In this document: piece by piece, positions 1-64,000 of the stretch | How the letters are laid out: the number at the start of each line of letters is the position of its first letter | Position numbering within the stretch: the first letter of the stretch is position 1 | Assembly: GCA_002356215.1 (NCBI GenBank) | Contig: AP017959.1 | Location: forward strand, 310,001 to 374,000 | DNA from: [Synechococcus] sp. NIES-970 | GTDB taxonomy: Bacteria; Cyanobacteriota; Cyanobacteriia; Cyanobacteriales; MRBY01 | Direction of reading: 5' to 3' | Length of the DNA stretch: 64,000 nt | Program-made: the position numbers and the translations under genes | Notes under the pieces: model-generated | Told to the model about the DNA's origin: nothing | Seen by the model: the letters and a program-made list of their open reading frames with translations, nothing else | Database searches by the model: none

Positions 1-47
1 CTTTGAGCCTATTCTCTTAACTATATCTCTCAGTTGTGAATGGGGTC

Positions 48-860
48 TTAAGATTCAGATTCGGATGGACTGGGTTGGTTAAACATCGGTGCAATAAAAG
101 CGACGATCGCCCCCATCATGAAGCCCAACACGTTCCGGAACAGAGGGAGCCACTCGGAGGTGCGGGTGACCACCGGGCCGACACCAAACGCCAGAAAGAG
201 AATGCCCCAGAGGGGAGACATAATCAGCGCCCATTGCCAGGCAAAGACTTGCCCTTCTTTGCGGGGGATCCCTGCAAAACCACAAATGATACCACCTACG
301 ACAGAACTAATCAGGGTCAACAGCCACTGCTCCCTGGGTAAGCCAGGCACAACGATACAGCCCCCTTCCCTTGTGACACAGGTTTTGACGGTTTCAAGGG
401 CGTCGGCGATCGCCTGATTTTCACCGTGGTCCCGCACATAATACATATTGCCAAAACGGGTCTGGAGTTCAATCCAGAAGGTACGGGGCATCAGTTCATA
501 CACATCGTCACCAATGCTAAAAGCAAGGAGGTTCCCGCCCCGACCATCGGCAACGAGCAAAATACTTTTGTCATCTAGGCCCCAATATTCCTTAACCGCG
601 CGACCAGGACTACGGTCATATTGGGTCAGTACCCGCATTTTCCAGCCAGTTTCTGCTTCAAAATTGTTGAGATCAGCGACAAGATTTTCTTCCTGGAGCT
701 GGGGGAGAAAGTTGGCTAGATCTACTACTGGGGTTTCGTAATCGGGGAGGAGTTCGGGGTTATTTACAGCATGGGCAGCGGGGGCGATCGCCCAAGTCAT
801 GGCTGCCAAACAGACCACCAAAAGACCACGGAGCAGAGGACGGGGGAGAAAATGATTCAT
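48..860 (-). CDS. psb32: Psb32/TLP18.3-type TPM-domain protein, photosystem II repair
   Basis: 270 residues. An N-terminal export signal (hydrophobic residues about 10-30, AHA cleavage site near 31) is followed by a TPM domain (about 45-160). The C-terminal part has hydrophobic spans near 180-197, 207-232 and 241-260. This signal-TPM-membrane layout is that of cyanobacterial Psb32, related to plant TLP18.3, which protects photosystem II and speeds its repair after photodamage on the lumenal side of the thylakoid. Start is an ATG. It stands apart from the next gene by about 130 bp and is read in the same direction. The name rests on family resemblance; other TPM proteins have different roles. 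Confidence 0.8.
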   Translation of the reverse strand: MNHFLPRPLLRGLLVVCLAAMTWAIAPAAHAVNNPELLPDYETPVVDLANFLPQLQEENLVADLNNFEAETGWKMRVLTQYDRSPGRAVKEYWGLDDKSILLVADGRGGNLLAFSIGDDVYELMPRTFWIELQTRFGNMYYVRDHGENQAIADALETVKTCVTREGGCIVVPGLPREQWLLTLISSVVGGIICGFAGIPRKEGQVFAWQWALIMSPLWGILFLAFGVGPVVTRTSEWLPLFRNVLGFMMGAIVAFIAPMFNQPSPSESES

Positions 861-993
861 AGGGGTTTCTGAAAATAATGCGGGCGGCAGGGGCCAGAGA
901 TTATGAAAAATGGCCGCAGTTTTATTACAGCTTGTTACTTTATTTTAAGTATTTTAAGATTTTTCTCAATGGTTGCCCAGGAAATCCCTGGGA

Positions 994-1800
994 CTATGGC
1001 ATTAGTTGGCCGCTCAAATGCTGCAATTGACGGACAGCTGGGTGGTTTATGGACAAAGGCCAAGGCTCTATGGCGCCTCCCAAAATTTCCTGGAAGGGAA
1101 TCACCCCTACGACGCTGTTGCTATAGGCGATCGCCTCAAATGTTTGTACCAGCTCCAGATCCCAGGGGATTTCTTGGAATGGTATCTGGCATTGGGTCAA
1201 CTGCCGCTGGAGATAAAGCCGCATTACCCCAGGAAGAATCTCACCGAGGGGCGGTGTGTACCAAGTCCCCTGCCGAAAACCCCACAGATTTCCCGTCGCT
1301 GTTTCTAGCCATTGCCCATGGATATTTAACAAAATTGCTTCCCCAGCCCCTTGGTTTAACGCCCGCTGGCGCGCCTGCCAAGCACTAAGATAATTCCCCG
1401 TTTTAAAACTGGCCTGGGGTCTTTGGTAGTCCAGCGCCGGGGCAATCCATCCCTTGATACCCTGCTGTTGTTTTTCCTTTAACTGCTCAGGTAGGGAGCG
1501 GCCTAAAATCAATTCCCGGCCATCGTGGAGGAGGGTAATTCGGATGACTGGAGCGACTGAGGCCATTTTTTCTGCCCCTCGTCTAATATCGTCCCAGTTG
1601 GGAGCGGCCCACCGTAAGGCTTGGATACTGTGGCGGAGGCGATCGCCATGGTCAGACCACAAACCCAAGGGGTGATCTAGGGAGCTGTGGTGAATCCGAG
1701 CGGTGGTGAAGAGAGTCGCCCCAAACAAAAAACTTGGATCGTCAGTTTTTAGGCATAAATTGTCGCCATCATACCAAGTCCCTTTGTACCAATAGCCCAT
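994..1800 (-). CDS. class IV aminotransferase / 4-amino-4-deoxychorismate lyase-like (PabC family)
   Basis: 268 residues, the usual length for fold-type IV PLP enzymes. The likely PLP-binding lysine is Lys133 in SFKTGNYL, and the E166-x4-N171 stretch (ETATGNLWGF) matches the phosphate-side motif of the family. PabC releases pyruvate from aminodeoxychorismate to give p-aminobenzoate for folate; branched-chain and D-amino-acid aminotransferases share the fold. The divergent N-terminal half leaves the substrate open. PabC-like lyase is my first choice because of size and typical cyanobacterial annotation. It is a separate gene about 30 bp before (5' of) nothing obvious in operon; the next gene upstream (1833-2396) is co-oriented. 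Confidence 0.7.
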   Translation of the reverse strand: MGYWYKGTWYDGDNLCLKTDDPSFLFGATLFTTARIHHSSLDHPLGLWSDHGDRLRHSIQALRWAAPNWDDIRRGAEKMASVAPVIRITLLHDGRELILGRSLPEQLKEKQQQGIKGWIAPALDYQRPQASFKTGNYLSAWQARQRALNQGAGEAILLNIHGQWLETATGNLWGFRQGTWYTPPLGEILPGVMRLYLQRQLTQCQIPFQEIPWDLELVQTFEAIAYSNSVVGVIPFQEILGGAIEPWPLSINHPAVRQLQHLSGQLMP

Positions 1801-1832
1801 GAAGATTATTTCCTAAGATTTACGCTTTGGGT

Positions 1833-2396
1833 TTACACAGGGCTTTCGGTTGCAGTTTGGGACTGGACTCGCCGCAGAAGCCAATCAAATCGTGTTGTTG
1901 CCACATTAAAGCTTTCTCGGGCGACAACAGGGATCTCTTCGCTGATAAAACTCTGGTTAAATACAAAATCTTTATCTTCCCCCAGGTGACGCACAGTATT
2001 GCGTAAGCGACTGGCGAGGAAAGTGGCGATCGCCCGATTGAACCGAGCCGAAAACCCGATATCTTGATTAAGGCGATTTAAAATCTTGTCCTGGGCTACC
2101 GCCAACAACAGACATTCCTCACAGGTTTTGACACTGGCACTGGGTAACTGCTGATCAATAAATGACAATTCCCCAAAAATCTCCCCACTTTTTAAAACAG
2201 CAATATCCCGGGCTGTACCCGCAAGATCAATAGATACAGCCACCGCACCCTCCAGTAAGATATAAAAATTTTCCAGGGGTTGATTTTCTCGAATGAGCAC
2301 AGTTTCCGGCGGAATTTTGGCAATTTCTCCCGTAGTGATTAACCAATCGATATCATCATCATTCAATTCCCCAAACAGAAATAGCACTTTCTGCAT
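1833..2396 (-). CDS. cyclic nucleotide-binding-domain protein without DNA-binding domain
   Basis: About 187 residues from the ATG at 2396; TTG and GTG codons just upstream could extend it by two residues. Residues about 10-120 form a CAP-like effector domain (ENFYILLEGAVAV, GEIFGELSFID). In the phosphate-binding cassette the usual Arg of the RSA motif is missing (LPSASV), so classical cAMP binding is doubtful. The remaining C-terminal part (to about 187) is helical with no helix-turn-helix I can recognise, so it is probably not a Crp-type regulator. It lies about 32 bp upstream of the aminotransferase gene and may be co-transcribed. Exact role unknown. Confidence 0.7.
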   Translation of the reverse strand: MQKVLFLFGELNDDDIDWLITTGEIAKIPPETVLIRENQPLENFYILLEGAVAVSIDLAGTARDIAVLKSGEIFGELSFIDQQLPSASVKTCEECLLLAVAQDKILNRLNQDIGFSARFNRAIATFLASRLRNTVRHLGEDKDFVFNQSFISEEIPVVARESFNVATTRFDWLLRRVQSQTATESPV

Positions 2397-2534
2397 CACC
2401 AATACCTTTGAGCAAAAATTATGCGGTCTGCCGTTATTTTACCCCGGATCCCTAGGGGACCTAACGGTGAAAGAATGCGCACCATAGGGATACCTGCGCG
2501 GCAGGGTCCCTGGATTCAGAGCCAGGGGAACTTT

Positions 2535-2783
2535 CTAGAGCCGTGCTCTCAGCATAAATTGGTAATCACCACCGGGTTCTAAGTGATAGTCGCTTTGTTC
2601 TAAAAATCGTCCGAGGGGCTCATAAATGAGGGCTCGTCCCAGGGTTGGGTGTACCCGCAGTTTACCTTGGCGAAAATGCCACTGAAACTCCCACTGGTAG
2701 GAACCGGCTTGGACTTCACCGCTAATTTTGCCCTGCTGCCAGGACTGTTGCAAAATTCGGACGTGGGCTGGGGTCTCAGGCAC
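2535..2783 (-). CDS. small conserved cyanobacterial protein (DUF3146-like)
   Basis: 82 residues with a GTG start. The sequence is rich in aromatic and basic residues, with alternating beta-strand character (SYQWEFQWHFRQGKLRV) and an end in FMLRARL. I recognise it as resembling the cyanobacteria-specific DUF3146 family, which has no known function. It has no signal peptide or membrane segment, so it should be cytosolic. It stands alone, with about 140 bp after it and about 300 bp before it. The family name is from memory and only moderately certain; that it is a real gene is supported by composition and length. Confidence 0.55.
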   Translation of the reverse strand: MPETPAHVRILQQSWQQGKISGEVQAGSYQWEFQWHFRQGKLRVHPTLGRALIYEPLGRFLEQSDYHLEPGGDYQFMLRARL

Positions 2784-3079
2784 AATGCAAACCTTAGAAG
2801 TAACGGGAGATCACGTTTTCCATTGTGGAAGTTTTTGGAGAAAAACGCACGAACACTTCAAGATTTCATGATGCAATGATCGTCCGCAAAATTACTGAGG
2901 CGGTCAGTGTTGTGGCTTAGGCGGCGATCGATGCATCGCGCAAACCAGAGGTTCAATCTCGATCATCACGACTTTTGGAATATCGCTTTGCAAGAATATT
3001 GTGGGGTCATATCTGGGGCGATCGCCACCAAAGGGTTTACCCATGGCCCGTGGCGCTCCGAACTGCGCTCAAGCAAACA
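2784..3079. other. 296-bp intergenic stretch, no clear gene
   Basis: Lies between rimK (ends 3080, minus strand) and the DUF3146-like gene. It holds two HIP1-related sites and several short open frames on both strands, but none has a convincing start site or known family. One plus-strand frame (about 2907-3089) contains CGVISGA, faintly like the start of ISAs1-type transposases, too weak to call. It should contain the promoter of the minus-strand gene at 2535-2783. Confidence 0.4.
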
Positions 3080-3985
3080 TCAGTATTGAATGCGGTCCGT
3101 TGTTTTACCGGGGATTGCGTTTTTTTCGAGATATTGAATAATTTTGCTGGCAACATCTACCCCAGTGGTTTTTTCAATGCCTTCTAGTCCTGGGGATGAG
3201 TTGATTTCCATGACTAAAGGGCCATGGTTCGACCGCAGGAGGTCAACCCCAGCCACCCGGAGACCCATGGCTTTAGCTGCTCGCACTGCGGTACTACGCT
3301 CCTCTGGGGTGAGGCGCACCTTTTCTGCTTTGCCGCCCCGGTGTAGATTCGAGCGAAATTCTCCCTCGGCTCCTTGGCGCTTCATGGCAGCTACGACCTT
3401 ATCCCCGACCACGAAGCAACGAATATCCATGCCCCCAGCCTCAGCAATATATTCTTGCACCAAAATATTTGCATCAAGACCACGGAAGGCCTCAATTACA
3501 GATTTGGCAGCCTGGTGGGTTTCTGCGAGCACAACGCCAATGCCCTGGGTTCCCTCAAGGAGCTTAATTACTACAGGGGCGCCCCCAACGGTTTCAATGA
3601 GACCATCGATATCTTGGGTGGCATGGGCAAAGCCAGTGACCGGTAAGCCGATTCCCTTTCGGGCAAGAATTTGCAGCGATCGCAATTTGTCCCGAGAGCG
3701 AGAAATAGCCTGGGAGGTATTGGCACTAAAGCCCCCCATTACTTCAAACTGACGTACCACTGCTGTGCCATAAAAGGTGGCTGAAGCACCGATGCGGGGA
3801 ATAATCGCGTCGAAATTTTCGAGTCGCTCTTCCTGATAGATCACAAAAGGTTTATGGGAGGTGATATTCATATAGCAGCGCATGAAGTTAATCACCTGCA
3901 CCTCATGATGGCGATTTTCGGCAGCTTCCCGGAGACGACGGGTGGAATAGAGCTTGGGATCTTGGGAAAGAATGGCAATTTTCAT
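3080..3985 (-). CDS. rimK: RimK, ribosomal protein S6 glutamate ligase (ATP-grasp)
   Basis: 301 residues, matching the length of E. coli RimK (300). The N-terminus [20 protein letters not shown], the [24 protein letters not shown] block, the ATP-grasp segments ([36 protein letters not shown]) and the Mg-binding end ([18 protein letters not shown]) all follow RimK closely. RimK adds glutamates to the C-terminus of S6 and in E. coli also makes poly-alpha-glutamate. It overlaps the upstream RimB-like gene by four bases (ATGA), so the two are surely translated together. The cyanobacterial substrate is not known to me. Confidence 0.92.
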
Positions 3986-4440
3986 GGGCGAGGGTGATGA
4001 TCCGGTTGGCTTTGAAGGAAAGATTGACTGACATCTACAAGAAACCGTTTGCGGAGGGCTTGGCGGCCGAGGAGCATGCGGTAGCCCATGAGAGAACGGT
4101 TGGTGAGATTAAGTTCGATGAGCCAGCGATGTTCGCCGAGCTGGATGTGGGTTTCGATTACGGGACGTAGCTGCTTTTGCCCATTGGAACTTTTGATGTG
4201 GCGATGTTCAATGAGGGGGGCTTCTAGGGTGACGGTGTCATGGATGTTGTATTGGTGGGGATGGACTTGGAAACGCACCATTTCGCGATCGCCTTGGTGA
4301 AAATAATGAATGCGAGTGGCGTGGATCGAAGAGGAACCAGCTCCCGTATCAATTTTGGCGCGGATTTCAGGAAGATCAAAGTCCGGCAGGGCCACACATT
4401 CTCGCCAACCAATGGTCGATAGGATGGGTGTTTTTTTCAT
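3982..4440 (-). CDS. RimB-like retropepsin / putative ATP-dependent zinc protease (DUF785)
   Basis: 152 residues. The family signature is the aspartyl-protease-like [12 protein letters not shown] near residues 31-42, followed by conserved strands ([42 protein letters not shown]). The family is named zinc protease in databases, but its fold resembles retropepsins with a D-T-G motif. In Pseudomonas the RimA-RimB-RimK set tunes S6 modification, with RimB of this family. The ATGA overlap with rimK here supports the same partnership. Proteolytic activity and substrate are inferred, not shown by sequence. Confidence 0.82.
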
Positions 4441-4484
4441 ACAACAGCAGTCTAGGGAGCAAAGTTTAAATTTTTGCTAAGGCT

Positions 4485-5267
4485 TTAGCTGGAGGCGCTG
4501 GTATAAAACCGTAGGGCAAAGCGCCAAATCAAATTAGAAAGGAAAAGTAACAGTATTCCCAGGGCACCCGCTCCGATAATCCAGCTCCCGGGCGATCGCC
4601 CCAACATGGTTTCTGCCGGGATCGTGGTCAAAAAAACAACGGGCACAATAAAGGTAAAAAAGAAACGAAAAATACCTGGGTAGGCGACAATCGGGTAACG
4701 TCCAGCCTCTAGGAACCCCCGCAGAACCTCAGTGACATTATAAATTTTTACAAACCAGATGCTCGTTGCCCCCAACATAAACCAAAGACTATAGAGAATC
4801 AGCATTCCAAAGGCGATCGGAATTAAACTCAGGAGATAATTCCAGGGCGATAAATCCAACTGCCAGCCCACATAGCCAAAAATAGCGATCCCCAGAAGCA
4901 GATCAGGAATGCCCCAGGGGGAGACCATCCGGGTCGAGAGCCAGAACTGACTGCTAATCGGTTTTAACAAGACAAAATCTAAGGTGCCTTCCTGTACCTG
5001 TTGGACGATGCGGTTGAGGTTAGGGGAAAAAAACGTATTGGCGATCCCCTGTAATAGGGTGAACATGCCGACTACTAATAGAGCTTCTTGCCAGCTCCAG
5101 CCCGAAAACTGGTAGCCCGTACGATAAAACAAGAAAAGGCTAAATAAACTGCCGCCTAAATTGCCGATGCTACTTAAAGTGGCGATCGCAAAATTTAACC
5201 GATATTCCAACTCGGCGGCGATCGCCGTTCCCCAAAATAGCCTCAAGATTCGCCAATATTTCCCCAT
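4485..5267 (-). CDS. ABC-2 type transporter permease (DUF990-like)
   Basis: About 260 residues from the ATG at 5267 (MGKYWRILRLFWGTAIAAEL). An in-frame codon at 5303 would overlap the upstream gene, so the ATG ten bases after that gene's stop is preferred. There are six hydrophobic segments, and the cytoplasmic loop after the second (NRIVQQVQEGTLDFVLLKP) is the hallmark of ABC-2 permeases of unknown export substrate. No ATPase is adjacent. It follows the DUF4330 gene closely, suggesting an operon. In relatives such permeases occur as pairs with a DrrA-type ATPase; one such ATPase lies at 41498. Confidence 0.8.
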   Translation of the reverse strand: MGKYWRILRLFWGTAIAAELEYRLNFAIATLSSIGNLGGSLFSLFLFYRTGYQFSGWSWQEALLVVGMFTLLQGIANTFFSPNLNRIVQQVQEGTLDFVLLKPISSQFWLSTRMVSPWGIPDLLLGIAIFGYVGWQLDLSPWNYLLSLIPIAFGMLILYSLWFMLGATSIWFVKIYNVTEVLRGFLEAGRYPIVAYPGIFRFFFTFIVPVVFLTTIPAETMLGRSPGSWIIGAGALGILLLFLSNLIWRFALRFYTSASS

Positions 5268-5277
5268 GGCACTGCGC

Positions 5278-5811
5278 CTAACTCTCGGCGGCCCGAATTT
5301 CAATCACACTGCCGTTGAAATCATAATCAAAGCCTTCAATGCGGAGGGTGTGACCGACTTTAACCTTGTTATTGCCAAACACATAACCATTGTCAGTTCT
5401 TTGGGCATCGCTGGTGAGAACAATGCGAAAATCCCCTAGGTTTTGCACCTCAGGTCGAGGATCAGTGAGGGGGAGGACTGAACCGTCCGGTTGGGGCACT
5501 GGGGTTGTACGGGGCAACAGCTCAATGGATTTAATGCCCACATTAGCAAAGGGTTGGTTCCGAATCACGATAGAGGTGGTTTCTGAGGCGAGAAAGCTTT
5601 GTACAAAAGCTTCGGGCGATTTAACACTCAGGCCCCGTACTAATAGTTCCACCTCAACTGTCTCAACGGCCGTACCGATTTGCGCAACAGACCCTGATTT
5701 ACCAGGTAGAAAAAAGATCCCGAAAATGACGCCCAGAATAATCAGTAGCGCTCCGATATCGAGGATACTTACTTTACCGAAGAGACGTCCTTTTGAATCC
5801 AGCAGAGCCAT
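5278..5811 (-). CDS. DUF4330 single-pass membrane protein
   Basis: 177 residues. A short cytosolic start (MALLDSKGRLFGKVSILD) leads into one hydrophobic helix (about 17-37, IGALLIILGVIFGIFFLPG), then an extracytoplasmic domain rich in beta-strand. The conserved opening DSKGRLFGKVSILD is typical of DUF4330, found throughout cyanobacteria with no assigned function. It ends ten bases before the ABC-2 permease start, and the two are probably co-transcribed, so an envelope role beside the transporter is a reasonable guess. Confidence 0.75.
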   Translation of the reverse strand: MALLDSKGRLFGKVSILDIGALLIILGVIFGIFFLPGKSGSVAQIGTAVETVEVELLVRGLSVKSPEAFVQSFLASETTSIVIRNQPFANVGIKSIELLPRTTPVPQPDGSVLPLTDPRPEVQNLGDFRIVLTSDAQRTDNGYVFGNNKVKVGHTLRIEGFDYDFNGSVIEIRAAES

Positions 5812-5891
5812 AGGTTTTGTGAAAATGCACTAAAGGGTTTGACCCCCCACATTATAGGGGGAGGTGGAAGCAGACCGCAGGAAAATTTCCA

Positions 5892-6491
5892 TTAGCTATC
5901 TTGGGGCCGCGAAACGGGGATCGGCGATCGCCGCCTGAGACCTGGGGCGGCGGATTTTGGCTTTTTAGAGCGTCGGGGCGCGCCTTGATAAAGTCGATAG
6001 AGGGCATAGGTCAAAAGGGAAGACCCCAACAAACAGCTCGAAATAATAAGCCCATATACCCACAAGGGGACTGGCCGTGAGACGGGAGCCACTGCCGGTT
6101 CTAGGGTGGGAGGTGCGGCGGTCGTTGGTTCTGTCGGTGCGGTGGGGGAAGTGGGGGATGTCACTTCCGGTTCCTGTGCCATTAATTCTGCCGTCTGACG
6201 GGGCAATGAACCCAACAGACTATCGACGACCGGAATTGGCACCCGGGGGTTTAGCAGTGCGGCCATCGCAACACTTGAGGCGATCGCCATTGCAACGCCA
6301 CTCCCCCCCAAAAAATATGTACGGCCATGGTGGGTTTTGATCAAATGCTTAAAGGTAATTAAGCGGGGAGGCTGTTTGGGGGAAGAAAAAGACATGGCTG
6401 TGGGGAAGAGGAAGCGACGGTAAAGCAAATGATGGATATTGTTTTGTGCCCAATGGTGAGACTCGACCTTGGTAAACGGCCAATTGCTCAC
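5892..6491 (-). CDS. two-helix membrane protein with proline/threonine-rich linker, unknown
   Basis: 199 residues from a GTG whose last two bases join the kinase stop (GTGA overlap at 6488-6491); an internal ATG at 6395 (MSFSSPKQPPRL) is an alternative start and would give 167 residues. Two hydrophobic helices (about residues 59-81 and 143-165) flank a low-complexity stretch of Pro, Thr, Ser and Ala (TSPTSPTAPTEPTTAAPP). The C-terminus is basic and ends in proline/arginine repeats. No known family is recognised. Its tight coupling to the histidine kinase gene suggests co-expression, but nothing in the sequence shows a sensory role. Confidence 0.55.
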   Translation of the reverse strand: MSNWPFTKVESHHWAQNNIHHLLYRRFLFPTAMSFSSPKQPPRLITFKHLIKTHHGRTYFLGGSGVAMAIASSVAMAALLNPRVPIPVVDSLLGSLPRQTAELMAQEPEVTSPTSPTAPTEPTTAAPPTLEPAVAPVSRPVPLWVYGLIISSCLLGSSLLTYALYRLYQGAPRRSKKPKSAAPGLRRRSPIPVSRPQDS

Positions 6492-8689
6492 CCCAAGGCG
6501 GCGGTGGGACTGGGGGGAGGAGAAATAGTTAACGCTAAATGATGGGAAAGCTTATGGAGAAGTTCCTCTAGGGCGATCGGTTGATAGATAATGTCATCAC
6601 AGACCGCCCGGAACTGCTCACGGTGCTGGTTTTGAAAAATTTCGGCCGTCATCACGATCAGTTGTGGTTTTGGGGTGATCGCCGCCATTTGCAGTTGGTG
6701 TTGAATATCGGCCAAAATCCCAGGGCCATCGACAAACGTTAGTTTCAAATCTAAGAGGATCAGATCAGGGGTCCAGTCTGGCCCCAGGTTGAAAGCAAGC
6801 TCGCCGAGGAGGATCGTCCGGGTTGCAAATCCAGCTCGGCTCAGGCGTTGACAAAGCAGTTCTTGCCGCTCCACTTGATCTTTGAGGATTAAAATTCTTG
6901 GTTGGCGTCCCAATTGATCTGTGAGTGAGGCAATCGAAAGACGATCGCCCCCCACCGCATCCTGGGGAGGGATGACGCAGGGGAGCTCAAACCAGAAACA
7001 GCTGCCTTGATTTGCTGCCGTTTCCACTTGGATGCGGCCCCCCATCAGTTGTATGAGTTGCTGACTAATGGCAAGTCCCAGGCCAGTACCTTGGCGAGAG
7101 CGAATGCCAGTGCTAGTTTGTTGAAAAACTTGAAAGAGGCGATCCAGCTCTGAAGTGTGAATCCCTGGGCCAGTATCGGATACGGCAAAATGTAATAGTG
7201 CTTGATCCGGCTTGTAACTGACTTTTAGGATGACTTTGCCGCGCTCAGTAAATTTCACAGCATTACTCACCAGATTCAGCAAAACTTGCTTGAGTTTTTT
7301 CTCATCGAGGTAGATCGATTGGGGCAGGTGGGGGTCGAGCTCAATAATTAAATCTAGGTTTTTTTGTTGGGCCGAAAGAATCACAAAATCTTGGATGACC
7401 TTGAGCGTTTCTCGGAGATTAAATTCTTCGTCTATGACTGTCATCTCGCCGGCTTCAATCTTAGAAAGAGAAAGAATGTCATTGATCAAATCCAGGAGGT
7501 GCTGGGCACTTTGGGTGATGATCTCTAGGGATTCATGTTGGTCGACGGTGAGATTTGTATCGCCTGCTAGTAATTCTGTAAACCCTAAAATAGCGCTTAG
7601 GGGTGTGCGCAATTCATGGCTCATGTTCGCCAAAAATTGACTTTTTGCTTCGTTGGCGGCTTCGGCTTCTTCTTTGGCGGCCTGGAGATTTTCGAGGAGC
7701 TGGGCCTGTTGGAGGGCAACGCCGAGCTGGGTAGCGATTTGTCTGGCCATTTCAATTTCTTCTGGGAGCCAAATCCGAGGGGCATTGTTTTGGTAAATCC
7801 CTAAAAGTCCCCAGAGGCGATCGCCCAAAAAAATCGGCAACATGATGTAGGCTTTGGCCTGAAAGTTTTCGAGTAGCTCAATGTAACAGGGGGGAAATCC
7901 TGCTTTGTAGATATCACTGACCGCCCGATAGGTATTGCTTTTACGATAAATGCCCCCCTTATTTTCCTGGAGATAAGTATCTTCTACCCAACCAGGTAGA
8001 TCGCTCTCAAAGACTTTGACAATGCAACGATCTTCTCGAAGCGCAGAATATTCGAGCAGTTCCCGCTGTTTACTGTCGGCACCATACATCAGCGATCGCC
8101 ATTGAGGCGACATTGCTTCAGCGACAAAAACCCCACTCCAGTCGGGGTTGAATTTGTAGATGACAGCCCGGTCACAACTGAGGGCATCATGGATTTCCTT
8201 GGCCGTACTTTGGAAAATTTCGCTGAGATTCAGGGTGCGACGGATGCGGTTGATCACAACGCTGAGAATTTTTTGTCTGGTGATCGTCCGCTGGAGTTGA
8301 TCCGTTTGACTGAGCCAGAGGGTCTGGAGTTTTTTGTGGTCGAGCTGCTGTTGAATGCGCTTTTGCAACTCCGTATTGGTACAAGGGAGCAATAAAACAT
8401 CGTCGGCACCTAATGAAAAGGCCTCAGCCCGAGCTTCGGCCTTGGGCTCGGTCGTGGTCAGGATTAGGGGAATATCCCGGGTGCGCAGATCTGTTTTGAA
8501 CTGGGAAAAAAGCCGACGTTCTGGGCGAGGAATAAAATCGAGGTTGACAATAATCAGTTGGGGAGACTGGGTGATCGCCAGGTCAAATAGACGCGTCGCT
8601 GTCGGGGCGATTTGCACAGCGCTTATATCTTGGAGGGCTTCCAAGAAAAACGTGAGGATATTCTCTTTGTGTTCACCGATTAAAATCAT
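6488..8689 (-). CDS. hybrid histidine kinase: REC - phytochrome/CBCR-like GAF - HisKA - HATPase - REC
   Basis: 733 residues. Order: receiver-like domain (1-115, Asp51 in IVNLD), GAF (about 150-325), dimerisation helix with the phospho-acceptor His358 (MSHELRTPLSAILGF), ATPase domain with N box (NLVSNAVKF), DTGPGI and GTGLGLAI, then a C-terminal receiver (about 600-720, LILLDLKL). The GAF has features of red/green cyanobacteriochromes: DTYLQENKGG, a DIYKAG stretch followed by Cys268-Tyr269, FQAKAYIMLPI and LWGLLGIYQ. Cys268 sits where bilin-binding Cys is found, though His usually follows it. Light sensing is therefore plausible but unproven. No membrane segment, so cytosolic. It overlaps the downstream membrane protein gene by four bases. 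Confidence 0.85.
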   Translation of the reverse strand: MILIGEHKENILTFFLEALQDISAVQIAPTATRLFDLAITQSPQLIIVNLDFIPRPERRLFSQFKTDLRTRDIPLILTTTEPKAEARAEAFSLGADDVLLLPCTNTELQKRIQQQLDHKKLQTLWLSQTDQLQRTITRQKILSVVINRIRRTLNLSEIFQSTAKEIHDALSCDRAVIYKFNPDWSGVFVAEAMSPQWRSLMYGADSKQRELLEYSALREDRCIVKVFESDLPGWVEDTYLQENKGGIYRKSNTYRAVSDIYKAGFPPCYIELLENFQAKAYIMLPIFLGDRLWGLLGIYQNNAPRIWLPEEIEMARQIATQLGVALQQAQLLENLQAAKEEAEAANEAKSQFLANMSHELRTPLSAILGFTELLAGDTNLTVDQHESLEIITQSAQHLLDLINDILSLSKIEAGEMTVIDEEFNLRETLKVIQDFVILSAQQKNLDLIIELDPHLPQSIYLDEKKLKQVLLNLVSNAVKFTERGKVILKVSYKPDQALLHFAVSDTGPGIHTSELDRLFQVFQQTSTGIRSRQGTGLGLAISQQLIQLMGGRIQVETAANQGSCFWFELPCVIPPQDAVGGDRLSIASLTDQLGRQPRILILKDQVERQELLCQRLSRAGFATRTILLGELAFNLGPDWTPDLILLDLKLTFVDGPGILADIQHQLQMAAITPKPQLIVMTAEIFQNQHREQFRAVCDDIIYQPIALEELLHKLSHHLALTISPPPSPTAALG

Positions 8690-8829
8690 GACAAAATCGC
8701 AAACCTCAGCATAGAGACGGTAGAGACAGGCAAATTTTCGATCCTCTCCAGCGAGGAGATGGCTTTTTTTGAGGGGAGGACACCAGCTTGACCAGGGCTA
8801 ATAGTCCAGTGCATTTTGGCCCTCAAACT

Positions 8830-10197
8830 TTATTCTGCTTGGGTTTCAGGAAGCTGAGCCGCGACAATTCCCACCATTAACCACCACAGGGTACTAATTT
8901 GGGGACGATACCAGACAGTATCAAACAAACCCTGAACCAGAAGTCCAGCCATCGCGGCGATCGCCCCCACTAACCACAGTCCTTCTATTTTACGCTCTAG
9001 ACGAAATTGTTGAAGGCTTTGTAAAGCTTGGCTAAAGGTATTCAGCAGTAACCAACAAAAAGCGGTTAAGCCCACGAGACCGACCTCCACGGCTGTCTCT
9101 AGGAAAATTGAATAGGCGCTGAGGGCAGAGAAGCGACTTTCCATGTATTGGGGGTAGATCGCGTTAAAGGCATTGTTACCGGGGCCAATACCAAGAAAGG
9201 GGCGATCGCCAATCATCCGCAGCACTGCGAACCAAACATTAATCCGGAAATTATTACTGCTGTCGCCGCGCCAAGAAAAAATACTCAACAAACGTAGACG
9301 AATGCTATCGACCCCAAGGATCGCAATGAGGATCAGGGCACCCCCAACCCCAAAACATATGGGGAGGAGCCATTTGCGCCAAAAGGGACTGAGGCGATCG
9401 CCATACCAGGCATACAGCATCAGGCCGCCCACAATGAGGAGGGCCAACATCGCCAACCAGCCGCCGCGACTGCCGGTCCAAAATAGACAAGCGCTATTGG
9501 CAGTGAGCGTCACCCCAGCAAGGAGCTTCTGCATTTTGGTCTGCCAAATCAAGATCGCGACCCCACTAAAGGCGATCGCCCCCACGAGATAGCCCGCCAA
9601 CAAATTCGGATTACCCAGGTAGCTATACACCCTGGTGTCATTGGCAAACTCCGAGAGGGGGTCATTCCAAGTGGCGAGGGGTTCGACACCAAAGAAATAT
9701 TGCCGAATGCCGTAGCCGCTGACCACTAGGGAAACCATCAAATACACCCAGATCACTGCCCCGAGAATTTTGGGCGATCGCAGTACCCGGGCACAAAAAG
9801 CAAAAAAGATCAGGTAGAGACAAAGTTGAATTAACCCAGATAGGGCTGCCCCCTTCACCGGGGATAAGGCGGTGGCGATCGTGGCGATCCCCCCATAGAG
9901 AGCAACGAGGAGGTGGATTCCGGTTAACCGTCCGGCGGGCAGATCAGAAATACTCACTAAAGCCCAATAGCCGCCACAGGCCACCAGTAAAAAGCCAATG
10001 AAGACCGTGGAAACAAAGGGAGCCGCTACCAACAAAATGCATAGGAGGATGGCCCCCAGGGGTTCTGCCCACTGCAAAAGCCAACTGCTACCGCGCCAGC
10101 CCTGCAATAGTCCAAAAATGCGGTAACTGTAGCTGGCCCGCAACCAAGATTCAAAGGGAAAACGCAGAAAGAGAATCTGCTGCCACACTGCCGCCAT
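8830..10197 (-). CDS. ictB: IctB-family membrane protein (O-antigen ligase-like, putative bicarbonate transporter)
   Basis: About 455 residues from the ATG at 10197; a GTG two codons earlier is possible. There are ten or more hydrophobic helices, with the large polar loop between them containing YLGNPNLLAGYL and the Wzy/ligase-like block (FRINVWFAVLRMIGDRPFLG, GPGNNAFNAIYP). These match IctB, first reported as promoting inorganic carbon accumulation in Synechococcus. The domain itself belongs to the O-antigen ligase/polymerase superfamily, and direct bicarbonate transport by IctB has been questioned. No neighbouring carbon-concentrating genes are present. Confidence 0.8.
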   Translation of the reverse strand: MAAVWQQILFLRFPFESWLRASYSYRIFGLLQGWRGSSWLLQWAEPLGAILLCILLVAAPFVSTVFIGFLLVACGGYWALVSISDLPAGRLTGIHLLVALYGGIATIATALSPVKGAALSGLIQLCLYLIFFAFCARVLRSPKILGAVIWVYLMVSLVVSGYGIRQYFFGVEPLATWNDPLSEFANDTRVYSYLGNPNLLAGYLVGAIAFSGVAILIWQTKMQKLLAGVTLTANSACLFWTGSRGGWLAMLALLIVGGLMLYAWYGDRLSPFWRKWLLPICFGVGGALILIAILGVDSIRLRLLSIFSWRGDSSNNFRINVWFAVLRMIGDRPFLGIGPGNNAFNAIYPQYMESRFSALSAYSIFLETAVEVGLVGLTAFCWLLLNTFSQALQSLQQFRLERKIEGLWLVGAIAAMAGLLVQGLFDTVWYRPQISTLWWLMVGIVAAQLPETQAE

Positions 10198-10243
10198 AAA
10201 CACCTCACCTCAGTATTTTGTAATGGTTCATTGTAGAGGAGAT

Positions 10244-11317
10244 CTAATCTTCGTCCCCACACAACTCGTCAACGGATTGTTTTTCGTAGAGATCCTTTAA
10301 GTTCTGCTGCTGTTCCCGCCGGGAGGTACGGCGATATTTTTTTGTAGCGAGTTTGGGTTCATGGGTTTTTTTGCCCGCTGCGGTGATTTTAATCTTCAAT
10401 TGTGTTTCACTGTCTCCCTGTTGTTGTTGGGCTTCTTTGTAGGCGATCGCCTCTTCTAAACATTTTTTGTAGATTTCATAGCGCTCCCAATCCCGGCCCA
10501 CGGCGCAATGGGGCTCCTGGAGATGGAGGCAGTCCTTAAACTGACAGTGGTTGTCCCGCAAGAAAGCACGGATTTCGGGGAAACAGCGGGGCAAATCCTG
10601 GGGCAAAATTGACCAATCCGGCTGGTTAAACCCAGGGCTATCGGCCAGCAGTCCCCCCTGGGGCAAGGGGAACAGCTCCACATGGCGCGTGGTGTGGCGT
10701 CCCCGCTGCAACTTGCCGGACACCTCCCCTACCCGCAAGCTCGCTTCAGGAATCAGGCGGTTAATCAGACTCGATTTGCCCACCCCGGACGGCCCCGCCA
10801 CCACGGTGATTTTGTCTTTTAACTGGGCTTCGAGGTGATCGATGCCTTGGTCCTGCTGAACGCTAAAAAACACGGCGGCATAGCCCCACTGCCGTAGGCG
10901 ATCGCCCCAGGCTTGTCGGGCTGCAGTCGAGAGTAAATCCTGTTTATTCAAGCCCAACAGGAGCGGTAAGCCGGTGGATTCGGCTTTAATCAAAAAGCGG
11001 CTCAGTTGCCAGGGGTCAAGGGCGGGTTCAGCCAGGGCAAACACTAAAAGCAACTGATCGGCGTTCGCCACCGGGGGGCGGTCTAGTTCTGTTTGCCTGG
11101 GTAGGACCTGGGCGATCGCCCCGCGCCGGTCTTGAAAGCCAGGCTCTTCAACAATGACCCTATCTCCCACCATCACCCGCTGGCCAATTTTCTTGAGGCG
11201 GGTGCGGCGGGTACAGAGCAACTGTCCCAGTTCAGCCTGGAGTTGTACCTGATAAAAATTTGCTTGGACTGCAGTCACAGTCCCCTCTAAAGGATGGGGG
11301 AGGGGTTGCCCATTCAT
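10244..11317 (-). CDS. rsgA: RsgA (YjeQ), 30S ribosome-assembly GTPase
   Basis: About 357 residues from the ATG at 11317, which overlaps the tusA stop as ATGA; the longer in-frame codon at 11338 is less likely. Layout: N-terminal OB fold (about 10-75), circularly permuted GTPase with G4 (GLNKQDLL) before G1 (GPSGVGKSSLIN) and G3 (DSPGF), then a zinc-binding segment (CQFKDCLH and nearby Cys/His). The C-terminus carries a long Lys/Gln-rich tail not needed for the family core. RsgA checks late maturation of the small subunit. Third gene of a dnaJ-tusA-rsgA set joined by 4-bp overlaps. Confidence 0.92.
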   Translation of the reverse strand: MNGQPLPHPLEGTVTAVQANFYQVQLQAELGQLLCTRRTRLKKIGQRVMVGDRVIVEEPGFQDRRGAIAQVLPRQTELDRPPVANADQLLLVFALAEPALDPWQLSRFLIKAESTGLPLLLGLNKQDLLSTAARQAWGDRLRQWGYAAVFFSVQQDQGIDHLEAQLKDKITVVAGPSGVGKSSLINRLIPEASLRVGEVSGKLQRGRHTTRHVELFPLPQGGLLADSPGFNQPDWSILPQDLPRCFPEIRAFLRDNHCQFKDCLHLQEPHCAVGRDWERYEIYKKCLEEAIAYKEAQQQQGDSETQLKIKITAAGKKTHEPKLATKKYRRTSRREQQQNLKDLYEKQSVDELCGDED

Positions 11318-11568
11318 GATGCCGGACGACGCACCCACAGCGCATAATGGCCTTCCGGTTGGGCGATCGCCTGTTCAATGCAATAACCTTCCATCGTTAA
11401 GCTGTCGGGTACCTGCTCCATCGGTTCCCCCGCATCGAGCCACACTTCCAGGAGGGCATTGGGGGCCATTTTTTTGAGCTGCAATTTTGTCCGCACGAAA
11501 TTGATCGGACAGGGTGTTCCCCGCAGATCCAACTGTGCATCTGCCTGTAATGGTTGTGAATCGCTCAT
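11314..11568 (-). CDS. TusA/SirA-family sulfur carrier protein
   Basis: 84 residues, typical length. The core motif [15 protein letters not shown] holds the active-site Cys (about residue 20) that carries persulfide sulfur; the family usually reads CPxP, here CPIN. In E. coli TusA delivers sulfur for tRNA 2-thiouridine. In cyanobacteria the partner is unclear. It begins in the stop codon of dnaJ and ends in the start codon of rsgA, so the three are translationally coupled; tRNA/ribosome function would fit rsgA, but this is inference. Confidence 0.85.
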
Positions 11569-12704
11569 TTGTTATGGAATAAATTCCCCAATAAACCTTC
11601 AAAGCCGCCCTTACTGTGCTCTGTGCCTTTCAACTTAGCCAACTGGTGCAGTAGGTCTTTCTCTTCGCGGCTGACCTTCGTGGGAATGACAACTTTGACC
11701 GTGATCAAATGATCACCACGGCTGACGGGGTTCCCCAACTTCGGCACACCCTTCCCTTCTAGGGTCAGCACCTTATTGGGCTGTAGACCAGCTGGAATGG
11801 TCAGCTCTTCTGTGCCATCGACGGTCTTTACTTTCACCGTATCCCCAAGGATCGCCTGGAGGTAACTGATTTCAATTTCCGAGAGAATGTTAATTCCTTC
11901 GCGGCGAAATTCTTTGTCGCTGCTCACCGCAAGATACACATAGAGATCACCAGGAGGGCCACCTTTAACCCCTGCATCCCCTTCCCGGGAAACCCTAAGC
12001 CTGGTACCACTATCTACCCCAGCAGGAATAGTGATTTTTAGCTTTTTCGTTTCTTGCTTGCGGCCTGCACCGCCACAGGATTCACACTTATCGGCAATAA
12101 CTTGCCCTTCACCGTTACAGGTGGGGCAGACAGAAACCTGGGCAAAGCTCCCAAAAGGCGTCCGGGTTGCCCGGCGCACCTGGCCTGTGCCGCCGCAGGT
12201 GCCACAGGTATTGGCAGAAGTTCCAGCTTTAGCGCCAGATCCAGAGCAGACCTTACAGGTTTCTAGATGGGGAATACGAATTTCTTTTTCGCCCCCAAAA
12301 ATCGCTTCTTTAAAATCAAGCTTGAGGTCGAGGCGCAGATCATCTCCCCGCGCCGGCCCACTGCGACGGCGGCCACCGCCACCAGGGGCTCCGGTTCCCA
12401 TGCCCCCAAAGCCGCTAAAAATCGTTTCAAAAATATCGGCAAAACCGCCCATGTCACCATATTCAGCACCGGCGGCACCGGCCCCAGAAACGCCAGCTTC
12501 GCCAAAGCGGTCATACCGGGCCCTGGTTTCTGGTTCGGATAGGACTTCGTAGGCGCGGTTAATTTCTTTGAATTTTTCTTCAGCCCCCGGATCCTTATTA
12601 ACATCGGGGTGATACTGACGCGCTAGACGACGATAAGCCCGCTTGAGTTCATCCTTCCCGCAATCACGGGAGACACCAAGAATTTCGTAATAGTCGCCTG
12701 CCAT
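11565..12704 (-). CDS. dnaJ: DnaJ, type I J-domain co-chaperone
   Basis: 379 residues. J domain (1-70) with the HPD signature ([10 protein letters not shown]), a Gly/Phe-rich linker (about 75-115), four zinc-binding CxxCxGxG repeats (about 140-215: [36 protein letters not shown]) and the two C-terminal substrate-binding barrels. It stimulates DnaK ATPase and hands over unfolded clients. First gene of the dnaJ-tusA-rsgA operon. grpE and a dnaK lie 40 kb away on the other strand, so the chaperone set is split in this genome region. No CIRCE repeat was seen upstream. Confidence 0.93.
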
Positions 12705-12853
12705 AAGTTCTTTTTACTAACGAGCACAATCCAGCCTTCACTAATCTTAACTTGAACTGGGAAAAGCTGAAAAGTGTGATCTGGAATCGATCGCCTGGGT
12801 GGGGAAGATCACAACTGGGGGATAATCTACCTACTACCTTTTCATTGGATGCA

Positions 12854-14197
12854 ATGTCTTCAGCCCGTCAACTCGCTTTTCTCGCCCTCCGGCAAATCAT
12901 GTACCACAATGCCTATACCGATGTGGCCCTCGACCGGGTGCTCCACAAAAGTAACTTGGCGGGGAGCGATCGCGCGCTGGTGGCGGAGCTGGTTTACGGG
13001 ACGGTGCGTCGCCAAAAGACTCTCGATGCCTTGATCAATCAACTAGGGAAAAAGCCCATCGAGCAACAACCGCCTGATTTGCGGGTGTTGCTGCAATTAG
13101 GCCTATACCAACTGCGCTATCTGGATCAAATTCCCCCCTCGGCGGCGGTCAATACCAGCGTTGAAATTGCGAAGACCAATAAACTGGGCCAATTGGCAGG
13201 GGTAGTCAATGGCTGTTTGCGCGCCTATCTGCGGCAACAGGAACAGCAGGGCGATCCCTTGCAGTTCCCTGAAAATGAAGTCGATCGCCTGGCCCTGACC
13301 TACAGTTTTCCGGAATGGCTCATCGCCCAGTGGTTGGAACAATTTGGGGTGGCGGAAACGGCCCAGCTCTGCCAATGGTTTAACCAACCGGCCCAACTAG
13401 ATCTGCGGGTGAATCCCCTACGGGCCAATGTAGGGACAGTACAAAAGGTGCTCACGGATGCCGGGATAAAAGTGGAGGCGATCGCCCAGATTCCCAATGC
13501 CCTGCGCCTGGTGGAAAAACGGGGTTTGATTCAGGAGTTACCTGGCTACCGAGAAGGCTGGTGGACGATTCAAGATGCCAGTGCCCAGTTGGTGACCCAT
13601 CTGCTGGATCCGCAACCGGGGGAAGTGATTATCGATGCCTGCGCTGCCCCCGGTGGTAAGACCACCCACATCGCCGAGAAAATGCAAGACCAAGGGACCA
13701 TTTGGGCCTGTGATAAATACCAGGCCCGGATTAACAAAGTCGAGCAAAATGCCCGCCGTCTAAAGCTGTCGATGATCCGTACCCTCATGGGGGACAGTCG
13801 CAGCTATTCGCAGTTTCGCAATATGGCAGACCGGGTTTTGTTAGATGTGCCCTGCTCCGGCCTGGGAACCCTCCACAAGCGCCCCGATATCCGTTGGCAA
13901 CAGAGTCCTGCAAAAATTGCGGAACTGACGACGCTCCAAGGGGAACTGCTGGCCACGGGGTCCACCTGGGTGAAACCGGGGGGCTATCTGGTCTATGCCA
14001 CGTGCACGCTGAATCCAGCAGAAAACGAGGCGATCGCCCAACAGTTTCTTGGGACTCACCCAGATTGGCACATTGTCCCCCCAGCAGAAGATTCCCCGGT
14101 CTTTCCCTACAGTCAACCAGGGGGTTGGCTCCAGGTTGTGCCCCACCGCCACCAGATGGATGGCTTTTTTATGGTGAAACTCCAACGGCAGGGTTAG
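12854..14197 (+). CDS. rsmB: RsmB, 16S rRNA cytosine-967 C5-methyltransferase
   Basis: About 447 residues from the ATG at 12854 (MSSARQLAFLALRQI), which matches the family N-terminus; a frame starting at 12752 adds a non-conserved leader. An N-terminal NusB-like RNA-binding domain (to about 140) precedes the SAM-methyltransferase domain with DACAAPGGKTTHIAE (motif I) and the two cysteines of the m5C mechanism: DVPCSGLGT and VYATCTLNPAENE. It modifies 16S rRNA at position 967 (E. coli numbering). It diverges from dnaJ, with about 150 bp between starts. Confidence 0.9.
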   Translation: MSSARQLAFLALRQIMYHNAYTDVALDRVLHKSNLAGSDRALVAELVYGTVRRQKTLDALINQLGKKPIEQQPPDLRVLLQLGLYQLRYLDQIPPSAAVNTSVEIAKTNKLGQLAGVVNGCLRAYLRQQEQQGDPLQFPENEVDRLALTYSFPEWLIAQWLEQFGVAETAQLCQWFNQPAQLDLRVNPLRANVGTVQKVLTDAGIKVEAIAQIPNALRLVEKRGLIQELPGYREGWWTIQDASAQLVTHLLDPQPGEVIIDACAAPGGKTTHIAEKMQDQGTIWACDKYQARINKVEQNARRLKLSMIRTLMGDSRSYSQFRNMADRVLLDVPCSGLGTLHKRPDIRWQQSPAKIAELTTLQGELLATGSTWVKPGGYLVYATCTLNPAENEAIAQQFLGTHPDWHIVPPAEDSPVFPYSQPGGWLQVVPHRHQMDGFFMVKLQRQG

Positions 14198-14316
14198 GAC
14201 CATGTGCGCCTCTAAAAAAAAGTTAAGGGGGCATCGGTTCATTCGTCAGAACCAACACCCCCTAAATCTCCCTTTGCAGGTGAAGAATGAGAACTTTTTA
14301 TGGCGATCAAAAAAAC

Positions 14317-14796
14317 TTAGAAAGAAAGACCGAGGTTAACCCCCAGGGCCGCATGGACCAACAGGAGCGCGATCGCCGTCGACCCCACATAGGCATGGAC
14401 TGTGCGGAGGGACTCTTTGCCCAGGAACTTGGTGATTGACAATGCACCATTGGCCATTAAAAGGACGATCGCAATCGTCCCAGTCCAGAAATGGGGACTC
14501 TCAAAAATCGGCTGCCCTTGCATCACCAGCGATAGCACACCCCCTGTCCAGCCGAGGCTGATAAAGGTGGTCAACCAGAGGGCCGCTTTCCGGTGCCAGT
14601 AAGCATTTTCGTTCTTGGCCTCAACATCGTCGGTGCGGCGAATTTGCCAGCCTTTAATCGCTGCCGAGCTGCCCACCGCGATAATCACAATGCTCATAAA
14701 GAAGGGGTGTCCCCAGTGGGTGACAACAGCCGGGATCGGCAGGGTGTTGAACCAATCGGCGATCGGCTCTAGGTAAGGACGAATGAATTCACCCAT
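14317..14796 (-). CDS. DUF4079 membrane protein
   Basis: 159 residues with four hydrophobic helices (about 25-48, 71-90, 103-121, 135-156). Conserved His residues (THWGHP, AYWHRKAA, TVHAYVGS, LVHAALG) resemble cytochrome b561-type or ferric-reductase-like membrane proteins, so haem binding is possible. DUF4079 is common in cyanobacteria and chloroplasts and has no proven function. It stands between convergent rsmB and the DUF3120 gene. ATG start. Confidence 0.75.
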   Translation of the reverse strand: MGEFIRPYLEPIADWFNTLPIPAVVTHWGHPFFMSIVIIAVGSSAAIKGWQIRRTDDVEAKNENAYWHRKAALWLTTFISLGWTGGVLSLVMQGQPIFESPHFWTGTIAIVLLMANGALSITKFLGKESLRTVHAYVGSTAIALLLVHAALGVNLGLSF

Positions 14797-14902
14797 GGTT
14801 TTATCTAAAAAATTTTCTAAAATGTTTGCGTTCTCTATCTTAGGGGATTAACCTCTAGACCTCTCGCACCGATTGTCACTTTGCGATCGCCCCTGGTTGA
14901 AA

Positions 14903-15604
14903 TCAAGCAAAACAGGCCGCGACCCAAAATAAACCATCCACAAGGAGCGTGCTGACCACCGCTCCGGCAAAGCTCCAAGCGGGAATGGTTCGCTGATGAA
15001 AAGCCCACCAACTGATCGCAATCAACAAATTCACCAAAACCACCGCCCAACTTAAGCCCCAAAAGGTCTGCATTTGGGCCAATGCTGCCTGGAAGATCGG
15101 CATCACAAAATCCGGCTCGGCATACATCAACTGCCGCCAGTAGGGAATCAAATCCGTCAGGTAGAAATAAATATCGGTGATCGCCGTCCCCAGGAGGGAA
15201 CCGAGATAAAACAGATGACCGACTAAACCGCGCCTTTGCCACAGACCCCAGAGGGCAAAGGGCAGGCCGATCGCCTCCACGGGCAGATGCAAGAAAGGTT
15301 CATAGCGCAGCCAGCCCCAGTAAATGGCCCCCGCCAACCAACTCCAACTAAACCCCCAAAGCAGATCACCCCAAATTTCTGTACTCTCTTGTTGGCGCAG
15401 ACGGTAGGCGATCGCCACCCAAACCAGTGTGAAAGCCAAACTAACCCAGGGGGCTGTTCTCACTAGGGGCGCTTGAAAAAAAACAGGCACCGAAACAAGG
15501 AAGCCGGAGGCCAGACAAACTAAAAGGGGCAGATTACGGCGGAGGTCCTGCTGTCGCTTGAGAACATACACTGCACCGACGGAGAAAAGGGGATGGTTCA
15601 GCAA
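14903..15604 (-). CDS. DUF3120 integral membrane protein
   Basis: 233 residues, about seven hydrophobic helices. The stretch FLVSVPVFFQAPLVRTAPW and the DLIPYWRQLMYAEPD loop are typical of DUF3120, a family limited to cyanobacteria and plastids with unknown function. The frame opens with TTG at 15604; a GTG at 15571 (followed by YVLKRQQDL) is an alternative, and no ATG lies near the start, so the true N-terminus is uncertain. It is co-oriented with the DUF4079 gene about 100 bp downstream. Confidence 0.7.
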   Translation of the reverse strand: MLNHPLFSVGAVYVLKRQQDLRRNLPLLVCLASGFLVSVPVFFQAPLVRTAPWVSLAFTLVWVAIAYRLRQQESTEIWGDLLWGFSWSWLAGAIYWGWLRYEPFLHLPVEAIGLPFALWGLWQRRGLVGHLFYLGSLLGTAITDIYFYLTDLIPYWRQLMYAEPDFVMPIFQAALAQMQTFWGLSWAVVLVNLLIAISWWAFHQRTIPAWSFAGAVVSTLLVDGLFWVAACFA

Positions 15605-15870
15605 AACAAAGGGGGTTTAAATAATAAGTTGTAAATATTTATGAATGAATTTTAACTGATGACCCCCAGTTTTCTCAGAAATCCGCTCAAAATTTTGCCA
15701 TTTATCCCTAGCATCGCCCCTGTTTAGGTTCCTGAGAAAGCAGTCGAGGTGGTGGTAGTTCCGTCAGCCTGGGCCAAGGAAATTAAAGGGATGAGGCAAA
15801 AAGGTAGTCAAGGTGAACTGGATTGATTAGAGTGGTTTAGGCAAATCTCACCCAAGCATCAACAACATCA
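15605..15870. other. 266-bp divergent intergenic region
   Basis: Between the DUF3120 gene (minus) and uppP (plus). It should carry both promoters. I see A+T-rich sequence near the DUF3120 end and no HIP1, tRNA, hairpin terminator or riboswitch core that I can recognise. Confidence 0.4.
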
Positions 15871-16836
15871 ATGCTCAAGAAAAAGCAACAGCAGCAATGG
15901 TTTGAGTTCGGCATCCTCGTACTCCTCGGTCTCTCTGTTTCTCTCGTGGTCGGTCTTTGGAATTTCCGACTCCATGCCGCTGTGCCCAGTGAGCCCGAGG
16001 CGATCGCCTCCCCAGCTTTTAATTGGTTCCAGGGAATTATCTTGGGCCTCATCCAAGGTTTGACCGAATTTATCCCGATCAGCAGCAGTGCTCACCTCAA
16101 GGTGATTCCCGTTGCCTTGGGCTGGCCAGATCCAGGGATTACCCTCACGGCCGTGATCCAACTAGGTAGTATGGTTGCCGTGTTCAGTTACTTCTGGCAA
16201 GACTTGCAACAGGTCTGCGGCGGGGCTTGGCAAGCCTGGCAAACAAAAGACTGGCAGAAGCAAGAATGGCGAATGTTTGGTGGCATTTTTTTAGGAACCT
16301 TGCCGATTATTATTGTCGGCCTTGGTCTCAAGCTATTTATGCCCGGTTATGACGAATCGAATTTTCGGGGGCTCACGATGATTGCGATCGCCTCCATCGG
16401 CATGTCTGTTCTGCTGGCCCTGGCAGAACGGCTAACCCAGCACCAACGCTCCCTGGCACAACTGAAATTAAAAGATGGCATTTTGATGGGACTGGCCCAA
16501 GCTCTGGCAGTGATTCCTGGGGTATCCCGGTCTGGTTCGACGATTACGGCGGGGCTTTTTCTCGGTTTAGATCGCCCAACGGCAGCCCGTTTTTCCTTTC
16601 TACTAGGGATCCCCGCCATTACCATTGCGGGTTTAGTAGAGCTTGTCGAACTGTTTCAAACCGGTTTAGCGACAGTTCCCCCCCTGACCTTAGTCACCAG
16701 CCTGGTTTCCTCTACTGTTTTTTCTTACCTGTCGATCGCCTGGCTGATTCAATATCTGCAAAAGCACCAAACTTGGATTTTCGTCTGGTACCGATTGGGG
16801 TTTGGTATGATCATCTTGGCATTTACCCTGCTTTAA
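15871..16836 (+). CDS. uppP: UppP (BacA), undecaprenyl-diphosphatase
   Basis: 321 residues, longer than the usual 265-280 because of an extra N-terminal helix (about 10-30) before the conserved core. Family motifs: GLIQGLTEFIPISSSAHL (with the catalytic Glu and the SSSAH block) and PGVSRSGSTITAGLFLGL. Eight or so further helices. The enzyme removes a phosphate from undecaprenyl diphosphate to recycle the lipid carrier for peptidoglycan and surface polysaccharides, acting at the plasma membrane. The next gene begins three bases after the stop codon, so the two form an operon. Confidence 0.92.
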   Translation: MLKKKQQQQWFEFGILVLLGLSVSLVVGLWNFRLHAAVPSEPEAIASPAFNWFQGIILGLIQGLTEFIPISSSAHLKVIPVALGWPDPGITLTAVIQLGSMVAVFSYFWQDLQQVCGGAWQAWQTKDWQKQEWRMFGGIFLGTLPIIIVGLGLKLFMPGYDESNFRGLTMIAIASIGMSVLLALAERLTQHQRSLAQLKLKDGILMGLAQALAVIPGVSRSGSTITAGLFLGLDRPTAARFSFLLGIPAITIAGLVELVELFQTGLATVPPLTLVTSLVSSTVFSYLSIAWLIQYLQKHQTWIFVWYRLGFGMIILAFTLL

Positions 16837-16839
16837 CCC

Positions 16840-18201
16840 ATGAGTGCCTCCACCATCAAGCCCGCCCAGATTTATCGCGTTGTCCCCGACTCCATTGCCG
16901 CTGAAATTGGGTTTGAGGCCGGAGATGCGATCGTCTCGATCAATGGCATGCAACCCCGGGATCTGATCGATTATCAGTTTCTCTGCGCCGATGAATATTT
17001 AGAGTTGGAAGTCCTCGATGCCAAGGGGCGATCGCACCAGATTGAAATCGAAAAAGACTATGACGAAGACCTGGGCCTCGAATTTGAAAATGCCCTGTTT
17101 GATGGTCTGATCCAATGCAATAATCGCTGCCCTTTTTGCTTTATTGACCAGCAGCCCCCCGGCAAACGCCAAAGCCTCTACCTCAAAGATGACGACTATC
17201 GCCTCAGTTTCCTCTATGGCAGCTATCTCACCCTGACGAATCTGCCCGAGCGGGAATGGCAGCGCATTAACCAAATGCGCCTTTCCCCTCTATTCGTCTC
17301 TGTCCATGCCACAGAACCAGATATCCGCCGTCAATTGCTCAAAAATGAGCGCGCCGGGGAAATTCTCAAGCAACTGCAATGGTTTGCAGATCATCGTTTA
17401 CAAATCCATGCCCAGGTGGTGGTTTGCCCAGGCATTAACGACGGTATTCATTTAGAACGGACCCTGCGGGACTTAGCCCAGTTCCATGAGGGGGATTTGC
17501 CAGCGGTGATTTCGGCAGCGGTGGTGCCGGTGGGCTTGACCCGGTTTCGCCCAAATTTGGCAGAACTGAGCCCCGTGAGTCAACCAAAAGCCCAGGAAGT
17601 AATTGCCCAGGTCACGGCCCTCCAACAGGAATTTCGTGAAAAATTTCAGACGAATTTTGCTTGGTTGGCCGATGAATGGTTTTTGATTGCCCGGGAAGAG
17701 TTGCCGCCGGAGTCCCATTATGAAGATTATCCCCAGTTGGGTAATGGAGTGGGTTCGATTCGCCAATTTATCCGTGATTTTCTCCAGACCGCCGATGAGA
17801 TTTTACCCAAAGCGATCGCCCAACCCCAGCACTTCACTTGGGTCGTGGGGAACGCCGTCGAAAAAGCCTTTGAACCCCTGGTGGCACGGTTAAACCAGGT
17901 GGAAAACCTCACCGTTACCCTCGCCGCTCTGAACAGTGACTACTGGGGCCAGGCAATCACTGTTACCGGCTTACTCACAGGCCAAGATTTGATTGATAAA
18001 TTAGCCGGGCGAGATTTCGAGGATGGGATTCTACTGCCCCGGGTCATGCTCAAACATGATGAAGCAAAATTTCTCGATGACAAAACCGTGGCCGAGGTGG
18101 CGATTGCCCTAGGCACTCCGATTTATCCCGTAGAAGATGTCCGTCACCTTATGGCCCGCTGTACACAAGCAGCGTCCCAAGAAATATTATCAAAAGGTTA
18201 A
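16840..18201 (+). CDS. PDZ/radical-SAM/DUF512 protein, cyanobacterial TIGR03279-type
   Basis: 453 residues. A PDZ-like N-terminal domain (1-75, VPDSIAAEIGFEAGDAIVSI) is followed by a radical-SAM-like cluster motif CNNRCPFCF (about 92-100), then a TIM-barrel-like middle part and a DUF512 C-terminal domain. The cysteines suggest a [4Fe-4S] cluster. The family is nearly universal in cyanobacteria and also occurs in clostridia; its reaction is unknown. The start is three bases after uppP, so co-translation is likely, though no functional link is obvious. Confidence 0.85.
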   Translation: MSASTIKPAQIYRVVPDSIAAEIGFEAGDAIVSINGMQPRDLIDYQFLCADEYLELEVLDAKGRSHQIEIEKDYDEDLGLEFENALFDGLIQCNNRCPFCFIDQQPPGKRQSLYLKDDDYRLSFLYGSYLTLTNLPEREWQRINQMRLSPLFVSVHATEPDIRRQLLKNERAGEILKQLQWFADHRLQIHAQVVVCPGINDGIHLERTLRDLAQFHEGDLPAVISAAVVPVGLTRFRPNLAELSPVSQPKAQEVIAQVTALQQEFREKFQTNFAWLADEWFLIAREELPPESHYEDYPQLGNGVGSIRQFIRDFLQTADEILPKAIAQPQHFTWVVGNAVEKAFEPLVARLNQVENLTVTLAALNSDYWGQAITVTGLLTGQDLIDKLAGRDFEDGILLPRVMLKHDEAKFLDDKTVAEVAIALGTPIYPVEDVRHLMARCTQAASQEILSKG

Positions 18202-18323
18202 GATTTGAAGACTTTTTGCTGATTTGGGCTAGTTTACTTCTCTAATAGAGAAAGAAGCCGATATCAGTCCGTCCAAGACAGTGCCTTCATGGACAGTTTT
18301 TCGATGTCCGGTTGAGATCAACG

Positions 18324-19310
18324 ATGCTGTCTACCATCAATAGTCAACAATTACTCCAGCACTATGCCGCAGGCCAACGGCTGTTCCATAGGCTTGATTG
18401 CGTGGCAGCGAGTCTGAGTGGTTCAGATTTGTCCCATGCCAGCTTTTCTGAGGGAAATTTTGCAACGGCCTCCCTAGCGCGGACAAACCTATCCCATTGC
18501 CATTTCCGGCGGGCGAATCTAGAGCAGGCTTTTTTGTACGGAGCCGACCTAAGCTACGCCAAACTCGACCACGCCGATTTAACTCGGGCCGATCTAACAA
18601 AGGTCAATCTCCAAGGGGCAACCTTAATTCGCGCTATTCTCACCGAAGCCCAATTGAGTGGCGCAATTATGCGGTGGGTTACTTTCTTTATGGCGGACTT
18701 GCAACAGGTGAATCTCTGTGGAGCCAACTTGACCGGGGTGAATTTTCGGGGGGCAAATTTAACTGGTGCTGATCTGAGTTGGACAAATCTCAGCCAAGCT
18801 AAGCTCAGTGGCGCTATTTTAAAAGACGCCAATTTACATGGGGCGCGGTTACAAGAGGCCTATCTCAATGGGGTTGACTTTCGGGAACGGGATTTCAGTG
18901 GTTTAAATTGCGCTGGGGTGCTGTTCAGTGGTGGCAAAGGCAATGAAATGAATTTAGTAGGCACAAATTTAACGGGGTCAACTTTGCGCTTTACCAATTT
19001 TCAGGGGGCGAATTTTCAACAGGCTTGCCTCAATGAAGCGGATTTACAGCATGCCAATTTAACCAATGCCAATTGCCAAGGGCTTGAGGCGATCGCCAGC
19101 AATTTTCAGAGGGCAGAATTAGTAAATGTTGATTTTCGCGATGCCAACCTCCAGGAGGCCGATTTTCGGGGGGCGAATTTGACCGGGGCTAACTTGGCCG
19201 GCGCTCAACTTCAGGGGGCTGATTTGCGGGGGGCAAAGCTAGACAGAAGACAAATACAGCCTGCGATTGTTGGTTTTAGTTCTCCCTTAGAAGCCCCCCT
19301 GGCTTGTTAA
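18324..19310 (+). CDS. pentapeptide-repeat protein
   Basis: About 328 residues from the ATG at 18324; an in-frame TTG lies four codons upstream. Almost the entire length from about residue 35 consists of A(D/N)LxX repeats (ANLTGADLSWTNLSQAKL and similar), which fold as a right-handed square beta-helix. A short spacer near 190-210 (FRERDFSGLNCAGVLF) breaks the pattern. No signal peptide or membrane segment is visible, so it is probably cytosolic. Such proteins are abundant in cyanobacteria and mostly of unknown function; nothing here points to gyrase protection. It stands alone between two intergenic regions. Confidence 0.85.
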   Translation: MLSTINSQQLLQHYAAGQRLFHRLDCVAASLSGSDLSHASFSEGNFATASLARTNLSHCHFRRANLEQAFLYGADLSYAKLDHADLTRADLTKVNLQGATLIRAILTEAQLSGAIMRWVTFFMADLQQVNLCGANLTGVNFRGANLTGADLSWTNLSQAKLSGAILKDANLHGARLQEAYLNGVDFRERDFSGLNCAGVLFSGGKGNEMNLVGTNLTGSTLRFTNFQGANFQQACLNEADLQHANLTNANCQGLEAIASNFQRAELVNVDFRDANLQEADFRGANLTGANLAGAQLQGADLRGAKLDRRQIQPAIVGFSSPLEAPLAC

Positions 19311-19343
19311 ATCATGGGCTGATATTGCCGGAAAATATGTCCC

Positions 19344-19366
19344 GCTGCGACAAAAATTGTCGTAGC
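19344..19366 (+). terminator. 10-bp hairpin after the pentapeptide gene
   Basis: GCTGCGACAA and TTGTCGTAGC pair over ten positions (one G-U) around an AAA loop, 34 bases after the stop codon. The T-rich run follows only after about 20 bases, so this is either a weak intrinsic terminator or a 3'-end stabilising stem. Confidence 0.4.
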
Positions 19367-19520
19367 CAATGGAATTTTGTAAATTTTTTTGACGGTAGTA
19401 GTTTCAAGTATTTTGACTTACACTAGGTCATTAGTTCCCAGCCACACGATTGGTTTAAATGCTGATTTTGGCGAGGAACGCTCTTTATAAACTATCTTCA
19501 GCTGGACCCTCAGAAGCTCA

Positions 19521-21290
19521 ATGTTTGCCTTGCGAGATCTCATTACCCTTAGCACCAGTAGCCTTGTTGTTCTCTGTAGCGGCGGCGGGGCGATCGCCCA
19601 GATAGAAACTCCCCAATCTCTCCCCCCAGATGCTTCCCTAGAAGATCAGTCTCCGGCCGGTGACCCAGTACTGTCTCCCACAGTCGTTCCCGCCGACCTA
19701 GATACTTCTTTTTTACCCAATCTTGGCGGTTTGAGCGAGCCAACTACCCTCGCCGCTTCCGCCCAGACTCCCGAAATACAACTGTCTCCCTCACCCCACC
19801 TTGGTAACCTCCAAGCTCCAGCCCTCGTGGCCCAAGCAGAAATGCCCGGGGGTGATTCGACGGTGCCAGAGGCGGCCAACGAAGTCGAAATCCCAACAAG
19901 CAACGACAATCGACCGACCCCCACGGCACAGCCCCTGCCCTCTGACCAGGTCGAAAATGTCGAATTGCAAGAGCTATTAGTGCCGATCGAAAACCCTGCG
20001 GTCACAGTACCTCAAACTGCGGAAGCCGTGACTGTGAACGATGGCATCGATTTAACCTTAGAAGACACGGTTCGTTTGGCCCTAGAACGTAACGAATCGC
20101 TCCAAGAGGCCCGTTTGAACTATGAGCGCGCTGAGGCCCAAATTCGTGAGGCGATCGCCGCCGAACTACCGACCATCAGTAACCAAGTAGACTTGACCTA
20201 CAGCGATAGTGCCAGTGGTGCCCTCCAGGGCAGAGCCCTCGGCCGCGATTCCAATTCCAGCACCTCCCTCAATGGCCGCCTGGAAGTAAACTATGACATC
20301 TATACCGGGGGGCGTCGTTCGGCTCAGGTAGAAGCAGCGCGCACCCAACGACAGATCGCCGAATTAGACATTGAACGGTTGACAGAAGAAATCCGCGCTG
20401 CCGCCGCGATCAGTTACTACGATCTGCAGAGCGCCGATGCCCAGGTGGTGATTGAGCAAAGTGCAGTATTCGACGCCACCCAAAGTTTGCGGGATGCAAC
20501 CCTCCTTGAGCAGGCGGGGCTCGGGACGCAATTTGATGTACTCCGGGCGGAGGTGGAACTCGCAAATGTGCAGCAACGCTTAAACCTCGCTGAAGCCAAT
20601 CAGAAAACCAGTCGCCGTCAATTAGCCCAGCTTCTGAGTCTAGAGCCGACTATTGACCCGCGTACTGCTGACGAAATTGATCTAGCTGGCCGCTGGGAAA
20701 TTTCTCTACCAGAAACTATTGTTCTGGCACTGCAAAATCGCCAAGAACTCCGCCAACAGCTCCTCCAACGGGAAATTGATGGTCAACAGGAACGCATTGC
20801 CCTAGCTGCGGTACGACCGACGGTGAGTGTTTTTGCCAATTATGATTTGCTTGAAGTTTTCGATGATGGCCTTGGCCTGGCTGATGGGTTGTCAATCGGG
20901 GCGAGGATGCGTTGGAACTTTTTTGATGGCGGGGCGGCGGTAGCCCGGGCTGATCAGGAAGAAGTAGACCAGGCGATCGCCGAAAATCGTTTTGTTGACC
21001 AGCGTAACCGCATCCGGTTAGCTGTAGAAACGGCTTACTATAACCTTGAAGCGAGCGAACAAAATATCACCACGGCAGCTTCGGCAGTGACCCTGGCGGA
21101 AGAAAGTTTACGGCTGGCCCGAATGCGCTTTAATGCGGGGGTTGGGACCCAAACCGATGTCATCTCCGCCCAGACGGGTCTAAATACTGCCCGGGGCAAT
21201 TATCTCCAAGCGGTGACTGATTACAACCGCGCCTTTGCCCAGCTCAAACGGGAAGTTGGCTTGGGTGACCGAATCCTCGCTAACGAGTAG
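19521..21290 (+). CDS. TolC-family outer-membrane efflux channel with long N-terminal extension
   Basis: 589 residues. A signal sequence (1-27, ending AIAQ) is followed by about 150 residues rich in Pro, Ser, Glu and Thr (PETPQ-like low complexity), then two OEP repeats (about 185-380 and 395-585), each with long coiled-coil helices. The sequence DDGIDLTLEDTVRLALERNESL marks the start of the barrel-tunnel domain. It is the likely outer-membrane exit duct for type I secretion and drug efflux, as is Slr1270 in Synechocystis. The extension is common in cyanobacterial homologues. No inner-membrane partner lies next to it; an MFS exporter is at 62245. Confidence 0.88.
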   Translation: MFALRDLITLSTSSLVVLCSGGGAIAQIETPQSLPPDASLEDQSPAGDPVLSPTVVPADLDTSFLPNLGGLSEPTTLAASAQTPEIQLSPSPHLGNLQAPALVAQAEMPGGDSTVPEAANEVEIPTSNDNRPTPTAQPLPSDQVENVELQELLVPIENPAVTVPQTAEAVTVNDGIDLTLEDTVRLALERNESLQEARLNYERAEAQIREAIAAELPTISNQVDLTYSDSASGALQGRALGRDSNSSTSLNGRLEVNYDIYTGGRRSAQVEAARTQRQIAELDIERLTEEIRAAAAISYYDLQSADAQVVIEQSAVFDATQSLRDATLLEQAGLGTQFDVLRAEVELANVQQRLNLAEANQKTSRRQLAQLLSLEPTIDPRTADEIDLAGRWEISLPETIVLALQNRQELRQQLLQREIDGQQERIALAAVRPTVSVFANYDLLEVFDDGLGLADGLSIGARMRWNFFDGGAAVARADQEEVDQAIAENRFVDQRNRIRLAVETAYYNLEASEQNITTAASAVTLAEESLRLARMRFNAGVGTQTDVISAQTGLNTARGNYLQAVTDYNRAFAQLKREVGLGDRILANE

Positions 21291-21313
21291 TCAGATTGCT
21301 TAACGCCCCAACC

Positions 21314-23080
21314 CTAGGGGCTGGTTTTTGTGCGGAGCCAACGTTCGATACTTTGGGCGATTGCCCCGGCCAATTGATCTTGAGCTTGGGGCTCAGTAAT
21401 CCATTCAAATTCTGTGGGATTAATCATAAAGCCCAGTTCCATCAATACCGATGGAGCTTCGTGGGGGCGAGTCAGGGCGAGGTTATTCCAGAAAACGCCA
21501 TAGCTGGGACGATCTAAGCGGCTCGTCAGTTCATCATGGAGAAATTGGGCTAGATCATGGGCCTGGGGATGGTACCAAAACATGCCAATTCCCGCTGTGT
21601 TTTCGGCGTCCCCGGCATCGGGGAGAGCATTGTAATGGACAGACAGGGCTAAGGTCGGTTGGCCATTGGCAATGGCCGCCTGGCGATCGCCTAAAGAAAC
21701 GTCCCGGTCATCGGTGCGAGTGAGGATCACATTCGCCCCCTTTGCTGTGAGTTGCTGTTGAATTTTTTGGGAGATCAAAAGATTAATCGCCTTTTCGGGA
21801 TAGCCCGTGGGGCCGAGGGCGCCGGACTCACTGCCCCCATGGCCAGGATCTAGCAAAATAGTTGCCCCTTGGAGAGAATTCGTCCCCAGTTGTGGGGGAT
21901 GACGGAGGGAAAGGATGAGATTATTTCCTTCGTAGCGCAGCTCATAGCCCCATTGTTGGTCGGTTTTCAGGCGAAAATCGTAGCGGATCGTTTCTGGATC
22001 TACCTGGGCCCAGTCAAGACGACGAATTACGGGGCTTTCTGCTAGGTAAATCGTATCTGTTTGGGCGATCGCCTGGTGGAGGGTCAAGCTAAAGGTGTCG
22101 TCGTTCTGGGCAACGGCTACAGGCACAGGCCTTTGGAGAGGAAAAATCACCTCGGTGCTGGTCGCTTGGGTCTGCGATCGCACACTGCGAATGGTGCTGG
22201 TGGGGAGCACCGCGCCTTGGATCGGTTGGGTTTCATTGGCCCGAATCCAGGCCCCATAGTCAAGGCGTAGCCAATCCCCTTCTTTTCCAGTCACTAGGGC
22301 TTGGGTCCCCTGGGGGAGGGGGGTGAGGCGAGAAAAATCCGTTCCCGGCCCTGTCCGTGCCACCCCAGCGGCACTGGTGACGGCGATCGCCCCCAATGCT
22401 TGGGAATTTAGAATTTCAATATTACCGAGACTAGCAGCTGTACTCGTGCGTCCCTGGAAATTCATTTGGTAGCGGGCTTGCCCCAAATTACCCGGCTCAC
22501 TAAAACGCTGACACCCTCCATAGGTTCCAGTAAAGCTGCCAGTCGGTGCTTCATTGTCTAGGGTCAAAACAGCCGCATTACTCGGGAGAACTGCCCCCAT
22601 CTGGGGCTGCAACGGGAAAGACTCACGACCAAGGGTAACACTGACTTGGGCTTGGGCCGGGGCTTGGACTTGAAAACAAACCAATTCCTGGGGTTGACGG
22701 GCGATCGCCACCGCAGGGAACGGCTCGGCTAATTCCCTAGGGGGGGTTATTGCACTAGCGAGGCGTTCAACCGTGACCACTTTTGTTTCTGTGGCTCCAG
22801 AGGGTTGGCGATAGGTCAGAGTAAAACGATTTTGTCCCACCGTTAGGGGAAAACTTGGGGCGAAATGACCCAGTTCACTGCGGGAGAGCCTCTGACCATT
22901 AACCTCTACCGTACCGGCCAGGGGCGCAGAACCAATCAAAAAAATCTGCTCTGCATTCGTTTGGTGGCTGTTGGGTGGATAGACGACCTGGAGGCGATCG
23001 CTCTGGCGGGGCAACTGGGAAAAGGCCGGCAACGTCAACATCATGGCCGAACCCAAGCCGAAAAATATTGCCTTCAACAT
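21314..23080 (-). CDS. N-acetylmuramoyl-L-alanine amidase with SH3b domain
   Basis: 588 residues. Signal peptide (1-22), two N-terminal beta domains, a bacterial SH3-like domain (about 230-295, ARTGPGTDFSRLTPLPQG), then an Amidase_3 catalytic domain (about 405-585). Zinc ligands and catalytic residues are visible in ILLDPGHGGSESGALG, the Glu of PEKAINLL, SVHYNALPD and VLMELGFM. It cuts the amide between MurNAc and the stem peptide during wall turnover or cell separation in the periplasm. Located 50 bp downstream of proA on the same strand; the two may share a transcript. Confidence 0.85.
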   Translation of the reverse strand: MLKAIFFGLGSAMMLTLPAFSQLPRQSDRLQVVYPPNSHQTNAEQIFLIGSAPLAGTVEVNGQRLSRSELGHFAPSFPLTVGQNRFTLTYRQPSGATETKVVTVERLASAITPPRELAEPFPAVAIARQPQELVCFQVQAPAQAQVSVTLGRESFPLQPQMGAVLPSNAAVLTLDNEAPTGSFTGTYGGCQRFSEPGNLGQARYQMNFQGRTSTAASLGNIEILNSQALGAIAVTSAAGVARTGPGTDFSRLTPLPQGTQALVTGKEGDWLRLDYGAWIRANETQPIQGAVLPTSTIRSVRSQTQATSTEVIFPLQRPVPVAVAQNDDTFSLTLHQAIAQTDTIYLAESPVIRRLDWAQVDPETIRYDFRLKTDQQWGYELRYEGNNLILSLRHPPQLGTNSLQGATILLDPGHGGSESGALGPTGYPEKAINLLISQKIQQQLTAKGANVILTRTDDRDVSLGDRQAAIANGQPTLALSVHYNALPDAGDAENTAGIGMFWYHPQAHDLAQFLHDELTSRLDRPSYGVFWNNLALTRPHEAPSVLMELGFMINPTEFEWITEPQAQDQLAGAIAQSIERWLRTKTSP

Positions 23081-23130
23081 TGAGATTTTTCTCCTAATGA
23101 AATCTTTTCCGGTATTTTTGCAGGGTAATT

Positions 23131-24402
23131 TTAGGGAGTACTATCTCCCTGGACTACCTGTTTGATCGTTGTAAAGCTTTCTAGACCAATTAAGCCCCGT
23201 CGATTTCCCTTTTGGTTCGAGACCCCAAGAAAAACCGAATCACTCCCCTGGGGATGGCGAGAAAAACAAGGGGAAGCATTGACATAAACCAAGGCACTAT
23301 CGATGCCCGCCGCAAATTGTCGACTTTCTTGGTAAGACTCCGTGATAATGCAGTCTGCATGGCCACCAGAGTTGCAGTTAATCTCAGTGATGGCAGCGGC
23401 GAGGTCGGGAACCCGTTTAAAGGCGACCACCTTAGCGAGATAGGCCTGTTGCCATTCCGTTGGCGCTGCGGGAACCAAATGTTCTGGAAATTCTGCGACT
23501 AAGTCAGGGCCACCCCGCAGTTCAAACCCTTGTTCTTTCAGCACTTTGAATAAGCCAATGAGATGGGATGTTTTTTGTTCTGGGCTAACTAGTACCTTTT
23601 CGATCGCATTGACCGCATCTGGTTCGTAGTTGTGGCTATCTTGGATAACACGACTAGCCAGGTCGAATTCGCCACTAGGGGAGAGATAAAGGTAGCAGTT
23701 ACCCACTGTTGTACGGAGAACAGGGGCAGTGGCATGTTGGACTACCTGTTGGATCATTTTGGGCCGACCATAGGGAATGATCAGATTGAGATATTGATCT
23801 TGGCCCACAAGTTCTTGTATGGTACAGCCTTCTTCGGAGGAGAGCGCTTCGACGCAACCCTGGGGCAAACCTTGGTCTGCCAGGGCTGTTTGCATGATGT
23901 TGGCAAATAAATGATTCGTGTGACTGGCTTCACCACAGCCGCGAATCACCAGGCTATTAGCCGTTTTGAGACTGAGACCAGCGGCGATCGCCCCCAATTC
24001 TGGTAGAGCTTCGTGGATCAAGCAAATGACCCCGAGGGGCATCCGCTGGGAATAGGTTTGGTAGCCACTGATTTGATAGGTGGCATTTTTAATGCGCTGG
24101 AGGGGATCGGGGAGTTTTGGTAGCCGCCGCAGGAGATCAATCGTTTTGTCTAAACGTTCTGGGGTCAGCTTGAGCCATTCCAAAATTAACTTTGGCACGG
24201 CCATTTCTCGGCTGGCTTCAAGATCTTTGGTGTTGGCCTCCAAGATTGTAGCGATGTTTTCTTCGATGGCATCGGCGATCGCCTCAATGCCGAGGTGACG
24301 CTCACTCCCTTTTAATAATTCCAGCTCAAGGGAAGCCCGGTGAGCCCGCCGGAGCGCCGCCACGATTGGCCCATCACCATCTCTTGGGGGAGTAGAAGCC
24401 AT
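23131..24402 (-). CDS. proA: ProA, gamma-glutamyl phosphate reductase
   Basis: 423 residues, the usual length. Aldehyde-dehydrogenase fold with the conserved start of the nucleotide domain (PLGVICLIHEALPELGAIAA), the block LVIRGCGEASHTNHL and the catalytic cysteine near residue 300 in EINCNSGGHADCIIT. It makes glutamate-5-semialdehyde for proline synthesis with NADPH. The first gene of a likely two-gene unit with the amidase. ATG start; about 255 bp upstream separates it from the divergent small protein gene. Confidence 0.92.
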   Translation of the reverse strand: MASTPPRDGDGPIVAALRRAHRASLELELLKGSERHLGIEAIADAIEENIATILEANTKDLEASREMAVPKLILEWLKLTPERLDKTIDLLRRLPKLPDPLQRIKNATYQISGYQTYSQRMPLGVICLIHEALPELGAIAAGLSLKTANSLVIRGCGEASHTNHLFANIMQTALADQGLPQGCVEALSSEEGCTIQELVGQDQYLNLIIPYGRPKMIQQVVQHATAPVLRTTVGNCYLYLSPSGEFDLASRVIQDSHNYEPDAVNAIEKVLVSPEQKTSHLIGLFKVLKEQGFELRGGPDLVAEFPEHLVPAAPTEWQQAYLAKVVAFKRVPDLAAAITEINCNSGGHADCIITESYQESRQFAAGIDSALVYVNASPCFSRHPQGSDSVFLGVSNQKGNRRGLIGLESFTTIKQVVQGDSTP

Positions 24403-24657
24403 TTGATTACCTATGAAAACCTCAAATTGCGTCTAAACAGGGACGCCAAACCTCACCAAATCATACTGATTGCCCTGGGGGATCGCAAGAATATTTGCGG
24501 GAAAGTACCGAAAAAACAGTCCTCCGGCAGAAAATACCACAACATTAATTTTTGTATTTTGTATCAAAATTTACAGAAATTAAAATAAAATAGATCGTTG
24601 AAGAGAAAAAATACACGCCAATCTTCTGGGGTTTGCGAATCAATTTGGAGTCAATCA

Positions 24658-24855
24658 ATGGGTACCCAACAACAGGCCCGCGCCCTTATGATGCGCCAAC
24701 ATCACGCTATCAAAAATCGACAAATGTCTCTCCTAAACCGTTCTGCTAGCGCCATTGGGATGGAAGCGGATGGAGATTATCAAGGCAAAATTCAAGGAAA
24801 ATTACCCCGTCAAGTCCTCGCTGACTATCGTCGCAGCAGCGCCACCATGAGTTGA
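24658..24855 (+). CDS. small basic protein, unknown function
   Basis: 65 residues beginning at the ATG at 24658, preceded by a good ribosome-binding site (GGAG, seven bases upstream). Basic N-terminal half (QQARALMMRQHHAIKNRQM), then RSASAIGMEADGDYQGKIQG and LPRQVLADYRRSSATMS. No Cys, membrane segment or signal. The upstream A+T-rich region (24540-24600) suits a promoter. I do not recognise the family, though the codon pattern and ribosome-binding site look real. It lies between divergent proA and the convergent DUF39 gene. Confidence 0.6.
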   Translation: MGTQQQARALMMRQHHAIKNRQMSLLNRSASAIGMEADGDYQGKIQGKLPRQVLADYRRSSATMS

Positions 24856-24903
24856 AGATCAAAGGCTATTGTCTGTTGTCGGACGAAAAACATTCCAGGA
24901 AAA

Positions 24904-26097
24904 TTAGAGCCGCTGGCTCCACTGGTCTTGGGAGAGAAAAGGGCGATCGCCACTGATGGGGGCCACAGGTTCTGTGAGGGTAAAATCACCAATGGTGATC
25001 CATTTTTTTAACGTTTCTGCCACCTGATCGGCGAGATACAAGCTGGTCACTGGAGCCACCTTGACCGTCTTTCCTTCGATGGTTAATTTGCCTGTTTTAA
25101 GCTGACCATAGCTGACGAGGCCAAAGGTGGGTCGTACCCGCCGGGGAATCGAAAAATCCATTACTGGGGCGACAATTTCCTTATCTTGGACGGCGCAGTG
25201 GGTGATGACTTCTTCATGGAGCACAGGCAGGGGGACCCCGACCCCCAACATCAAAGAAGGACCATATTTGGTGAAATAACAACCCCGTACCCATCGGGGA
25301 TCCATCTGTTTGGCATCACCGATGAGGGCGAGGGTAGAGGCTGGCCCTAGGGGGGTGCGGTTACCGAGGCGTTTTTGTAGGGGGAAATGTTGCGTACCTT
25401 CCCAGGCTACATAACCGATGCCCCCACCGAGAAAAATTTTTGTCCCGACCCCAATCAGTTCCAAATCCGGATCGTTTAACAGGGGGGAAATGGCCCCTGC
25501 ACAGGCGTAGACGGCATTGCCTAGATGGGGTTGGAGCGGCCCGAGATAAGTATATAAAGGGCGATCGCCGCCGTTGACCCCGACGATGAAATTTTGATAG
25601 AGGTTACGCGGGTTAAACAGATAAAACTGATTGATTTGATCTTTCGTGATTGTATTGTCCCAGGCGGCACGGGGGTAGCAGTCTGTCACATGGCCTAAGG
25701 CATGGAGATGAACTGCTTTCCCGGCGATGAGATCGGCGATTACATGGCCACCCCCTTTCTGGGAGAGGGGGCGATCGCCCATTTCCTGGGTTTCATTTTC
25801 GAGGGGATCTTCCATCATCGTCGCCCCGAGGCAGAGATCGACAGCCCCAAAGCCAGGATAGGCAGGAACTCCATTGAGCCAACATTTGCGAATTTTTATC
25901 GGCGGGTCGGTGTGGCCTAGGTTTAAAATTGCCCCCGAAGATTCCATCGGCTCGAATGTGCCCGTCGTAACCACATCCACCGTTGCTGCAATTTTTTTAA
26001 TGCCCCATTCAGCCACCCTCGCCTTGACCTCAGCCACCGTCCACACCACAGCTTGGCGGGCTAAAATTTTTTCGTTGATGCTGGCGATCGTTCTCAT
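24904..26097 (-). CDS. homocysteine biosynthesis protein (DUF39 / HcyBio family)
   Basis: 397 residues. Conserved opening (TIASINEKI...VVTTGTFEPM) and the block YPGFGAVDLCLGATMMED are characteristic of the DUF39 family, first linked in methanogens to making homocysteine from aspartate semialdehyde and sulfide. A family cysteine lies in DLCLGAT (about residue 88) and another in KCWLNGVP. Cyanobacteria carry it beside or instead of the standard trans-sulfuration route; sulfur donor and partner ferredoxin-like protein are not next to it here. ATG start. It may be transcribed with the 49-residue gene 41 bp upstream. Confidence 0.82.
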   Translation of the reverse strand: MRTIASINEKILARQAVVWTVAEVKARVAEWGIKKIAATVDVVTTGTFEPMESSGAILNLGHTDPPIKIRKCWLNGVPAYPGFGAVDLCLGATMMEDPLENETQEMGDRPLSQKGGGHVIADLIAGKAVHLHALGHVTDCYPRAAWDNTITKDQINQFYLFNPRNLYQNFIVGVNGGDRPLYTYLGPLQPHLGNAVYACAGAISPLLNDPDLELIGVGTKIFLGGGIGYVAWEGTQHFPLQKRLGNRTPLGPASTLALIGDAKQMDPRWVRGCYFTKYGPSLMLGVGVPLPVLHEEVITHCAVQDKEIVAPVMDFSIPRRVRPTFGLVSYGQLKTGKLTIEGKTVKVAPVTSLYLADQVAETLKKWITIGDFTLTEPVAPISGDRPFLSQDQWSQRL

Positions 26098-26138
26098 GGA
26101 AATACGCAGGGAAACTTATTTTCCATCCTAGGGGAAAA

Positions 26139-26288
26139 TTAAGCTTGGTTGCGCCGCCGTCGACAACGTTCAGAGCAATATTTCACCTCATCCCAACATT
26201 TTTCCCATTTTTTACGCCAGGTAAAGGGGAGACCGCAGACCATACAGGTTTTTGTGGGTAAATCGGCTTTTTTCCGTTGTCGTGCCAT
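26139..26288 (-). CDS. DUF2256 zinc-ribbon-like microprotein
   Basis: 49 residues; ATG at 26288, stop TAA at 26139. It reads [20 protein letters not shown], then [20 protein letters not shown] and RCRRRRNQA. Two Cys pairs (CxxC at 15-18 and CSERC at 38-42, plus Cys31) and a strongly basic end suggest zinc and perhaps nucleic-acid binding. It matches DUF2256, a short family widespread in bacteria and unannotated. It starts 15 bases after the sds stop and ends 41 bases before the DUF39 gene. Confidence 0.8.
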
Positions 26289-26303
26289 TTTTGCTGAAAT
26301 TCT

Positions 26304-27275
26304 TTAATACATCCGACTAAGGACATAATCAATCAAGTCGGTGAGGGCCACTTTCGAGGGGGACGGATCGAGGCACTCCAAGCTCTGGAGGGCTAAACGA
26401 CCGTGCTGGGCGGCTAATTCCTTGGCACGACTAATTCCATTGCTGTTGCGCACCATCGCCAGGGCTTTTTCAGAATCGCCATTTTCTGAAAATTCCCGTT
26501 CAATCAGCTGGGTTAAAGTGGGGTGCTCTTCCATGGCAAAAAGCGCTGGGGCAGTGATGTGGCCGCCGATGAGATCGGAACCTGCGGGTTTACCCAGCAC
26601 ATCGGTGGAGGCAGTAAAGTCTAAAATATCATCGACAATCTGGAAGGCAAGGCCCAAATTGCGGCCGTAGTCATAGAGGCGATCGCCAATTTCCGGTGCC
26701 ATTTCACTGAGCACAGCAGCGGCCTTGGCACTATTGGCAATCAGAGAGGCGGTCTTGTAATAGGACTTTTCGAGATAGACCTCTAGGGTCATCCCTGTGT
26801 CGAAGCGATTTAACCCCTGCTGAATTTCGCCCTCGGCAAAATCTTTAATCACTTCAGAGAGCAGCTTCACCACGGTGAGGTTGTCTAAATTGGCCAGATA
26901 CCAAGAGGACTGAGCAAAGAGAAAATCCCCGGCCAGCACAGCAATGCGATTATCAAACAAGCTATTGACCGTGGGCACATTCCGGCGGAGAGCGGCTTCA
27001 TCCACCACGTCGTCATGAACGAGGCTCGCGGTGTGGATCATTTCTGTAATTTCGGCCAAGCGTCGATGGCGTTGGGTCAACGGGCGATCGCCTAGGGTAG
27101 CTCGCGATGCCAACAGGACAATCGCCGGTCGAATTCGTTTCCCCCCTGCAGAGAACAGGTGCTCAGCTGCTGCCCCCAGGATCGGGTGTCGGGCACTAAT
27201 GAGCCGCGTCAGATTTTCACTGAGCTCCTTAAGGTCGGCTTCGACGGGAGAAAAAAGGGTAGTCGCTGAAATCAT
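26304..27275 (-). CDS. sds: solanesyl/polyprenyl diphosphate synthase
   Basis: 323 residues. Two Asp-rich motifs of trans-prenyltransferases: DDVVDE (near residue 91-96) and DDILD (near 218-222), with GGKRIRPA and AGDFLFAQSS between. The enzyme builds the long prenyl tail (C45) of plastoquinone from IPP and is close to cyanobacterial solanesyl diphosphate synthase; the upstream residues of the first motif (Ser-Leu-Val-His) suit a long product. ATG start, 150 bp after murI. The tail length is inferred from family, not visible. Confidence 0.88.
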   Translation of the reverse strand: MISATTLFSPVEADLKELSENLTRLISARHPILGAAAEHLFSAGGKRIRPAIVLLASRATLGDRPLTQRHRRLAEITEMIHTASLVHDDVVDEAALRRNVPTVNSLFDNRIAVLAGDFLFAQSSWYLANLDNLTVVKLLSEVIKDFAEGEIQQGLNRFDTGMTLEVYLEKSYYKTASLIANSAKAAAVLSEMAPEIGDRLYDYGRNLGLAFQIVDDILDFTASTDVLGKPAGSDLIGGHITAPALFAMEEHPTLTQLIEREFSENGDSEKALAMVRNSNGISRAKELAAQHGRLALQSLECLDPSPSKVALTDLIDYVLSRMY

Positions 27276-27380
27276 TATTAAGCCGAGGGAAACGAAATTT
27301 ACGAAAATTTACATATCCTATATTGTATGGCAATGGATTCGTTTCAGCAGAAAACCGCGATTTTTTGCTACGCCACACCG

Positions 27381-27398
27381 AGACTCCAGGGGGAGTCT
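27381..27398 (-). terminator. weak 7-bp hairpin between murI and sds
   Basis: AGACTCC pairs with GGAGTCT around a 4-base loop, 28 bases after murI. No T-run follows on the minus strand, so termination is doubtful; it may just be a transcript-stabilising stem. Confidence 0.3.
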
Positions 27399-27425
27399 GA
27401 GACTATTTTATGTAATTGACCCAAT

Positions 27426-28265
27426 TTAACCGTTACTCACAGGCAAGGGAGAAGCCATTCTTACTAAGGTTTCTAGATCCACCTGTTCTACCAAGGGGCT
27501 ATATCCTAGCCAGGCCCGGGAAGATTGGGCAAATTGTTCTGGGCAGCCGCTCACTGCAAATCGAGTGGGTCGGGGCGGTTCTGTATTTTTCCAACCCATC
27601 AGTTCCAGCTCCTGTTCTGTGGCTCGAACGACGTATTCTGCTGGGTCAACACAGGTCACATGGCTCGGTAAAATCGATTGAATAACTCCAGCCAGGTGAC
27701 GGTAGTGGGTGCAGCCATAAATGAGTGTGTCAATACCTTGCTCTAATAGTGGTTGGAGACGTTTTTGAACAATACGTTTTGTGTGGGGGTCGTTAATGCG
27801 GTTGGCTTCAATTAAGGGGACAAATTCTGGACAGGGCATTTGCCACACCGCCGCTTCTGGATTCACTTCAAGGATCGCATTTTCGTAGGCGCAACTGTTG
27901 ACTGTAGCTTGGGTGGCAATAACACCAATACGCTTGCCTTGGCTGACGGCACCCCGTGCCCCCGGAAGAATTAAACCGAGTACCGGGGTTTTAAATTCAG
28001 ACCGAATCACATCTAGGGCGATCGCCGAACTGGTATTGCAGGCCATCACCACCATCTTTACCCCCTGGGCTTCCATCCAGGTCAAGATTTCCCGCACATA
28101 TTGAACCAATTCTTCGGGGGAACGATCACCATAGGGGAGCCGGGCCGTATCTGCAAAATAGATAATTGACTCCTGGGGAAGCTGTCGGTATAGGGCTCGA
28201 AGAACGGTAATTCCCCCTAAGCCACTGTCAAATATACCGATGGGGTGTTGCTGTTGGTTGCCCAT
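27426..28265 (-). CDS. murI: MurI, glutamate racemase
   Basis: 279 residues. The two catalytic cysteines are in VVMACNTSSA (about residue 77) and DTLIYGCTHYRHL (about residue 188), with the N-terminal GIFDSGLGGITVL glycine-rich stretch. It supplies D-glutamate for peptidoglycan stem peptides. The gene directly upstream on the same strand encodes a peptidoglycan amidase, the same arrangement found in Synechocystis (slr1744, slr1746), so the pair is a cell-wall operon. ATG start. Confidence 0.93.
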   Translation of the reverse strand: MGNQQQHPIGIFDSGLGGITVLRALYRQLPQESIIYFADTARLPYGDRSPEELVQYVREILTWMEAQGVKMVVMACNTSSAIALDVIRSEFKTPVLGLILPGARGAVSQGKRIGVIATQATVNSCAYENAILEVNPEAAVWQMPCPEFVPLIEANRINDPHTKRIVQKRLQPLLEQGIDTLIYGCTHYRHLAGVIQSILPSHVTCVDPAEYVVRATEQELELMGWKNTEPPRPTRFAVSGCPEQFAQSSRAWLGYSPLVEQVDLETLVRMASPLPVSNG

Positions 28266-28369
28266 AGATTCTCGTTCACACCAAATAAATTAAACAAAGA
28301 TTAGCGTAGTTTTAAGGGATTCGCGCCAATTTTTGTGGTGAGTTACTAATTTTTTATGGCAACCGGCAG

Positions 28370-30208
28370 TTAACGCACACTATTTTGAATATATTCCAAA
28401 ATACCCGCGGCGATCGACTGGGCCATCTGACTGCGGAAGGCTGGATCATTGAGACGCGGAGCATCTTCTCGGCCCGTGACAAAACCCACTTCCACCAAGG
28501 CTGAGGGCATAGAAGTCGCCCGGAGCACGTAGAATCTGGCGGTCTTGACCCCCCGATCGCGGATCGTGATGCGACGCATGACATTGCGGTGGATACTGTC
28601 CGCCAAACCTCTCCCGCTTTGGTGATAGAACACCTCAAAACCATTCACATCGGGACGACTCATGCTGAGGGCGTTGGCGTGGATACTCACAAACAGATCT
28701 GCGCCGGCAGCATTGGCCTGGCGGGCTCTTTCCTCCAGGGAAATAAAAGTGTCGGTGTTTCTAGTCATGCGCACGCCGATACCATGCTGTTGGAGGATGC
28801 GAGTTACCTCCTGGGAGATGGGCAGGATCACATTTTTTTCTTGGAGGCCACCAATGCCCACTGCACCGGAGTCTGTGCCCCCATGGCCAGGGTCGATAGT
28901 CACAACAATGTTACTGCGGGGGGGCCGAAAATTGGGGAGCAACCGGCCAGATTGACTGGGGGGGACATTTGCGGGCGGAGGCACGGCTAGGGGACGATTG
29001 AGATCGAGGGCTAAAAACTGGGCGCTGGGTTGAGTGAGGCTACCAATCTGTACCCCTGGGGCCGGAGCAATCTGCACCAGTACGGTATTGGCGTTTTCTT
29101 GGCGGATGGCAATGCGAGAGATGGGGCTATTCCCTCCCCACTGGGGGCCACGTACGGGTTCGGCGAGACGAGCATTGTTAATGCGAATTTGGTAAAGACC
29201 TTCACTCTGGTTCCAGCTGCCATTGGCCTGGAGGCGATCATTTCCTCGAATGACCAGTTGACTGTTATTGCGGGCCAACTCAAGGGCTTCAACGACGGTT
29301 TGTCGGGCCTGGGCTGAGTTTTGATTTTGGGCTGGAGCTTGGGTTTGCGGCTGGGGGTTTGCAGTCTGGGTCGGCACGTTAATAGAACCTGTTCCCTGGC
29401 TGCTGAGGCTGTTGGTTCCGCCATCGGGGAGGAACACAAGACCACCATTGCCGAATGTCGTGTAGAGCGCGCGCCACCGGGGACTGCCAGGTTCGAGGGT
29501 GAGGCTAATCCGCGCTTCGGTGCGACTGGGCTGCTCAAAGTGAATTTGTTTAACTTGGTAGCGATTGACGGTGAGGGTTTGGTTTTCGAGTTCCCGGGGC
29601 AGTTGCAAATCCCGCAGGGTGAATTCTAGGCGATCGCCCCTTTGGTTAGTGGTGATGCGACTCCCAGGACGGGGCTCCAGGTTAACCAAAAAGCCCTGCT
29701 GGGTGACCTGGACCAGGTTTCCTAAAAAAGCTTCTGTGGGAGCAGGAGCACCATTGCCATTATTGTTACCCGAGTTGCTAAATAGGGCTGGCGTTCCCTG
29801 GGGAGCAGTTTGACCTGAAATTCTTTGGGGTTCTGGGATATCAACAACCCAATCCGTGGGCGATCGCCCTTCAAAACGGATCCCATTAGGATCGAGGGTA
29901 TAGCCAGGAGCAAGCTCCACAACCAAGCGGGCTGTATCCGGCGTAAACTGGCCAGTCCGGACGCTAGTGATTGCGCCACCATAGCTACGATTGACCGCTG
30001 AACTGCCCAACACCGTACCCGGTAAATCAATCACCAAACGACTGGGGTCGGTGATCAGTTGAGCTTGGGGTTGTACCCGATCATTCGTCCGAAACTGGAG
30101 TTGGCGCCGTTGGGCATTGAATTCCCAAAAAACCAGTTGCCCAGCCCAAGCTGGGAGTTGCCAGGTGGATAGGGCGATTAGCGTCAGAAAAAACCAGAAA
30201 AATCTCAC
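28370..30208 (-). CDS. N-acetylmuramoyl-L-alanine amidase with AMIN domains
   Basis: About 612 residues from the GTG at 30208, which gives a clean signal peptide (MRFFWFFLTLIALSTWQLPA); the frame runs 12 codons further to a GTG at 30244. Two AMIN-type beta-domains (about 35-150 and 310-400) flanking a Gln/Asn/Pro-rich linker (TANPQPQTQAPAQNQN) target the enzyme to the septum; the Amidase_3 domain (about 430-610) has IDPGHGGTDSGAVG, the Glu in QEKNVIL, SIHANAL and LVEVGFVTG. Role in wall cleavage and cell separation. Paralogue of the enzyme at 21314, but with different accessory domains. Followed by murI. Confidence 0.88.
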   Translation of the reverse strand: MRFFWFFLTLIALSTWQLPAWAGQLVFWEFNAQRRQLQFRTNDRVQPQAQLITDPSRLVIDLPGTVLGSSAVNRSYGGAITSVRTGQFTPDTARLVVELAPGYTLDPNGIRFEGRSPTDWVVDIPEPQRISGQTAPQGTPALFSNSGNNNGNGAPAPTEAFLGNLVQVTQQGFLVNLEPRPGSRITTNQRGDRLEFTLRDLQLPRELENQTLTVNRYQVKQIHFEQPSRTEARISLTLEPGSPRWRALYTTFGNGGLVFLPDGGTNSLSSQGTGSINVPTQTANPQPQTQAPAQNQNSAQARQTVVEALELARNNSQLVIRGNDRLQANGSWNQSEGLYQIRINNARLAEPVRGPQWGGNSPISRIAIRQENANTVLVQIAPAPGVQIGSLTQPSAQFLALDLNRPLAVPPPANVPPSQSGRLLPNFRPPRSNIVVTIDPGHGGTDSGAVGIGGLQEKNVILPISQEVTRILQQHGIGVRMTRNTDTFISLEERARQANAAGADLFVSIHANALSMSRPDVNGFEVFYHQSGRGLADSIHRNVMRRITIRDRGVKTARFYVLRATSMPSALVEVGFVTGREDAPRLNDPAFRSQMAQSIAAGILEYIQNSVR

Positions 30209-30351
30209 AATTAAAAATCCTCGATTCACAAGGGAAAGTACCACGCCCTCAGGATATAGAACAGCTCCGATGTCTTAAAAAGCTTCTATTATCATCTCCC
30301 CAAGGGACGCGGATCACTTTAGATAAGTTTCAATGATTGTCCAGGGCTGAA

Positions 30352-31722
30352 TTATTGTAGCTTCTTTGGTGTCTCCCCTGAGGCGATCGCCCCCTGGGGT
30401 TCCTTAAAGACCAAACGAAGAAAAGGTGGAGCCACAAAAGTTGTGATGATGACCATCATAATAATTGCCGCTTCCGTAGATTCCGAAAGGGCTCCGCTCG
30501 CAGAACCAACCCCCGCAAATACCAGGCCCACTTCTCCCCGGGGAATCATCCCGACCCCAATTGCCAGCTTATTGAGCTTCTCTTGGCCAAACACCGTAAA
30601 GCCTGTAATCACCTTGCCAAAGATGGCCACAACGATCAAAAAAGCAGCAATGACTAATCCCTCACGGTTAGCAGGAACAGCCGGATTCAGGACGCTCAAA
30701 TCCGTTTTTGCCCCGACGCAGACAAAGAAAATCGGCACGAACAGGTCAGCAATTGGCAGAATTTGTTTTTCTAGGTCACTCCGTTTGTCTGTTTCCGCCA
30801 GAATTAAACCCGCTGCGAAGGCCCCCAGAATTGCCTCTAGCTGAATAATCGTGGCGATGTAAGCAAGAACAAAGGCAAAAATAATCGAAACAATCAGTAG
30901 TTGACCCCGGGTTTTCATCCCATCTACTAAGCCGACAAATAGAGGACTCAGGAAACGGCCTACAATAATTGCTCCAATAAGAAAAGCAGCAGCACTGACA
31001 ATGAGCCAAATGGTGCTGACAATTTGTACTTCTCCTGTTTTGGCGAGGCTCGCCACCACCGCCAGGACAATGATGCCGAGTACATCATCCAAGACCGCAG
31101 CCCCAATAATAATTTGCCCTTCTTTGGTTGTCAGTTGGCCTAATTCCGCAAGGACTTTCGCCGTAATCCCGATACTGGTGGCGGTGAGGGCAGCCCCAGC
31201 AAAGATAGCGGGTACAGTGCCAATGTGAAAAAGAAAAATTAACCCCGCCGTCCCCGCAGCGAAGGGGACCGTAACCCCAACAATGGCCACGATCGCCGCC
31301 TGGGGGCCAACTTTGATCAGCTCCTGGAGGTCTGATTCAAGGCCAATTTCAAATAAAAGGATAATGACCCCTAGTTCAGCCAGCACAGAAATCACTTCAC
31401 TTTGGGTGGCAAATACCGCCGGTGCTGCTTCGGGGGAGAGACCAGCCGTGCTCTGGAGAAACTGAATCAGCAAAGACTGGGAGGCCTCAATCCCCCCTTC
31501 GGGAAAGACGAGTAGACCAAAGGCAGAAACCCCCACCAGTACCCCACCGACCAACTCACCTAATACTGGCGGGAGATTAATACGGGCGCAAAGTTCGCCG
31601 CCCGCTTTACTGGCAAAGTAGATCACCACGAGACTCAACAGCACTGCGGCCAGCACCATAGAAGGCTCTGGGGCTTCACCAGCAGGTGGTGCATTGAGAA
31701 GGAACGATTGAAGGTATGGCAT
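30352..31722 (-). CDS. nhaS3: cation:proton antiporter, NhaS3-like (CPA2)
   Basis: About 456 residues from the ATG at 31722 (MPYLQSFLLNA); a TTG at 31746 is the longer option. Twelve or so hydrophobic helices with the CPA2 hallmarks: LPPVLGELVGGVLVG, the acidic pair LDDVLGIIVLAV in the ion site and GMIPRGEVGLVFAGVG. It is similar to Synechocystis NhaS3, an essential thylakoid/plasma-membrane Na+/H+ antiporter. No TrkA domain. It diverges from the SGNH hydrolase gene with about 230 bp between starts. Exact orthology is a judgement from sequence. Confidence 0.8.
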   Translation of the reverse strand: MPYLQSFLLNAPPAGEAPEPSMVLAAVLLSLVVIYFASKAGGELCARINLPPVLGELVGGVLVGVSAFGLLVFPEGGIEASQSLLIQFLQSTAGLSPEAAPAVFATQSEVISVLAELGVIILLFEIGLESDLQELIKVGPQAAIVAIVGVTVPFAAGTAGLIFLFHIGTVPAIFAGAALTATSIGITAKVLAELGQLTTKEGQIIIGAAVLDDVLGIIVLAVVASLAKTGEVQIVSTIWLIVSAAAFLIGAIIVGRFLSPLFVGLVDGMKTRGQLLIVSIIFAFVLAYIATIIQLEAILGAFAAGLILAETDKRSDLEKQILPIADLFVPIFFVCVGAKTDLSVLNPAVPANREGLVIAAFLIVVAIFGKVITGFTVFGQEKLNKLAIGVGMIPRGEVGLVFAGVGSASGALSESTEAAIIMMVIITTFVAPPFLRLVFKEPQGAIASGETPKKLQ

Positions 31723-31953
31723 GAATTTGTAACAAGGTAACGACAAGCGCAGGAGCCAAAGTCACTGAGAATTCTTGTGCTTTGGTCAATGAAAACGGCT
31801 TGGAAAAAATAAACGCATTGATCAAGATTCCCAAGCGCATTTCACCAAATCAATGTAACAAACCCCTGGGCCAATAAAGGGTTTATGGTTAACGGATTTA
31901 TCGATGATGCTTTAATTGGGGACACAATAGGTGTAATAGTTTTGTTCAGCGCT

Positions 31954-32829
31954 ATGTCAGATTCGTTGTTATTTGTTGCTAACCTGCTCTGTCGCGCTCC
32001 AACTGAGGTGAGTCGGGCTGAAGCTGCTCCCCAAGCCTGCTTTCAGAGGGCTACCAATCCCCTCTCTGCCCCATGGCCTGCGGCAGACAATCATGGTCGG
32101 TTCCCCCAACGCTTTCTTCTTTCCGGCCCCCAACTCTATACCCAACGGCTTTATGCCCTATTGCAGGGACAAGTCTATACTAGCCTCAAGGAAGGGGCGA
32201 TCCCCCGCCTTTGGGGGAATGCTGCGTCCCAACCAACCTACCAACAATGGCAGCAGCTTCTCCGTCAAGAAGCTTATCTAGCCGTAAAACACAGGGGCGA
32301 TCGCCCCCTGGGAGTTTTATTAGGAGACTCCCTCAGCCTATGGTTTCCCAGTGATCTTTTGCCCCCCAACAAAATATGGCTCAATCAAGGCATTTCCGGG
32401 GAAAATACGCAGCAAATCCTCGCCCGCCTAGATAGCCTCCAGGGTCTCCCGGTGGATACGATTTATTTAATGGCAGGGGTGAATGATTTTAAACAGGGTA
32501 TTGCCGAAACGGTATTTCTGGATAACATGCGCGCCCTGATCCGTGGTCTGCGCTGTCAGCACCCAAACGCAACCATCGTTCTGCAGTCTCTATTGCCCAC
32601 GAACCACGACTATCTCCAAGGGGAACGGGTGATCCGCCTCAACCAGCAAATCCAGGCGATCGCCCGCCAGGAAGGGGCTAACTACCTCAACCTCTATCCT
32701 TTATTTGTGGCCGCCAACGGCAGCCTACGACCTGAACTCAGCACCGATGGCCTGCACCTAAGCCGCACGGGTTATGACATTTGGCAGGGGGCTATACAAA
32801 ACCTTGAGAATTGCCTAAACCAAAACTGA
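31954..32829 (+). CDS. SGNH/GDSL-type hydrolase
   Basis: About 291 residues from the ATG at 31954; an upstream ATG at 31885 would add 23 residues. The catalytic blocks are visible: GDSLSLWFP (Ser nucleophile), LNQGISGENTQQIL, MAGVNDFKQG (Asn block) and DGLHLSRTGY (Asp-His). The N-terminal 100 residues carry no recognised domain. There is a hydrophobic N-terminal stretch (LLFVANLLC) but no clear cleavage site. Such enzymes deacylate lipids or polysaccharides; substrate unknown. Stand-alone gene. Confidence 0.75.
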   Translation: MSDSLLFVANLLCRAPTEVSRAEAAPQACFQRATNPLSAPWPAADNHGRFPQRFLLSGPQLYTQRLYALLQGQVYTSLKEGAIPRLWGNAASQPTYQQWQQLLRQEAYLAVKHRGDRPLGVLLGDSLSLWFPSDLLPPNKIWLNQGISGENTQQILARLDSLQGLPVDTIYLMAGVNDFKQGIAETVFLDNMRALIRGLRCQHPNATIVLQSLLPTNHDYLQGERVIRLNQQIQAIARQEGANYLNLYPLFVAANGSLRPELSTDGLHLSRTGYDIWQGAIQNLENCLNQN

Positions 32830-32896
32830 AGACAAACCCCAACAATCCCGAGCAATTCCCTGCTGTAGAAGGGTTCTAGATCTTAACGCGTTGAAT

Positions 32897-33103
32897 CTAG
32901 GCTACCTGGCGTGATGCCAACTTCTCGAGATGAAGCTGAGATTCGTGGATTAACTGACGGCGAACATCTTGGGGGTTGTCGAGGGAGGGAACTAAATTTT
33001 TCGCCTGGAGCGCCATATGCAGTTGCAATTGAGCGACATATTCGCCCATATCTTCGGCCCAGGGGTTTGTTACTTGGTTGTTTGTGGAGTACATAGCAGT
33101 CAT
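32897..33103 (-). CDS. short soluble helical protein, unknown
   Basis: 68 residues from the ATG at 33103 (MTAMYSTNNQVTNPWAED); a second ATG nine bases on is possible, and the frame extends upstream to a TTG with no sign of coding. It is helix-rich and ends ESQLHLEKLASRQVA, with no Cys, signal peptide or membrane span. No family recognised. Convergent with the SGNH hydrolase gene; a 150-bp gap before RNase R on the same strand. Confidence 0.5.
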   Translation of the reverse strand: MTAMYSTNNQVTNPWAEDMGEYVAQLQLHMALQAKNLVPSLDNPQDVRRQLIHESQLHLEKLASRQVA

Positions 33104-33259
33104 TGCTGTCAGGTTGCTGAGAAACCAGTTAAATGCGCTGGCTATGAGGTTACCATGCCCCCCAGGGGATAACGGACCCGGTGGAGAGAACTGCAATATT
33201 TCTCAATGGGCGACGGGAAAATTTTGTTATAAATCTTGATAGTCTACCCCGGTAGCGGC

Positions 33260-35272
33260 CTAAGATGCGGTGGCAACATCCCTTTCTAGCAGTTCCCGGA
33301 AGCGAATTTCATCCTTGTGGGGATCGGCTTGGCTGACTTTCACTTCGAGGCGATCGCCTAGGGCCACAGGCCGTTCAAAACGATGGGGGAGCTCCAAACC
33401 CAACTCTTCTAGAAGGATGACCCCAAGCCTTTCGTCCTCCCGGAGCCAACGCAAGACTAGACCTTGCCACACTTGGTCAGCATTGCGGCGGAGGTATTCT
33501 AAGCTCCAGTAACGGTTGGTCTGTCGTTCCACATGAACTGCTTCTTGGCTTGAAGTGACGACACTATACAGGATTTCCTTGAGTTCATCGGCAGAAAACG
33601 GTAAGGGATCACCCCGCAGATGGGCCTTGATTTGAAAGTGGGCCAGTAGATCTGTATAACGACGAATTGGGGATGTCACCTGAATATAAGAGTCTAGGCC
33701 CAGGCTGGCATGGCGCACTGGATTAGTGCCCATTTCACTGCGGGGCATACAGCGACGGACAGCACAGGCCCGGACAGGCCCGGCGGGTAAGAGCAGCAGT
33801 TCTTCTTCGGAGGGGAGTTCTGGCTGGGGCTGACCTCGAAAGGGGAGGGGCAGACCATGGGTCCGGCCATAATGCCCAGCCACTTCCCCTGCCAAAATCA
33901 TCATTTCGGCGACCAGTTCCCGGGACATGGAACCATGGAGGACATCGATGAAAATGTCTTCATCCTGAACTTTAATCGAGGCTTCTGGCATTTTGATGCT
34001 GATTGACCCTTGGCTGTCGCGCCATTGCTTCCGTTTATGGGCAAATTCGGCGAGGAAGGCGATTTCTGATTCGGCCTGGATCCGCAGATGCAGCATTTCA
34101 GCCACATCATCATAGGTGAGGCGATAGGTGGGTTTAACGAAACTGGGGGTGATTTCATAGTCGGCGATCGCCCCATCGTCAGTGAGCAGTACCCCGAAGC
34201 TCAGGGCTGCACACACCTGGCCTTGGCGTAAACTCATCGGCCCAATAGCCAGGTCTTCGGGGAACATAGAGATCATCCCCGTAGGCAGATAGAGACTGGT
34301 ACTGCGACGACGCGCTTCAAGGTCGAGTTCGTCCCCTGGAGTCAGCAGACAGGTCGGGTCGGCAATGTGAATCCAAACCTTGCGCCGTCCATCGGCAAGG
34401 GTCTCAATACTGAGACCGTCATCAATTTCTAAGGTACTCTCATCGTCGATAGTGTAGGTCTTGAGATACGTGAGATCGACACGATTGTCGGCATCGGCAT
34501 CACCGGGCAAAGCGGAAAGACGGGCATGGGACACGTCGAGTACCTTCTGAGAAAATTTTCTGGGATAGCCACTGCGGAGGAGGGCCAGATTTTCGTGAGC
34601 AGTCCACCAACCGAGGGAAACCAAAAGTTGAAAGGCTTGTTCTGTGGTGGGCGATCGCCCAATCATTTCGAGGAGATCCTGGGCCGCCTTTGTCGCCTGC
34701 TCTGGGTAGAGCACAAATCTTTCTAAGCTCTCAAAGCGTTGCCGATCACTATCTTCCCATTGCACAATTTCGCCGGCGATCGCCTGATTTACCCGTTGTA
34801 GAAACTCCGTCTTTTCTCGTTCTTTGTGAGCTTCTACTTCCAATTGATGCTGAATCTCTCGCACCTGAGCTTCCGAACGCGGTTCGTAATGCTCCCCCTT
34901 GCGCTTAAAAAAAATCTTGTCTTCTACCAACATCAAGTGGCAGGCATAACACTGCTGGGGTGTCTGTTCCGAAAAAAGAAGTTGAGCCAGGGATGCAGGG
35001 GTGGCATTTTCTGCAGCTTCAACCAGAAATTCCCAAGCCACAGCAAGGTTTTCGGGGTCAACAAGGCTCTGGCTTTGGGTCAAAAAGCTGGGGATATCAG
35101 CTGGATCAAAGGGGGCAGCCGCTACTTGATATTCAACCCGTTGGGGACGTAGCTTGTGGGATTGCCCCCGTCCATCAATGACGATCCAGTCTTTTTTTCC
35201 TTCAGGACGTTCAGCTACAGCAAGTACTCGTTCTCCCTGCAGCCTGAACTCGATCAATTGTCCTTTTTCCAC
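33260..35272 (-). CDS. RNase II/R-type exoribonuclease
   Basis: 670 residues with a GTG start. The RNB catalytic domain (about 265-575) has IDDGLSIETLADGRRKVWIHIADP with the metal-binding aspartates, plus GEVAGHYGRTHGLPLPFRGQ and SPIRRYTDLLAH. The C-terminus is an S1-like domain. It lacks the two cold-shock domains of E. coli RNase R (813 residues), so it is a shorter cyanobacterial form. It degrades mRNA and rRNA 3' to 5'. It follows rpmG-rpsR by 70 bp and may share their transcript. Confidence 0.88.
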   Translation of the reverse strand: MEKGQLIEFRLQGERVLAVAERPEGKKDWIVIDGRGQSHKLRPQRVEYQVAAAPFDPADIPSFLTQSQSLVDPENLAVAWEFLVEAAENATPASLAQLLFSEQTPQQCYACHLMLVEDKIFFKRKGEHYEPRSEAQVREIQHQLEVEAHKEREKTEFLQRVNQAIAGEIVQWEDSDRQRFESLERFVLYPEQATKAAQDLLEMIGRSPTTEQAFQLLVSLGWWTAHENLALLRSGYPRKFSQKVLDVSHARLSALPGDADADNRVDLTYLKTYTIDDESTLEIDDGLSIETLADGRRKVWIHIADPTCLLTPGDELDLEARRRSTSLYLPTGMISMFPEDLAIGPMSLRQGQVCAALSFGVLLTDDGAIADYEITPSFVKPTYRLTYDDVAEMLHLRIQAESEIAFLAEFAHKRKQWRDSQGSISIKMPEASIKVQDEDIFIDVLHGSMSRELVAEMMILAGEVAGHYGRTHGLPLPFRGQPQPELPSEEELLLLPAGPVRACAVRRCMPRSEMGTNPVRHASLGLDSYIQVTSPIRRYTDLLAHFQIKAHLRGDPLPFSADELKEILYSVVTSSQEAVHVERQTNRYWSLEYLRRNADQVWQGLVLRWLREDERLGVILLEELGLELPHRFERPVALGDRLEVKVSQADPHKDEIRFRELLERDVATAS

Positions 35273-35343
35273 CAGCTTTGTTGCCTAACGCGACTATACA
35301 AAAGCAACTCTAAAGTTAGCCCTTAGAATCGCTTGGCATCACT

Positions 35344-35559
35344 TTAGCCTTCTTTGTTGATGAAGGGCAACAGGGCTACCATGCGCGCCCGTTTGATGGC
35401 GGTATTGACATCGCGTTGTTGACGGGCAGTGAGTCCGGTGATCCGTCGGGGCAAAATTTTGCCGCGCTCGGTGACAAACTTCCGAAGAAGTTCGACATCT
35501 TTGTAATCGATGGGCTGGCTGGGGGGAATGGGAGATAAACGTTTACGGTAGTAAGCCAT
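35344..35559 (-). CDS. rpsR: ribosomal protein bS18
   Basis: 71 residues, full length. [20 protein letters not shown] and [20 protein letters not shown] are the standard S18 blocks contacting the 16S central domain with S6. ATG start. Organised as rpmG-rpsR-RNase R, the common cyanobacterial and plastid order. Confidence 0.95.
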
Positions 35560-35661
35560 GGCTAATGAATAGTTTCAAAAATAATGAGTTCGTGGATAAA
35601 GTAAAAATCTAGAATTTTTCAGCTAAGTATCCCAAGCGGTTGGGAGAACTCTAGCGGGCTT

Positions 35662-35856
35662 CTACTTGATTTCTTTATGGATTGTGTGGGCGTTGCAATG
35701 GGGACAGAACTTTTTGATTTCAAGTCGTCCGGTGGTATTGCGACGGTTTTTGCTAGTGGTATAGCGGGAAACGCCATTGGAGCGCTTGTTTGTATTAGTG
35801 CGACATTCAGTGCATTCCAGGGTAATGGTAATGCGGACGCCTTTTTTGCTTGCCAT
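35662..35856 (-). CDS. rpmG: ribosomal protein bL33
   Basis: 64 residues with two CxxC pairs (CTEC and CPHC), the zinc-ribbon-carrying form of L33, and the conserved [17 protein letters not shown]-like middle (here [16 protein letters not shown]). It sits near the 50S E-site. ATG start. About 100 bp upstream of rpsR; a gene for an RDD protein lies 51 bp further upstream on the same strand. Confidence 0.95.
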
Positions 35857-35907
35857 AATTTTTACGAGGTTAGCGGTTTTGGCCCGCTAAGGTTTACACA
35901 CAAATTT

Positions 35908-36447
35908 CTATTTTTGCATATTTTGTCTTAGGTCGGCAAGGATCTGCTTGAGACGTAAATCAAGGGAAAACCCCCTCTGGGTCTGAATCATATAGGTTTC
36001 AGCAACCCGGTCATGGAACGCTTGGTTGAATTCTTCATCGGCGATCGCAATACCGCAGGAGGCCAATAGGGGCGAAACCAGCAAGATCAAAGAAATGCCA
36101 TTGCCCATGAGGAAAAAGCTTTGGATGCCGTACATAGCCAGCATTGCTGCAACCCCTAAGATGCCTTCTCGCTTGCTGAGGTTGATAATTTCCGGCACTC
36201 GGTAGCGCACATCAATCACTTGCATATCGAAGGCCCAACTGCCGGGGCTCTGGCCCCGATTACGACTCACCAGAAAAACCCTCAAGCCAAACCAGGTGAC
36301 GAGAAAAACGAACCATTGGAGAGAAACTCCCCCCAAACCGCTAACAAGCCAGGTGGTGACAAAATCTACAAAGAATGCCCAAAAGCGTCGATCAAGGGGG
36401 ACTTTTGGGAAGCGACGGACGGGGCGGTAGTCTTCTTCGTCGTACAT
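35908..36447 (-). CDS. RDD-family membrane protein
   Basis: About 179 residues from the ATG at 36447 (MYDEEDYRPVRRFPKVPL); a TTG six bases upstream is possible. The RDD signature RRFWAFFVDFVTTWLV is followed by three or four hydrophobic helices and SRNRGQSPGSWAFDMQVID. The C-terminal 40 residues are polar. The family is membrane-located with unknown function, possibly Na+/H+ exchange in one characterised case. It may lead the rpmG-rpsR transcript. Confidence 0.8.
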   Translation of the reverse strand: MYDEEDYRPVRRFPKVPLDRRFWAFFVDFVTTWLVSGLGGVSLQWFVFLVTWFGLRVFLVSRNRGQSPGSWAFDMQVIDVRYRVPEIINLSKREGILGVAAMLAMYGIQSFFLMGNGISLILLVSPLLASCGIAIADEEFNQAFHDRVAETYMIQTQRGFSLDLRLKQILADLRQNMQK

Positions 36448-36528
36448 CGGCAAGGTTGTTTGTGAGGCTATTGGGCATAGACAGAGATTGCTTCTATTGT
36501 AGAGGTTTGGGGAAACGGGGCCATGGAT

Positions 36529-36993
36529 TTATTCTGGCAGTTGTTGCGATCGCCAACCTTGGGCATTTTTTTCGAGCGATCGCCAAGTTTTCCCCTCTGG
36601 TTGTCGCTGGAGATAGAGATCAAAGGCATTGTGTCGTCGGTTTTCGCTCCGTTGGGAGGGAAAAGTGAGGGTCAGATCATAAGTCCCCTGGAGGTGATAG
36701 ACGGGTAGCCCTTGAAGAAAAAATGAATCTAGGGTTTGCACTTGAATATTTTGGGGCGCTGGGATCGGAGCTGTTGCAGCAATGGTACGGCTCAGTTGTT
36801 GGTAGTGGGTTTCTAGCTTGTAGGCGATCGCCCGCTGAATCACCGCACCGTCAGGAGCAAATTCCCTCGGCGCTGCTGCCGTGGCACATCCCCCCAGTCC
36901 AAAAAGAAGGCAACAATAGCCCAGGCTGATCAAAGTTGAGGCCAACCGCCGGAGTGTCGTCTTTCGGCGGCGACCAATCTCAACCAAGCCCAT
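36529..36993 (-). CDS. putative lipoprotein, unknown
   Basis: About 154 residues from the ATG at 36993 (MGLVEIGRRRKTT); a GTG at 37032 would extend it by 13 residues. Basic N-terminus, hydrophobic core and a lipobox (LFGLGGC) place it as an exported lipid-anchored protein. The mature part has mixed beta content and ends with a TWRSLEKNAQGWRSQQLPE tail. No family recognised. It is divergent from ndhM (starts 85 bp apart). Confidence 0.55.
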   Translation of the reverse strand: MGLVEIGRRRKTTLRRLASTLISLGYCCLLFGLGGCATAAAPREFAPDGAVIQRAIAYKLETHYQQLSRTIAATAPIPAPQNIQVQTLDSFFLQGLPVYHLQGTYDLTLTFPSQRSENRRHNAFDLYLQRQPEGKTWRSLEKNAQGWRSQQLPE

Positions 36994-37078
36994 TGCCAGG
37001 AAAACTTTATCTATACGCTGGGGAAATGTCACAATGGCAATTGTTGCTGAACAGTCTTTATCTTATCTGTTGATTCCT

Positions 37079-37441
37079 ATGCTGCTAAAATCCACCACCC
37101 GCCATGTGCGAATCTACACCGCAGAAATTCAGAAAAATGAATTGATCCCCAGTGAAAAAGTCCTGACCCTCGACATCGATCCAGACAATGAATTTGTCTG
37201 GTCTGAGGAAGCGCTCCAAAAGGTTTATCGGCAGTTTGATGCCCTGGTGGAGAGCAACAGTGGTGAAGATTTGACCGAATATAACTTGCGGCGCATCGGC
37301 TCAGATTTGGAAGTTTTTATCCGTGATCTACTCCAGAAAGGGGAGCTCCGTTACAACCTCGATAGTCGGGTGCAAAACTTCAGCATGGGCTTACCTCAGT
37401 TGGATCATCCCGACAGCCAGGGCGCCTACCTCCAACCGTAA
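37079..37441 (+). CDS. ndhM: NdhM, NAD(P)H-quinone oxidoreductase subunit M
   Basis: 120 residues from the ATG at 37079 (MLLKSTTRHVRIYTAEI), which agrees with other cyanobacterial NdhM; an ATG 15 codons upstream would add an unconserved leader. Conserved blocks: LTLDIDPDNEFVWSEEALQ, LTEYNLRRIGSDLE and NFSMGLPQLDHP. NdhM is a peripheral subunit of the photosynthetic NDH-1 complex that receives electrons from ferredoxin for cyclic flow and CO2 uptake, on the cytoplasmic face of the thylakoid. Confidence 0.92.
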   Translation: MLLKSTTRHVRIYTAEIQKNELIPSEKVLTLDIDPDNEFVWSEEALQKVYRQFDALVESNSGEDLTEYNLRRIGSDLEVFIRDLLQKGELRYNLDSRVQNFSMGLPQLDHPDSQGAYLQP

Positions 37442-37474
37442 TTTTTTTGCGATCCACTTGGTTGTTAAAGCAAA

Positions 37475-37523
37475 GCCCACAATCTCAGATAAAGCTCCCA
37501 TCGGATGAACTGAAATTGTGGGC
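37475..37523. terminator. inverted repeat between convergent ndhM and CHRD genes
   Basis: GCCCACAATcTCAG pairs with CTGAaATTGTGGGC (13 pairs, one mismatch) with a 21-base loop. It is centred in the 124-bp gap after ndhM and after the CHRD gene, so it probably ends both transcripts. There is no T-run of note. Confidence 0.4.
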
Positions 37524-37565
37524 GATCGCCTGGGCGAAATTTATGCCGTTTGTGGATATTAGGGT

Positions 37566-38159
37566 TTACATACCCATTTCGTCGTCCATATCCATCATGT
37601 CCATTTCATCCATATCCATTTCATGGGAATGGCTTTCGATAGGGCCGAGTTGTCCTCGGATTGCTCCGCCTGGAAACTCTGGGTTATGAACATTAATATA
37701 AAAATCTTCGGGGTTGTTCAAAATCCGTTGGACAATGCCCTCTTCGCCATCAGGGAATTTACCTTCTTCCCCTTCCGTTAAGCAATCTGCGGCATCGCCA
37801 TCTTCAGGGCCAGCCAGAGCTGCCACAACAGGGCCATTTTCATCAGCTGCCCCTTCATGGATGTGGGCTGCCATGCCTTCTCCCACTGGTACGAGTTGAA
37901 TCTTGTCAACGGTAATCACATAGCAGAGCGTTGTCGGATCGCCATCAATCCCAAAAACATAGCCATGGCCCGTCCCGTTGGGATCACCAACTATTCCTCT
38001 TGACATGGAGCCTTCGGCTGGAACCTCTGATGCTCCATCCATCACCGTATGTAAAACAACATTAGAGTGACCGGCAAAAGCAGCCGTGGGGACCATGGTT
38101 CCGAGGGTCAAAGCAAGGAGACCACAGATATTTTTCACACTTTTAATTGGACTATTCAT
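37566..38159 (-). CDS. secreted CHRD-domain protein with Met/Asp-rich tail
   Basis: 197 residues. Signal peptide (1-29, AAFA-GHS), then a CHRD domain (about 33-170: SEVPAEGSMSRGIV, AAHIHEGAADENGPVV, FYINVHNPEFPGGAIRGQLG). CHRD domains are extracytoplasmic beta-folds of unknown function, named for chordin. Cys71 and Cys123 could form a disulphide. The last 25 residues (SHSHEMDMDEMDMMDMDDEM and so on) form an unusual His-Met-Asp tail that may hold metals. No operon partner; convergent with ndhM. Confidence 0.75.
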   Translation of the reverse strand: MNSPIKSVKNICGLLALTLGTMVPTAAFAGHSNVVLHTVMDGASEVPAEGSMSRGIVGDPNGTGHGYVFGIDGDPTTLCYVITVDKIQLVPVGEGMAAHIHEGAADENGPVVAALAGPEDGDAADCLTEGEEGKFPDGEEGIVQRILNNPEDFYINVHNPEFPGGAIRGQLGPIESHSHEMDMDEMDMMDMDDEMGM

Positions 38160-38421
38160 AGAAATTTCTGAATTTTGGGTTTGGGTCTGGGTTTAGGTTT
38201 GGTGAGTTGACGAGGCAATGGGGATTAAGGTTCATTTGTTGCCTCAAGATCCCACGATAGGAGTAGAAACTGGATTTGGGAGGAATTGGAGATTTTTTCC
38301 GTACTTTGGCGCAGAGGTACGATGGCCTGCAGTTCTGGATTTCTCCATTGCGCGTCAAGATGGTCAATAGTTTGAGAGAAATCTACTATGCTCACCGTAC
38401 ATTTGAGAATCAGTAGCAACC

Positions 38422-38790
38422 ATGACTCCTGAAAATATGGGTACAGAACGTCTTTTGCCTCAGCAAATTGTCTGTTTGGCGGCTGGCGATCGCCGTTTAT
38501 ATAGTGCCGTGATCCAATACATTGAACCCCAAGGAAACTACTGGATCCGTCCCCTCTGTCTCGTGAATGGCTCTCCCTCACCGATCCCCCTCCACCGCAC
38601 CGCTGACATCATTGTTCCGGCCGATCAAGTCCGGGCAGTCTTTGATACAGAGATCCTGAACTATTGGACGGCCCTTTATGACGATTCTGGGAAATATGAC
38701 GACAACTTCTTGGGGCGGCAATTACTCCAGGATTTTTTGCATAGCCTCGATTGGTCTGGAGAAAAATCTGCTTTTGGTGACTCTCTGTAA
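38422..38790 (+). CDS. conserved cyanobacterial hypothetical protein
   Basis: 122 residues with an ATG start. Mixed beta-strand sequence with the conserved-looking run QIVCLAAGDRRLYSAVIQYI, followed by GNYWIRPLCLV and an acidic helical end (FLGRQLLQDFLHSLDWSGEK). No signal peptide or membrane span. I do not recognise a domain, although its size and codon use look genuine. It ends 64 bases before the next gene and is probably co-transcribed with it. Confidence 0.6.
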   Translation: MTPENMGTERLLPQQIVCLAAGDRRLYSAVIQYIEPQGNYWIRPLCLVNGSPSPIPLHRTADIIVPADQVRAVFDTEILNYWTALYDDSGKYDDNFLGRQLLQDFLHSLDWSGEKSAFGDSL

Positions 38791-38853
38791 AGCTTTGGGC
38801 CACGCATACCGCTTTGCTTGCACAATGAAGAGCAGTGTACAAAAGGTCACCCA

Positions 38854-39096
38854 ATGGTCATTGTCTACGTTGTGTTGGGGTTTTTCTTGGTGGTGATGCT
38901 GGTCTCAATTTTGGGTGACCAGGGCAAGCGCCCAGGCCCATTGAGCGGTCCTAAGCCACCTGGTTCGGATGGGGCTATTCAACAGGCGATCGCCTCCGGT
39001 CGAAAAATTGAAGCCATCAAACTTTATCGGCAAAAATACAATGTTGGTTTAAAGGAAGCGAAAGAAGCTATCGAACAGATGGCAAGGGATGCTTAG
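38854..39096 (+). CDS. membrane-anchored protein with bL12-C-terminal-like helix
   Basis: 80 residues from the ATG at 38854 (MVIVYVVLGFFLVVMLV). One N-terminal membrane helix (about 2-19), a Pro/Gly linker, then KLYRQKYNVGLKEAKEAIEQMA, which closely resembles the L7/L12 C-terminal motif (GLKEAK). Such proteins are widespread in cyanobacteria; the L12-like part suggests a link to translation factors at the membrane, but this is speculative. It ends 235 bp before acsF. Confidence 0.65.
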   Translation: MVIVYVVLGFFLVVMLVSILGDQGKRPGPLSGPKPPGSDGAIQQAIASGRKIEAIKLYRQKYNVGLKEAKEAIEQMARDA

Positions 39097-39225
39097 GTTT
39101 CCAGAGACCTAGATTGACATGTCGGGTTCTTGGAAAGAGCTAGGCGATCGCCATTATGTTTGCAATATTTTGTAACAATGTGTATCAACTATTCACAAAA
39201 AAGGGTTTAAACCCCGGTATTGAGC

Positions 39226-39247
39226 TTGTTAGACTGTAACCTAACAA
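39226..39247. promoter_or_regulatory. perfect palindrome upstream of acsF
   Basis: TTGTTAG and CTAACAA are exact inverted copies separated by 8 bases (ACTGTAAC), 85 bases before the acsF start. This has the shape of a dimeric repressor/activator site. The protein that would bind is not evident; it could equally be a chance hairpin in the leader. Confidence 0.35.
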
Positions 39248-39331
39248 AAAAACGCAAGTCTCACGCGGTTATTTTTTACGGAATCGAGACTGATCCCCAC
39301 ATAAAAACGGAAGCAATAAAAAACTACAGCT

Positions 39332-40411
39332 ATGGTAAGCACTGTTAACACAACTTCTGGAGTAGAGGAACTGCGCCCCGGCGTGAAGGTTCCGGCGAAG
39401 GAAACCATCCTCACCCCCCGCTTTTACACCACCGACTTCGATGAAATGGCGAAGATGGACCTCTCCGTCAACGAAGAAGAAATGGAAGCGATCATCGAAG
39501 AATTCCGCGTGGACTACAACCGTCACCACTTCGTCCGGGATGAATCCTTTGACATCTCCTTTGACCACATCCAAGGGGAAACCCGGCAACTGTTTATCGA
39601 ATTCTTGGAGCGTTCCTGCACCGCTGAATTTTCTGGCTTCCTGCTCTACAAAGAATTAGGCCGTCGCCTCAAGGATAAAAACCCCCTCCTCGCTGAAGGA
39701 TTTAACCTGATGTCTCGGGATGAAGCCCGCCACGCTGGTTTCCTCAACAAGGCGATGACGGACTTTAACCTCTCCCTTGATCTTGGCTTCCTCACCAAGA
39801 GCCGTAGCTATACATTTTTCAAGCCGAAGTTTATCTTCTACGCCACCTATCTCTCTGAAAAAATCGGTTATTGGCGTTACATCAAGATTTACCGTCACCT
39901 TGAAAAGAACCCCCAAGATCAGATCTATCCGATCTTCAAGTTCTTTGAAAACTGGTGCCAAGATGAAAATCGTCACGGTGATTTCTTTGATGCGCTAATG
40001 AAGACCCAGCCCAGCATCCTCAACGACTGGAAAGCGCGCCTGTGGTGCCGTTTCTTCCTGTTGTCTGTGTTCGCGACCATGTACCTCAACGATACCCAAC
40101 GTCATGGGTTCTATGAGTCGATCGGTTTAAATGCGCGGGAATTTGACAAAGAAGTAATTTGGGAAACCAATAACACCGCTGGCCGGGTATTCCCGATTGT
40201 TCTCGATGTGGAAAAGCCTGAATTCTACGATCGCCTGGAAACTTGTGTGAAAAATGGTGAGAAACTGCGGGAAATTGACGCAAGCGATGCCCCTGCGCCT
40301 GTGAAGTTGTTGAAGAAGTTGCCCGCTTACCTCTCCAATGCGGTCCAATTTATCAGCCTCTACCTGATGAAGCCGATCCGTGTCGATCAGCTGGCTGGCA
40401 CAGTCCGCTAA
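39332..40411 (+). CDS. acsF: AcsF, Mg-protoporphyrin IX monomethyl ester (oxidative) cyclase
   Basis: 359 residues, full length. The diiron ligand motifs E(x)nEARH-type are visible: [18 protein letters not shown] at the start, [19 protein letters not shown], then [16 protein letters not shown] and [14 protein letters not shown] (two DExRH pairs). AcsF forms the isocyclic fifth ring of chlorophyll using oxygen, at the thylakoid. Its helper Ycf54 is encoded at 58742. A strong terminator follows, so it is a single-gene transcript. ATG start with no good Shine-Dalgarno. Confidence 0.95.
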
Positions 40412-40444
40412 CCCCCATAAGGTTAACCCTGCAATTTTTAACCA

Positions 40445-40469
40445 CCTCCCTCCGGGGAGGATTTTTTTT
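40445..40469 (+). terminator. rho-independent terminator after acsF
   Basis: CCTCCC-TCCG-GGGAGG (6-bp stem, 4-base loop) is followed by ATTTTTTTT, the classic intrinsic terminator shape, 33 bases after the acsF stop. Confidence 0.9.
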
Positions 40470-40592
40470 GGAGATAGCAGGATAGAAGGATTTTGGGCTA
40501 TGGTTGTTTAGCCGACCAGGGAAATAAATTGACCCTGGGCGATCGCCTAATTTATTTTGGGTGGGCATAAAGTTTCTGGATGTAGGGCACCG

Positions 40593-41435
40593 ATGGTTGA
40601 TGGATTATTTTGGACAGACATTTTGACCTTTGCGGCGGACACAAGTCACCGGATTGGGGCAGAATTGACGGAAAAATTTGGGAAACTCACGGCGGTGCGC
40701 AAAGCAGATGGCAGCCTAGTCACCGAAGCGGATCAGTGGTCTGACCGAGAAATTAGTCGGGCGATCGCCCAAGCCTTTCCTGACCATGGCATCCTCAGCG
40801 AAGAAACGAGCCATATTTTTCCTGGGAATGATTGGTGTTGGATTATCGACCCCATCGACGGCACTACGAATTTCACCAGGGGTATTCCCATTTGGGGCAT
40901 TTCTCTCGGCTTGCTCTATAAAGGGACACCGGTGTTTGGCTATGTCCATTTCCCCTGGTTACGCCAATCTTTTCATGGTTACTGGTACGGAGATTCTGGC
41001 TTGACTGGGCCAACCGGAGCGTTTTGCAATGGCGAAGCGATCCGCACCAGTGATGATGAACCGAGCCTCAATCATATTTTTAATCTCTGTGCTCGCAGTA
41101 CTGCTGTGGCGGCCCAACCGGATTTTCCCTGCAAAATTCGCCTGATGGGGGTTGCCAGCTATAACGTGCTGATCGTCGCAGCGGGAGCGGCTCTAGGGGG
41201 TGTGGAAGCCACCTCGAAAATTTGGGATTTGGCAGCGGTTTGGGCAATTATCCAAGCAGCGGGGGGCACCATTGAAACCTTAGAGCCGAACCCGATGTTC
41301 CCCCTAACGGTCGGGAAAGACTATGGCGATCGCCCTTTTCCCTGTCTAACCGCCAGCCGCCCTGAGTTGATTGAGGTGTTTAGACCCTGGGTGCAGTTTA
41401 TCGGCGATCAGGTGTGCGAAAAATACGGATTGTAA
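40593..41435 (+). CDS. inositol monophosphatase family protein
   Basis: 280 residues from the ATG at 40593 (MVDGLFWTDILTFAADTS); a TTG at 40557 is less likely. Metal-binding blocks of the family are visible: GILSEET, WIIDPIDGTTNFTRGIP (the two catalytic Asp) and KIWDLAAVWAIIQAAGG near the C-terminus. Enzymes of this fold hydrolyse inositol-1-phosphate, 3'-phosphoadenosine phosphate or histidinol phosphate; the substrate here cannot be told from sequence. It lies 62 bp before the ABC ATPase gene. Confidence 0.82.
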   Translation: MVDGLFWTDILTFAADTSHRIGAELTEKFGKLTAVRKADGSLVTEADQWSDREISRAIAQAFPDHGILSEETSHIFPGNDWCWIIDPIDGTTNFTRGIPIWGISLGLLYKGTPVFGYVHFPWLRQSFHGYWYGDSGLTGPTGAFCNGEAIRTSDDEPSLNHIFNLCARSTAVAAQPDFPCKIRLMGVASYNVLIVAAGAALGGVEATSKIWDLAAVWAIIQAAGGTIETLEPNPMFPLTVGKDYGDRPFPCLTASRPELIEVFRPWVQFIGDQVCEKYGL

Positions 41436-41497
41436 AGAACTCCGATACAATACACAACTGAGCATTTTGATGAACCCTCGCGAGGAAGTTCCAGACC

Positions 41498-42520
41498 ATG
41501 ACTGTTGCGGTTGCCATTGACCACCTCCAGAAAAGCTACGGCACCATCCAAGCGGTAAAGGATGTTTCCTTCACGGTAGAACAGGGGACAATTTTCGGCC
41601 TTTTGGGGCCCAATGGTGCGGGTAAAACCACGACCATTCGCTGTCTCTGTACCCTTGCTCAACCGGATGGCGGCACCATCGAAGTCTGCGGTGTTTCGGC
41701 CCTAAAGCAACCCAAACAAGTGCGACAGCGGCTTGGCTATGTGGCCCAAGAAGTGGCGATCGACAAAATCCTCACCGGGCGAGAACTCCTTAATTTGCAA
41801 GCGGCCCTCTATCATTTGCCTAAAAGTTTTATCCCCCAACGGGTCGATCAACTGCTCAACGCCCTGGGTCTAACAGATTATGCCGATCAAAAAACAGGGA
41901 CTTATTCTGGCGGTTTGCGCAAGCGCCTAGATCTGGCAGCGGGTCTACTCCATCAGCCGGATGTCTTAGTGCTCGATGAACCAACCGTGGGCCTCGATAT
42001 CGAAAGTCGGGTGGTGGTTTGGGATTTTCTTCGACAATTGCGGGCGGCAGGAACAACTGTCATTATTACAAGCCATTATCTCGAAGAAATCGATGCCCTT
42101 GCCGATCGCCTCGCCATCATTGACCAAGGGAAGGTGATCGCGAACGGCACCCCCAATGAGCTCAAAGACAAAGTCGGGGGCGATCGCATTACCTTACGTA
42201 TCGAAGAATTTGCCTCAGCTCAAACCGCCGAACAAGCAAAACAGGTGGTTGCGGCCCTCGATTTTGTCGAAAGTGTGATTATCAATGTTTCCCAGGGTAA
42301 TTCTTTAAATCTCGTGGTCAATGCCCAAGGAAACTACCTAAGTACCATTGAACAAACAATTCAAAGGGCGGGATTACCCATTTTTAGCCTGAGTCAATCG
42401 CGGCCTAGTTTAGATGATGTTTATCTAGCGGCCACGGGTAAAACGTTGATGGATGCGGAGATTGAAGCGGCCAGTAAACGGGATCTCAAAAAAGAAAAAA
42501 AGCAGCAAATGAAAGGCTAA
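41498..42520 (+). CDS. ABC transporter ATP-binding protein (DrrA-type)
   Basis: 340 residues. Walker A GPNGAGKTTT (about 38-47), signature YSGGLRKRLDLAA, Walker B VLVLDEPTVGLD, and the C-terminal extension of drug/polysaccharide exporters (about 225-320). No permease lies beside it; an ABC-2 permease without its own ATPase is 36 kb away at 4485, so those two could form one exporter. The tail is Lys-rich (KRDLKKEKKQQ). ATG start. Confidence 0.85.
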   Translation: MTVAVAIDHLQKSYGTIQAVKDVSFTVEQGTIFGLLGPNGAGKTTTIRCLCTLAQPDGGTIEVCGVSALKQPKQVRQRLGYVAQEVAIDKILTGRELLNLQAALYHLPKSFIPQRVDQLLNALGLTDYADQKTGTYSGGLRKRLDLAAGLLHQPDVLVLDEPTVGLDIESRVVVWDFLRQLRAAGTTVIITSHYLEEIDALADRLAIIDQGKVIANGTPNELKDKVGGDRITLRIEEFASAQTAEQAKQVVAALDFVESVIINVSQGNSLNLVVNAQGNYLSTIEQTIQRAGLPIFSLSQSRPSLDDVYLAATGKTLMDAEIEAASKRDLKKEKKQQMKG

Positions 42521-42587
42521 AAACTTTTTAAATTAAGACCCTTCTATCATCGATTTGATATTCACTTAAAAATTCACTAATTTATCT

Positions 42588-43364
42588 ATGGGATCTGTTG
42601 TTCGAAATTCTCGCCTACGTTTAAATCAAGGTCAAATCTTTTGGCGAGAAACAGGACAAGGGGAGGCGATCGCCTTTATTCACCGAGAGTATAGTGACGG
42701 CAGTCAATGGTTAGATTTTTTTGAAAGCTTTGGGAAAGATTATCATTGCTTTGCACCAGATCTCATGGGCTTTGGGGATTCTGACCCAGCGGCCTCTCCC
42801 CAATCAATTCAATGGCAGAGCGAAATTTTAGCAGCATTTTTTAATCACTTAAACCTGAAAAAAATTTACCTCATTGGGGATTCTCTCGGGGCTTGGGTTG
42901 CGGCCCGTCATACGCTAGATTATCCAGATCAAATTCAAGGGCTGATTCTACTTGCCCCCATTGGATTTGAGGCACAGTCTAAAGCAGATTATTTATTCGC
43001 TAAACTCCTGTTATTGCCGATTCCCATCTTGCCTTGGTTGCTCAAAATATTATTCCCCCTAGGAAGATTAATCGGCCTGGGCCAACAGATCCAAAAAGTT
43101 TTAAACTACCGACAACAACTATTAGCATCCCCAGCCAGCCGGCGGCTTTTGTTCCAACGTCATGCCAGTGAAATTCAGGCGGAATATTTAGGTCATGACT
43201 TATCTCAAATTACAGCGCCCACATTGATTCTGAGTGACAACCCGAACACTGACCAGGCGAGGCTCTATGCCCAGAGAGTTCGCCAAGCACAGGTGATGAC
43301 CATTGAACATCAATCAGAGGCGATCGCCTTAATTCGAGATTGGTTACAGCAGCAGCGCTCTTAG
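42588..43364 (+). CDS. alpha/beta hydrolase
   Basis: 258 residues. Nucleophile elbow GDSLG (about 103-107, IYLIGDSLGAWVAARH), upstream oxyanion stretch FIHREYSDGSQWLDFF and C-terminal catalytic Asp/His candidates (DNPN, EHQSEA). Typical hydrolase fold; the substrate is unknown. Its stop codon overlaps the HPT gene's stop by four bases in a tail-to-tail arrangement, so the two are on opposite strands and do not share a transcript. Confidence 0.8.
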   Translation: MGSVVRNSRLRLNQGQIFWRETGQGEAIAFIHREYSDGSQWLDFFESFGKDYHCFAPDLMGFGDSDPAASPQSIQWQSEILAAFFNHLNLKKIYLIGDSLGAWVAARHTLDYPDQIQGLILLAPIGFEAQSKADYLFAKLLLLPIPILPWLLKILFPLGRLIGLGQQIQKVLNYRQQLLASPASRRLLFQRHASEIQAEYLGHDLSQITAPTLILSDNPNTDQARLYAQRVRQAQVMTIEHQSEAIALIRDWLQQQRS

Positions 43365-44287
43365 AGCCAGTGGGCCAGGGGAAAGAGGAGATATTCTAAG
43401 AAAAAAAGCTTCCAAATGAATTGATAAAAGTCGGTAATATCTTCTTTTTGTTCTAGGTTAACCCCGCGACTGCGCCACCATAATAGCCCCCCCAGGAGAA
43501 CATGGGCACCGATAAAGAGTGGTGGATTTAAATCTGTCTCCAGAAACATGCCACCCAAGATCATGGCCATATAGCAAGCCAAAATAATGCCGAGGGACAG
43601 TTGGAAGATGCATTTTTTGCCTAACAGAAGCGTGAAGGTGGTGATCTGATATTGGCGATCGCCTTCTAGATCAGGCACGTCCTTAAAAATGGCGATCGCC
43701 ACCGTGAACACCACAATAAACCCCGTTAGGAGCCAAACCGTCGGTGTGATCACCACAGGATTTTGTAATATCGCCTGAAAATGGGCAAATAAGCCGAGGT
43801 TGACCACCACCCCCCGCACCGTAAAAATGCACATCGCCGCCAATAGGGGAAAGCGCTTTAACCGCACTGGTGGCAGGGAATACATTGTCCCAATTGCTAA
43901 ACTCACCCATACAGTCACCCCGAGCCAGAGGCCACTCGCCGCACTCAACACCAGCGCCAGACCGCCACAAAACCACACAATCCACCAGCCCGTTTTCCGG
44001 GAAAAATACCCCGCCGCTACGGGTAAATGGGGTTTATTGATTTTGTCGATGTCAATGTCTGTGAGCTGATTTAAACCGACAATATAGACATTTCCGGCCA
44101 AGCAAGTGACCCAAGCCCCCAACACCGCCCAGCCATAGCTCCCAGTGAAAGTTTCTGGCGTGACTGCCAATAGAGTCAAGGCCCAAACGCTGAGACTTGT
44201 GCCAATAATCGTGTGGGGTCGGGAAAATTCCCATAGGGAAGCCAGAAAGTTTGGACGAGAAATAGGCGGAGAGACGGAAGATTTCAC
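43361..44287 (-). CDS. homogentisate phytyltransferase (HPT/VTE2)
   Basis: 308 residues with a GTG start. It is a UbiA-type prenyltransferase with nine or so helices. The first Asp-rich site NQLTDIDIDKINKPHLP and the second FKDVPDLEGDRQY are characteristic of HPT, which joins homogentisate with phytyl diphosphate to start tocopherol synthesis (Slr1736 in Synechocystis). The stretch FSRPHTIIGTSLSVWAL is also conserved. It acts in the membrane. Tail-to-tail with the hydrolase gene. Confidence 0.9.
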   Translation of the reverse strand: MKSSVSPPISRPNFLASLWEFSRPHTIIGTSLSVWALTLLAVTPETFTGSYGWAVLGAWVTCLAGNVYIVGLNQLTDIDIDKINKPHLPVAAGYFSRKTGWWIVWFCGGLALVLSAASGLWLGVTVWVSLAIGTMYSLPPVRLKRFPLLAAMCIFTVRGVVVNLGLFAHFQAILQNPVVITPTVWLLTGFIVVFTVAIAIFKDVPDLEGDRQYQITTFTLLLGKKCIFQLSLGIILACYMAMILGGMFLETDLNPPLFIGAHVLLGGLLWWRSRGVNLEQKEDITDFYQFIWKLFFLEYLLFPLAHWL

Positions 44288-44355
44288 AGGTAAAAGGTTG
44301 CCCCAAAAAAGGCCCCAGCATACACTAATCGCACATCATTCTAACGAACTTGTCT

Positions 44356-45519
44356 ATGGCTTCTCCTCTTTTGGCAATTCTCCAGGAAAAACTCCGGACA
44401 GCCCCCCGACAGCAGCTCACTTTTGCTGAGTTTATGGAGGTGGTGCTATATCACCCGATGGCCGGTTATTACAGCAGTGGGAAGGTGGCGATCGGTGCCC
44501 AGGGAGATTTTTTTACGGCCACGTCCCTCGGCCCCGACTTTGGAGAATTGTTAGCCGAGCAGCTCCTGCAAATGAAACAAATTTTAGGACTGTCGACGTT
44601 TCAAATGGTCGAAATGGGTGCTGGCACAGGAGATCTAGCACAGGATATTTTGGGGTATTTCCAGGCGCACTATCCGGAGACATTGCCAGAAATCGAATAC
44701 ATCATCATTGAAAAATCCCCAGCCCTCCGCCAACAACAACAGGAAAAATTAGCGGCATTTTCCCAGATAAAAATTCGCTGGTGCGATTGGCCAGAGTTAT
44801 CAGAAAATAGTATTCAAGGTTGCTTTTTTTCTAACGAATTACTCGATGCTTTTCCGGTTCATTTAGTCACGGTAGAATCAGGTCAGCTCAAGGAAATTTA
44901 TCTCGAATATGATCCGGAAAGAGAAACATTTCAGGAAACTTCTGGCCCCCTGTCGACGCCGAAAATCGAAGCTTATTTTGAACGCCTTAATGTTGATTTT
45001 TCCCATTATCCCGATGGCTATCGCACAGAAATTAATTTAGGGATGTTGAGCTGGCTTGAGCAGCTACAAACTAAATTAAAAACCGGTTATATTCTCACGC
45101 TTGATTATGGCTATCCCGCCGCAAAATATTACCATCCCCAACGCTCTGGGGGCACATTACAGTGCTATTTTCAGCACCGTCGCCATGACAATCCTTACGT
45201 TAATTTAGGGGAACAGGATTTGACGGCCCATGTGGATTTTACGAGCTTGCAAGATCATGGGGAATCTCTCGGCTTGCACACCCTGGGTTTAAGCCAACAG
45301 GGACTGTTTCTGATGGCCCTGGGGTTAGGCGATCGCCTGAATGCCTTATCCCAAAATCCCACCGATGTAATGACCCTCTTTCGGCGACGGGATGCCCTGC
45401 ATCAGCTCATGGATCCCATGGGATTAGGGGGATTTTATGTGCTGCTCCAGGGCAAAAATCTGAGCGATCGCCAACTCCAGATTCCCCTCAAGGGTTTAAT
45501 ACAGCCGCCCATGTTCTAA
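44356..45519 (+). CDS. class I SAM-dependent methyltransferase (MidA/NDUFAF7 family)
   Basis: About 387 residues from the ATG at 44356; a TTG two codons upstream is possible. Conserved opening TFAEFMEVVLYHPMAGYY, then GAQGDFFTATSLGPDFGELL, SAM-binding MVEMGAGTGDLAQDIL and SNELLDAFPVH. The eukaryotic relative methylates an arginine of complex I; cyanobacterial partners are unknown, although NDH-1 is present here (ndhM at 37079). 27 bp before the glycosyltransferase gene; probably co-transcribed. Confidence 0.85.
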   Translation: MASPLLAILQEKLRTAPRQQLTFAEFMEVVLYHPMAGYYSSGKVAIGAQGDFFTATSLGPDFGELLAEQLLQMKQILGLSTFQMVEMGAGTGDLAQDILGYFQAHYPETLPEIEYIIIEKSPALRQQQQEKLAAFSQIKIRWCDWPELSENSIQGCFFSNELLDAFPVHLVTVESGQLKEIYLEYDPERETFQETSGPLSTPKIEAYFERLNVDFSHYPDGYRTEINLGMLSWLEQLQTKLKTGYILTLDYGYPAAKYYHPQRSGGTLQCYFQHRRHDNPYVNLGEQDLTAHVDFTSLQDHGESLGLHTLGLSQQGLFLMALGLGDRLNALSQNPTDVMTLFRRRDALHQLMDPMGLGGFYVLLQGKNLSDRQLQIPLKGLIQPPMF

Positions 45520-45546
45520 TAGTTGCAAACAGTTGCGGAAAATTCT

Positions 45547-46623
45547 ATGCGTCCGGTTCTCTATTTAGCGATTACGAGCCACGGCTTTGGTCACGCGGTG
45601 CGGGTGTCAGCAGTGGCGGCCCAGGTGCAAAAATTATTGCCCGATGTGCTTTTAGTTTTTGTGACAACGGCTCCCCATTGGCTAATTCGGAGCTATGTGC
45701 AGGGAGATTTTATCCAGCGGGAAAAACACTTGGATGTGGGGGTGATTCAAGCCGATAGTTTCTCAATGGACTACGGCGCAACCTTAGAAAAATTACAGGA
45801 AATCCGTAGGCGATCGCCCCAAATTATTGCCGATGAGGTGAACTTTTTACGGTTAAATCGTGCCCAGCTTGTCCTCGCTGATGTGCCGCCCCTGGCAATT
45901 CCCATTGCCCATGGTGCCGATATCCCCTGTTGGTGCATGAGTAATTTTGGCTGGGATTTCATTTACCGGGCTTGGGGCGGAGAATTCATGCCTGAAGCCG
46001 ATTGGATTACGGATCTTTACCGCCAGGGCGATCGCCTATTTCGTTTACCGTTATACGAGCCCATGGCCGATTTTCCGAACCACACTGATGTGGGTCTCAC
46101 GGGCGGAGATCCGCGCCATGACTTAGGGACATTGCGCAGTCAGTTCGACTTAACCCATCCCAAAGAAAAAACAATTCTCCTGAGTTTTGGCGGCCTCGGT
46201 TTTGCTGGGATGCCCTATGAGGCTCTGGCTCAATTTCCCGATTACCAATTCATTAGTTTCGACCGTAATGCCCCGGATTTAGCAAATCTCCGCAAAATTG
46301 CCGACAACCATTATCGGCCAGTGGACTTTATGCCCCTGTGCGATCGCATCGTTTCCAAACCAGGCTTCAGCACCTATGCCGAGGCGCTGCGTTTAGACTT
46401 GCCCATCGTGACCCTCCCCCGGGATGATTTTGCCGAAGGGCCAGTGCTCATCGACAACCTGAAACAATATGGTGCCCACCAAATTTTAGATCCAGTACAG
46501 TTTGCCCAAGGGAATTGGGATTTTCTGCGGGAAGCGCCCCAACCCCCCCAAGGAAATCAACCCATCAGTAAAACAGGCACTGAGGCGATCGCCCAGGCGA
46601 TCGTTGAATTCCTCAGCACCTAA
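45547..46623 (+). CDS. glycosyltransferase-like protein (UDP-GlcNAc transferase fold, L-arabinokinase N-domain type)
   Basis: 358 residues from the ATG at 45547 (MRPVLYLAITSHGFGHAVR); a TTG eight codons upstream is less likely. Gly-rich N-terminal motif SHGFGHA, a middle SNFGWDFIYRAWG and a nucleotide-sugar block VSKPGFSTYAEALRLDLP with ILLSFGGLG. The family is found as the N-terminal half of plant L-arabinokinase and as stand-alone bacterial proteins. Acceptor and donor are not known. Cytosolic. Confidence 0.75.
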   Translation: MRPVLYLAITSHGFGHAVRVSAVAAQVQKLLPDVLLVFVTTAPHWLIRSYVQGDFIQREKHLDVGVIQADSFSMDYGATLEKLQEIRRRSPQIIADEVNFLRLNRAQLVLADVPPLAIPIAHGADIPCWCMSNFGWDFIYRAWGGEFMPEADWITDLYRQGDRLFRLPLYEPMADFPNHTDVGLTGGDPRHDLGTLRSQFDLTHPKEKTILLSFGGLGFAGMPYEALAQFPDYQFISFDRNAPDLANLRKIADNHYRPVDFMPLCDRIVSKPGFSTYAEALRLDLPIVTLPRDDFAEGPVLIDNLKQYGAHQILDPVQFAQGNWDFLREAPQPPQGNQPISKTGTEAIAQAIVEFLST

Positions 46624-46635
46624 AGATCAAGCAAC

Positions 46636-47181
46636 CTAAGGTTCTGTTGCTAAAACTTCCGGTACTATTTCTGCCCCCAAACCCATGGCTTCTGGATGGA
46701 CAAAGGGCAAGCGCGCCCCCGTTAAACCTTTGGTAATGTGCTGGGGGGTGGTGGGCAGCACCACAAACAGTGGATGCACCTGGGCCGGGACGCTGCTCAC
46801 CATGTGGGATTCAGATTCTGGCATCAACCATTCATAGTCTTGATCTAGGTAAACCTGGGTATGCCGCCAACGCAATAGCAGCTCCGAAAAGGTCTCCCCA
46901 GGGCGGTGAATAAACACCATAATTTCCGTATCCAGCTTTATTTGCCACTCCGGATCACAGGTCAAAATGGCCAGATCCGTCGGCAAAATCAAAGTTTTTG
47001 GAGCCTCAGGATCTAATAAGCGCACCACTGGCAACGGGATCACGAGCAAACTCTCATCTGGGCGGCGGATACTGGGCACCAAGGAAAGATAAGGGCGATG
47101 GTGGGTCAAGAGGGCGATCGCCCGCTGTCGGTCACTATAGGCCGCTAGAAGGGTCTCATAATGATCCTGTTGTCCACTCAT
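46636..47181 (-). CDS. conserved hypothetical protein downstream of pilC
   Basis: 181 residues with an ATG start, 9 bp after pilC on the same strand, so it belongs to the pil transcript. Mixed alpha/beta composition (ILPTDLAILTCDPEW, IMVFIHRPGETFSELLLRW, HITKGLTGARLPFVHPEA). No Cys-rich motif, signal peptide or membrane span. Function unknown; position suggests a pilus link but gives no more. Confidence 0.6.
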   Translation of the reverse strand: MSGQQDHYETLLAAYSDRQRAIALLTHHRPYLSLVPSIRRPDESLLVIPLPVVRLLDPEAPKTLILPTDLAILTCDPEWQIKLDTEIMVFIHRPGETFSELLLRWRHTQVYLDQDYEWLMPESESHMVSSVPAQVHPLFVVLPTTPQHITKGLTGARLPFVHPEAMGLGAEIVPEVLATEP

Positions 47182-47190
47182 GGTTTCGTC

Positions 47191-48429
47191 CTACCCTAAA
47201 GTTTCAAATACTTTGAACATCGGTAGATACATCGAGAGCAAAATCACCCCGACCATCGCCGCAATAATCACCATCATTGCGGGCTCCAAGATACTGGTGA
47301 GGGCTTTCACCGTTTGCTCAACTTCATCTTCATAAAAGTCAGCTACCTTCATCATCATCGTATCGAGTTCCCCCGTTTCCTCCCCAATGGTCATCATCTG
47401 AATGGCCAATATTGGAAATACATGGTTGCGATCGAGAGCTACACTCAACATGCCCCCCTCTTGAATTTCCCCTTTTGCATCGTTGATGGCCTTGGCGATC
47501 ACCACGTTCCCTGCCGTGGCTCCCACAATATCAAAGGAGTTGAGAATCGGTACCCCAGACCGGGTTAAAGTCCCGAAAATGCGACAAAAACGAGCGACTG
47601 CATTTTTTTGGAGCAGATCCCCAAATAAGGGTAGCTTCAACAACAGCGAATCAATTTGCCAACGCCCCGCTTCGGTGTTGTAATAACGGCGCAGGAGGAA
47701 GAAAAGAATATTCACAGCAATAACCATTAGTAAGACATTGCCAAAGGGCATCGGCAATAGCCCCTCATTCGTGCGTAAGAAGTTACTAATGGCCATCATG
47801 ACCAAGGTCAGCGCGGGGAGATCTGTCCCAATGCTTGCAAAAATATCAGCAAAGACCGGAATTAAAAAAATTGTCATCCCAAAGAATACTGACACGGCGA
47901 GGATCCCCACAGCCATGGGGTAGGTCATGGCTGACTTGATTTGGTTTTCCAGTTTGGCCATATCCTCTAATACCTTCGCCAAACGGTTCAGGACTTCGTC
48001 AAGAACCCCACCCAGCTCCCCAGCTTCCACCATGCTCACATAGAGGGTATCGAAGCATTCTTCGTGGGGACGCATCGCATCAGAAAGGTTCACCCCCTGT
48101 TGTACTTCGGTTTTGATGGCACTGAGGGCTTTGCGCATTTTGATGTTGGAGTGATTTTCTCCCAAAATAGTGAGGCAGCGGACGATCGCCACCCCAGCAT
48201 TGATCATCACGGCGAACTGACGCGAAAAAACGGCTTTGTCTTTGATGGAAACCTTGGCCATGGCTTCCTCAAGGAAAGACAGGTCAATTTCCCCGGGCTT
48301 CATAATTTTGCCCACCTCTGGGTAGCGGGCTGAGAGCATGGTGCGGGCCTGCTCGGGGGAATTGGCTTCGATTTTTTCTTTGAGCTTTTGACCGTTACGG
48401 TCAACGACCTGTGCGACGTACTGTGCCAT
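47191..48429 (-). CDS. pilC: PilC, type IV pilus inner-membrane platform protein
   Basis: 412 residues. Two GspF repeats (about 70-190 and 270-400), each with KDKAVFSRQFAVMINAGV-like and KNAVARFCRIFGTLTRSGVP-like helical bundles, and three membrane helices (about 175-197, 215-240, 385-408). PilC links the ATPases to the pilin platform. Order of transcription is pilB-pilT-pilC. ATG start. Confidence 0.93.
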   Translation of the reverse strand: MAQYVAQVVDRNGQKLKEKIEANSPEQARTMLSARYPEVGKIMKPGEIDLSFLEEAMAKVSIKDKAVFSRQFAVMINAGVAIVRCLTILGENHSNIKMRKALSAIKTEVQQGVNLSDAMRPHEECFDTLYVSMVEAGELGGVLDEVLNRLAKVLEDMAKLENQIKSAMTYPMAVGILAVSVFFGMTIFLIPVFADIFASIGTDLPALTLVMMAISNFLRTNEGLLPMPFGNVLLMVIAVNILFFLLRRYYNTEAGRWQIDSLLLKLPLFGDLLQKNAVARFCRIFGTLTRSGVPILNSFDIVGATAGNVVIAKAINDAKGEIQEGGMLSVALDRNHVFPILAIQMMTIGEETGELDTMMMKVADFYEDEVEQTVKALTSILEPAMMVIIAAMVGVILLSMYLPMFKVFETLG

Positions 48430-48489
48430 GGTTTCTAGTTACTTGAGAGAGATGAAATAATTCAGAGTTCAGTCAACGGTAAGCTTGAT

Positions 48490-49596
48490 TTAACGGCGTT
48501 TTGCGGCAGCACCTGCCCCTAGAGCTCCCCCAACGAGACGTTGGAGCTCATCGGGTTTACCGCTCTTGGAGAGCGCTTCTTCGAAGGTGACAGACCCTGT
48601 GGCCACTAATGCAGCGAGGGCCTGTTCCATGGTTTGCATTCCCAGTTTCATCCCCGTTTGAATCGCAGAATAAATTTGGGCGGTTTTTCCTTCCCGAATC
48701 AGGTTGGCGATCGCCGGCGTGACCACCATCATTTCCTGGGCCATGGCCCGACCAAATTCCCCGGGTTTCGGGTTCGCTTTTTTCACCAAACATTGACTAA
48801 ATACCGCCAGGAGCGAATTAGAAAGCATCGCTCGAATCTGTGGCTGTTGAATCGGTGGGAACACATCCAACATCCGGTCAATGGTGCTAGCGGCGGAATT
48901 GGTATGGAGCGTCCCAAAGACTAAGTGGCCTGTTTCTGCCGCAGAAATTGCCAAAGAGATGGTTTCCAAGTCCCGCATTTCTCCTACGAGGATAATGTCT
49001 GGATCTTCCCGGAGAGCCGCCCGAAGCGCATTGGCAAAGCTTTTTGTATCCTCTCCCTTTTGCCGCTGGTGAAACAGGCTTTTGTGGTTCGGGAAAACAT
49101 ATTCAATGGGATCTTCGACGGTGAGAATATGCTCGGCGCGGGTGCGGTTAATCAGATCTAACATTGCCGCCATGGTGGTGGTTTTTCCGGAGCCGGTTTG
49201 GCCAGTCACGAGCACCAGGCCCCGGGGACGTTCAGCCATTTCTCGGACAATATCAGGTAAACCCAGTTGATCGAAGTTGGGGATTTTTGAAGACAGAGCC
49301 CTGAGACAAGCGGCATAACAGCCCCGTTCTTTATAAACATTGACCCGGAACCGCGCTAAACCCTTGACACCGTAGGAACAGTCTAATTCCCAGTTTTGTT
49401 CGAGGTCTTTACGCTGGGTATTGTTGAGCATGCTGAAGATCAGCTTTTGGGCTTCCTGGGCCGAAAGGGGCTCATCGTTGATGGGGCCGAGTTTTCCACT
49501 AACGCGGAAGTAGACGGGGGCACCGGCTTGGATATGCATATCAGAGCCGCCCATTTCGACGAGTTGCTCCATTAGGTCTTCGATCATGTATTCCAT
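48490..49596 (-). CDS. pilT: PilT, pilus retraction ATPase
   Basis: 368 residues. Walker A GQTGSGKTTTMAA, Asp box and Walker B (DPDIILVGEMRDLET), His box HLVFGTLHTNSAASTID and the PilT-specific AIANLIREGKTAQ (usual AIRNLIREGK). Hexameric ATPase that disassembles type IV pili for twitching, phototaxis and DNA uptake. Ends 60 bp before pilC and starts about 130 bp after pilB. The C-terminus has GALGAGAAAKRR. ATG start. Confidence 0.95.
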   Translation of the reverse strand: MEYMIEDLMEQLVEMGGSDMHIQAGAPVYFRVSGKLGPINDEPLSAQEAQKLIFSMLNNTQRKDLEQNWELDCSYGVKGLARFRVNVYKERGCYAACLRALSSKIPNFDQLGLPDIVREMAERPRGLVLVTGQTGSGKTTTMAAMLDLINRTRAEHILTVEDPIEYVFPNHKSLFHQRQKGEDTKSFANALRAALREDPDIILVGEMRDLETISLAISAAETGHLVFGTLHTNSAASTIDRMLDVFPPIQQPQIRAMLSNSLLAVFSQCLVKKANPKPGEFGRAMAQEMMVVTPAIANLIREGKTAQIYSAIQTGMKLGMQTMEQALAALVATGSVTFEEALSKSGKPDELQRLVGGALGAGAAAKRR

Positions 49597-49725
49597 TGCG
49601 CTGTTACTCCTGGGGGTGAAATGGGAGAAAGAAAATGTGGGTTGGAATTTTAAGGGAGGGTTTTAACTCTGTTGTAGGTTATTTTGCCCAAAGGGCGATC
49701 GCCAATAAACAGTTATTATCAGGTC

Positions 49726-51747
49726 TTAACCAAAGCGGGGGGTCATGCAATAAGGGCAATCAATCCATTCTGGTTTGAGTTCGGCGCTGCAAGTCTGACA
49801 AACAAGACCTGTTTTGCGTTTGGCTTTTAGTTCCGCTTCTAGGCCCGAGTCCGTAAAGGTCACCCGGTCGACCTCTTCAAAGGTGGTGTGGCCTTCCCTG
49901 ACCAGCTCCAAGCTATAAGCCAAAATACTGAGCATCCCTGCCTGGACTGCGGCTTCTTTAATCATGTCTGTGGTAGCGCCGCTGTTGATCAACCGTTCGA
50001 TCTCCTCGCTATTTTGCATAAACTCATAGACCCCAACCCGGCCTTTGTAGCCGCCGCCACCACATTTGGGACAGAGGCTGCCAGTGTCTTTGGCGATTTG
50101 AATTTGTTCTGGGGTGAGGGTATTGGCACGATAGACAGTGAGCTGACCACTTTCGCTGCTGGAAATTCCGTAACGGGCTAATTCTTCTACCGTTGGTTCG
50201 TAGGGGATGCGACATTCGCTACAAACTCGCCGCATGAGTCGTTGGGCTAAAACCCCCAAAAGTGCCCCAGACACCATAAAGGGCTCTACCCCCATTTCAT
50301 CAAGGCGGGCGATCGCCCCTGGTGCATCGTTAGTGTGGAGAGTTGTTAAAACCAAGTGCCCTGTTAGGGCGGCTTCGATCGCTGTTTTGGCTGTTTCTTT
50401 GTCTCGGGTTTCTCCCACAAGAATCACGTCTGGATCCTGTCGCAAAAAGGCTCGCAGAATCGAGGCAAAGTCCATCCCTTTTTCCCGAATCACCTGCACC
50501 TGGGTAATCCCCGGCAATGAATATTCAATTGGGTCTTCGGCGGTACTGATGTTCACCCCAGGATTATTGCGTTCCGCGAGGATCGAATAGAGCGTTGTGG
50601 ACTTCCCCGAGCCCGTCGGCCCCGTCACCAAGATCAACCCAAAAGGCCGCTGGGCTAGCTCCCTGACCTGACTCAAGATATTTTGATTGGTAATCAAGAG
50701 ATCGAGCCCCAGTTGGGTCGAAGAATTATCCAAAATCCGGAGGACAATTTTTTCTCCGTAGCGACTGGGTAAACTATTGACCCGAAAATCGACTTTTCTA
50801 CCCTTAAACACCCGCCGGATTCGACCGTCCTGAGGCGATCGCCGCTCTGCAATATCTAGATCCGCCATGATTTTAAAACGCGCCGAAACAGCGGGAATAA
50901 TTCGTTTTGGCAAGGGATCAAAAGCATATTGCAACACACCATCCCGACGGAAGCGGATGCGGAGGTCATTTTCCTGGGGCTCAATATGAATGTCAGAAGC
51001 CCCTTCCTGGAGTGCCTTCAGCAAAACTTTATTCACAAGCTTAATCACAGGAGCAGAACTGGCCTGATTTTCGTTCATCAGGTCGGCGCTATCATCCCCC
51101 TGTTCTTCGAGCTCACCACTGACACCCAAATCCAGGTCTTCAATGTCTACTGCCTTCTTGAGGGCCGCCGCTTCTGCCGCTTTAGCCGCTTGTTCTTGCT
51201 GTTGAATCTGGACCTGAACCTGTTGCTCTAGGTAGCCATCAAGGACTTGGCGGTAGTCATCTTCGGTAATGACGATGCGCCGCAGGGTGAGATTTTGGAG
51301 ACGAAAAAGGCGGTTGAGGTCATCCTGGGCAGCGAGGTTATCGGGCTCCACCATCGCCACAATCACTTCGTCTTGAATGCGACGAATCGGTAAAAGGCGG
51401 TGACGACGGCATAACTCTACGGGTACAAGGGAATTAACCAGCTCTCCCATCTGGTCAATGTCGATTTTTTGCACCTCTGGGTCAATGGAGTTGAGCCCGT
51501 AGAGGATTTTGAGCTCAAAAAGATGGTGCTTTTTGTATTGTTGGACTAATTCAGGAGAAAGCGCCTTTCCGGTTAATTCTTCGACAATGGCGGTGAGGGG
51601 ACGACCACTACGGCGGGTTTCAACGAGTGCTTTTTCCATCTGTTGATGGTCAATAACTCCCTGCTGAATTAACTTGTTACCAAAGGGGGAGAAGTCATTG
51701 CGGAGGGCAAGGGCTCTTGTCCGTTTTGGAAGGGGGGATTGGGTCAT
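49726..51747 (-). CDS. pilB: PilB, pilus extension ATPase
   Basis: About 673 residues from the ATG at 51747 (MTQSPLPKRTRALALRNDF); the frame runs 45 codons further with no pilus similarity. MshE-type N-terminal domain (about 20-165), linker, then the motor with GPTGSGKSTTLYS, DVILVGETRDKET, LTGHLVLTTLHTNDAP and the zinc finger CSECRIPY...CPKCGGGGYKG. It also has a second C-terminal zinc ribbon (CQTC...CPYC), which is not in E. coli-type PilB. Powers pilus assembly. Divergent from grpE, with a 390-bp gap. Confidence 0.93.
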   Translation of the reverse strand: MTQSPLPKRTRALALRNDFSPFGNKLIQQGVIDHQQMEKALVETRRSGRPLTAIVEELTGKALSPELVQQYKKHHLFELKILYGLNSIDPEVQKIDIDQMGELVNSLVPVELCRRHRLLPIRRIQDEVIVAMVEPDNLAAQDDLNRLFRLQNLTLRRIVITEDDYRQVLDGYLEQQVQVQIQQQEQAAKAAEAAALKKAVDIEDLDLGVSGELEEQGDDSADLMNENQASSAPVIKLVNKVLLKALQEGASDIHIEPQENDLRIRFRRDGVLQYAFDPLPKRIIPAVSARFKIMADLDIAERRSPQDGRIRRVFKGRKVDFRVNSLPSRYGEKIVLRILDNSSTQLGLDLLITNQNILSQVRELAQRPFGLILVTGPTGSGKSTTLYSILAERNNPGVNISTAEDPIEYSLPGITQVQVIREKGMDFASILRAFLRQDPDVILVGETRDKETAKTAIEAALTGHLVLTTLHTNDAPGAIARLDEMGVEPFMVSGALLGVLAQRLMRRVCSECRIPYEPTVEELARYGISSSESGQLTVYRANTLTPEQIQIAKDTGSLCPKCGGGGYKGRVGVYEFMQNSEEIERLINSGATTDMIKEAAVQAGMLSILAYSLELVREGHTTFEEVDRVTFTDSGLEAELKAKRKTGLVCQTCSAELKPEWIDCPYCMTPRFG

Positions 51748-52137
51748 AGGAGGCACCAGACAGCATTGGGAAAGGTTGAAGACTGGAAATGGGCAGTCAC
51801 AGCATTTTGAGTCGGGAGATTTCAATGCCGAATGTAGCAGAAAGTACCCTGTTTCGTGATGGGTTTGGGCGGCGCATCCCACCGTTACCGATTGGTTTTT
51901 GGGCGGATAATACTGCTTGCATTCTTTTCCAATATAGCTGTTGCCTGAAGTTTTATTCTTTTTCTGGGAAGGGGGCAGGATCCATGGGTGACAATGTTAC
52001 ATTTAGTAATGTTGAAATACATCTAATGTCTCTTAAGGTTAGGCGATCGCCATCCATCCCCACTAAGATGAAGGCGATTCAAAACATCGACAATAGACCT
52101 ATCGCTAACCCCTAACAAACAAATAGTTCAGATAACC
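51748..52137. other. 390-bp divergent region between pilB and grpE
   Basis: Should hold the promoters of both transcription units. It contains one HIP1 site (about 52044) and an A+T-rich region with the direct repeat AATGTT near 51993 and 52007. No CIRCE (TTAGCACTC-N9-GAGTGCTAA), hairpin terminator or riboswitch core was found. Confidence 0.4.
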
Positions 52138-52878
52138 ATGGTAGAAGACACGAAAAATCTTGATAGCCCCATTGAGCCAGGCTCCACCCCCGAGTCCACT
52201 GCTGACGCGGCCCCAGGAAACACCATCGAGTCTAACCTTGGAGATGACGCCGCTACCACTGAAGTTCAAGTCAACGAAGTCTTTGACACCGATGAAGATA
52301 GCCAAGAAGATGATACTCCCTTAGACAGTGCTGAGCTAGAACTCGTCGTCGCCGCCTTACAACAGGAAATTACCACCCTCCGCCAGCAACTCAATACCCA
52401 AAGCCAACAGACAGAAGACTTTAAAGGGCAGTACTTGCGCATCGTTGCCGACTTTGAAAATTTCCGGAAGCGCACCAGCAAAGAAAAAGAAGAAATGGAA
52501 TTGCGGATCAAATGCAATACCGTCAACGAAATCTTGAGTGCTGTCGATAACTTTGAACGGGCGAGATTGCAGCTCAAGCCCACGTCCGAAGATGGCATCA
52601 GTATCCACAAAAGCTACCAAGGCGTGTACAAGCAACTCGTCGAAGGCCTCAAAAAAATTGGTGTTTCTGCCATGCGCCCAGAAGGTCAAGAATTTGACCC
52701 CAACTTCCACGAAGCCATTTTTCAAGAACCCACCACTGAATACCCCGAAGGTACAGTCATCGAACAGGTTGTGCGGGGTTATCTCTTAGGGGATATGGTG
52801 TTGCGCCATGCCATGGTCAAAGTTGCGACGGCCCCGGAGGTATCTAGTGATGATGCAGCCAGTGACGGTGAGAGCTAG
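52138..52878 (+). CDS. grpE: GrpE, nucleotide-exchange factor
   Basis: 246 residues, with an acidic low-complexity N-terminus (about 1-60), long dimerising helix (65-125, LRQQLNTQSQQTEDFKGQYL and DFENFRKRTSKEKEE) and the C-terminal beta domain (FDPNFHEAIFQEPTTEYPEG, VVRGYLLGDMVLRHAMVKVA). GrpE frees ADP from DnaK. It is the first gene of the grpE-dnaK unit, 129 bp before dnaK. ATG start. Confidence 0.93.
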   Translation: MVEDTKNLDSPIEPGSTPESTADAAPGNTIESNLGDDAATTEVQVNEVFDTDEDSQEDDTPLDSAELELVVAALQQEITTLRQQLNTQSQQTEDFKGQYLRIVADFENFRKRTSKEKEEMELRIKCNTVNEILSAVDNFERARLQLKPTSEDGISIHKSYQGVYKQLVEGLKKIGVSAMRPEGQEFDPNFHEAIFQEPTTEYPEGTVIEQVVRGYLLGDMVLRHAMVKVATAPEVSSDDAASDGES

Positions 52879-53007
52879 CTAGGGACCACTCAAAAATATC
52901 TCGGTAGGGCCACTCGTTTGCCGCCGCCAAGCAAATTCCCTGGCCCTGGCCGAATTTATCAGTAACATTTCAGAGTAAACTTCCGGTAATTTTTCCGCCA
53001 GCGAACC

Positions 53008-54960
53008 ATGGGCAAAGTAATTGGCATTGATCTCGGCACCACCAATAGCTGCGTTTCTGTCCTTGAGGGCGGAAAACCCATGGTTATTACCAATGCAGAA
53101 GGGGCGCGGACAACTCCCAGCATTGTGGGCTTTGGGAAAAGTGATATTCGTCTTGTTGGGCAATTGGCAAAACGTCAAAGCGTGACTAATGCAGAGAATA
53201 CGGTTTACAGTATCAAGCGCTTCATTGGTCGGCGCTGGGATGATACGGAACAGGAACGGCAGCGTGTGCCGTATAAATGTGTCCGAGGCAAAGATGACAC
53301 CGTAGATGTGGCTATCCGCAAGCAGGTTTTTACGCCCCAGGAAATCTCGGCGATGGTGCTCCAAAAGCTCAAAGCTGATGCTGAAGCTTTTTTAGGGGAA
53401 GAGGTATCCCAAGCGGTGATCACGGTGCCTGCTTATTTTACTGATGCCCAGCGCCAAGCCACCAAAGATGCTGGGACGATCGCCGGCCTAGAAGTGCTCC
53501 GCATCATTAACGAGCCGACCGCCGCCGCCCTTGCCTATGGACTGGATAAGCAAGACCATGAAGAGTTTATCTTGGTGTTTGATCTAGGGGGGGGCACCTT
53601 TGATGTCTCCATTCTCCAGTTGGGGGATGGTGTTTTTGAAGTTAAATCAACCTCTGGCAATAATAAGCTTGGGGGCGATGATTTTGACAGTGCTATTGTG
53701 TCCTGGATGGTAGAAACCTTCCAGCAAAATGAAGGCATTGATCTCAGTGGCGATAAGATGGCGATCCAGCGGCTCCGGGAAGCGGCAGAGAAAGCCAAAA
53801 TCGAACTTTCAAGCACCATCACTACTTCTATTAATCTGCCTTTCATTACCGCCGATGACAGCGGCCCTAAGCATTTTGAGATTGAACTTGCCCGTTCTCA
53901 ATTTGAAGAGCTTGTCCGGGGCTATATTGATGCCACCCTCCGTCCGGTGGAACAAGCTCTCAAGGATGCAGAATTAACCATCGATAACATTGACCGTATT
54001 ATTTTGGTCGGTGGTTCCACCCGTATCCCTGCTGTCCAACAAGCGATCCAAGGCTTTTTTCATGGAAAACAAATTGATCGCTCGGTAAACCCCGATGAGG
54101 CGATCGCCGTTGGCGCCGCCATCCAAGCTGGTGTTCTCAGTGGAGAAGTAAAAGATGTCCTGCTGCTTGATGTCACCCCCATTTCTTTGGGAATTGAAAC
54201 CCTTGGGGAAGTTTTCACAAAAATTATCGACCGGAATACGACGCTCCCCACGAGCAATTCCCAGGTTTTCTCCACCGCCACCGATGGTCAAACTTCCGTA
54301 GAAGTCCATGTGCTCCAGGGGGAACGGGCCCTGGCAAAGGACAATAAAAGTCTGGGGAAATTTTTACTGACGGGAATTCCCCCAGCCCCCAGGGGTTTAC
54401 CACAAATTGAAGTCAGTTTTGAAATTGATGTGAACGGAATTTTGCGTGTTTCGGCTCAGGATCGAGGCACCGGTAAAGAACAGGGCATCAAAATCAGCAA
54501 TACAGGGGGCTTAGACCCGGCAGAAATTGAAGCAATGCGGGCTGAGGCGGCCAAATATGCCGAGCAAGATCGTCAGCGGCTTCAGGTGGTGGATCTACAA
54601 AATCAGGCGGATAGCCTTTTTTATAGCCTTGATTCTACCCTGCGAGAAAATAGCGACCTGATCACCCCAGAAACTAGAACCCAGTTAATCGAAAAACGAG
54701 CTCTCCTGGAGCAATCATTTACCGACCAATCTTTTTCGATCGCCGAAATTCGTCGCCTCCTCGAAGACTTTAAAGATGCTCTTTTGGCGATCGGCTCAAA
54801 ACTTTATGACAGTGAAGGGACGCCGACCTATCGACCCCCCACGGCCTATCCTGTCCAGACCGCAGAAGATGATGGGGTCCTCGACTTCCCTGTAGAACCG
54901 GGTATTGTCATTGAAGGTGGCGAAGGGAGCATCACTGGGGACTACGAAAGTATTGACTAA
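53008..54960 (+). CDS. dnaK: DnaK (Hsp70), DnaK1-type paralogue
   Basis: 650 residues. ATPase domain (1-385) with [31 protein letters not shown] and [14 protein letters not shown], then the substrate-binding domain (about 390-540) and an alpha lid. The C-terminal 50 residues are Pro/Asp/Glu-rich and end GDYESID rather than the EEVD-like ends of other DnaKs. Adjacency to grpE matches Synechocystis grpE-dnaK1 (sll0057-sll0058), so this is most likely DnaK1; cyanobacteria keep other DnaK copies elsewhere, of which DnaK2 is the essential one. Confidence 0.93.
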
Positions 54961-55055
54961 ACGTAGGTTTTGGTGGCAATGCTCCTCTGGTTAGGTTGTT
55001 GCTGGAGTCCTTCAGCTATACTGGCGATTTTTGGCCTGTCGTGAAAGGATGAATT

Positions 55056-55748
55056 ATGGTCAGATTGATTTCGGATTTTGATGGAGTCGTGGTCGATCTC
55101 TCAGAACGTTACTATCACGTTTATCGCTGGCGGTTAACTCAACTCGCCCAACCAGGTCAGGCGATCGCCCCCCTGACTAAGACAGAATTTTGGGCCCTCA
55201 AGCGCCAAAAAGTTTCCCAACGAGAATTGGGCCTTCGTTCCGGTTTAACAGAAGAGCAACTGCCTGAATTTAAGCAGCTCCGGGACGACCACGCCCATCG
55301 CTTGGAGAATATGGTGCACGATCGCCTCATTGAAGGGTCCCTAGAAGCATTGACCGCAGCTAAAACCTGGGGCTGGGAGGTGATGACCGTGACCATGCGC
55401 CGCCACAGCGAACTAAACCAAGCCCTAGCATTACAACCAGAATTACGGGCCGTGTTTCCAGGCGATCGCCGCTTTTGTATCCCTGACACCGCCGAGCGCA
55501 CCCAAGATATTGACCAAAAGCCCGTTCTCTTGGGGGAAACCCTCGCCCAGTTGCCCCCCAGGGAAGCCACTTGGATGGTGGGAGACACTGAAGCTGATAT
55601 CCGCGCTGCCCAACGTCACCGAATTCCTGTGGTGGCCGTGTTATCCGGGATACGCGATCGTCCCCGGCTCGAAGCGCACCAGCCAGATTTTATCGTGGCC
55701 AATCTGTGGGAAGCAGTGCAGCTAATCCGTGAAACAGTCGCCCGCTAG
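55056..55748 (+). CDS. HAD-superfamily phosphatase
   Basis: 230 residues. HAD motif I at the N-terminus (RLISDFDGVVVDLSERY), helical cap (about 20-95), motif II region (EVMTVTMRRHS) and motif III-IV (MVGDTEADIRAAQRHRIPVV). It is similar in plan to phosphoglycolate phosphatase (Gph) but the substrate cannot be assigned. It ends 38 bases before the tRNA-Arg gene on the same strand, so co-transcription is possible. ATG start. Confidence 0.8.
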   Translation: MVRLISDFDGVVVDLSERYYHVYRWRLTQLAQPGQAIAPLTKTEFWALKRQKVSQRELGLRSGLTEEQLPEFKQLRDDHAHRLENMVHDRLIEGSLEALTAAKTWGWEVMTVTMRRHSELNQALALQPELRAVFPGDRRFCIPDTAERTQDIDQKPVLLGETLAQLPPREATWMVGDTEADIRAAQRHRIPVVAVLSGIRDRPRLEAHQPDFIVANLWEAVQLIRETVAR

Positions 55749-55786
55749 ACCGAAAAAAAGCTGTGTTATAATTTTTTCGCCTTATT

Positions 55787-56182
55787 GGGGCTGTGGCTCA
55801 GTAGGATAGAGCAAGCGCCTCCTGAATCGTTCGGGCAGCATGGAGCGGAAACGCCATGGCTGAATGTGGTCAAATTCAAGGAAGCCTAAGTGACCAGTGA
55901 GCTTTTTTAGCAAAAAGTTTGTTGCCATAGGGTAACCCTGAGCCAAGCCCTGCGGTGCCTCGCCGGGGGAAGGTGCAGAGACTAGCGTGTTGGTTTTGGG
56001 GCAATTTTTCGGAAGATCCATCGTTAAATTTAATTTAGCGAAACATCTTCGCCAACAACGCATAACGGCCACCACCTACGGAAAATTTTTAAATTTCTAA
56101 GGTGAAGAGATAGTCCAGAGAGTCGGGGAAACCCACACCAATCTGAAGCGCTAGGTCGCCGGTTCGAATCCGGCCAGTCCCG
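55787..56182 (+). tRNA. tRNA-Arg(CCU), interrupted by a group I intron
   Basis: Exon 1 is 55787-55823 and exon 2 is 56146-56182; spliced length 74 nt. Acceptor GGGGCTG pairs with CAGTCCC (one G-U), discriminator G, no encoded CCA. D stem GCTC/GAGC, anticodon stem AGCGC/GCGCT, loop CTCCTAA with anticodon CCT, variable AGGTC, T arm GCCGG-TTCGAAT-CCGGC. The intron cuts between positions 36 and 37, the usual site for tRNA-Arg(CCU) introns. It reads AGG codons. The joined molecule folds as a standard cloverleaf, so the gene should be functional after splicing. Confidence 0.9.
55824..56145 (+). ncRNA. group I intron (IC3-like) in tRNA-Arg(CCU)
   Basis: 322 nt. P1 forms between exon CCU plus intron GAA (55821-55826) and UUCGGG (55830-55835), giving the required U-G pair at the 5' splice site. 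P2 is capped by a GAAA loop (55848-55851). Core: GAGCCAAG (55940-55947), GTGCAGAGACTAG (55973-55985), and GATAGTCC (56109-56116), with P7 as GACTA/TAGTC. A GGG-GAAA-CCC hairpin (56125-56134) forms P9 and the intron ends in G (56145). Core strings closely match Azoarcus tRNA-Ile and Agrobacterium tRNA-Arg introns as I recall them. An extra arm (56012-56050) lies in the P8 region. No homing-endonuclease ORF. Self-splicing is likely. Confidence 0.88.
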
Positions 56183-56251
56183 TTTTTAAACCATCCTTAT
56201 CAAGGGGAGAGAGTCCCTACAAATCTGGGGGCGATCGCTCCGCGCCAAAAC

Positions 56252-56284
56252 AAAAAAACTCCCACCTCTACTTGAGGTGGGAGT
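56252..56284 (-). terminator. intrinsic terminator downstream of glgC
   Basis: An 11-bp perfect stem (ACTCCCACCTC / GAGGTGGGAGT, 56258-56284) with a 5-base loop is followed on the minus strand by a run of T (plus-strand A's at 56252-56258). It lies 67 bases after the glgC stop. It also guards the tRNA-Arg transcript from the opposite side. Confidence 0.88.
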
Positions 56285-56350
56285 CGGCTATTCAAGCAAA
56301 AAATTGTTTTAAAAAAGTTTACTAAAGCAACCATCAAGAGGGGTGAACTT

Positions 56351-57640
56351 TTAAATCACCGTACCATCGGGAATAATCGCATTTTTGAGCACCACTGTAA
56401 TGCCACTGCGGATGTAGTAGCCTTGCTCCTCGCGGCTGGCTTCCTCGATATTCTCCTTATTGACGATCATCACATTTTTGCCGATGCGAGCATTTTTATC
56501 GACGATCGCCCGCCGGATAGTGCTGCCAGAGCCGATACCAATCGCTGGTTTGCCATTGCGGAGCGCCTCTTGACGTTTCTCATAGGGTTCGTACATGTCA
56601 GCCCCCATGAGCATGCTGTCTTCGATGGTGCAATCCGCCTCAACGCGGGTGCGAATCCCCAAAACCGAATGGTGGATGCGGCAATTTTTCAGAATACACC
56701 CTTCACTAATCATCGATTCAGTGACGTCGGCATTCAAGATTTTCGTGGGCGGTAGATAGCGGGCCCGGGTATAGATCGGTGCCTTTTCGTCATAGAAACT
56801 AAAGGGCGGAATGGGCTGCTGGGTGAGGCCCAAGTTAGCATCATAGAACGCTTCGATAGTCCCAATATCTGCCCAATAATCATCAAATAGATAAGCTTGG
56901 ACGTTGTAGTCTTTCGCTGCATCAGGGATGATTTCTTTGCCGAAGTCGGTTTTGTCTTTGCCTTCCCGGAGCAAATCGAGGAGCACTTGCTTCTTAAAGA
57001 CATAGATCCCCATGGAGGCAATGTAGGGTTTTTCCTTCGCTTGCTCTGCGTTGAGGCCCAAGGATTGGGTGTCAACCTGCATTGCTTTGAGGGCATCACC
57101 AGTAGGCTTTTCGCTGAAATCAACGACCCGGCCACTGGGGTCAATTTTCATCAACCCGAAAGCAGAGGCGACTTTTTCGCCGACGGGCACCACAGAAAGG
57201 GTGATATCGGCATTGGTTTCCCGGTGCCGCTGGATGAATTCGCGATAGTCCATCCGGTAGAGGTGATCACCAGAGAGGATGATGTATTCATCCACATCCC
57301 AGTCTTCCAGGAGCCAACTGTATTGACGCACAGCATCGGCGGTTCCCTGGAACCAATCGGGATTTTCTTTGGTTTGCTGGGCTGCAAGCACTTCCGTAAA
57401 GCCTTCGGTAAACCCAGTGAAGTTGTAAGTCTGGCTGATGTGACGGTTTAAAGATGCTGAATTAAATTGGGTTAAAACGTAAATTTTATGGATTTCAGAA
57501 TTAATGCAATTGCTAACAGGAATATCGATGAGACGATATTTCCCTGCTAGAGGTACTGCGGGCTTAGCTCTGAGCTTTGTTAGCGGATATAGGCGAGTAC
57601 CTGCGCCGCCGCCAAGTATGATTCCTAGGACTCGTTTCAC
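56351..57640 (-). CDS. glgC: GlgC, glucose-1-phosphate adenylyltransferase (ADP-glucose pyrophosphorylase)
   Basis: 429 residues, GTG start. Nucleotide-binding [20 protein letters not shown], substrate motifs ([33 protein letters not shown]) and the left-handed beta-helix tail (about 320-429). It makes ADP-glucose for glycogen and is activated by 3-phosphoglycerate in cyanobacteria; the N-terminal basic loop fits that. Monocistronic with its own terminator; 302 bp separate it from divergent pdxJ. Two structured repeats occur in that gap. Confidence 0.95.
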
Positions 57641-57699
57641 AAAAAAGACCTCACGTCTGCCTTTGACCTCTCCGTCAAGTGTATGACTGGAGGGGGGCT

Positions 57700-57736
57700 C
57701 TCGAAAAGTAACGATACGAACTTTTTCGAGATTTTT
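57700..57736 (+). terminator. terminator-like inverted repeat in the glgC leader region
   Basis: CTCGAAAAGT (57700-57709) pairs with ACTTTTTCGAG (57720-57730, one bulged T), loop 10 bases, followed by ATTTTTT on the plus strand. There is no plus-strand gene before it, so it may end antisense or read-through transcription, or act in the glgC 5' leader about 60-90 bases from the start codon. Confidence 0.4.
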
Positions 57737-57786
57737 TCCCCAAAATCCATCATAGGTCTGATTTTTGCGCTTGTGGTTTTAAGGTT

Positions 57787-57829
57787 TGGGAATCTTTTCC
57801 TTAAGAGCGATCGCCTAAAGGAAAATTCC
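57787..57829. repeat. imperfect 15-bp hairpin with HIP1 in the loop
   Basis: GGGAA-TC-TTTTCCTT-A-AG pairs with CT-A-AAGGAAAA-TTCCC around the 9-base loop AGCGATCGC. Two unpaired bases and one A-A mismatch interrupt the stem. It stands about 115 bases upstream of pdxJ. Purpose unknown. Confidence 0.5.
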
Positions 57830-57942
57830 CCTGGGATCAGGGTAATCTGGTCAGAATTTCAAGGAAGCTCCCCTTCCATCTCCTTGGGCCAGACTGATAA
57901 AATAATCCTTTGGCTTTTCCTTCGCACAGATTATTTTCCCTA

Positions 57943-58683
57943 ATGACTTCCCCTAATTCTCGCCTTACCCTCGGTGTCAATATTGACCATGTCGCCACAA
58001 TTCGCCAAGCCCGCCGCACGGTGGAGCCGGATCCGGTGACAGCTGCTGCCCTGGCGGAATTGGGCGGTGCTGACGGGATTACGGTACACCTGCGGGAAGA
58101 CCGCCGCCATATCCAGGACCGGGATGTGCAAATTTTGCGCCAGACGGTACAGTCCCACCTGAATTTGGAGATGGCCCCCACTAACGAAATGGTGGCGATC
58201 GCCCTCGATATTAAACCCGACTATGTGACTTTGGTGCCGGAAAAACGCGAGGAAATCACCACGGAAGGGGGCATTGATATCGTCGGTAATTTTGCCCGCT
58301 TTCAAGCTGTGACGGCGCAACTCCAGGGGGCGGGCATTCCGGTAAGTTGGTTTATCGATGCGGAACTAGACCAAATCGAAGCGGCCCAGAAAACTGGGGC
58401 AAAATTCATTGAACTCCACACGGGCAAATATGCTGAAGCGACCAATGCTGACCAGGCACAGCGGGAATTAGAGGCGCTCAAAACAGGTGCAAAACAGGCG
58501 ATCGCCCTGGGGCTGCGGGTGAATGCAGGCCATGGCTTAACCTATCGTAATGTTTATCCCGTCGCCTGCATTGAGGGGATGGAAGAGCTGAATATTGGGC
58601 ATACCATCATCAGCCGCGCCGTCTTTGTCGGTTTAGAGCGGGCCGTCCGGGAGATGAAGCTTGCCATGTGGGGACAGTTGTAG
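57943..58683 (+). CDS. pdxJ: PdxJ, pyridoxine 5'-phosphate synthase
   Basis: 246 residues from the ATG at 57943 ([20 protein letters not shown]); a TTG 33 bases upstream is unlikely. TIM barrel with conserved [42 protein letters not shown] and [10 protein letters not shown]. It condenses deoxyxylulose-5-phosphate with 3-amino-2-oxopropyl phosphate to make vitamin B6. 58 bp before ycf54; possibly co-transcribed. Confidence 0.93.
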
Positions 58684-58741
58684 GGTATCTTTACTGGGGC
58701 AAAACCTTTATAAATTCTGACTATTTAAATATTCAAACGCA

Positions 58742-59065
58742 ATGACAACCTACCATTTCGCCCTCGCCAGCCAAAAATTTCTCTTTGAGGAAGAACCCTT
58801 CGAAGAAGTGATCAAAGAGCGTATCCGTCACTATGAAGAACAAGGCAAAGAACGGGATTTCTGGGTGATCAAAGAGCCCGCTTTTATCAACGCCCCCAGC
58901 CTCAAGGAAGCCTGCGAAAAAACGCCCAAACCCTGTGTGGCGATCGTCTCGACGAAGAAACAATTTATTACTTGGTTAAAATTACGGTTGGAATACATCT
59001 ACGTTGGCGAATTTGAAGCGCCTTCTGAGGAAATTCCCGATGCGCTCCAGTCCCTAGCGGCTTAG
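58742..59065 (+). CDS. ycf54: Ycf54, accessory subunit of the Mg-protoporphyrin ester cyclase
   Basis: 107 residues. MTTYHFALASQKFLFEEEPF, the FWVIKEPAFINAP block, VAIVSTKKQFITWLKLRLE and YVGEFEAPSEEIPD follow Synechocystis Ycf54 (Slr1780) closely. Ycf54 is needed for stable and active oxidative cyclase together with AcsF, whose gene is 19 kb away at 39332. Cytosolic, thylakoid-associated. ATG start. Confidence 0.93.
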   Translation: MTTYHFALASQKFLFEEEPFEEVIKERIRHYEEQGKERDFWVIKEPAFINAPSLKEACEKTPKPCVAIVSTKKQFITWLKLRLEYIYVGEFEAPSEEIPDALQSLAA

Positions 59066-59097
59066 GCATCACCATTATTCTTTATCCCCTCAATGCC

Positions 59098-59817
59098 ATG
59101 GGCAATTTCTGGAAACCCTTTGTTCAGCTCTGCCATGCGGTTTTTATGGGTAGTACCGTGGCGATCGCCTCTGGCACTCCGGTGGTTGCCCAGCGGGGCC
59201 TCTCTCTCTGCCAGCCCCCCCGGACTGGGGAGTTTTTGGTGCTGGTCTTTACCCCTTCCCAACCCCTCCAGACAGAGGTACGGAATCAGGTCACCCAAAC
59301 TCTCCCTAACCAACAGGCGATCGCCTGCGAATACAACGGCAATGTCCTCAGCCGTGTGGGGGGATTTACAACCCTAGAGGCGGCGACCCAATGGAGTGAA
59401 TACTTTGGGGAGGCGGTGGGTTTGCCGTTAATGGTGATCACCCCGACAGATAGTGATTTATCGGCGGCGGCGGTCTTACCACCGAATGGGATGCCAGCGG
59501 CTGCCCAAGCAAATCCCGTACCCCCCAGTGTGGTCGCTGCTACTCCGGCCAGTTTCCAACCGCGACCGCTCCAGGGGGGCTTTGGCCTGTTGGTCGACTA
59601 TGGTTCTGATTGGGCGATCGCCACCCGCCTCAAAGCTTTAACCAATCAAGCAGTGGGCCTTGTGGTCTATGGCGGGCGGGGTTATTTACTTGCCGCCCAG
59701 ACAGAGGATGCCACCCAGTTAACCGAGCTGCTCAATCGCCTCAATCAAAATGGCTTGGGGGCGATCGCCGTGCCTGCCGATCAGCTGATTCTCCTCAAAG
59801 CCGACATCAATCCCTAA
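59098..59817 (+). CDS. secreted protein with two SPOR-like repeats, unknown
   Basis: 239 residues. A signal-like N-terminus (1-30, ASGTPVVAQ) is followed by a 70-residue unit (GEFLVLVFTPSQPLQTEVRN), a Pro/Ala linker (about 120-160), and a similar second unit (GGFGLLVDYGSDWAIATRLK). Both are strand-helix-strand in plan, as in SPOR-type domains that bind denuded glycan, but the match is loose. No family name is certain. It starts 33 bases after ycf54 and ends 28 bases before thrB; all share a strand. Confidence 0.55.
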   Translation: MGNFWKPFVQLCHAVFMGSTVAIASGTPVVAQRGLSLCQPPRTGEFLVLVFTPSQPLQTEVRNQVTQTLPNQQAIACEYNGNVLSRVGGFTTLEAATQWSEYFGEAVGLPLMVITPTDSDLSAAAVLPPNGMPAAAQANPVPPSVVAATPASFQPRPLQGGFGLLVDYGSDWAIATRLKALTNQAVGLVVYGGRGYLLAAQTEDATQLTELLNRLNQNGLGAIAVPADQLILLKADINP

Positions 59818-59844
59818 GGTTTCACTTTTTTTAGCAATTCTCCT

Positions 59845-60762
59845 ATGACCACTATCCGCGTCCAAGTTCCTGCAACCACTGCCAACATTGGTGCTGGGTT
59901 CGATTGTTTAGGGGCCGCCCTCAGCCTCCATAATCAATTTCAATTCAGCCCTGTGACGCAAGATGAGCCTTTTTTTAGCCTGGAGCTGATGGGTGCGGCT
60001 GTGGAAACCCAAAAACTAGAAGCCACGGCGGACAATCTGCTTTATCGGGCCTTTGCGAAAGTTTTCGAAACCATTGGTCAAGCCGTACCCCATGTCAAAA
60101 TTGCCATTGATTTAAAGGTGCCTTTATCCCGTGGTCTGGGTAGTTCTGCAACGGCGATTGTGGGGGGGCTCGTGGGTGCTAATGCCCTGGCCGGTTCCCC
60201 CTTGAGTCAACGGGAAATTATGAATCTGGCTATTGAAATGGAAGGCCATCCCGATAATGTCGTCCCGGCGCTGTTGGGCGGCTGCCAGCTATCGGTGAAT
60301 CACCAGCAGGATTGGGTAATTTGTCCTTGGGCCTGGCATGAAGGTGTCGTTCCTGTGGTGGCGATTCCTGATTTTGAGCTGTCTACCGAAGCAGCCCGCG
60401 CTGTTTTGCCCCAACAGTATGCCCGGGCCCAGGCGATTTTTAATGCCTCGCGCTTGGGTCTATTGCCCCACGGTTTAGCCCAGAACAATTCTGCATATTT
60501 AACGGCGGCCCTGGATGACCAAATCCATCAGCCCTACCGCAAGAACCTGATCAAGGGGTATGACCAGGTACAACAGGCGGCGATCGCCGCTGGGGCTTAC
60601 GGCATGGTAATTAGTGGTGCTGGCCCAACATTATTGGCCCTTGCTGCGTCAGAAAATGCCCCCCAGGTAGCAGCGGCGATGCAAACGGCTTGGGAAATGA
60701 TCGGCGTGCAGGCGATCGCCCATGTTTTAGAAATCGACCAGCAGGGCACTGTTATTCTCTAG
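59845..60762 (+). CDS. thrB: ThrB, homoserine kinase (GHMP family)
   Basis: 305 residues. GHMP signatures: VPATTANIGAGFDCLGAA at the start, ATP loop PLSRGLGSSATAIVGGLV and the C-terminal GMVISGAGPTLLAL. It phosphorylates homoserine on the way to threonine. ATG start. Convergent with the Uma2 gene after a 42-bp gap. Preceded by the SPOR-like gene. Confidence 0.92.
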   Translation: MTTIRVQVPATTANIGAGFDCLGAALSLHNQFQFSPVTQDEPFFSLELMGAAVETQKLEATADNLLYRAFAKVFETIGQAVPHVKIAIDLKVPLSRGLGSSATAIVGGLVGANALAGSPLSQREIMNLAIEMEGHPDNVVPALLGGCQLSVNHQQDWVICPWAWHEGVVPVVAIPDFELSTEAARAVLPQQYARAQAIFNASRLGLLPHGLAQNNSAYLTAALDDQIHQPYRKNLIKGYDQVQQAAIAAGAYGMVISGAGPTLLALAASENAPQVAAAMQTAWEMIGVQAIAHVLEIDQQGTVIL

Positions 60763-60804
60763 AAAATGGACCATTCCCTCGGCGCTTAATGGTAAACCGC
60801 CGGA

Positions 60805-61344
60805 TTAACGCTGTCGGGCCATGGCAATTACAGTTTCTACTGTCAGATTTTTGATATCCCCTAAAGTGGGCAGAGCATTATCTCCGGCATAGATAATTGG
60901 CAGTTGGTCATTTTCCCAAACCCAGATCCGTTCTCGCTGAATATCGATCAACCAAGCTAATGCTGTTCCTTGGCCCAAACAGTGCAAGATTTTATGCTGA
61001 AGATCGAGGGTGCTCTGGTCAAGGGAGCGAATTTCGATTAGCCAGTCTGGTGCTCCCTGTAGTGGGCCATCTTCTGTCAAGCGCTCTGCTTTGACGACAA
61101 CAATATCTGGGACAGGCGATGAGGGCGGTACGATACAACGCAGTTCTTGAATCGCTTCGTACTGGGTGGCTTGTTCATTGATAGCATTAACCAAATTGCG
61201 CTGGAGACGGGAGTGAAACAGAGATGGCATCGGCTTTTGTTTTGCGGCACCCAAAAGAAATTCCCAGGCGGGAGAAGCTTCGATGTTTTTTTGGCGTAAA
61301 AAATCGTCTAGTTCAGTTGCCGTGGGTTGAGAGGTCGGGGCCAT
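60805..61344 (-). CDS. Uma2-family (DUF820) putative endonuclease
   Basis: 179 residues. PD-(D/E)XK-like core: SSPVPDIVVVKAERL, PDWLIEIRSLDQST and the downstream strand (LAWLIDIQRERIWV). The expected catalytic residues are the Asp in PDIV and the Glu in WLIEIRS; the usual Lys after the Glu is not evident (Arg-Ser), so nuclease activity is uncertain. The family is greatly expanded in cyanobacteria with unknown function. ATG start. Confidence 0.78.
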   Translation of the reverse strand: MAPTSQPTATELDDFLRQKNIEASPAWEFLLGAAKQKPMPSLFHSRLQRNLVNAINEQATQYEAIQELRCIVPPSSPVPDIVVVKAERLTEDGPLQGAPDWLIEIRSLDQSTLDLQHKILHCLGQGTALAWLIDIQRERIWVWENDQLPIIYAGDNALPTLGDIKNLTVETVIAMARQR

Positions 61345-61385
61345 GGGATTTAGGTGGGCGATCGCCTTTTATCTGTTTTAAAAAT

Positions 61386-61883
61386 TTAGGAAATGCCCTT
61401 AAGAAATTCCTGGGTTTTCTGCCAGAGGGTTTGGACAGATTCCTTGAGTTGCATTTTACGGTCCCATTTCTGAAATTCCGTTTCGTAATCGGTGCCACTG
61501 GTTTGCCACAGTCGCCAACTGCGCAGGCTAAAGAACATTCCCCAGCACAACAGCACATACAAAGACCAGGACGGATGTCCAGTATCTAGGGCATCCAGGC
61601 CAACCAAAAAGCTATTGATAATGCTGAAGCGGATGACGCGGGTTTTGAGCAGTTGACGGCGATAGAGATTAAACGTTTGCTTTTTGGTGGTTTCTACCTT
61701 GAGGTCCAGCCAAGCCTGTTCCGCTGCGACCAGATCCGTTTGGGGAATGCCCAGATCGGCGGCAATTTCTTCGAGCTGGGTGCGGGTCAGTTCGCTCTCG
61801 GTGTCCCGGCGGGCGATCGCCAACTGGAGAATAGCTTGGATATCTTCAACTTGGTAAGTCTCTGGCCCTTGGGGTGCGCTCAT
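61386..61883 (-). CDS. 2TM-domain membrane protein
   Basis: About 165 residues from the ATG at 61883 (MSAPQGPETYQVEDIQ); the frame could extend 25 codons upstream without family support. An N-terminal helical domain (about 10-55, EIAADLGIPQTDLVAAEQAW) precedes two hydrophobic helices (about 85-125). Resembles cyanobacterial 2TM proteins of unknown function, some fused to kinases. The N-terminal part may bind DNA or another protein. Shares the strand and about 30 bp spacing with the 100-residue gene upstream. Confidence 0.65.
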   Translation of the reverse strand: MSAPQGPETYQVEDIQAILQLAIARRDTESELTRTQLEEIAADLGIPQTDLVAAEQAWLDLKVETTKKQTFNLYRRQLLKTRVIRFSIINSFLVGLDALDTGHPSWSLYVLLCWGMFFSLRSWRLWQTSGTDYETEFQKWDRKMQLKESVQTLWQKTQEFLKGIS

Positions 61884-61914
61884 CTGTGCATTGCAACGGA
61901 ATGGTTTCTTTCCA

Positions 61915-62217
61915 TTATGCCGAATGATTTTCCTCTGCGACCGGGGCGATCGCCCCATATTCTGCCAAAAGACCTTGGGCCTGCTCCGGCTGGGTATAAA
62001 TCAATTCCAGCAGGTCATCGACATCCATATTGAGTAACTTGGCATAGAAGCCCACTTCCCCCATCACCCGGCTTTCTCCCTGGCGCAGGTACATCGACAG
62101 GCAGTGGTGGGCTTGGGTTTCTACGGCGCGGCCCGTCCGAAAAAAAGCGAGGGCATGGAGCAAACGATCTTCGTAGGGAGCCAGGGGAGGCAAAGCAAAA
62201 GGTTCAGGGCGTTTCAT
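61915..62217 (-). CDS. conserved hypothetical cyanobacterial protein
   Basis: 100 residues with an ATG start. Helical, with YEDRLLHALAFFRTGRAVET and LNMDVDDLLELIYTQPEQAQ. No signal peptide, Cys cluster or membrane span. I recognise no domain. It lies between the MFS gene (27 bp upstream) and the 2TM gene, all on the minus strand, so is likely part of a three-gene unit. Confidence 0.6.
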   Translation of the reverse strand: MKRPEPFALPPLAPYEDRLLHALAFFRTGRAVETQAHHCLSMYLRQGESRVMGEVGFYAKLLNMDVDDLLELIYTQPEQAQGLLAEYGAIAPVAEENHSA

Positions 62218-62244
62218 CTTAAACTGTGAGCAATATTGCTGATT

Positions 62245-63498
62245 TTAGAATTTTTGGGCGTAGCGATCGCCCGTGCGACCCAGGGCAAATTTGAGAGAAG
62301 TCTCGATCTGGGCATTGCCAAGGGTCAGGAAAATAAAGAACGAAAAGAAGGCCAAACCAGAGGCGATCGCAAAAATCCCCTGATAGCCGACCAACTGGGT
62401 GACTGTACCGAGAAATAAACCCGCCAGGGCAATGCCCACATCAAAACCACCGATGCAAATCGAATACACTTTACCCCGTTCTGCGCTAGAGGAGCGATCC
62501 GACATCAAGGCAATCATCATCGGGACGAGCGTGCCTGCCCCCAAACCTTCCATCACCCCCGCCATCATGAACCACGAAGTACTAAGGGCATTATTGAGAA
62601 TTAACATCGTCACCGTATAGCAGAGGAGACTACCGCTGATAAATAGCCCCCTGCCGATCGTATCGGAGGCTCTCCCCACCAAGAGACGGCTGGTAAAGCT
62701 AGAAATCGCCGCCGCCCCATAGAAAAGCCCGACATTAAAATCTAAACCCAGATCGCGGATATACAGTGGTAAAAAAGTTACCAAAACACCAAACACTAAG
62801 CCGATACAGAGCATAATGAGCGACGGAATATAAAGCCCTTTATGGCGAAATAGCTCCCAATAATCTCGATTTGTCTCCGTCTGGAGGGCTGTCAATGGCT
62901 GTTTTGCGGACGCAGGGTCTATTGGCATCGCTTCTTTGGTTTGACTGGCTAACAGCAAGGCCACAACCCCACAAACCCCAGACACCATGAAAATCACTGA
63001 ATAGGGGACATTGCCCAGAAGGTAACCACCCACCACTGGCCCGATGGACATCCCCAGGGGAATCGCCAAACTCATGTAACTAATCACTTCCCCTCGGTTC
63101 CGCTCTGGGGCTAAATCGACGACTAACGCGCTATAGCCCGTCGTAAAAGCCGCAATACTAATGCCATGGAATGCCCGCCAGACCATCATCTGGGGAATCG
63201 AGTTCAAGAAAATATATCCCCAGGGGGCGATCGCCACCACCGCAGCACCGATTAAGATCACCCGTTTGCGACCCTGTTCATCCACCATCCGACCGAGGCG
63301 AGTCCGGGCCAAAATCAGACCAATGGCAAAGCAGCCCATCACAAAACCCACCTGCTGATCTGTTGCTCCCAAATCCTGAATATAGGCAGGAAGTACCGGC
63401 AGAAGACTGGTCATACTCAACCAAAAACCTAGGCCTGCAATAAAGAGAAAAATGAGATTACGCCGGGTATCCGCTTCTAATTGCCCAAAAACTTTCAC
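62245..63498 (-). CDS. MFS transporter
   Basis: 417 residues with a GTG start and 12 hydrophobic helices. MFS signature loop after helix 2: ARTRLGRMVDEQGRKRVI; its symmetric counterpart: LLVGRASDTIGRGLF. It looks like drug/metabolite exporters of the DHA1 type but substrate unknown. First gene of the minus-strand set with the 100-residue and 2TM proteins. Divergent from msrP. Confidence 0.82.
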   Translation of the reverse strand: MKVFGQLEADTRRNLIFLFIAGLGFWLSMTSLLPVLPAYIQDLGATDQQVGFVMGCFAIGLILARTRLGRMVDEQGRKRVILIGAAVVAIAPWGYIFLNSIPQMMVWRAFHGISIAAFTTGYSALVVDLAPERNRGEVISYMSLAIPLGMSIGPVVGGYLLGNVPYSVIFMVSGVCGVVALLLASQTKEAMPIDPASAKQPLTALQTETNRDYWELFRHKGLYIPSLIMLCIGLVFGVLVTFLPLYIRDLGLDFNVGLFYGAAAISSFTSRLLVGRASDTIGRGLFISGSLLCYTVTMLILNNALSTSWFMMAGVMEGLGAGTLVPMMIALMSDRSSSAERGKVYSICIGGFDVGIALAGLFLGTVTQLVGYQGIFAIASGLAFFSFFIFLTLGNAQIETSLKFALGRTGDRYAQKF

Positions 63499-63626
63499 CG
63501 AAATTTACCCTTTCTAATGAGCCCACCTTAATTGTAAAGGAATGTAAATAAAGCCGCCTAAAAGCCCGCCCAGCGAAATGCGCTAGAGTTTTAGACGGTA
63601 TTTATCGTTGTTGATCCTGAGCCGCT

Positions 63627-64000
63627 ATGGTGCTGTTTAAAGTTCCGCCTGCCTACGCCCTTGCCGAAAATTTGGTCACCACAGAAAGTGTGTATTGGAA
63701 CCGCCGCAAATTTATCAAGACCCTCCTCGGGGCCGGTGTCGGCATTGGTCTAGCCAGTTGCCAGTCCCAAGATCAGCAGTACAATGCCCTGCGCCAAACC
63801 CTCGATTTACCAAAACTGAAGGTCACCACAAACCCCGCCTTTCAGACCATCGGCGATCGCCCAATCACCAAAGAACTTTTTGCGGGTCAATACAATAATT
63901 TCTATGAATTTGGTGGCACTAAAGGCATCTGGCAAAACGCCCAGAGTCTCCCCACAAAGCCCTGGCAAGTGGAAGTGGGCGGCCTCGTGAACAACCCGAA
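63627..64000 (+). CDS. msrP: MsrP (YedY), methionine-sulfoxide reductase catalytic subunit, cut off by window end
   Basis: Starts at the ATG at 63627 (MVLFKVPPAYALAENLVTTE); about 124 residues are visible and the frame is still open at the edge. A twin-arginine signal (NRRKFIKTLLGAGVGIGLAS) is followed by the first part of the molybdopterin domain (FYEFGGTKGIWQ, PWQVEVGGLV). In E. coli MsrP with MsrQ repairs oxidised methionines in the periplasm. Whether msrQ follows lies outside the window. Confidence 0.85.
   Translation, partial: MVLFKVPPAYALAENLVTTESVYWNRRKFIKTLLGAGVGIGLASCQSQDQQYNALRQTLDLPKLKVTTNPAFQTIGDRPITKELFAGQYNNFYEFGGTKGIWQNAQSLPTKPWQVEVGGLVNNP

Follow-up and report, generated by a model that had tools for sequence, protein, structure and literature searches.

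Background

Group I introns are RNAs that are usually able to excise themselves. Those in the tRNA-Arg(CCU) genes of alpha-proteobacteria were reportedly described by Paquin et al. in 1999. Those of Agrobacterium and Bartonella share host gene and intron class with the intron analyzed here, and there, too, tRNA finders miss the gene; they belong to another phylum, however, and are likened to our intron by description. According to the excerpted text of its report, the Bartonella intron BbgpI splices both in vitro and in vivo and is reportedly flanked by CCT repeats (PMC7717549), whereas the intron described below ends in CTG before AAG. Putative group I introns in tRNA-Arg-TCT of Beggiatoa and Thiomargarita (PMC4853749, consulted in excerpt) also interrupt an arginine tRNA, but a different isoacceptor in a different phylum, and are likewise set beside the present one by description.

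In cyanobacteria, group I introns are best known from tRNA-Leu(UAA) and tRNA-fMet, as the original prediction held; these are the only genes named as earlier known in the excerpts consulted of PMC5733544 and of a 2014 review (PMC4033280). The tRNA-Leu(UAA) introns of cyanobacteria and plastids resemble the present intron in their insertion into the anticodon loop, in their Rfam family and, for the cyanobacterial ones, in their phylum, but they occupy a different gene, and 17 of them stood apart from 21 tRNA-Arg introns in a tree. The tRNA-fMet intron of Synechocystis PCC 6803 carries a PD-(D/E)xK endonuclease (PMC1995217, in excerpt). Like the tRNA-Arg family, tRNA-fMet introns are cyanobacterial tRNA introns of which some hold a protein gene; the host gene differs, however, and the proteins of the tRNA-Arg family are of the LAGLIDADG or HNH type. 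Inserts of 22-49 nt reported as group I introns in other cyanobacterial tRNAs (PMC5733544, in excerpt) were rejected as precedents, being too short for a group I core.

The split gene in the window

The window, the whole stretch of 64,000 nt from [Synechococcus] sp. NIES-970 that was analyzed, contains a tRNA-Arg(CCU) gene interrupted in the anticodon loop, between tRNA positions 36 and 37. Its features, all on the forward (+) strand, are as follows.

55787..55823, +, 5' exon of tRNA-Arg(CCU), whose last three bases (55821-55823) are the anticodon CCT (ARAGORN on the joined exons, tRNA-Arg(cct))
55821..55835, +, P1, exon CCU plus intron GAA with TTCGGG; the 5' splice site has U55823.G55833, U.G in 25/25 rows
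55824..56145, +, group I intron, 322 nt, ORF-less, IC3-like (RF00028, 66.3 bits; covariation in 25 homologues)
55866..56072, +, P3, GTGGTC 55866-55871 with GGCCAC 56067-56072; two-sided changes in 4/6 pairs in the family
55876..55941, +, P4 and P5 (family alignment); A.C mismatch 55879/55938 in P4 of the window
55943..55973, +, P6 and P6a; two-sided changes in 6/6 P6a pairs, two tip pairs unformed in the window
55980..56115, +, P7, GACTA 55980-55984 with TAGTC 56111-56115 (sequence, family alignment)
55985..56061, +, P7.1-like extension, GCGTGTTGG 55985-55993 with CCAACAACGC 56052-56061, one bulged A (by eye)
56073..56104, +, P8, CACC 56073-56076 with GGTG 56101-56104 and three more pairs above (family alignment)
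56122..56136, +, P9, GAAA loop at 56128-56131, bulged C56124 (sequence, family alignment)
56145, +, last intron base, G (omega-G) (sequence; introns end in CTG in nearly all extracted relatives)
56146..56182, +, 3' exon of tRNA-Arg(CCU), CCA not encoded (sequence; ARAGORN on the joined exons)

ARAGORN found zero tRNA genes in the intact 64-kb window and returned tRNA-Arg(cct) when the exons 55787-55823 and 56146-56182 were joined; as the intron lies within the gene, tRNA-Arg(CCU) escapes a standard tRNA finder here. A search with the Rfam model Intron_gpI (RF00028), the check proposed together with the original prediction, gave a full-length match at 55814-56138 (model 1-253, E 1.3e-14, 66.3 bits where the gathering score is 50); nothing else in the window reached an Rfam gathering score. 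The match starts inside the exon because P1 takes in exon bases. A looser Rfam scan of 54800-57000 added only mir-208, far under its gathering score. The landmarks predicted from the letters were all recovered: the break after position 36 with a 322-nt insert, a complete tRNA with a CCU anticodon on joining, the U-G pair of P1 at the splice site, the GACTA/TAGTC pairing of P7, the GAAA hairpin of P9 and the 3'-terminal G. Together with the covariation described below, a split tRNA-Arg(CCU) gene with a group I intron is confirmed as real and well supported.

The terminal CTG is near-universal among the extracted introns, that of locus L142 ending in CAG instead. By its motifs, the intron is tentatively classed as IC3-like. 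Its core motifs seem to resemble those of the Azoarcus tRNA-Ile group I intron (IC3), which lies in a different gene and phylum, and its P7.1-like extension is presumably atypical for IC3. From what is known of group I introns in general, P7 is taken to be the guanosine site. The intron encodes no homing endonuclease, the longest stop-to-stop frame being 52 codons on its own strand and 84 on the opposite one. Upstream of the split tRNA lies a HAD-like gene (55056-55748), which also precedes the tRNA, within 0.8 kb, in the five other genomes of the same genus among the 60 nearest (L003, L004, L005, L006 and L012). The intron of L004 is the same as that of Picosynechococcus sp. PCC 7117 (L144).

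The tRNA set of the window genome

The genome (3.12 Mb, 5 contigs) contains one RF00028 match. A tRNA search found 44 other tRNA genes, none of them interrupted, all 44 being named by ARAGORN in 41 stretches. None of these 44 uninterrupted genes has a CCT anticodon, those for arginine carrying ACG, CCG and TCT, and the interrupted gene is therefore the only tRNA-Arg(CCU) found. The tRNA-Leu(UAA) gene is uninterrupted in this genome, although a group I intron is present there in many cyanobacteria, and three CAT tRNAs, among which tRNA-fMet is counted without being told apart, are uninterrupted as well. In window frames of at least 250 codons, taken unfiltered from all six reading frames, AGG accounts for 29 of 13,577 codons. 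Splicing might be dispensable, as a tRNA-Arg(UCU) that may also decode AGG is present.

Covariation in the intron family

The intron was aligned with homologues to give 25 rows, consisting of the window intron and introns of 230-275 nt, each less than 86% alike. The family structure of 83 pairs was drawn from the relative L032; since L032 is one of the aligned rows, the structure is by itself favored over slid versions of it. Under this structure 96.9% of 1976 cells were paired, compared with 32.1-41.5% when the partners were slid by 1-3 columns as a control. Two-sided changes occurred in 38/83 pairs against 21.2 +/- 2.2 in shuffles, and 0/500 shuffles reached as many. P4 exists in two compensated forms, AAG/CUU in 15/25 rows and GGU/ACC in 10/25, the A.C of the window being the sole mismatch among their cells. 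The weakest helices were P2 (84.7% paired) and P7.1 (83.7%), the latter missing from 11/25 rows.

In the window row, 75/83 family pairs are formed. The eight unformed ones comprise four in P7.1, attributable to the alignment register, one A.C each in P4 and P5, and the two pairs that would close the tip of P6a. The folding energy of the precursor was better than that of 100/100 dinucleotide shuffles (z -2.79), while the minimum-energy fold of the single window sequence differs from the catalytic fold. The covariation in 25 homologues is better evidence than the shuffle test.

The locus might be a dead remnant, that is, a tRNA-Arg(CCU) pseudogene with AGG read by tRNA-Arg(UCU) alone. The rarity of AGG in the window and the presence of tRNA-Arg(UCU) would fit such a loss, which is nevertheless highly improbable given that the exon stems have all their pairs in the window and in nearly all of the 25 rows, that the intron core covaries and that the junctions are conserved across many families.

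Very probably, a group I intron (IC3-like) interrupts the sole tRNA-Arg(CCU) gene found; it would be excised by the group I mechanism. The precursor RNA would fold into the group I core, with the anticodon CCU pairing with the guide GGG as P1 and the U.G pair at the splice site. Bound in P7, a guanosine would attack after U36, the freed 5' exon would then attack after G56145, and the joined tRNA-Arg(CCU) would read AGG codons. The sequence, the fold through covariation, the conserved junctions and the lack of an intact copy among the tRNA genes found were seen directly; catalysis and splicing in the cell, possibly with help from a protein, are what we infer. Against this explanation stand the A.C mismatches of the window in P4 and P5, the two unformed P6a pairs and the non-catalytic minimum-energy fold.

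Distribution among cyanobacteria

An exact pattern for the interrupted junction in the anticodon arm matched 32/386 genomes of the phylum, the window genome included. All 32 belong to the order of the window, Cyanobacteriales (105 of the 386 genomes by our own count), compared with 0/281 elsewhere. These 32 are a lower bound, as the pattern misses some introns such as that of G404 (L043). An intact arm, with up to three mismatches allowed, was found in 51/105 genomes of the order and in 0/32 interrupted ones, while 22 matched neither pattern. The phylum total of the intact pattern (179/386) was set aside as unusable, because many three-mismatch matches outside the order read CCTTCT, which corresponds to a UCU anticodon. 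Among the 60 nearest genomes, 52 were matched by the query DNA, some through the exons alone, and in relatives such as G010, G014, G032 and G042 the exons are contiguous and the site is empty.

A scan of GTDB genomes gave at least 118 stretches, 117 of those listed bearing cyanobacterial titles. Hosts among the matches listed include Okeania, Moorena, Trichodesmium erythraeum, Planktothrix, Nostoc, Calothrix, Crocosphaera, Microcoleus vaginatus and Arthrospira sp. PCC 9108. The one titled Gracilibacteria (L151) adjoins Hydrococcus in the tree and is probably a misplaced contig. Two diatom endosymbionts, at the loci L050 and L110, also retain the intron: that of Epithemia turgida, with a record of 2.79 Mb, and that of Rhopalodia gibberula, with one of 3.02 Mb. 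The split tRNA locus was unmatched in plasmids, and 16/16 junction-pattern matches in viral contigs were discarded as carriers, having no matching exons.

The 118 listed GTDB loci were combined with 44 from genome searches, resulting in a set of 162, in which both exons were paired in 154 (110/118 and 44/44) and unpaired in eight. The introns of the 154 listed loci measure 204-969 nt, 134 being distinct. Joining the exons produced tRNA-Arg(cct) for the window and for 29/29 further loci tested. Long inserts seem to hide group I introns: L143, L158 and L171 were unmatched by Rfam at gathering score, and all three have core pieces and tRNA exons despite this.

Descent of the intron

Cores were obtained from 151/154 introns (132 distinct) and a tree was built from 304 columns by a quick method, leaving 56/129 inner branches open. 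The 36 host labels required 53 changes on this tree (minimum 35) against a shuffled mean of 90.2, with 0/200 shuffles as low; Nostocaceae and Calotrichaceae each required one change, with supports of 97 and 7, respectively. Because the core tree clusters by host family, descent appears to have been mainly vertical with the hosts in Cyanobacteriales, with exceptions. Microcoleaceae required nine changes, contrary to purely vertical descent, although this count is inflated by the mixing of named and coded labels.

Within Microcoleus, introns at the same site have two P4 types, GGT in L025, L088, L100, L136, L137 and L149, and AAG in L052 and L135. The two types hint at replacement by transfer.

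In a joint tree of tRNA introns from cyanobacteria, those of Leu (17 rows) and those of Asn (5 rows) each formed one group (100/100). The Arg introns (21 rows) required two changes under midpoint rooting, which leaves their unity unproven; they required one change in 14% of 200 bootstrap trees, the bootstrap being unsettled. The intron might instead have been copied recently from the cyanobacterial tRNA-Leu(UAA) intron into a tRNA-Arg gene, as both are group I introns of the anticodon loop with similar core motifs. This is exceedingly improbable: no Arg row fell inside the Leu group, which is set off by a branch of 1.65 in the tree with the unsettled bootstrap, and the window genome holds its own tRNA-Leu(UAA) gene without an intron.

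In five relatives tRNA-Asn(GUU) is also interrupted by group I introns, of 275-898 nt, and the joined exons give tRNA-Asn(gtt). These loci are L206 (G006), L207 (G059), L213 (G058), L219 (G037) and L171 (G036), the last with a LAGLIDADG frame that has acidic residues in both motifs.

Proteins inside introns of relatives

Introns longer than 600 nt make up 27/154 listed loci, 25 with a LAGLIDADG frame and two with HNH. The HNH frames lie antisense, on the strand opposite the tRNA, in L143 (Chroococcidiopsidaceae YX2bin18, intron of 678 nt) and L158 (Atlanticothrix silvestris CENA357, 674 nt), and match Pfam HNH_2 at 1.5e-10 and 5.7e-9, respectively. The LAGLIDADG frames occupy the site of the P7.1-like extension of the window intron. 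All seven of their proteins scanned match PF03161 (E 9.9e-23 to 1.7e-38).

After four duplicates had been dropped, 21 distinct LAGLIDADG sequences remained, in which the catalytic residues were placed by alignment to I-SceI and I-WcaI. The second catalytic residue is non-acidic in 21/21 (R in 10, K in 6, C in 2, and N, Q and S), and the first is D in 5/21 and E in 1/21. An acid in both motifs, as in an active LAGLIDADG homing endonuclease, was found in 0/21 tRNA-Arg intron frames. Nineteen of the 21 frames run uninterrupted for 207 codons or more, counted between stops, those of L028 (169) and L030 (125) being broken. Among 19 sequences, dN/dS was 0.09-0.38 in the 35/171 pairs with dS below 1.5; close pairs lacking both acids gave 0.12-0.33. 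The Symploca protein was modelled from a 17-row alignment (pLDDT 89.8, pTM 0.87), and the model was nearest to I-WcaI (E 6.2e-12) and I-SceI (8.4e-11), with the bI3 maturase eighth. The length of 19/21 frames and the low dN/dS, despite the non-acidic second residue, suggest that the protein may be a maturase, though it may have another role, for instance that of a repressor.

The LAGLIDADG protein was matched in 10/60 relatives: seven times in tRNA-Arg introns, once in a tRNA-Asn intron and twice, weakly, in DnaX frames. Frames of 335-339 aa with LAGLIDADG similarity lie over or opposite an intein-like dnaX stretch in L172 (G005) and L173 (G012). No confirmed relative was found in viral contigs, where close relatives only were searched; nine records of annotated phages matched the protein at 26.0-34.8% identity.

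Such a conserved protein, together with the imperfect pairs of the window intron, might mean that this intron is unable to splice alone and requires a host chaperone or a maturase. We regard this as rather unlikely, since no LAGLIDADG relative, free-standing or other, was found in the window genome by the search that was positive in 10/60 relatives, and since BbgpI, the closest functional precedent, self-splices in vitro according to the text excerpted (PMC7717549).

Significance of the family

The kind of intron is known, and the cyanobacterial tRNA-Arg(CCU) family appears undescribed within the open-licence literature, where no description was met in the texts consulted, a number of them in excerpt; one may exist elsewhere. 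It appears to be a further tRNA-intron family in Cyanobacteriales beside those of Leu(UAA) and fMet, the two that the 2014 review (PMC4033280) lists for cyanobacterial group I introns.

Taken jointly, the observations could be read as an old, mainly vertical Cyanobacteriales family, overlooked because tRNA finders skip the gene, in which a homing endonuclease became a dedicated maturase in several lineages. Judged from sequence comparisons, this joint reading has an even chance of being right. If it is, an I-SceI-like protein would have remained under purifying selection even after losing its catalytic acids, because splicing is needed for the only CCU tRNA, and the ORF-less forms, that of the window included, would manage without a maturase.

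Across relatives, one and the same site occurs in four states: without an intron, with an ORF-less intron, with an intron whose LAGLIDADG frame is conserved but nuclease-dead by its residues, and with an intron that has an antisense HNH frame. A single gene could thus serve to study how a homing endonuclease turns into a maturase, and Picosynechococcus sp. PCC 7117, which has the same locus, offers a cultured host for experiments.
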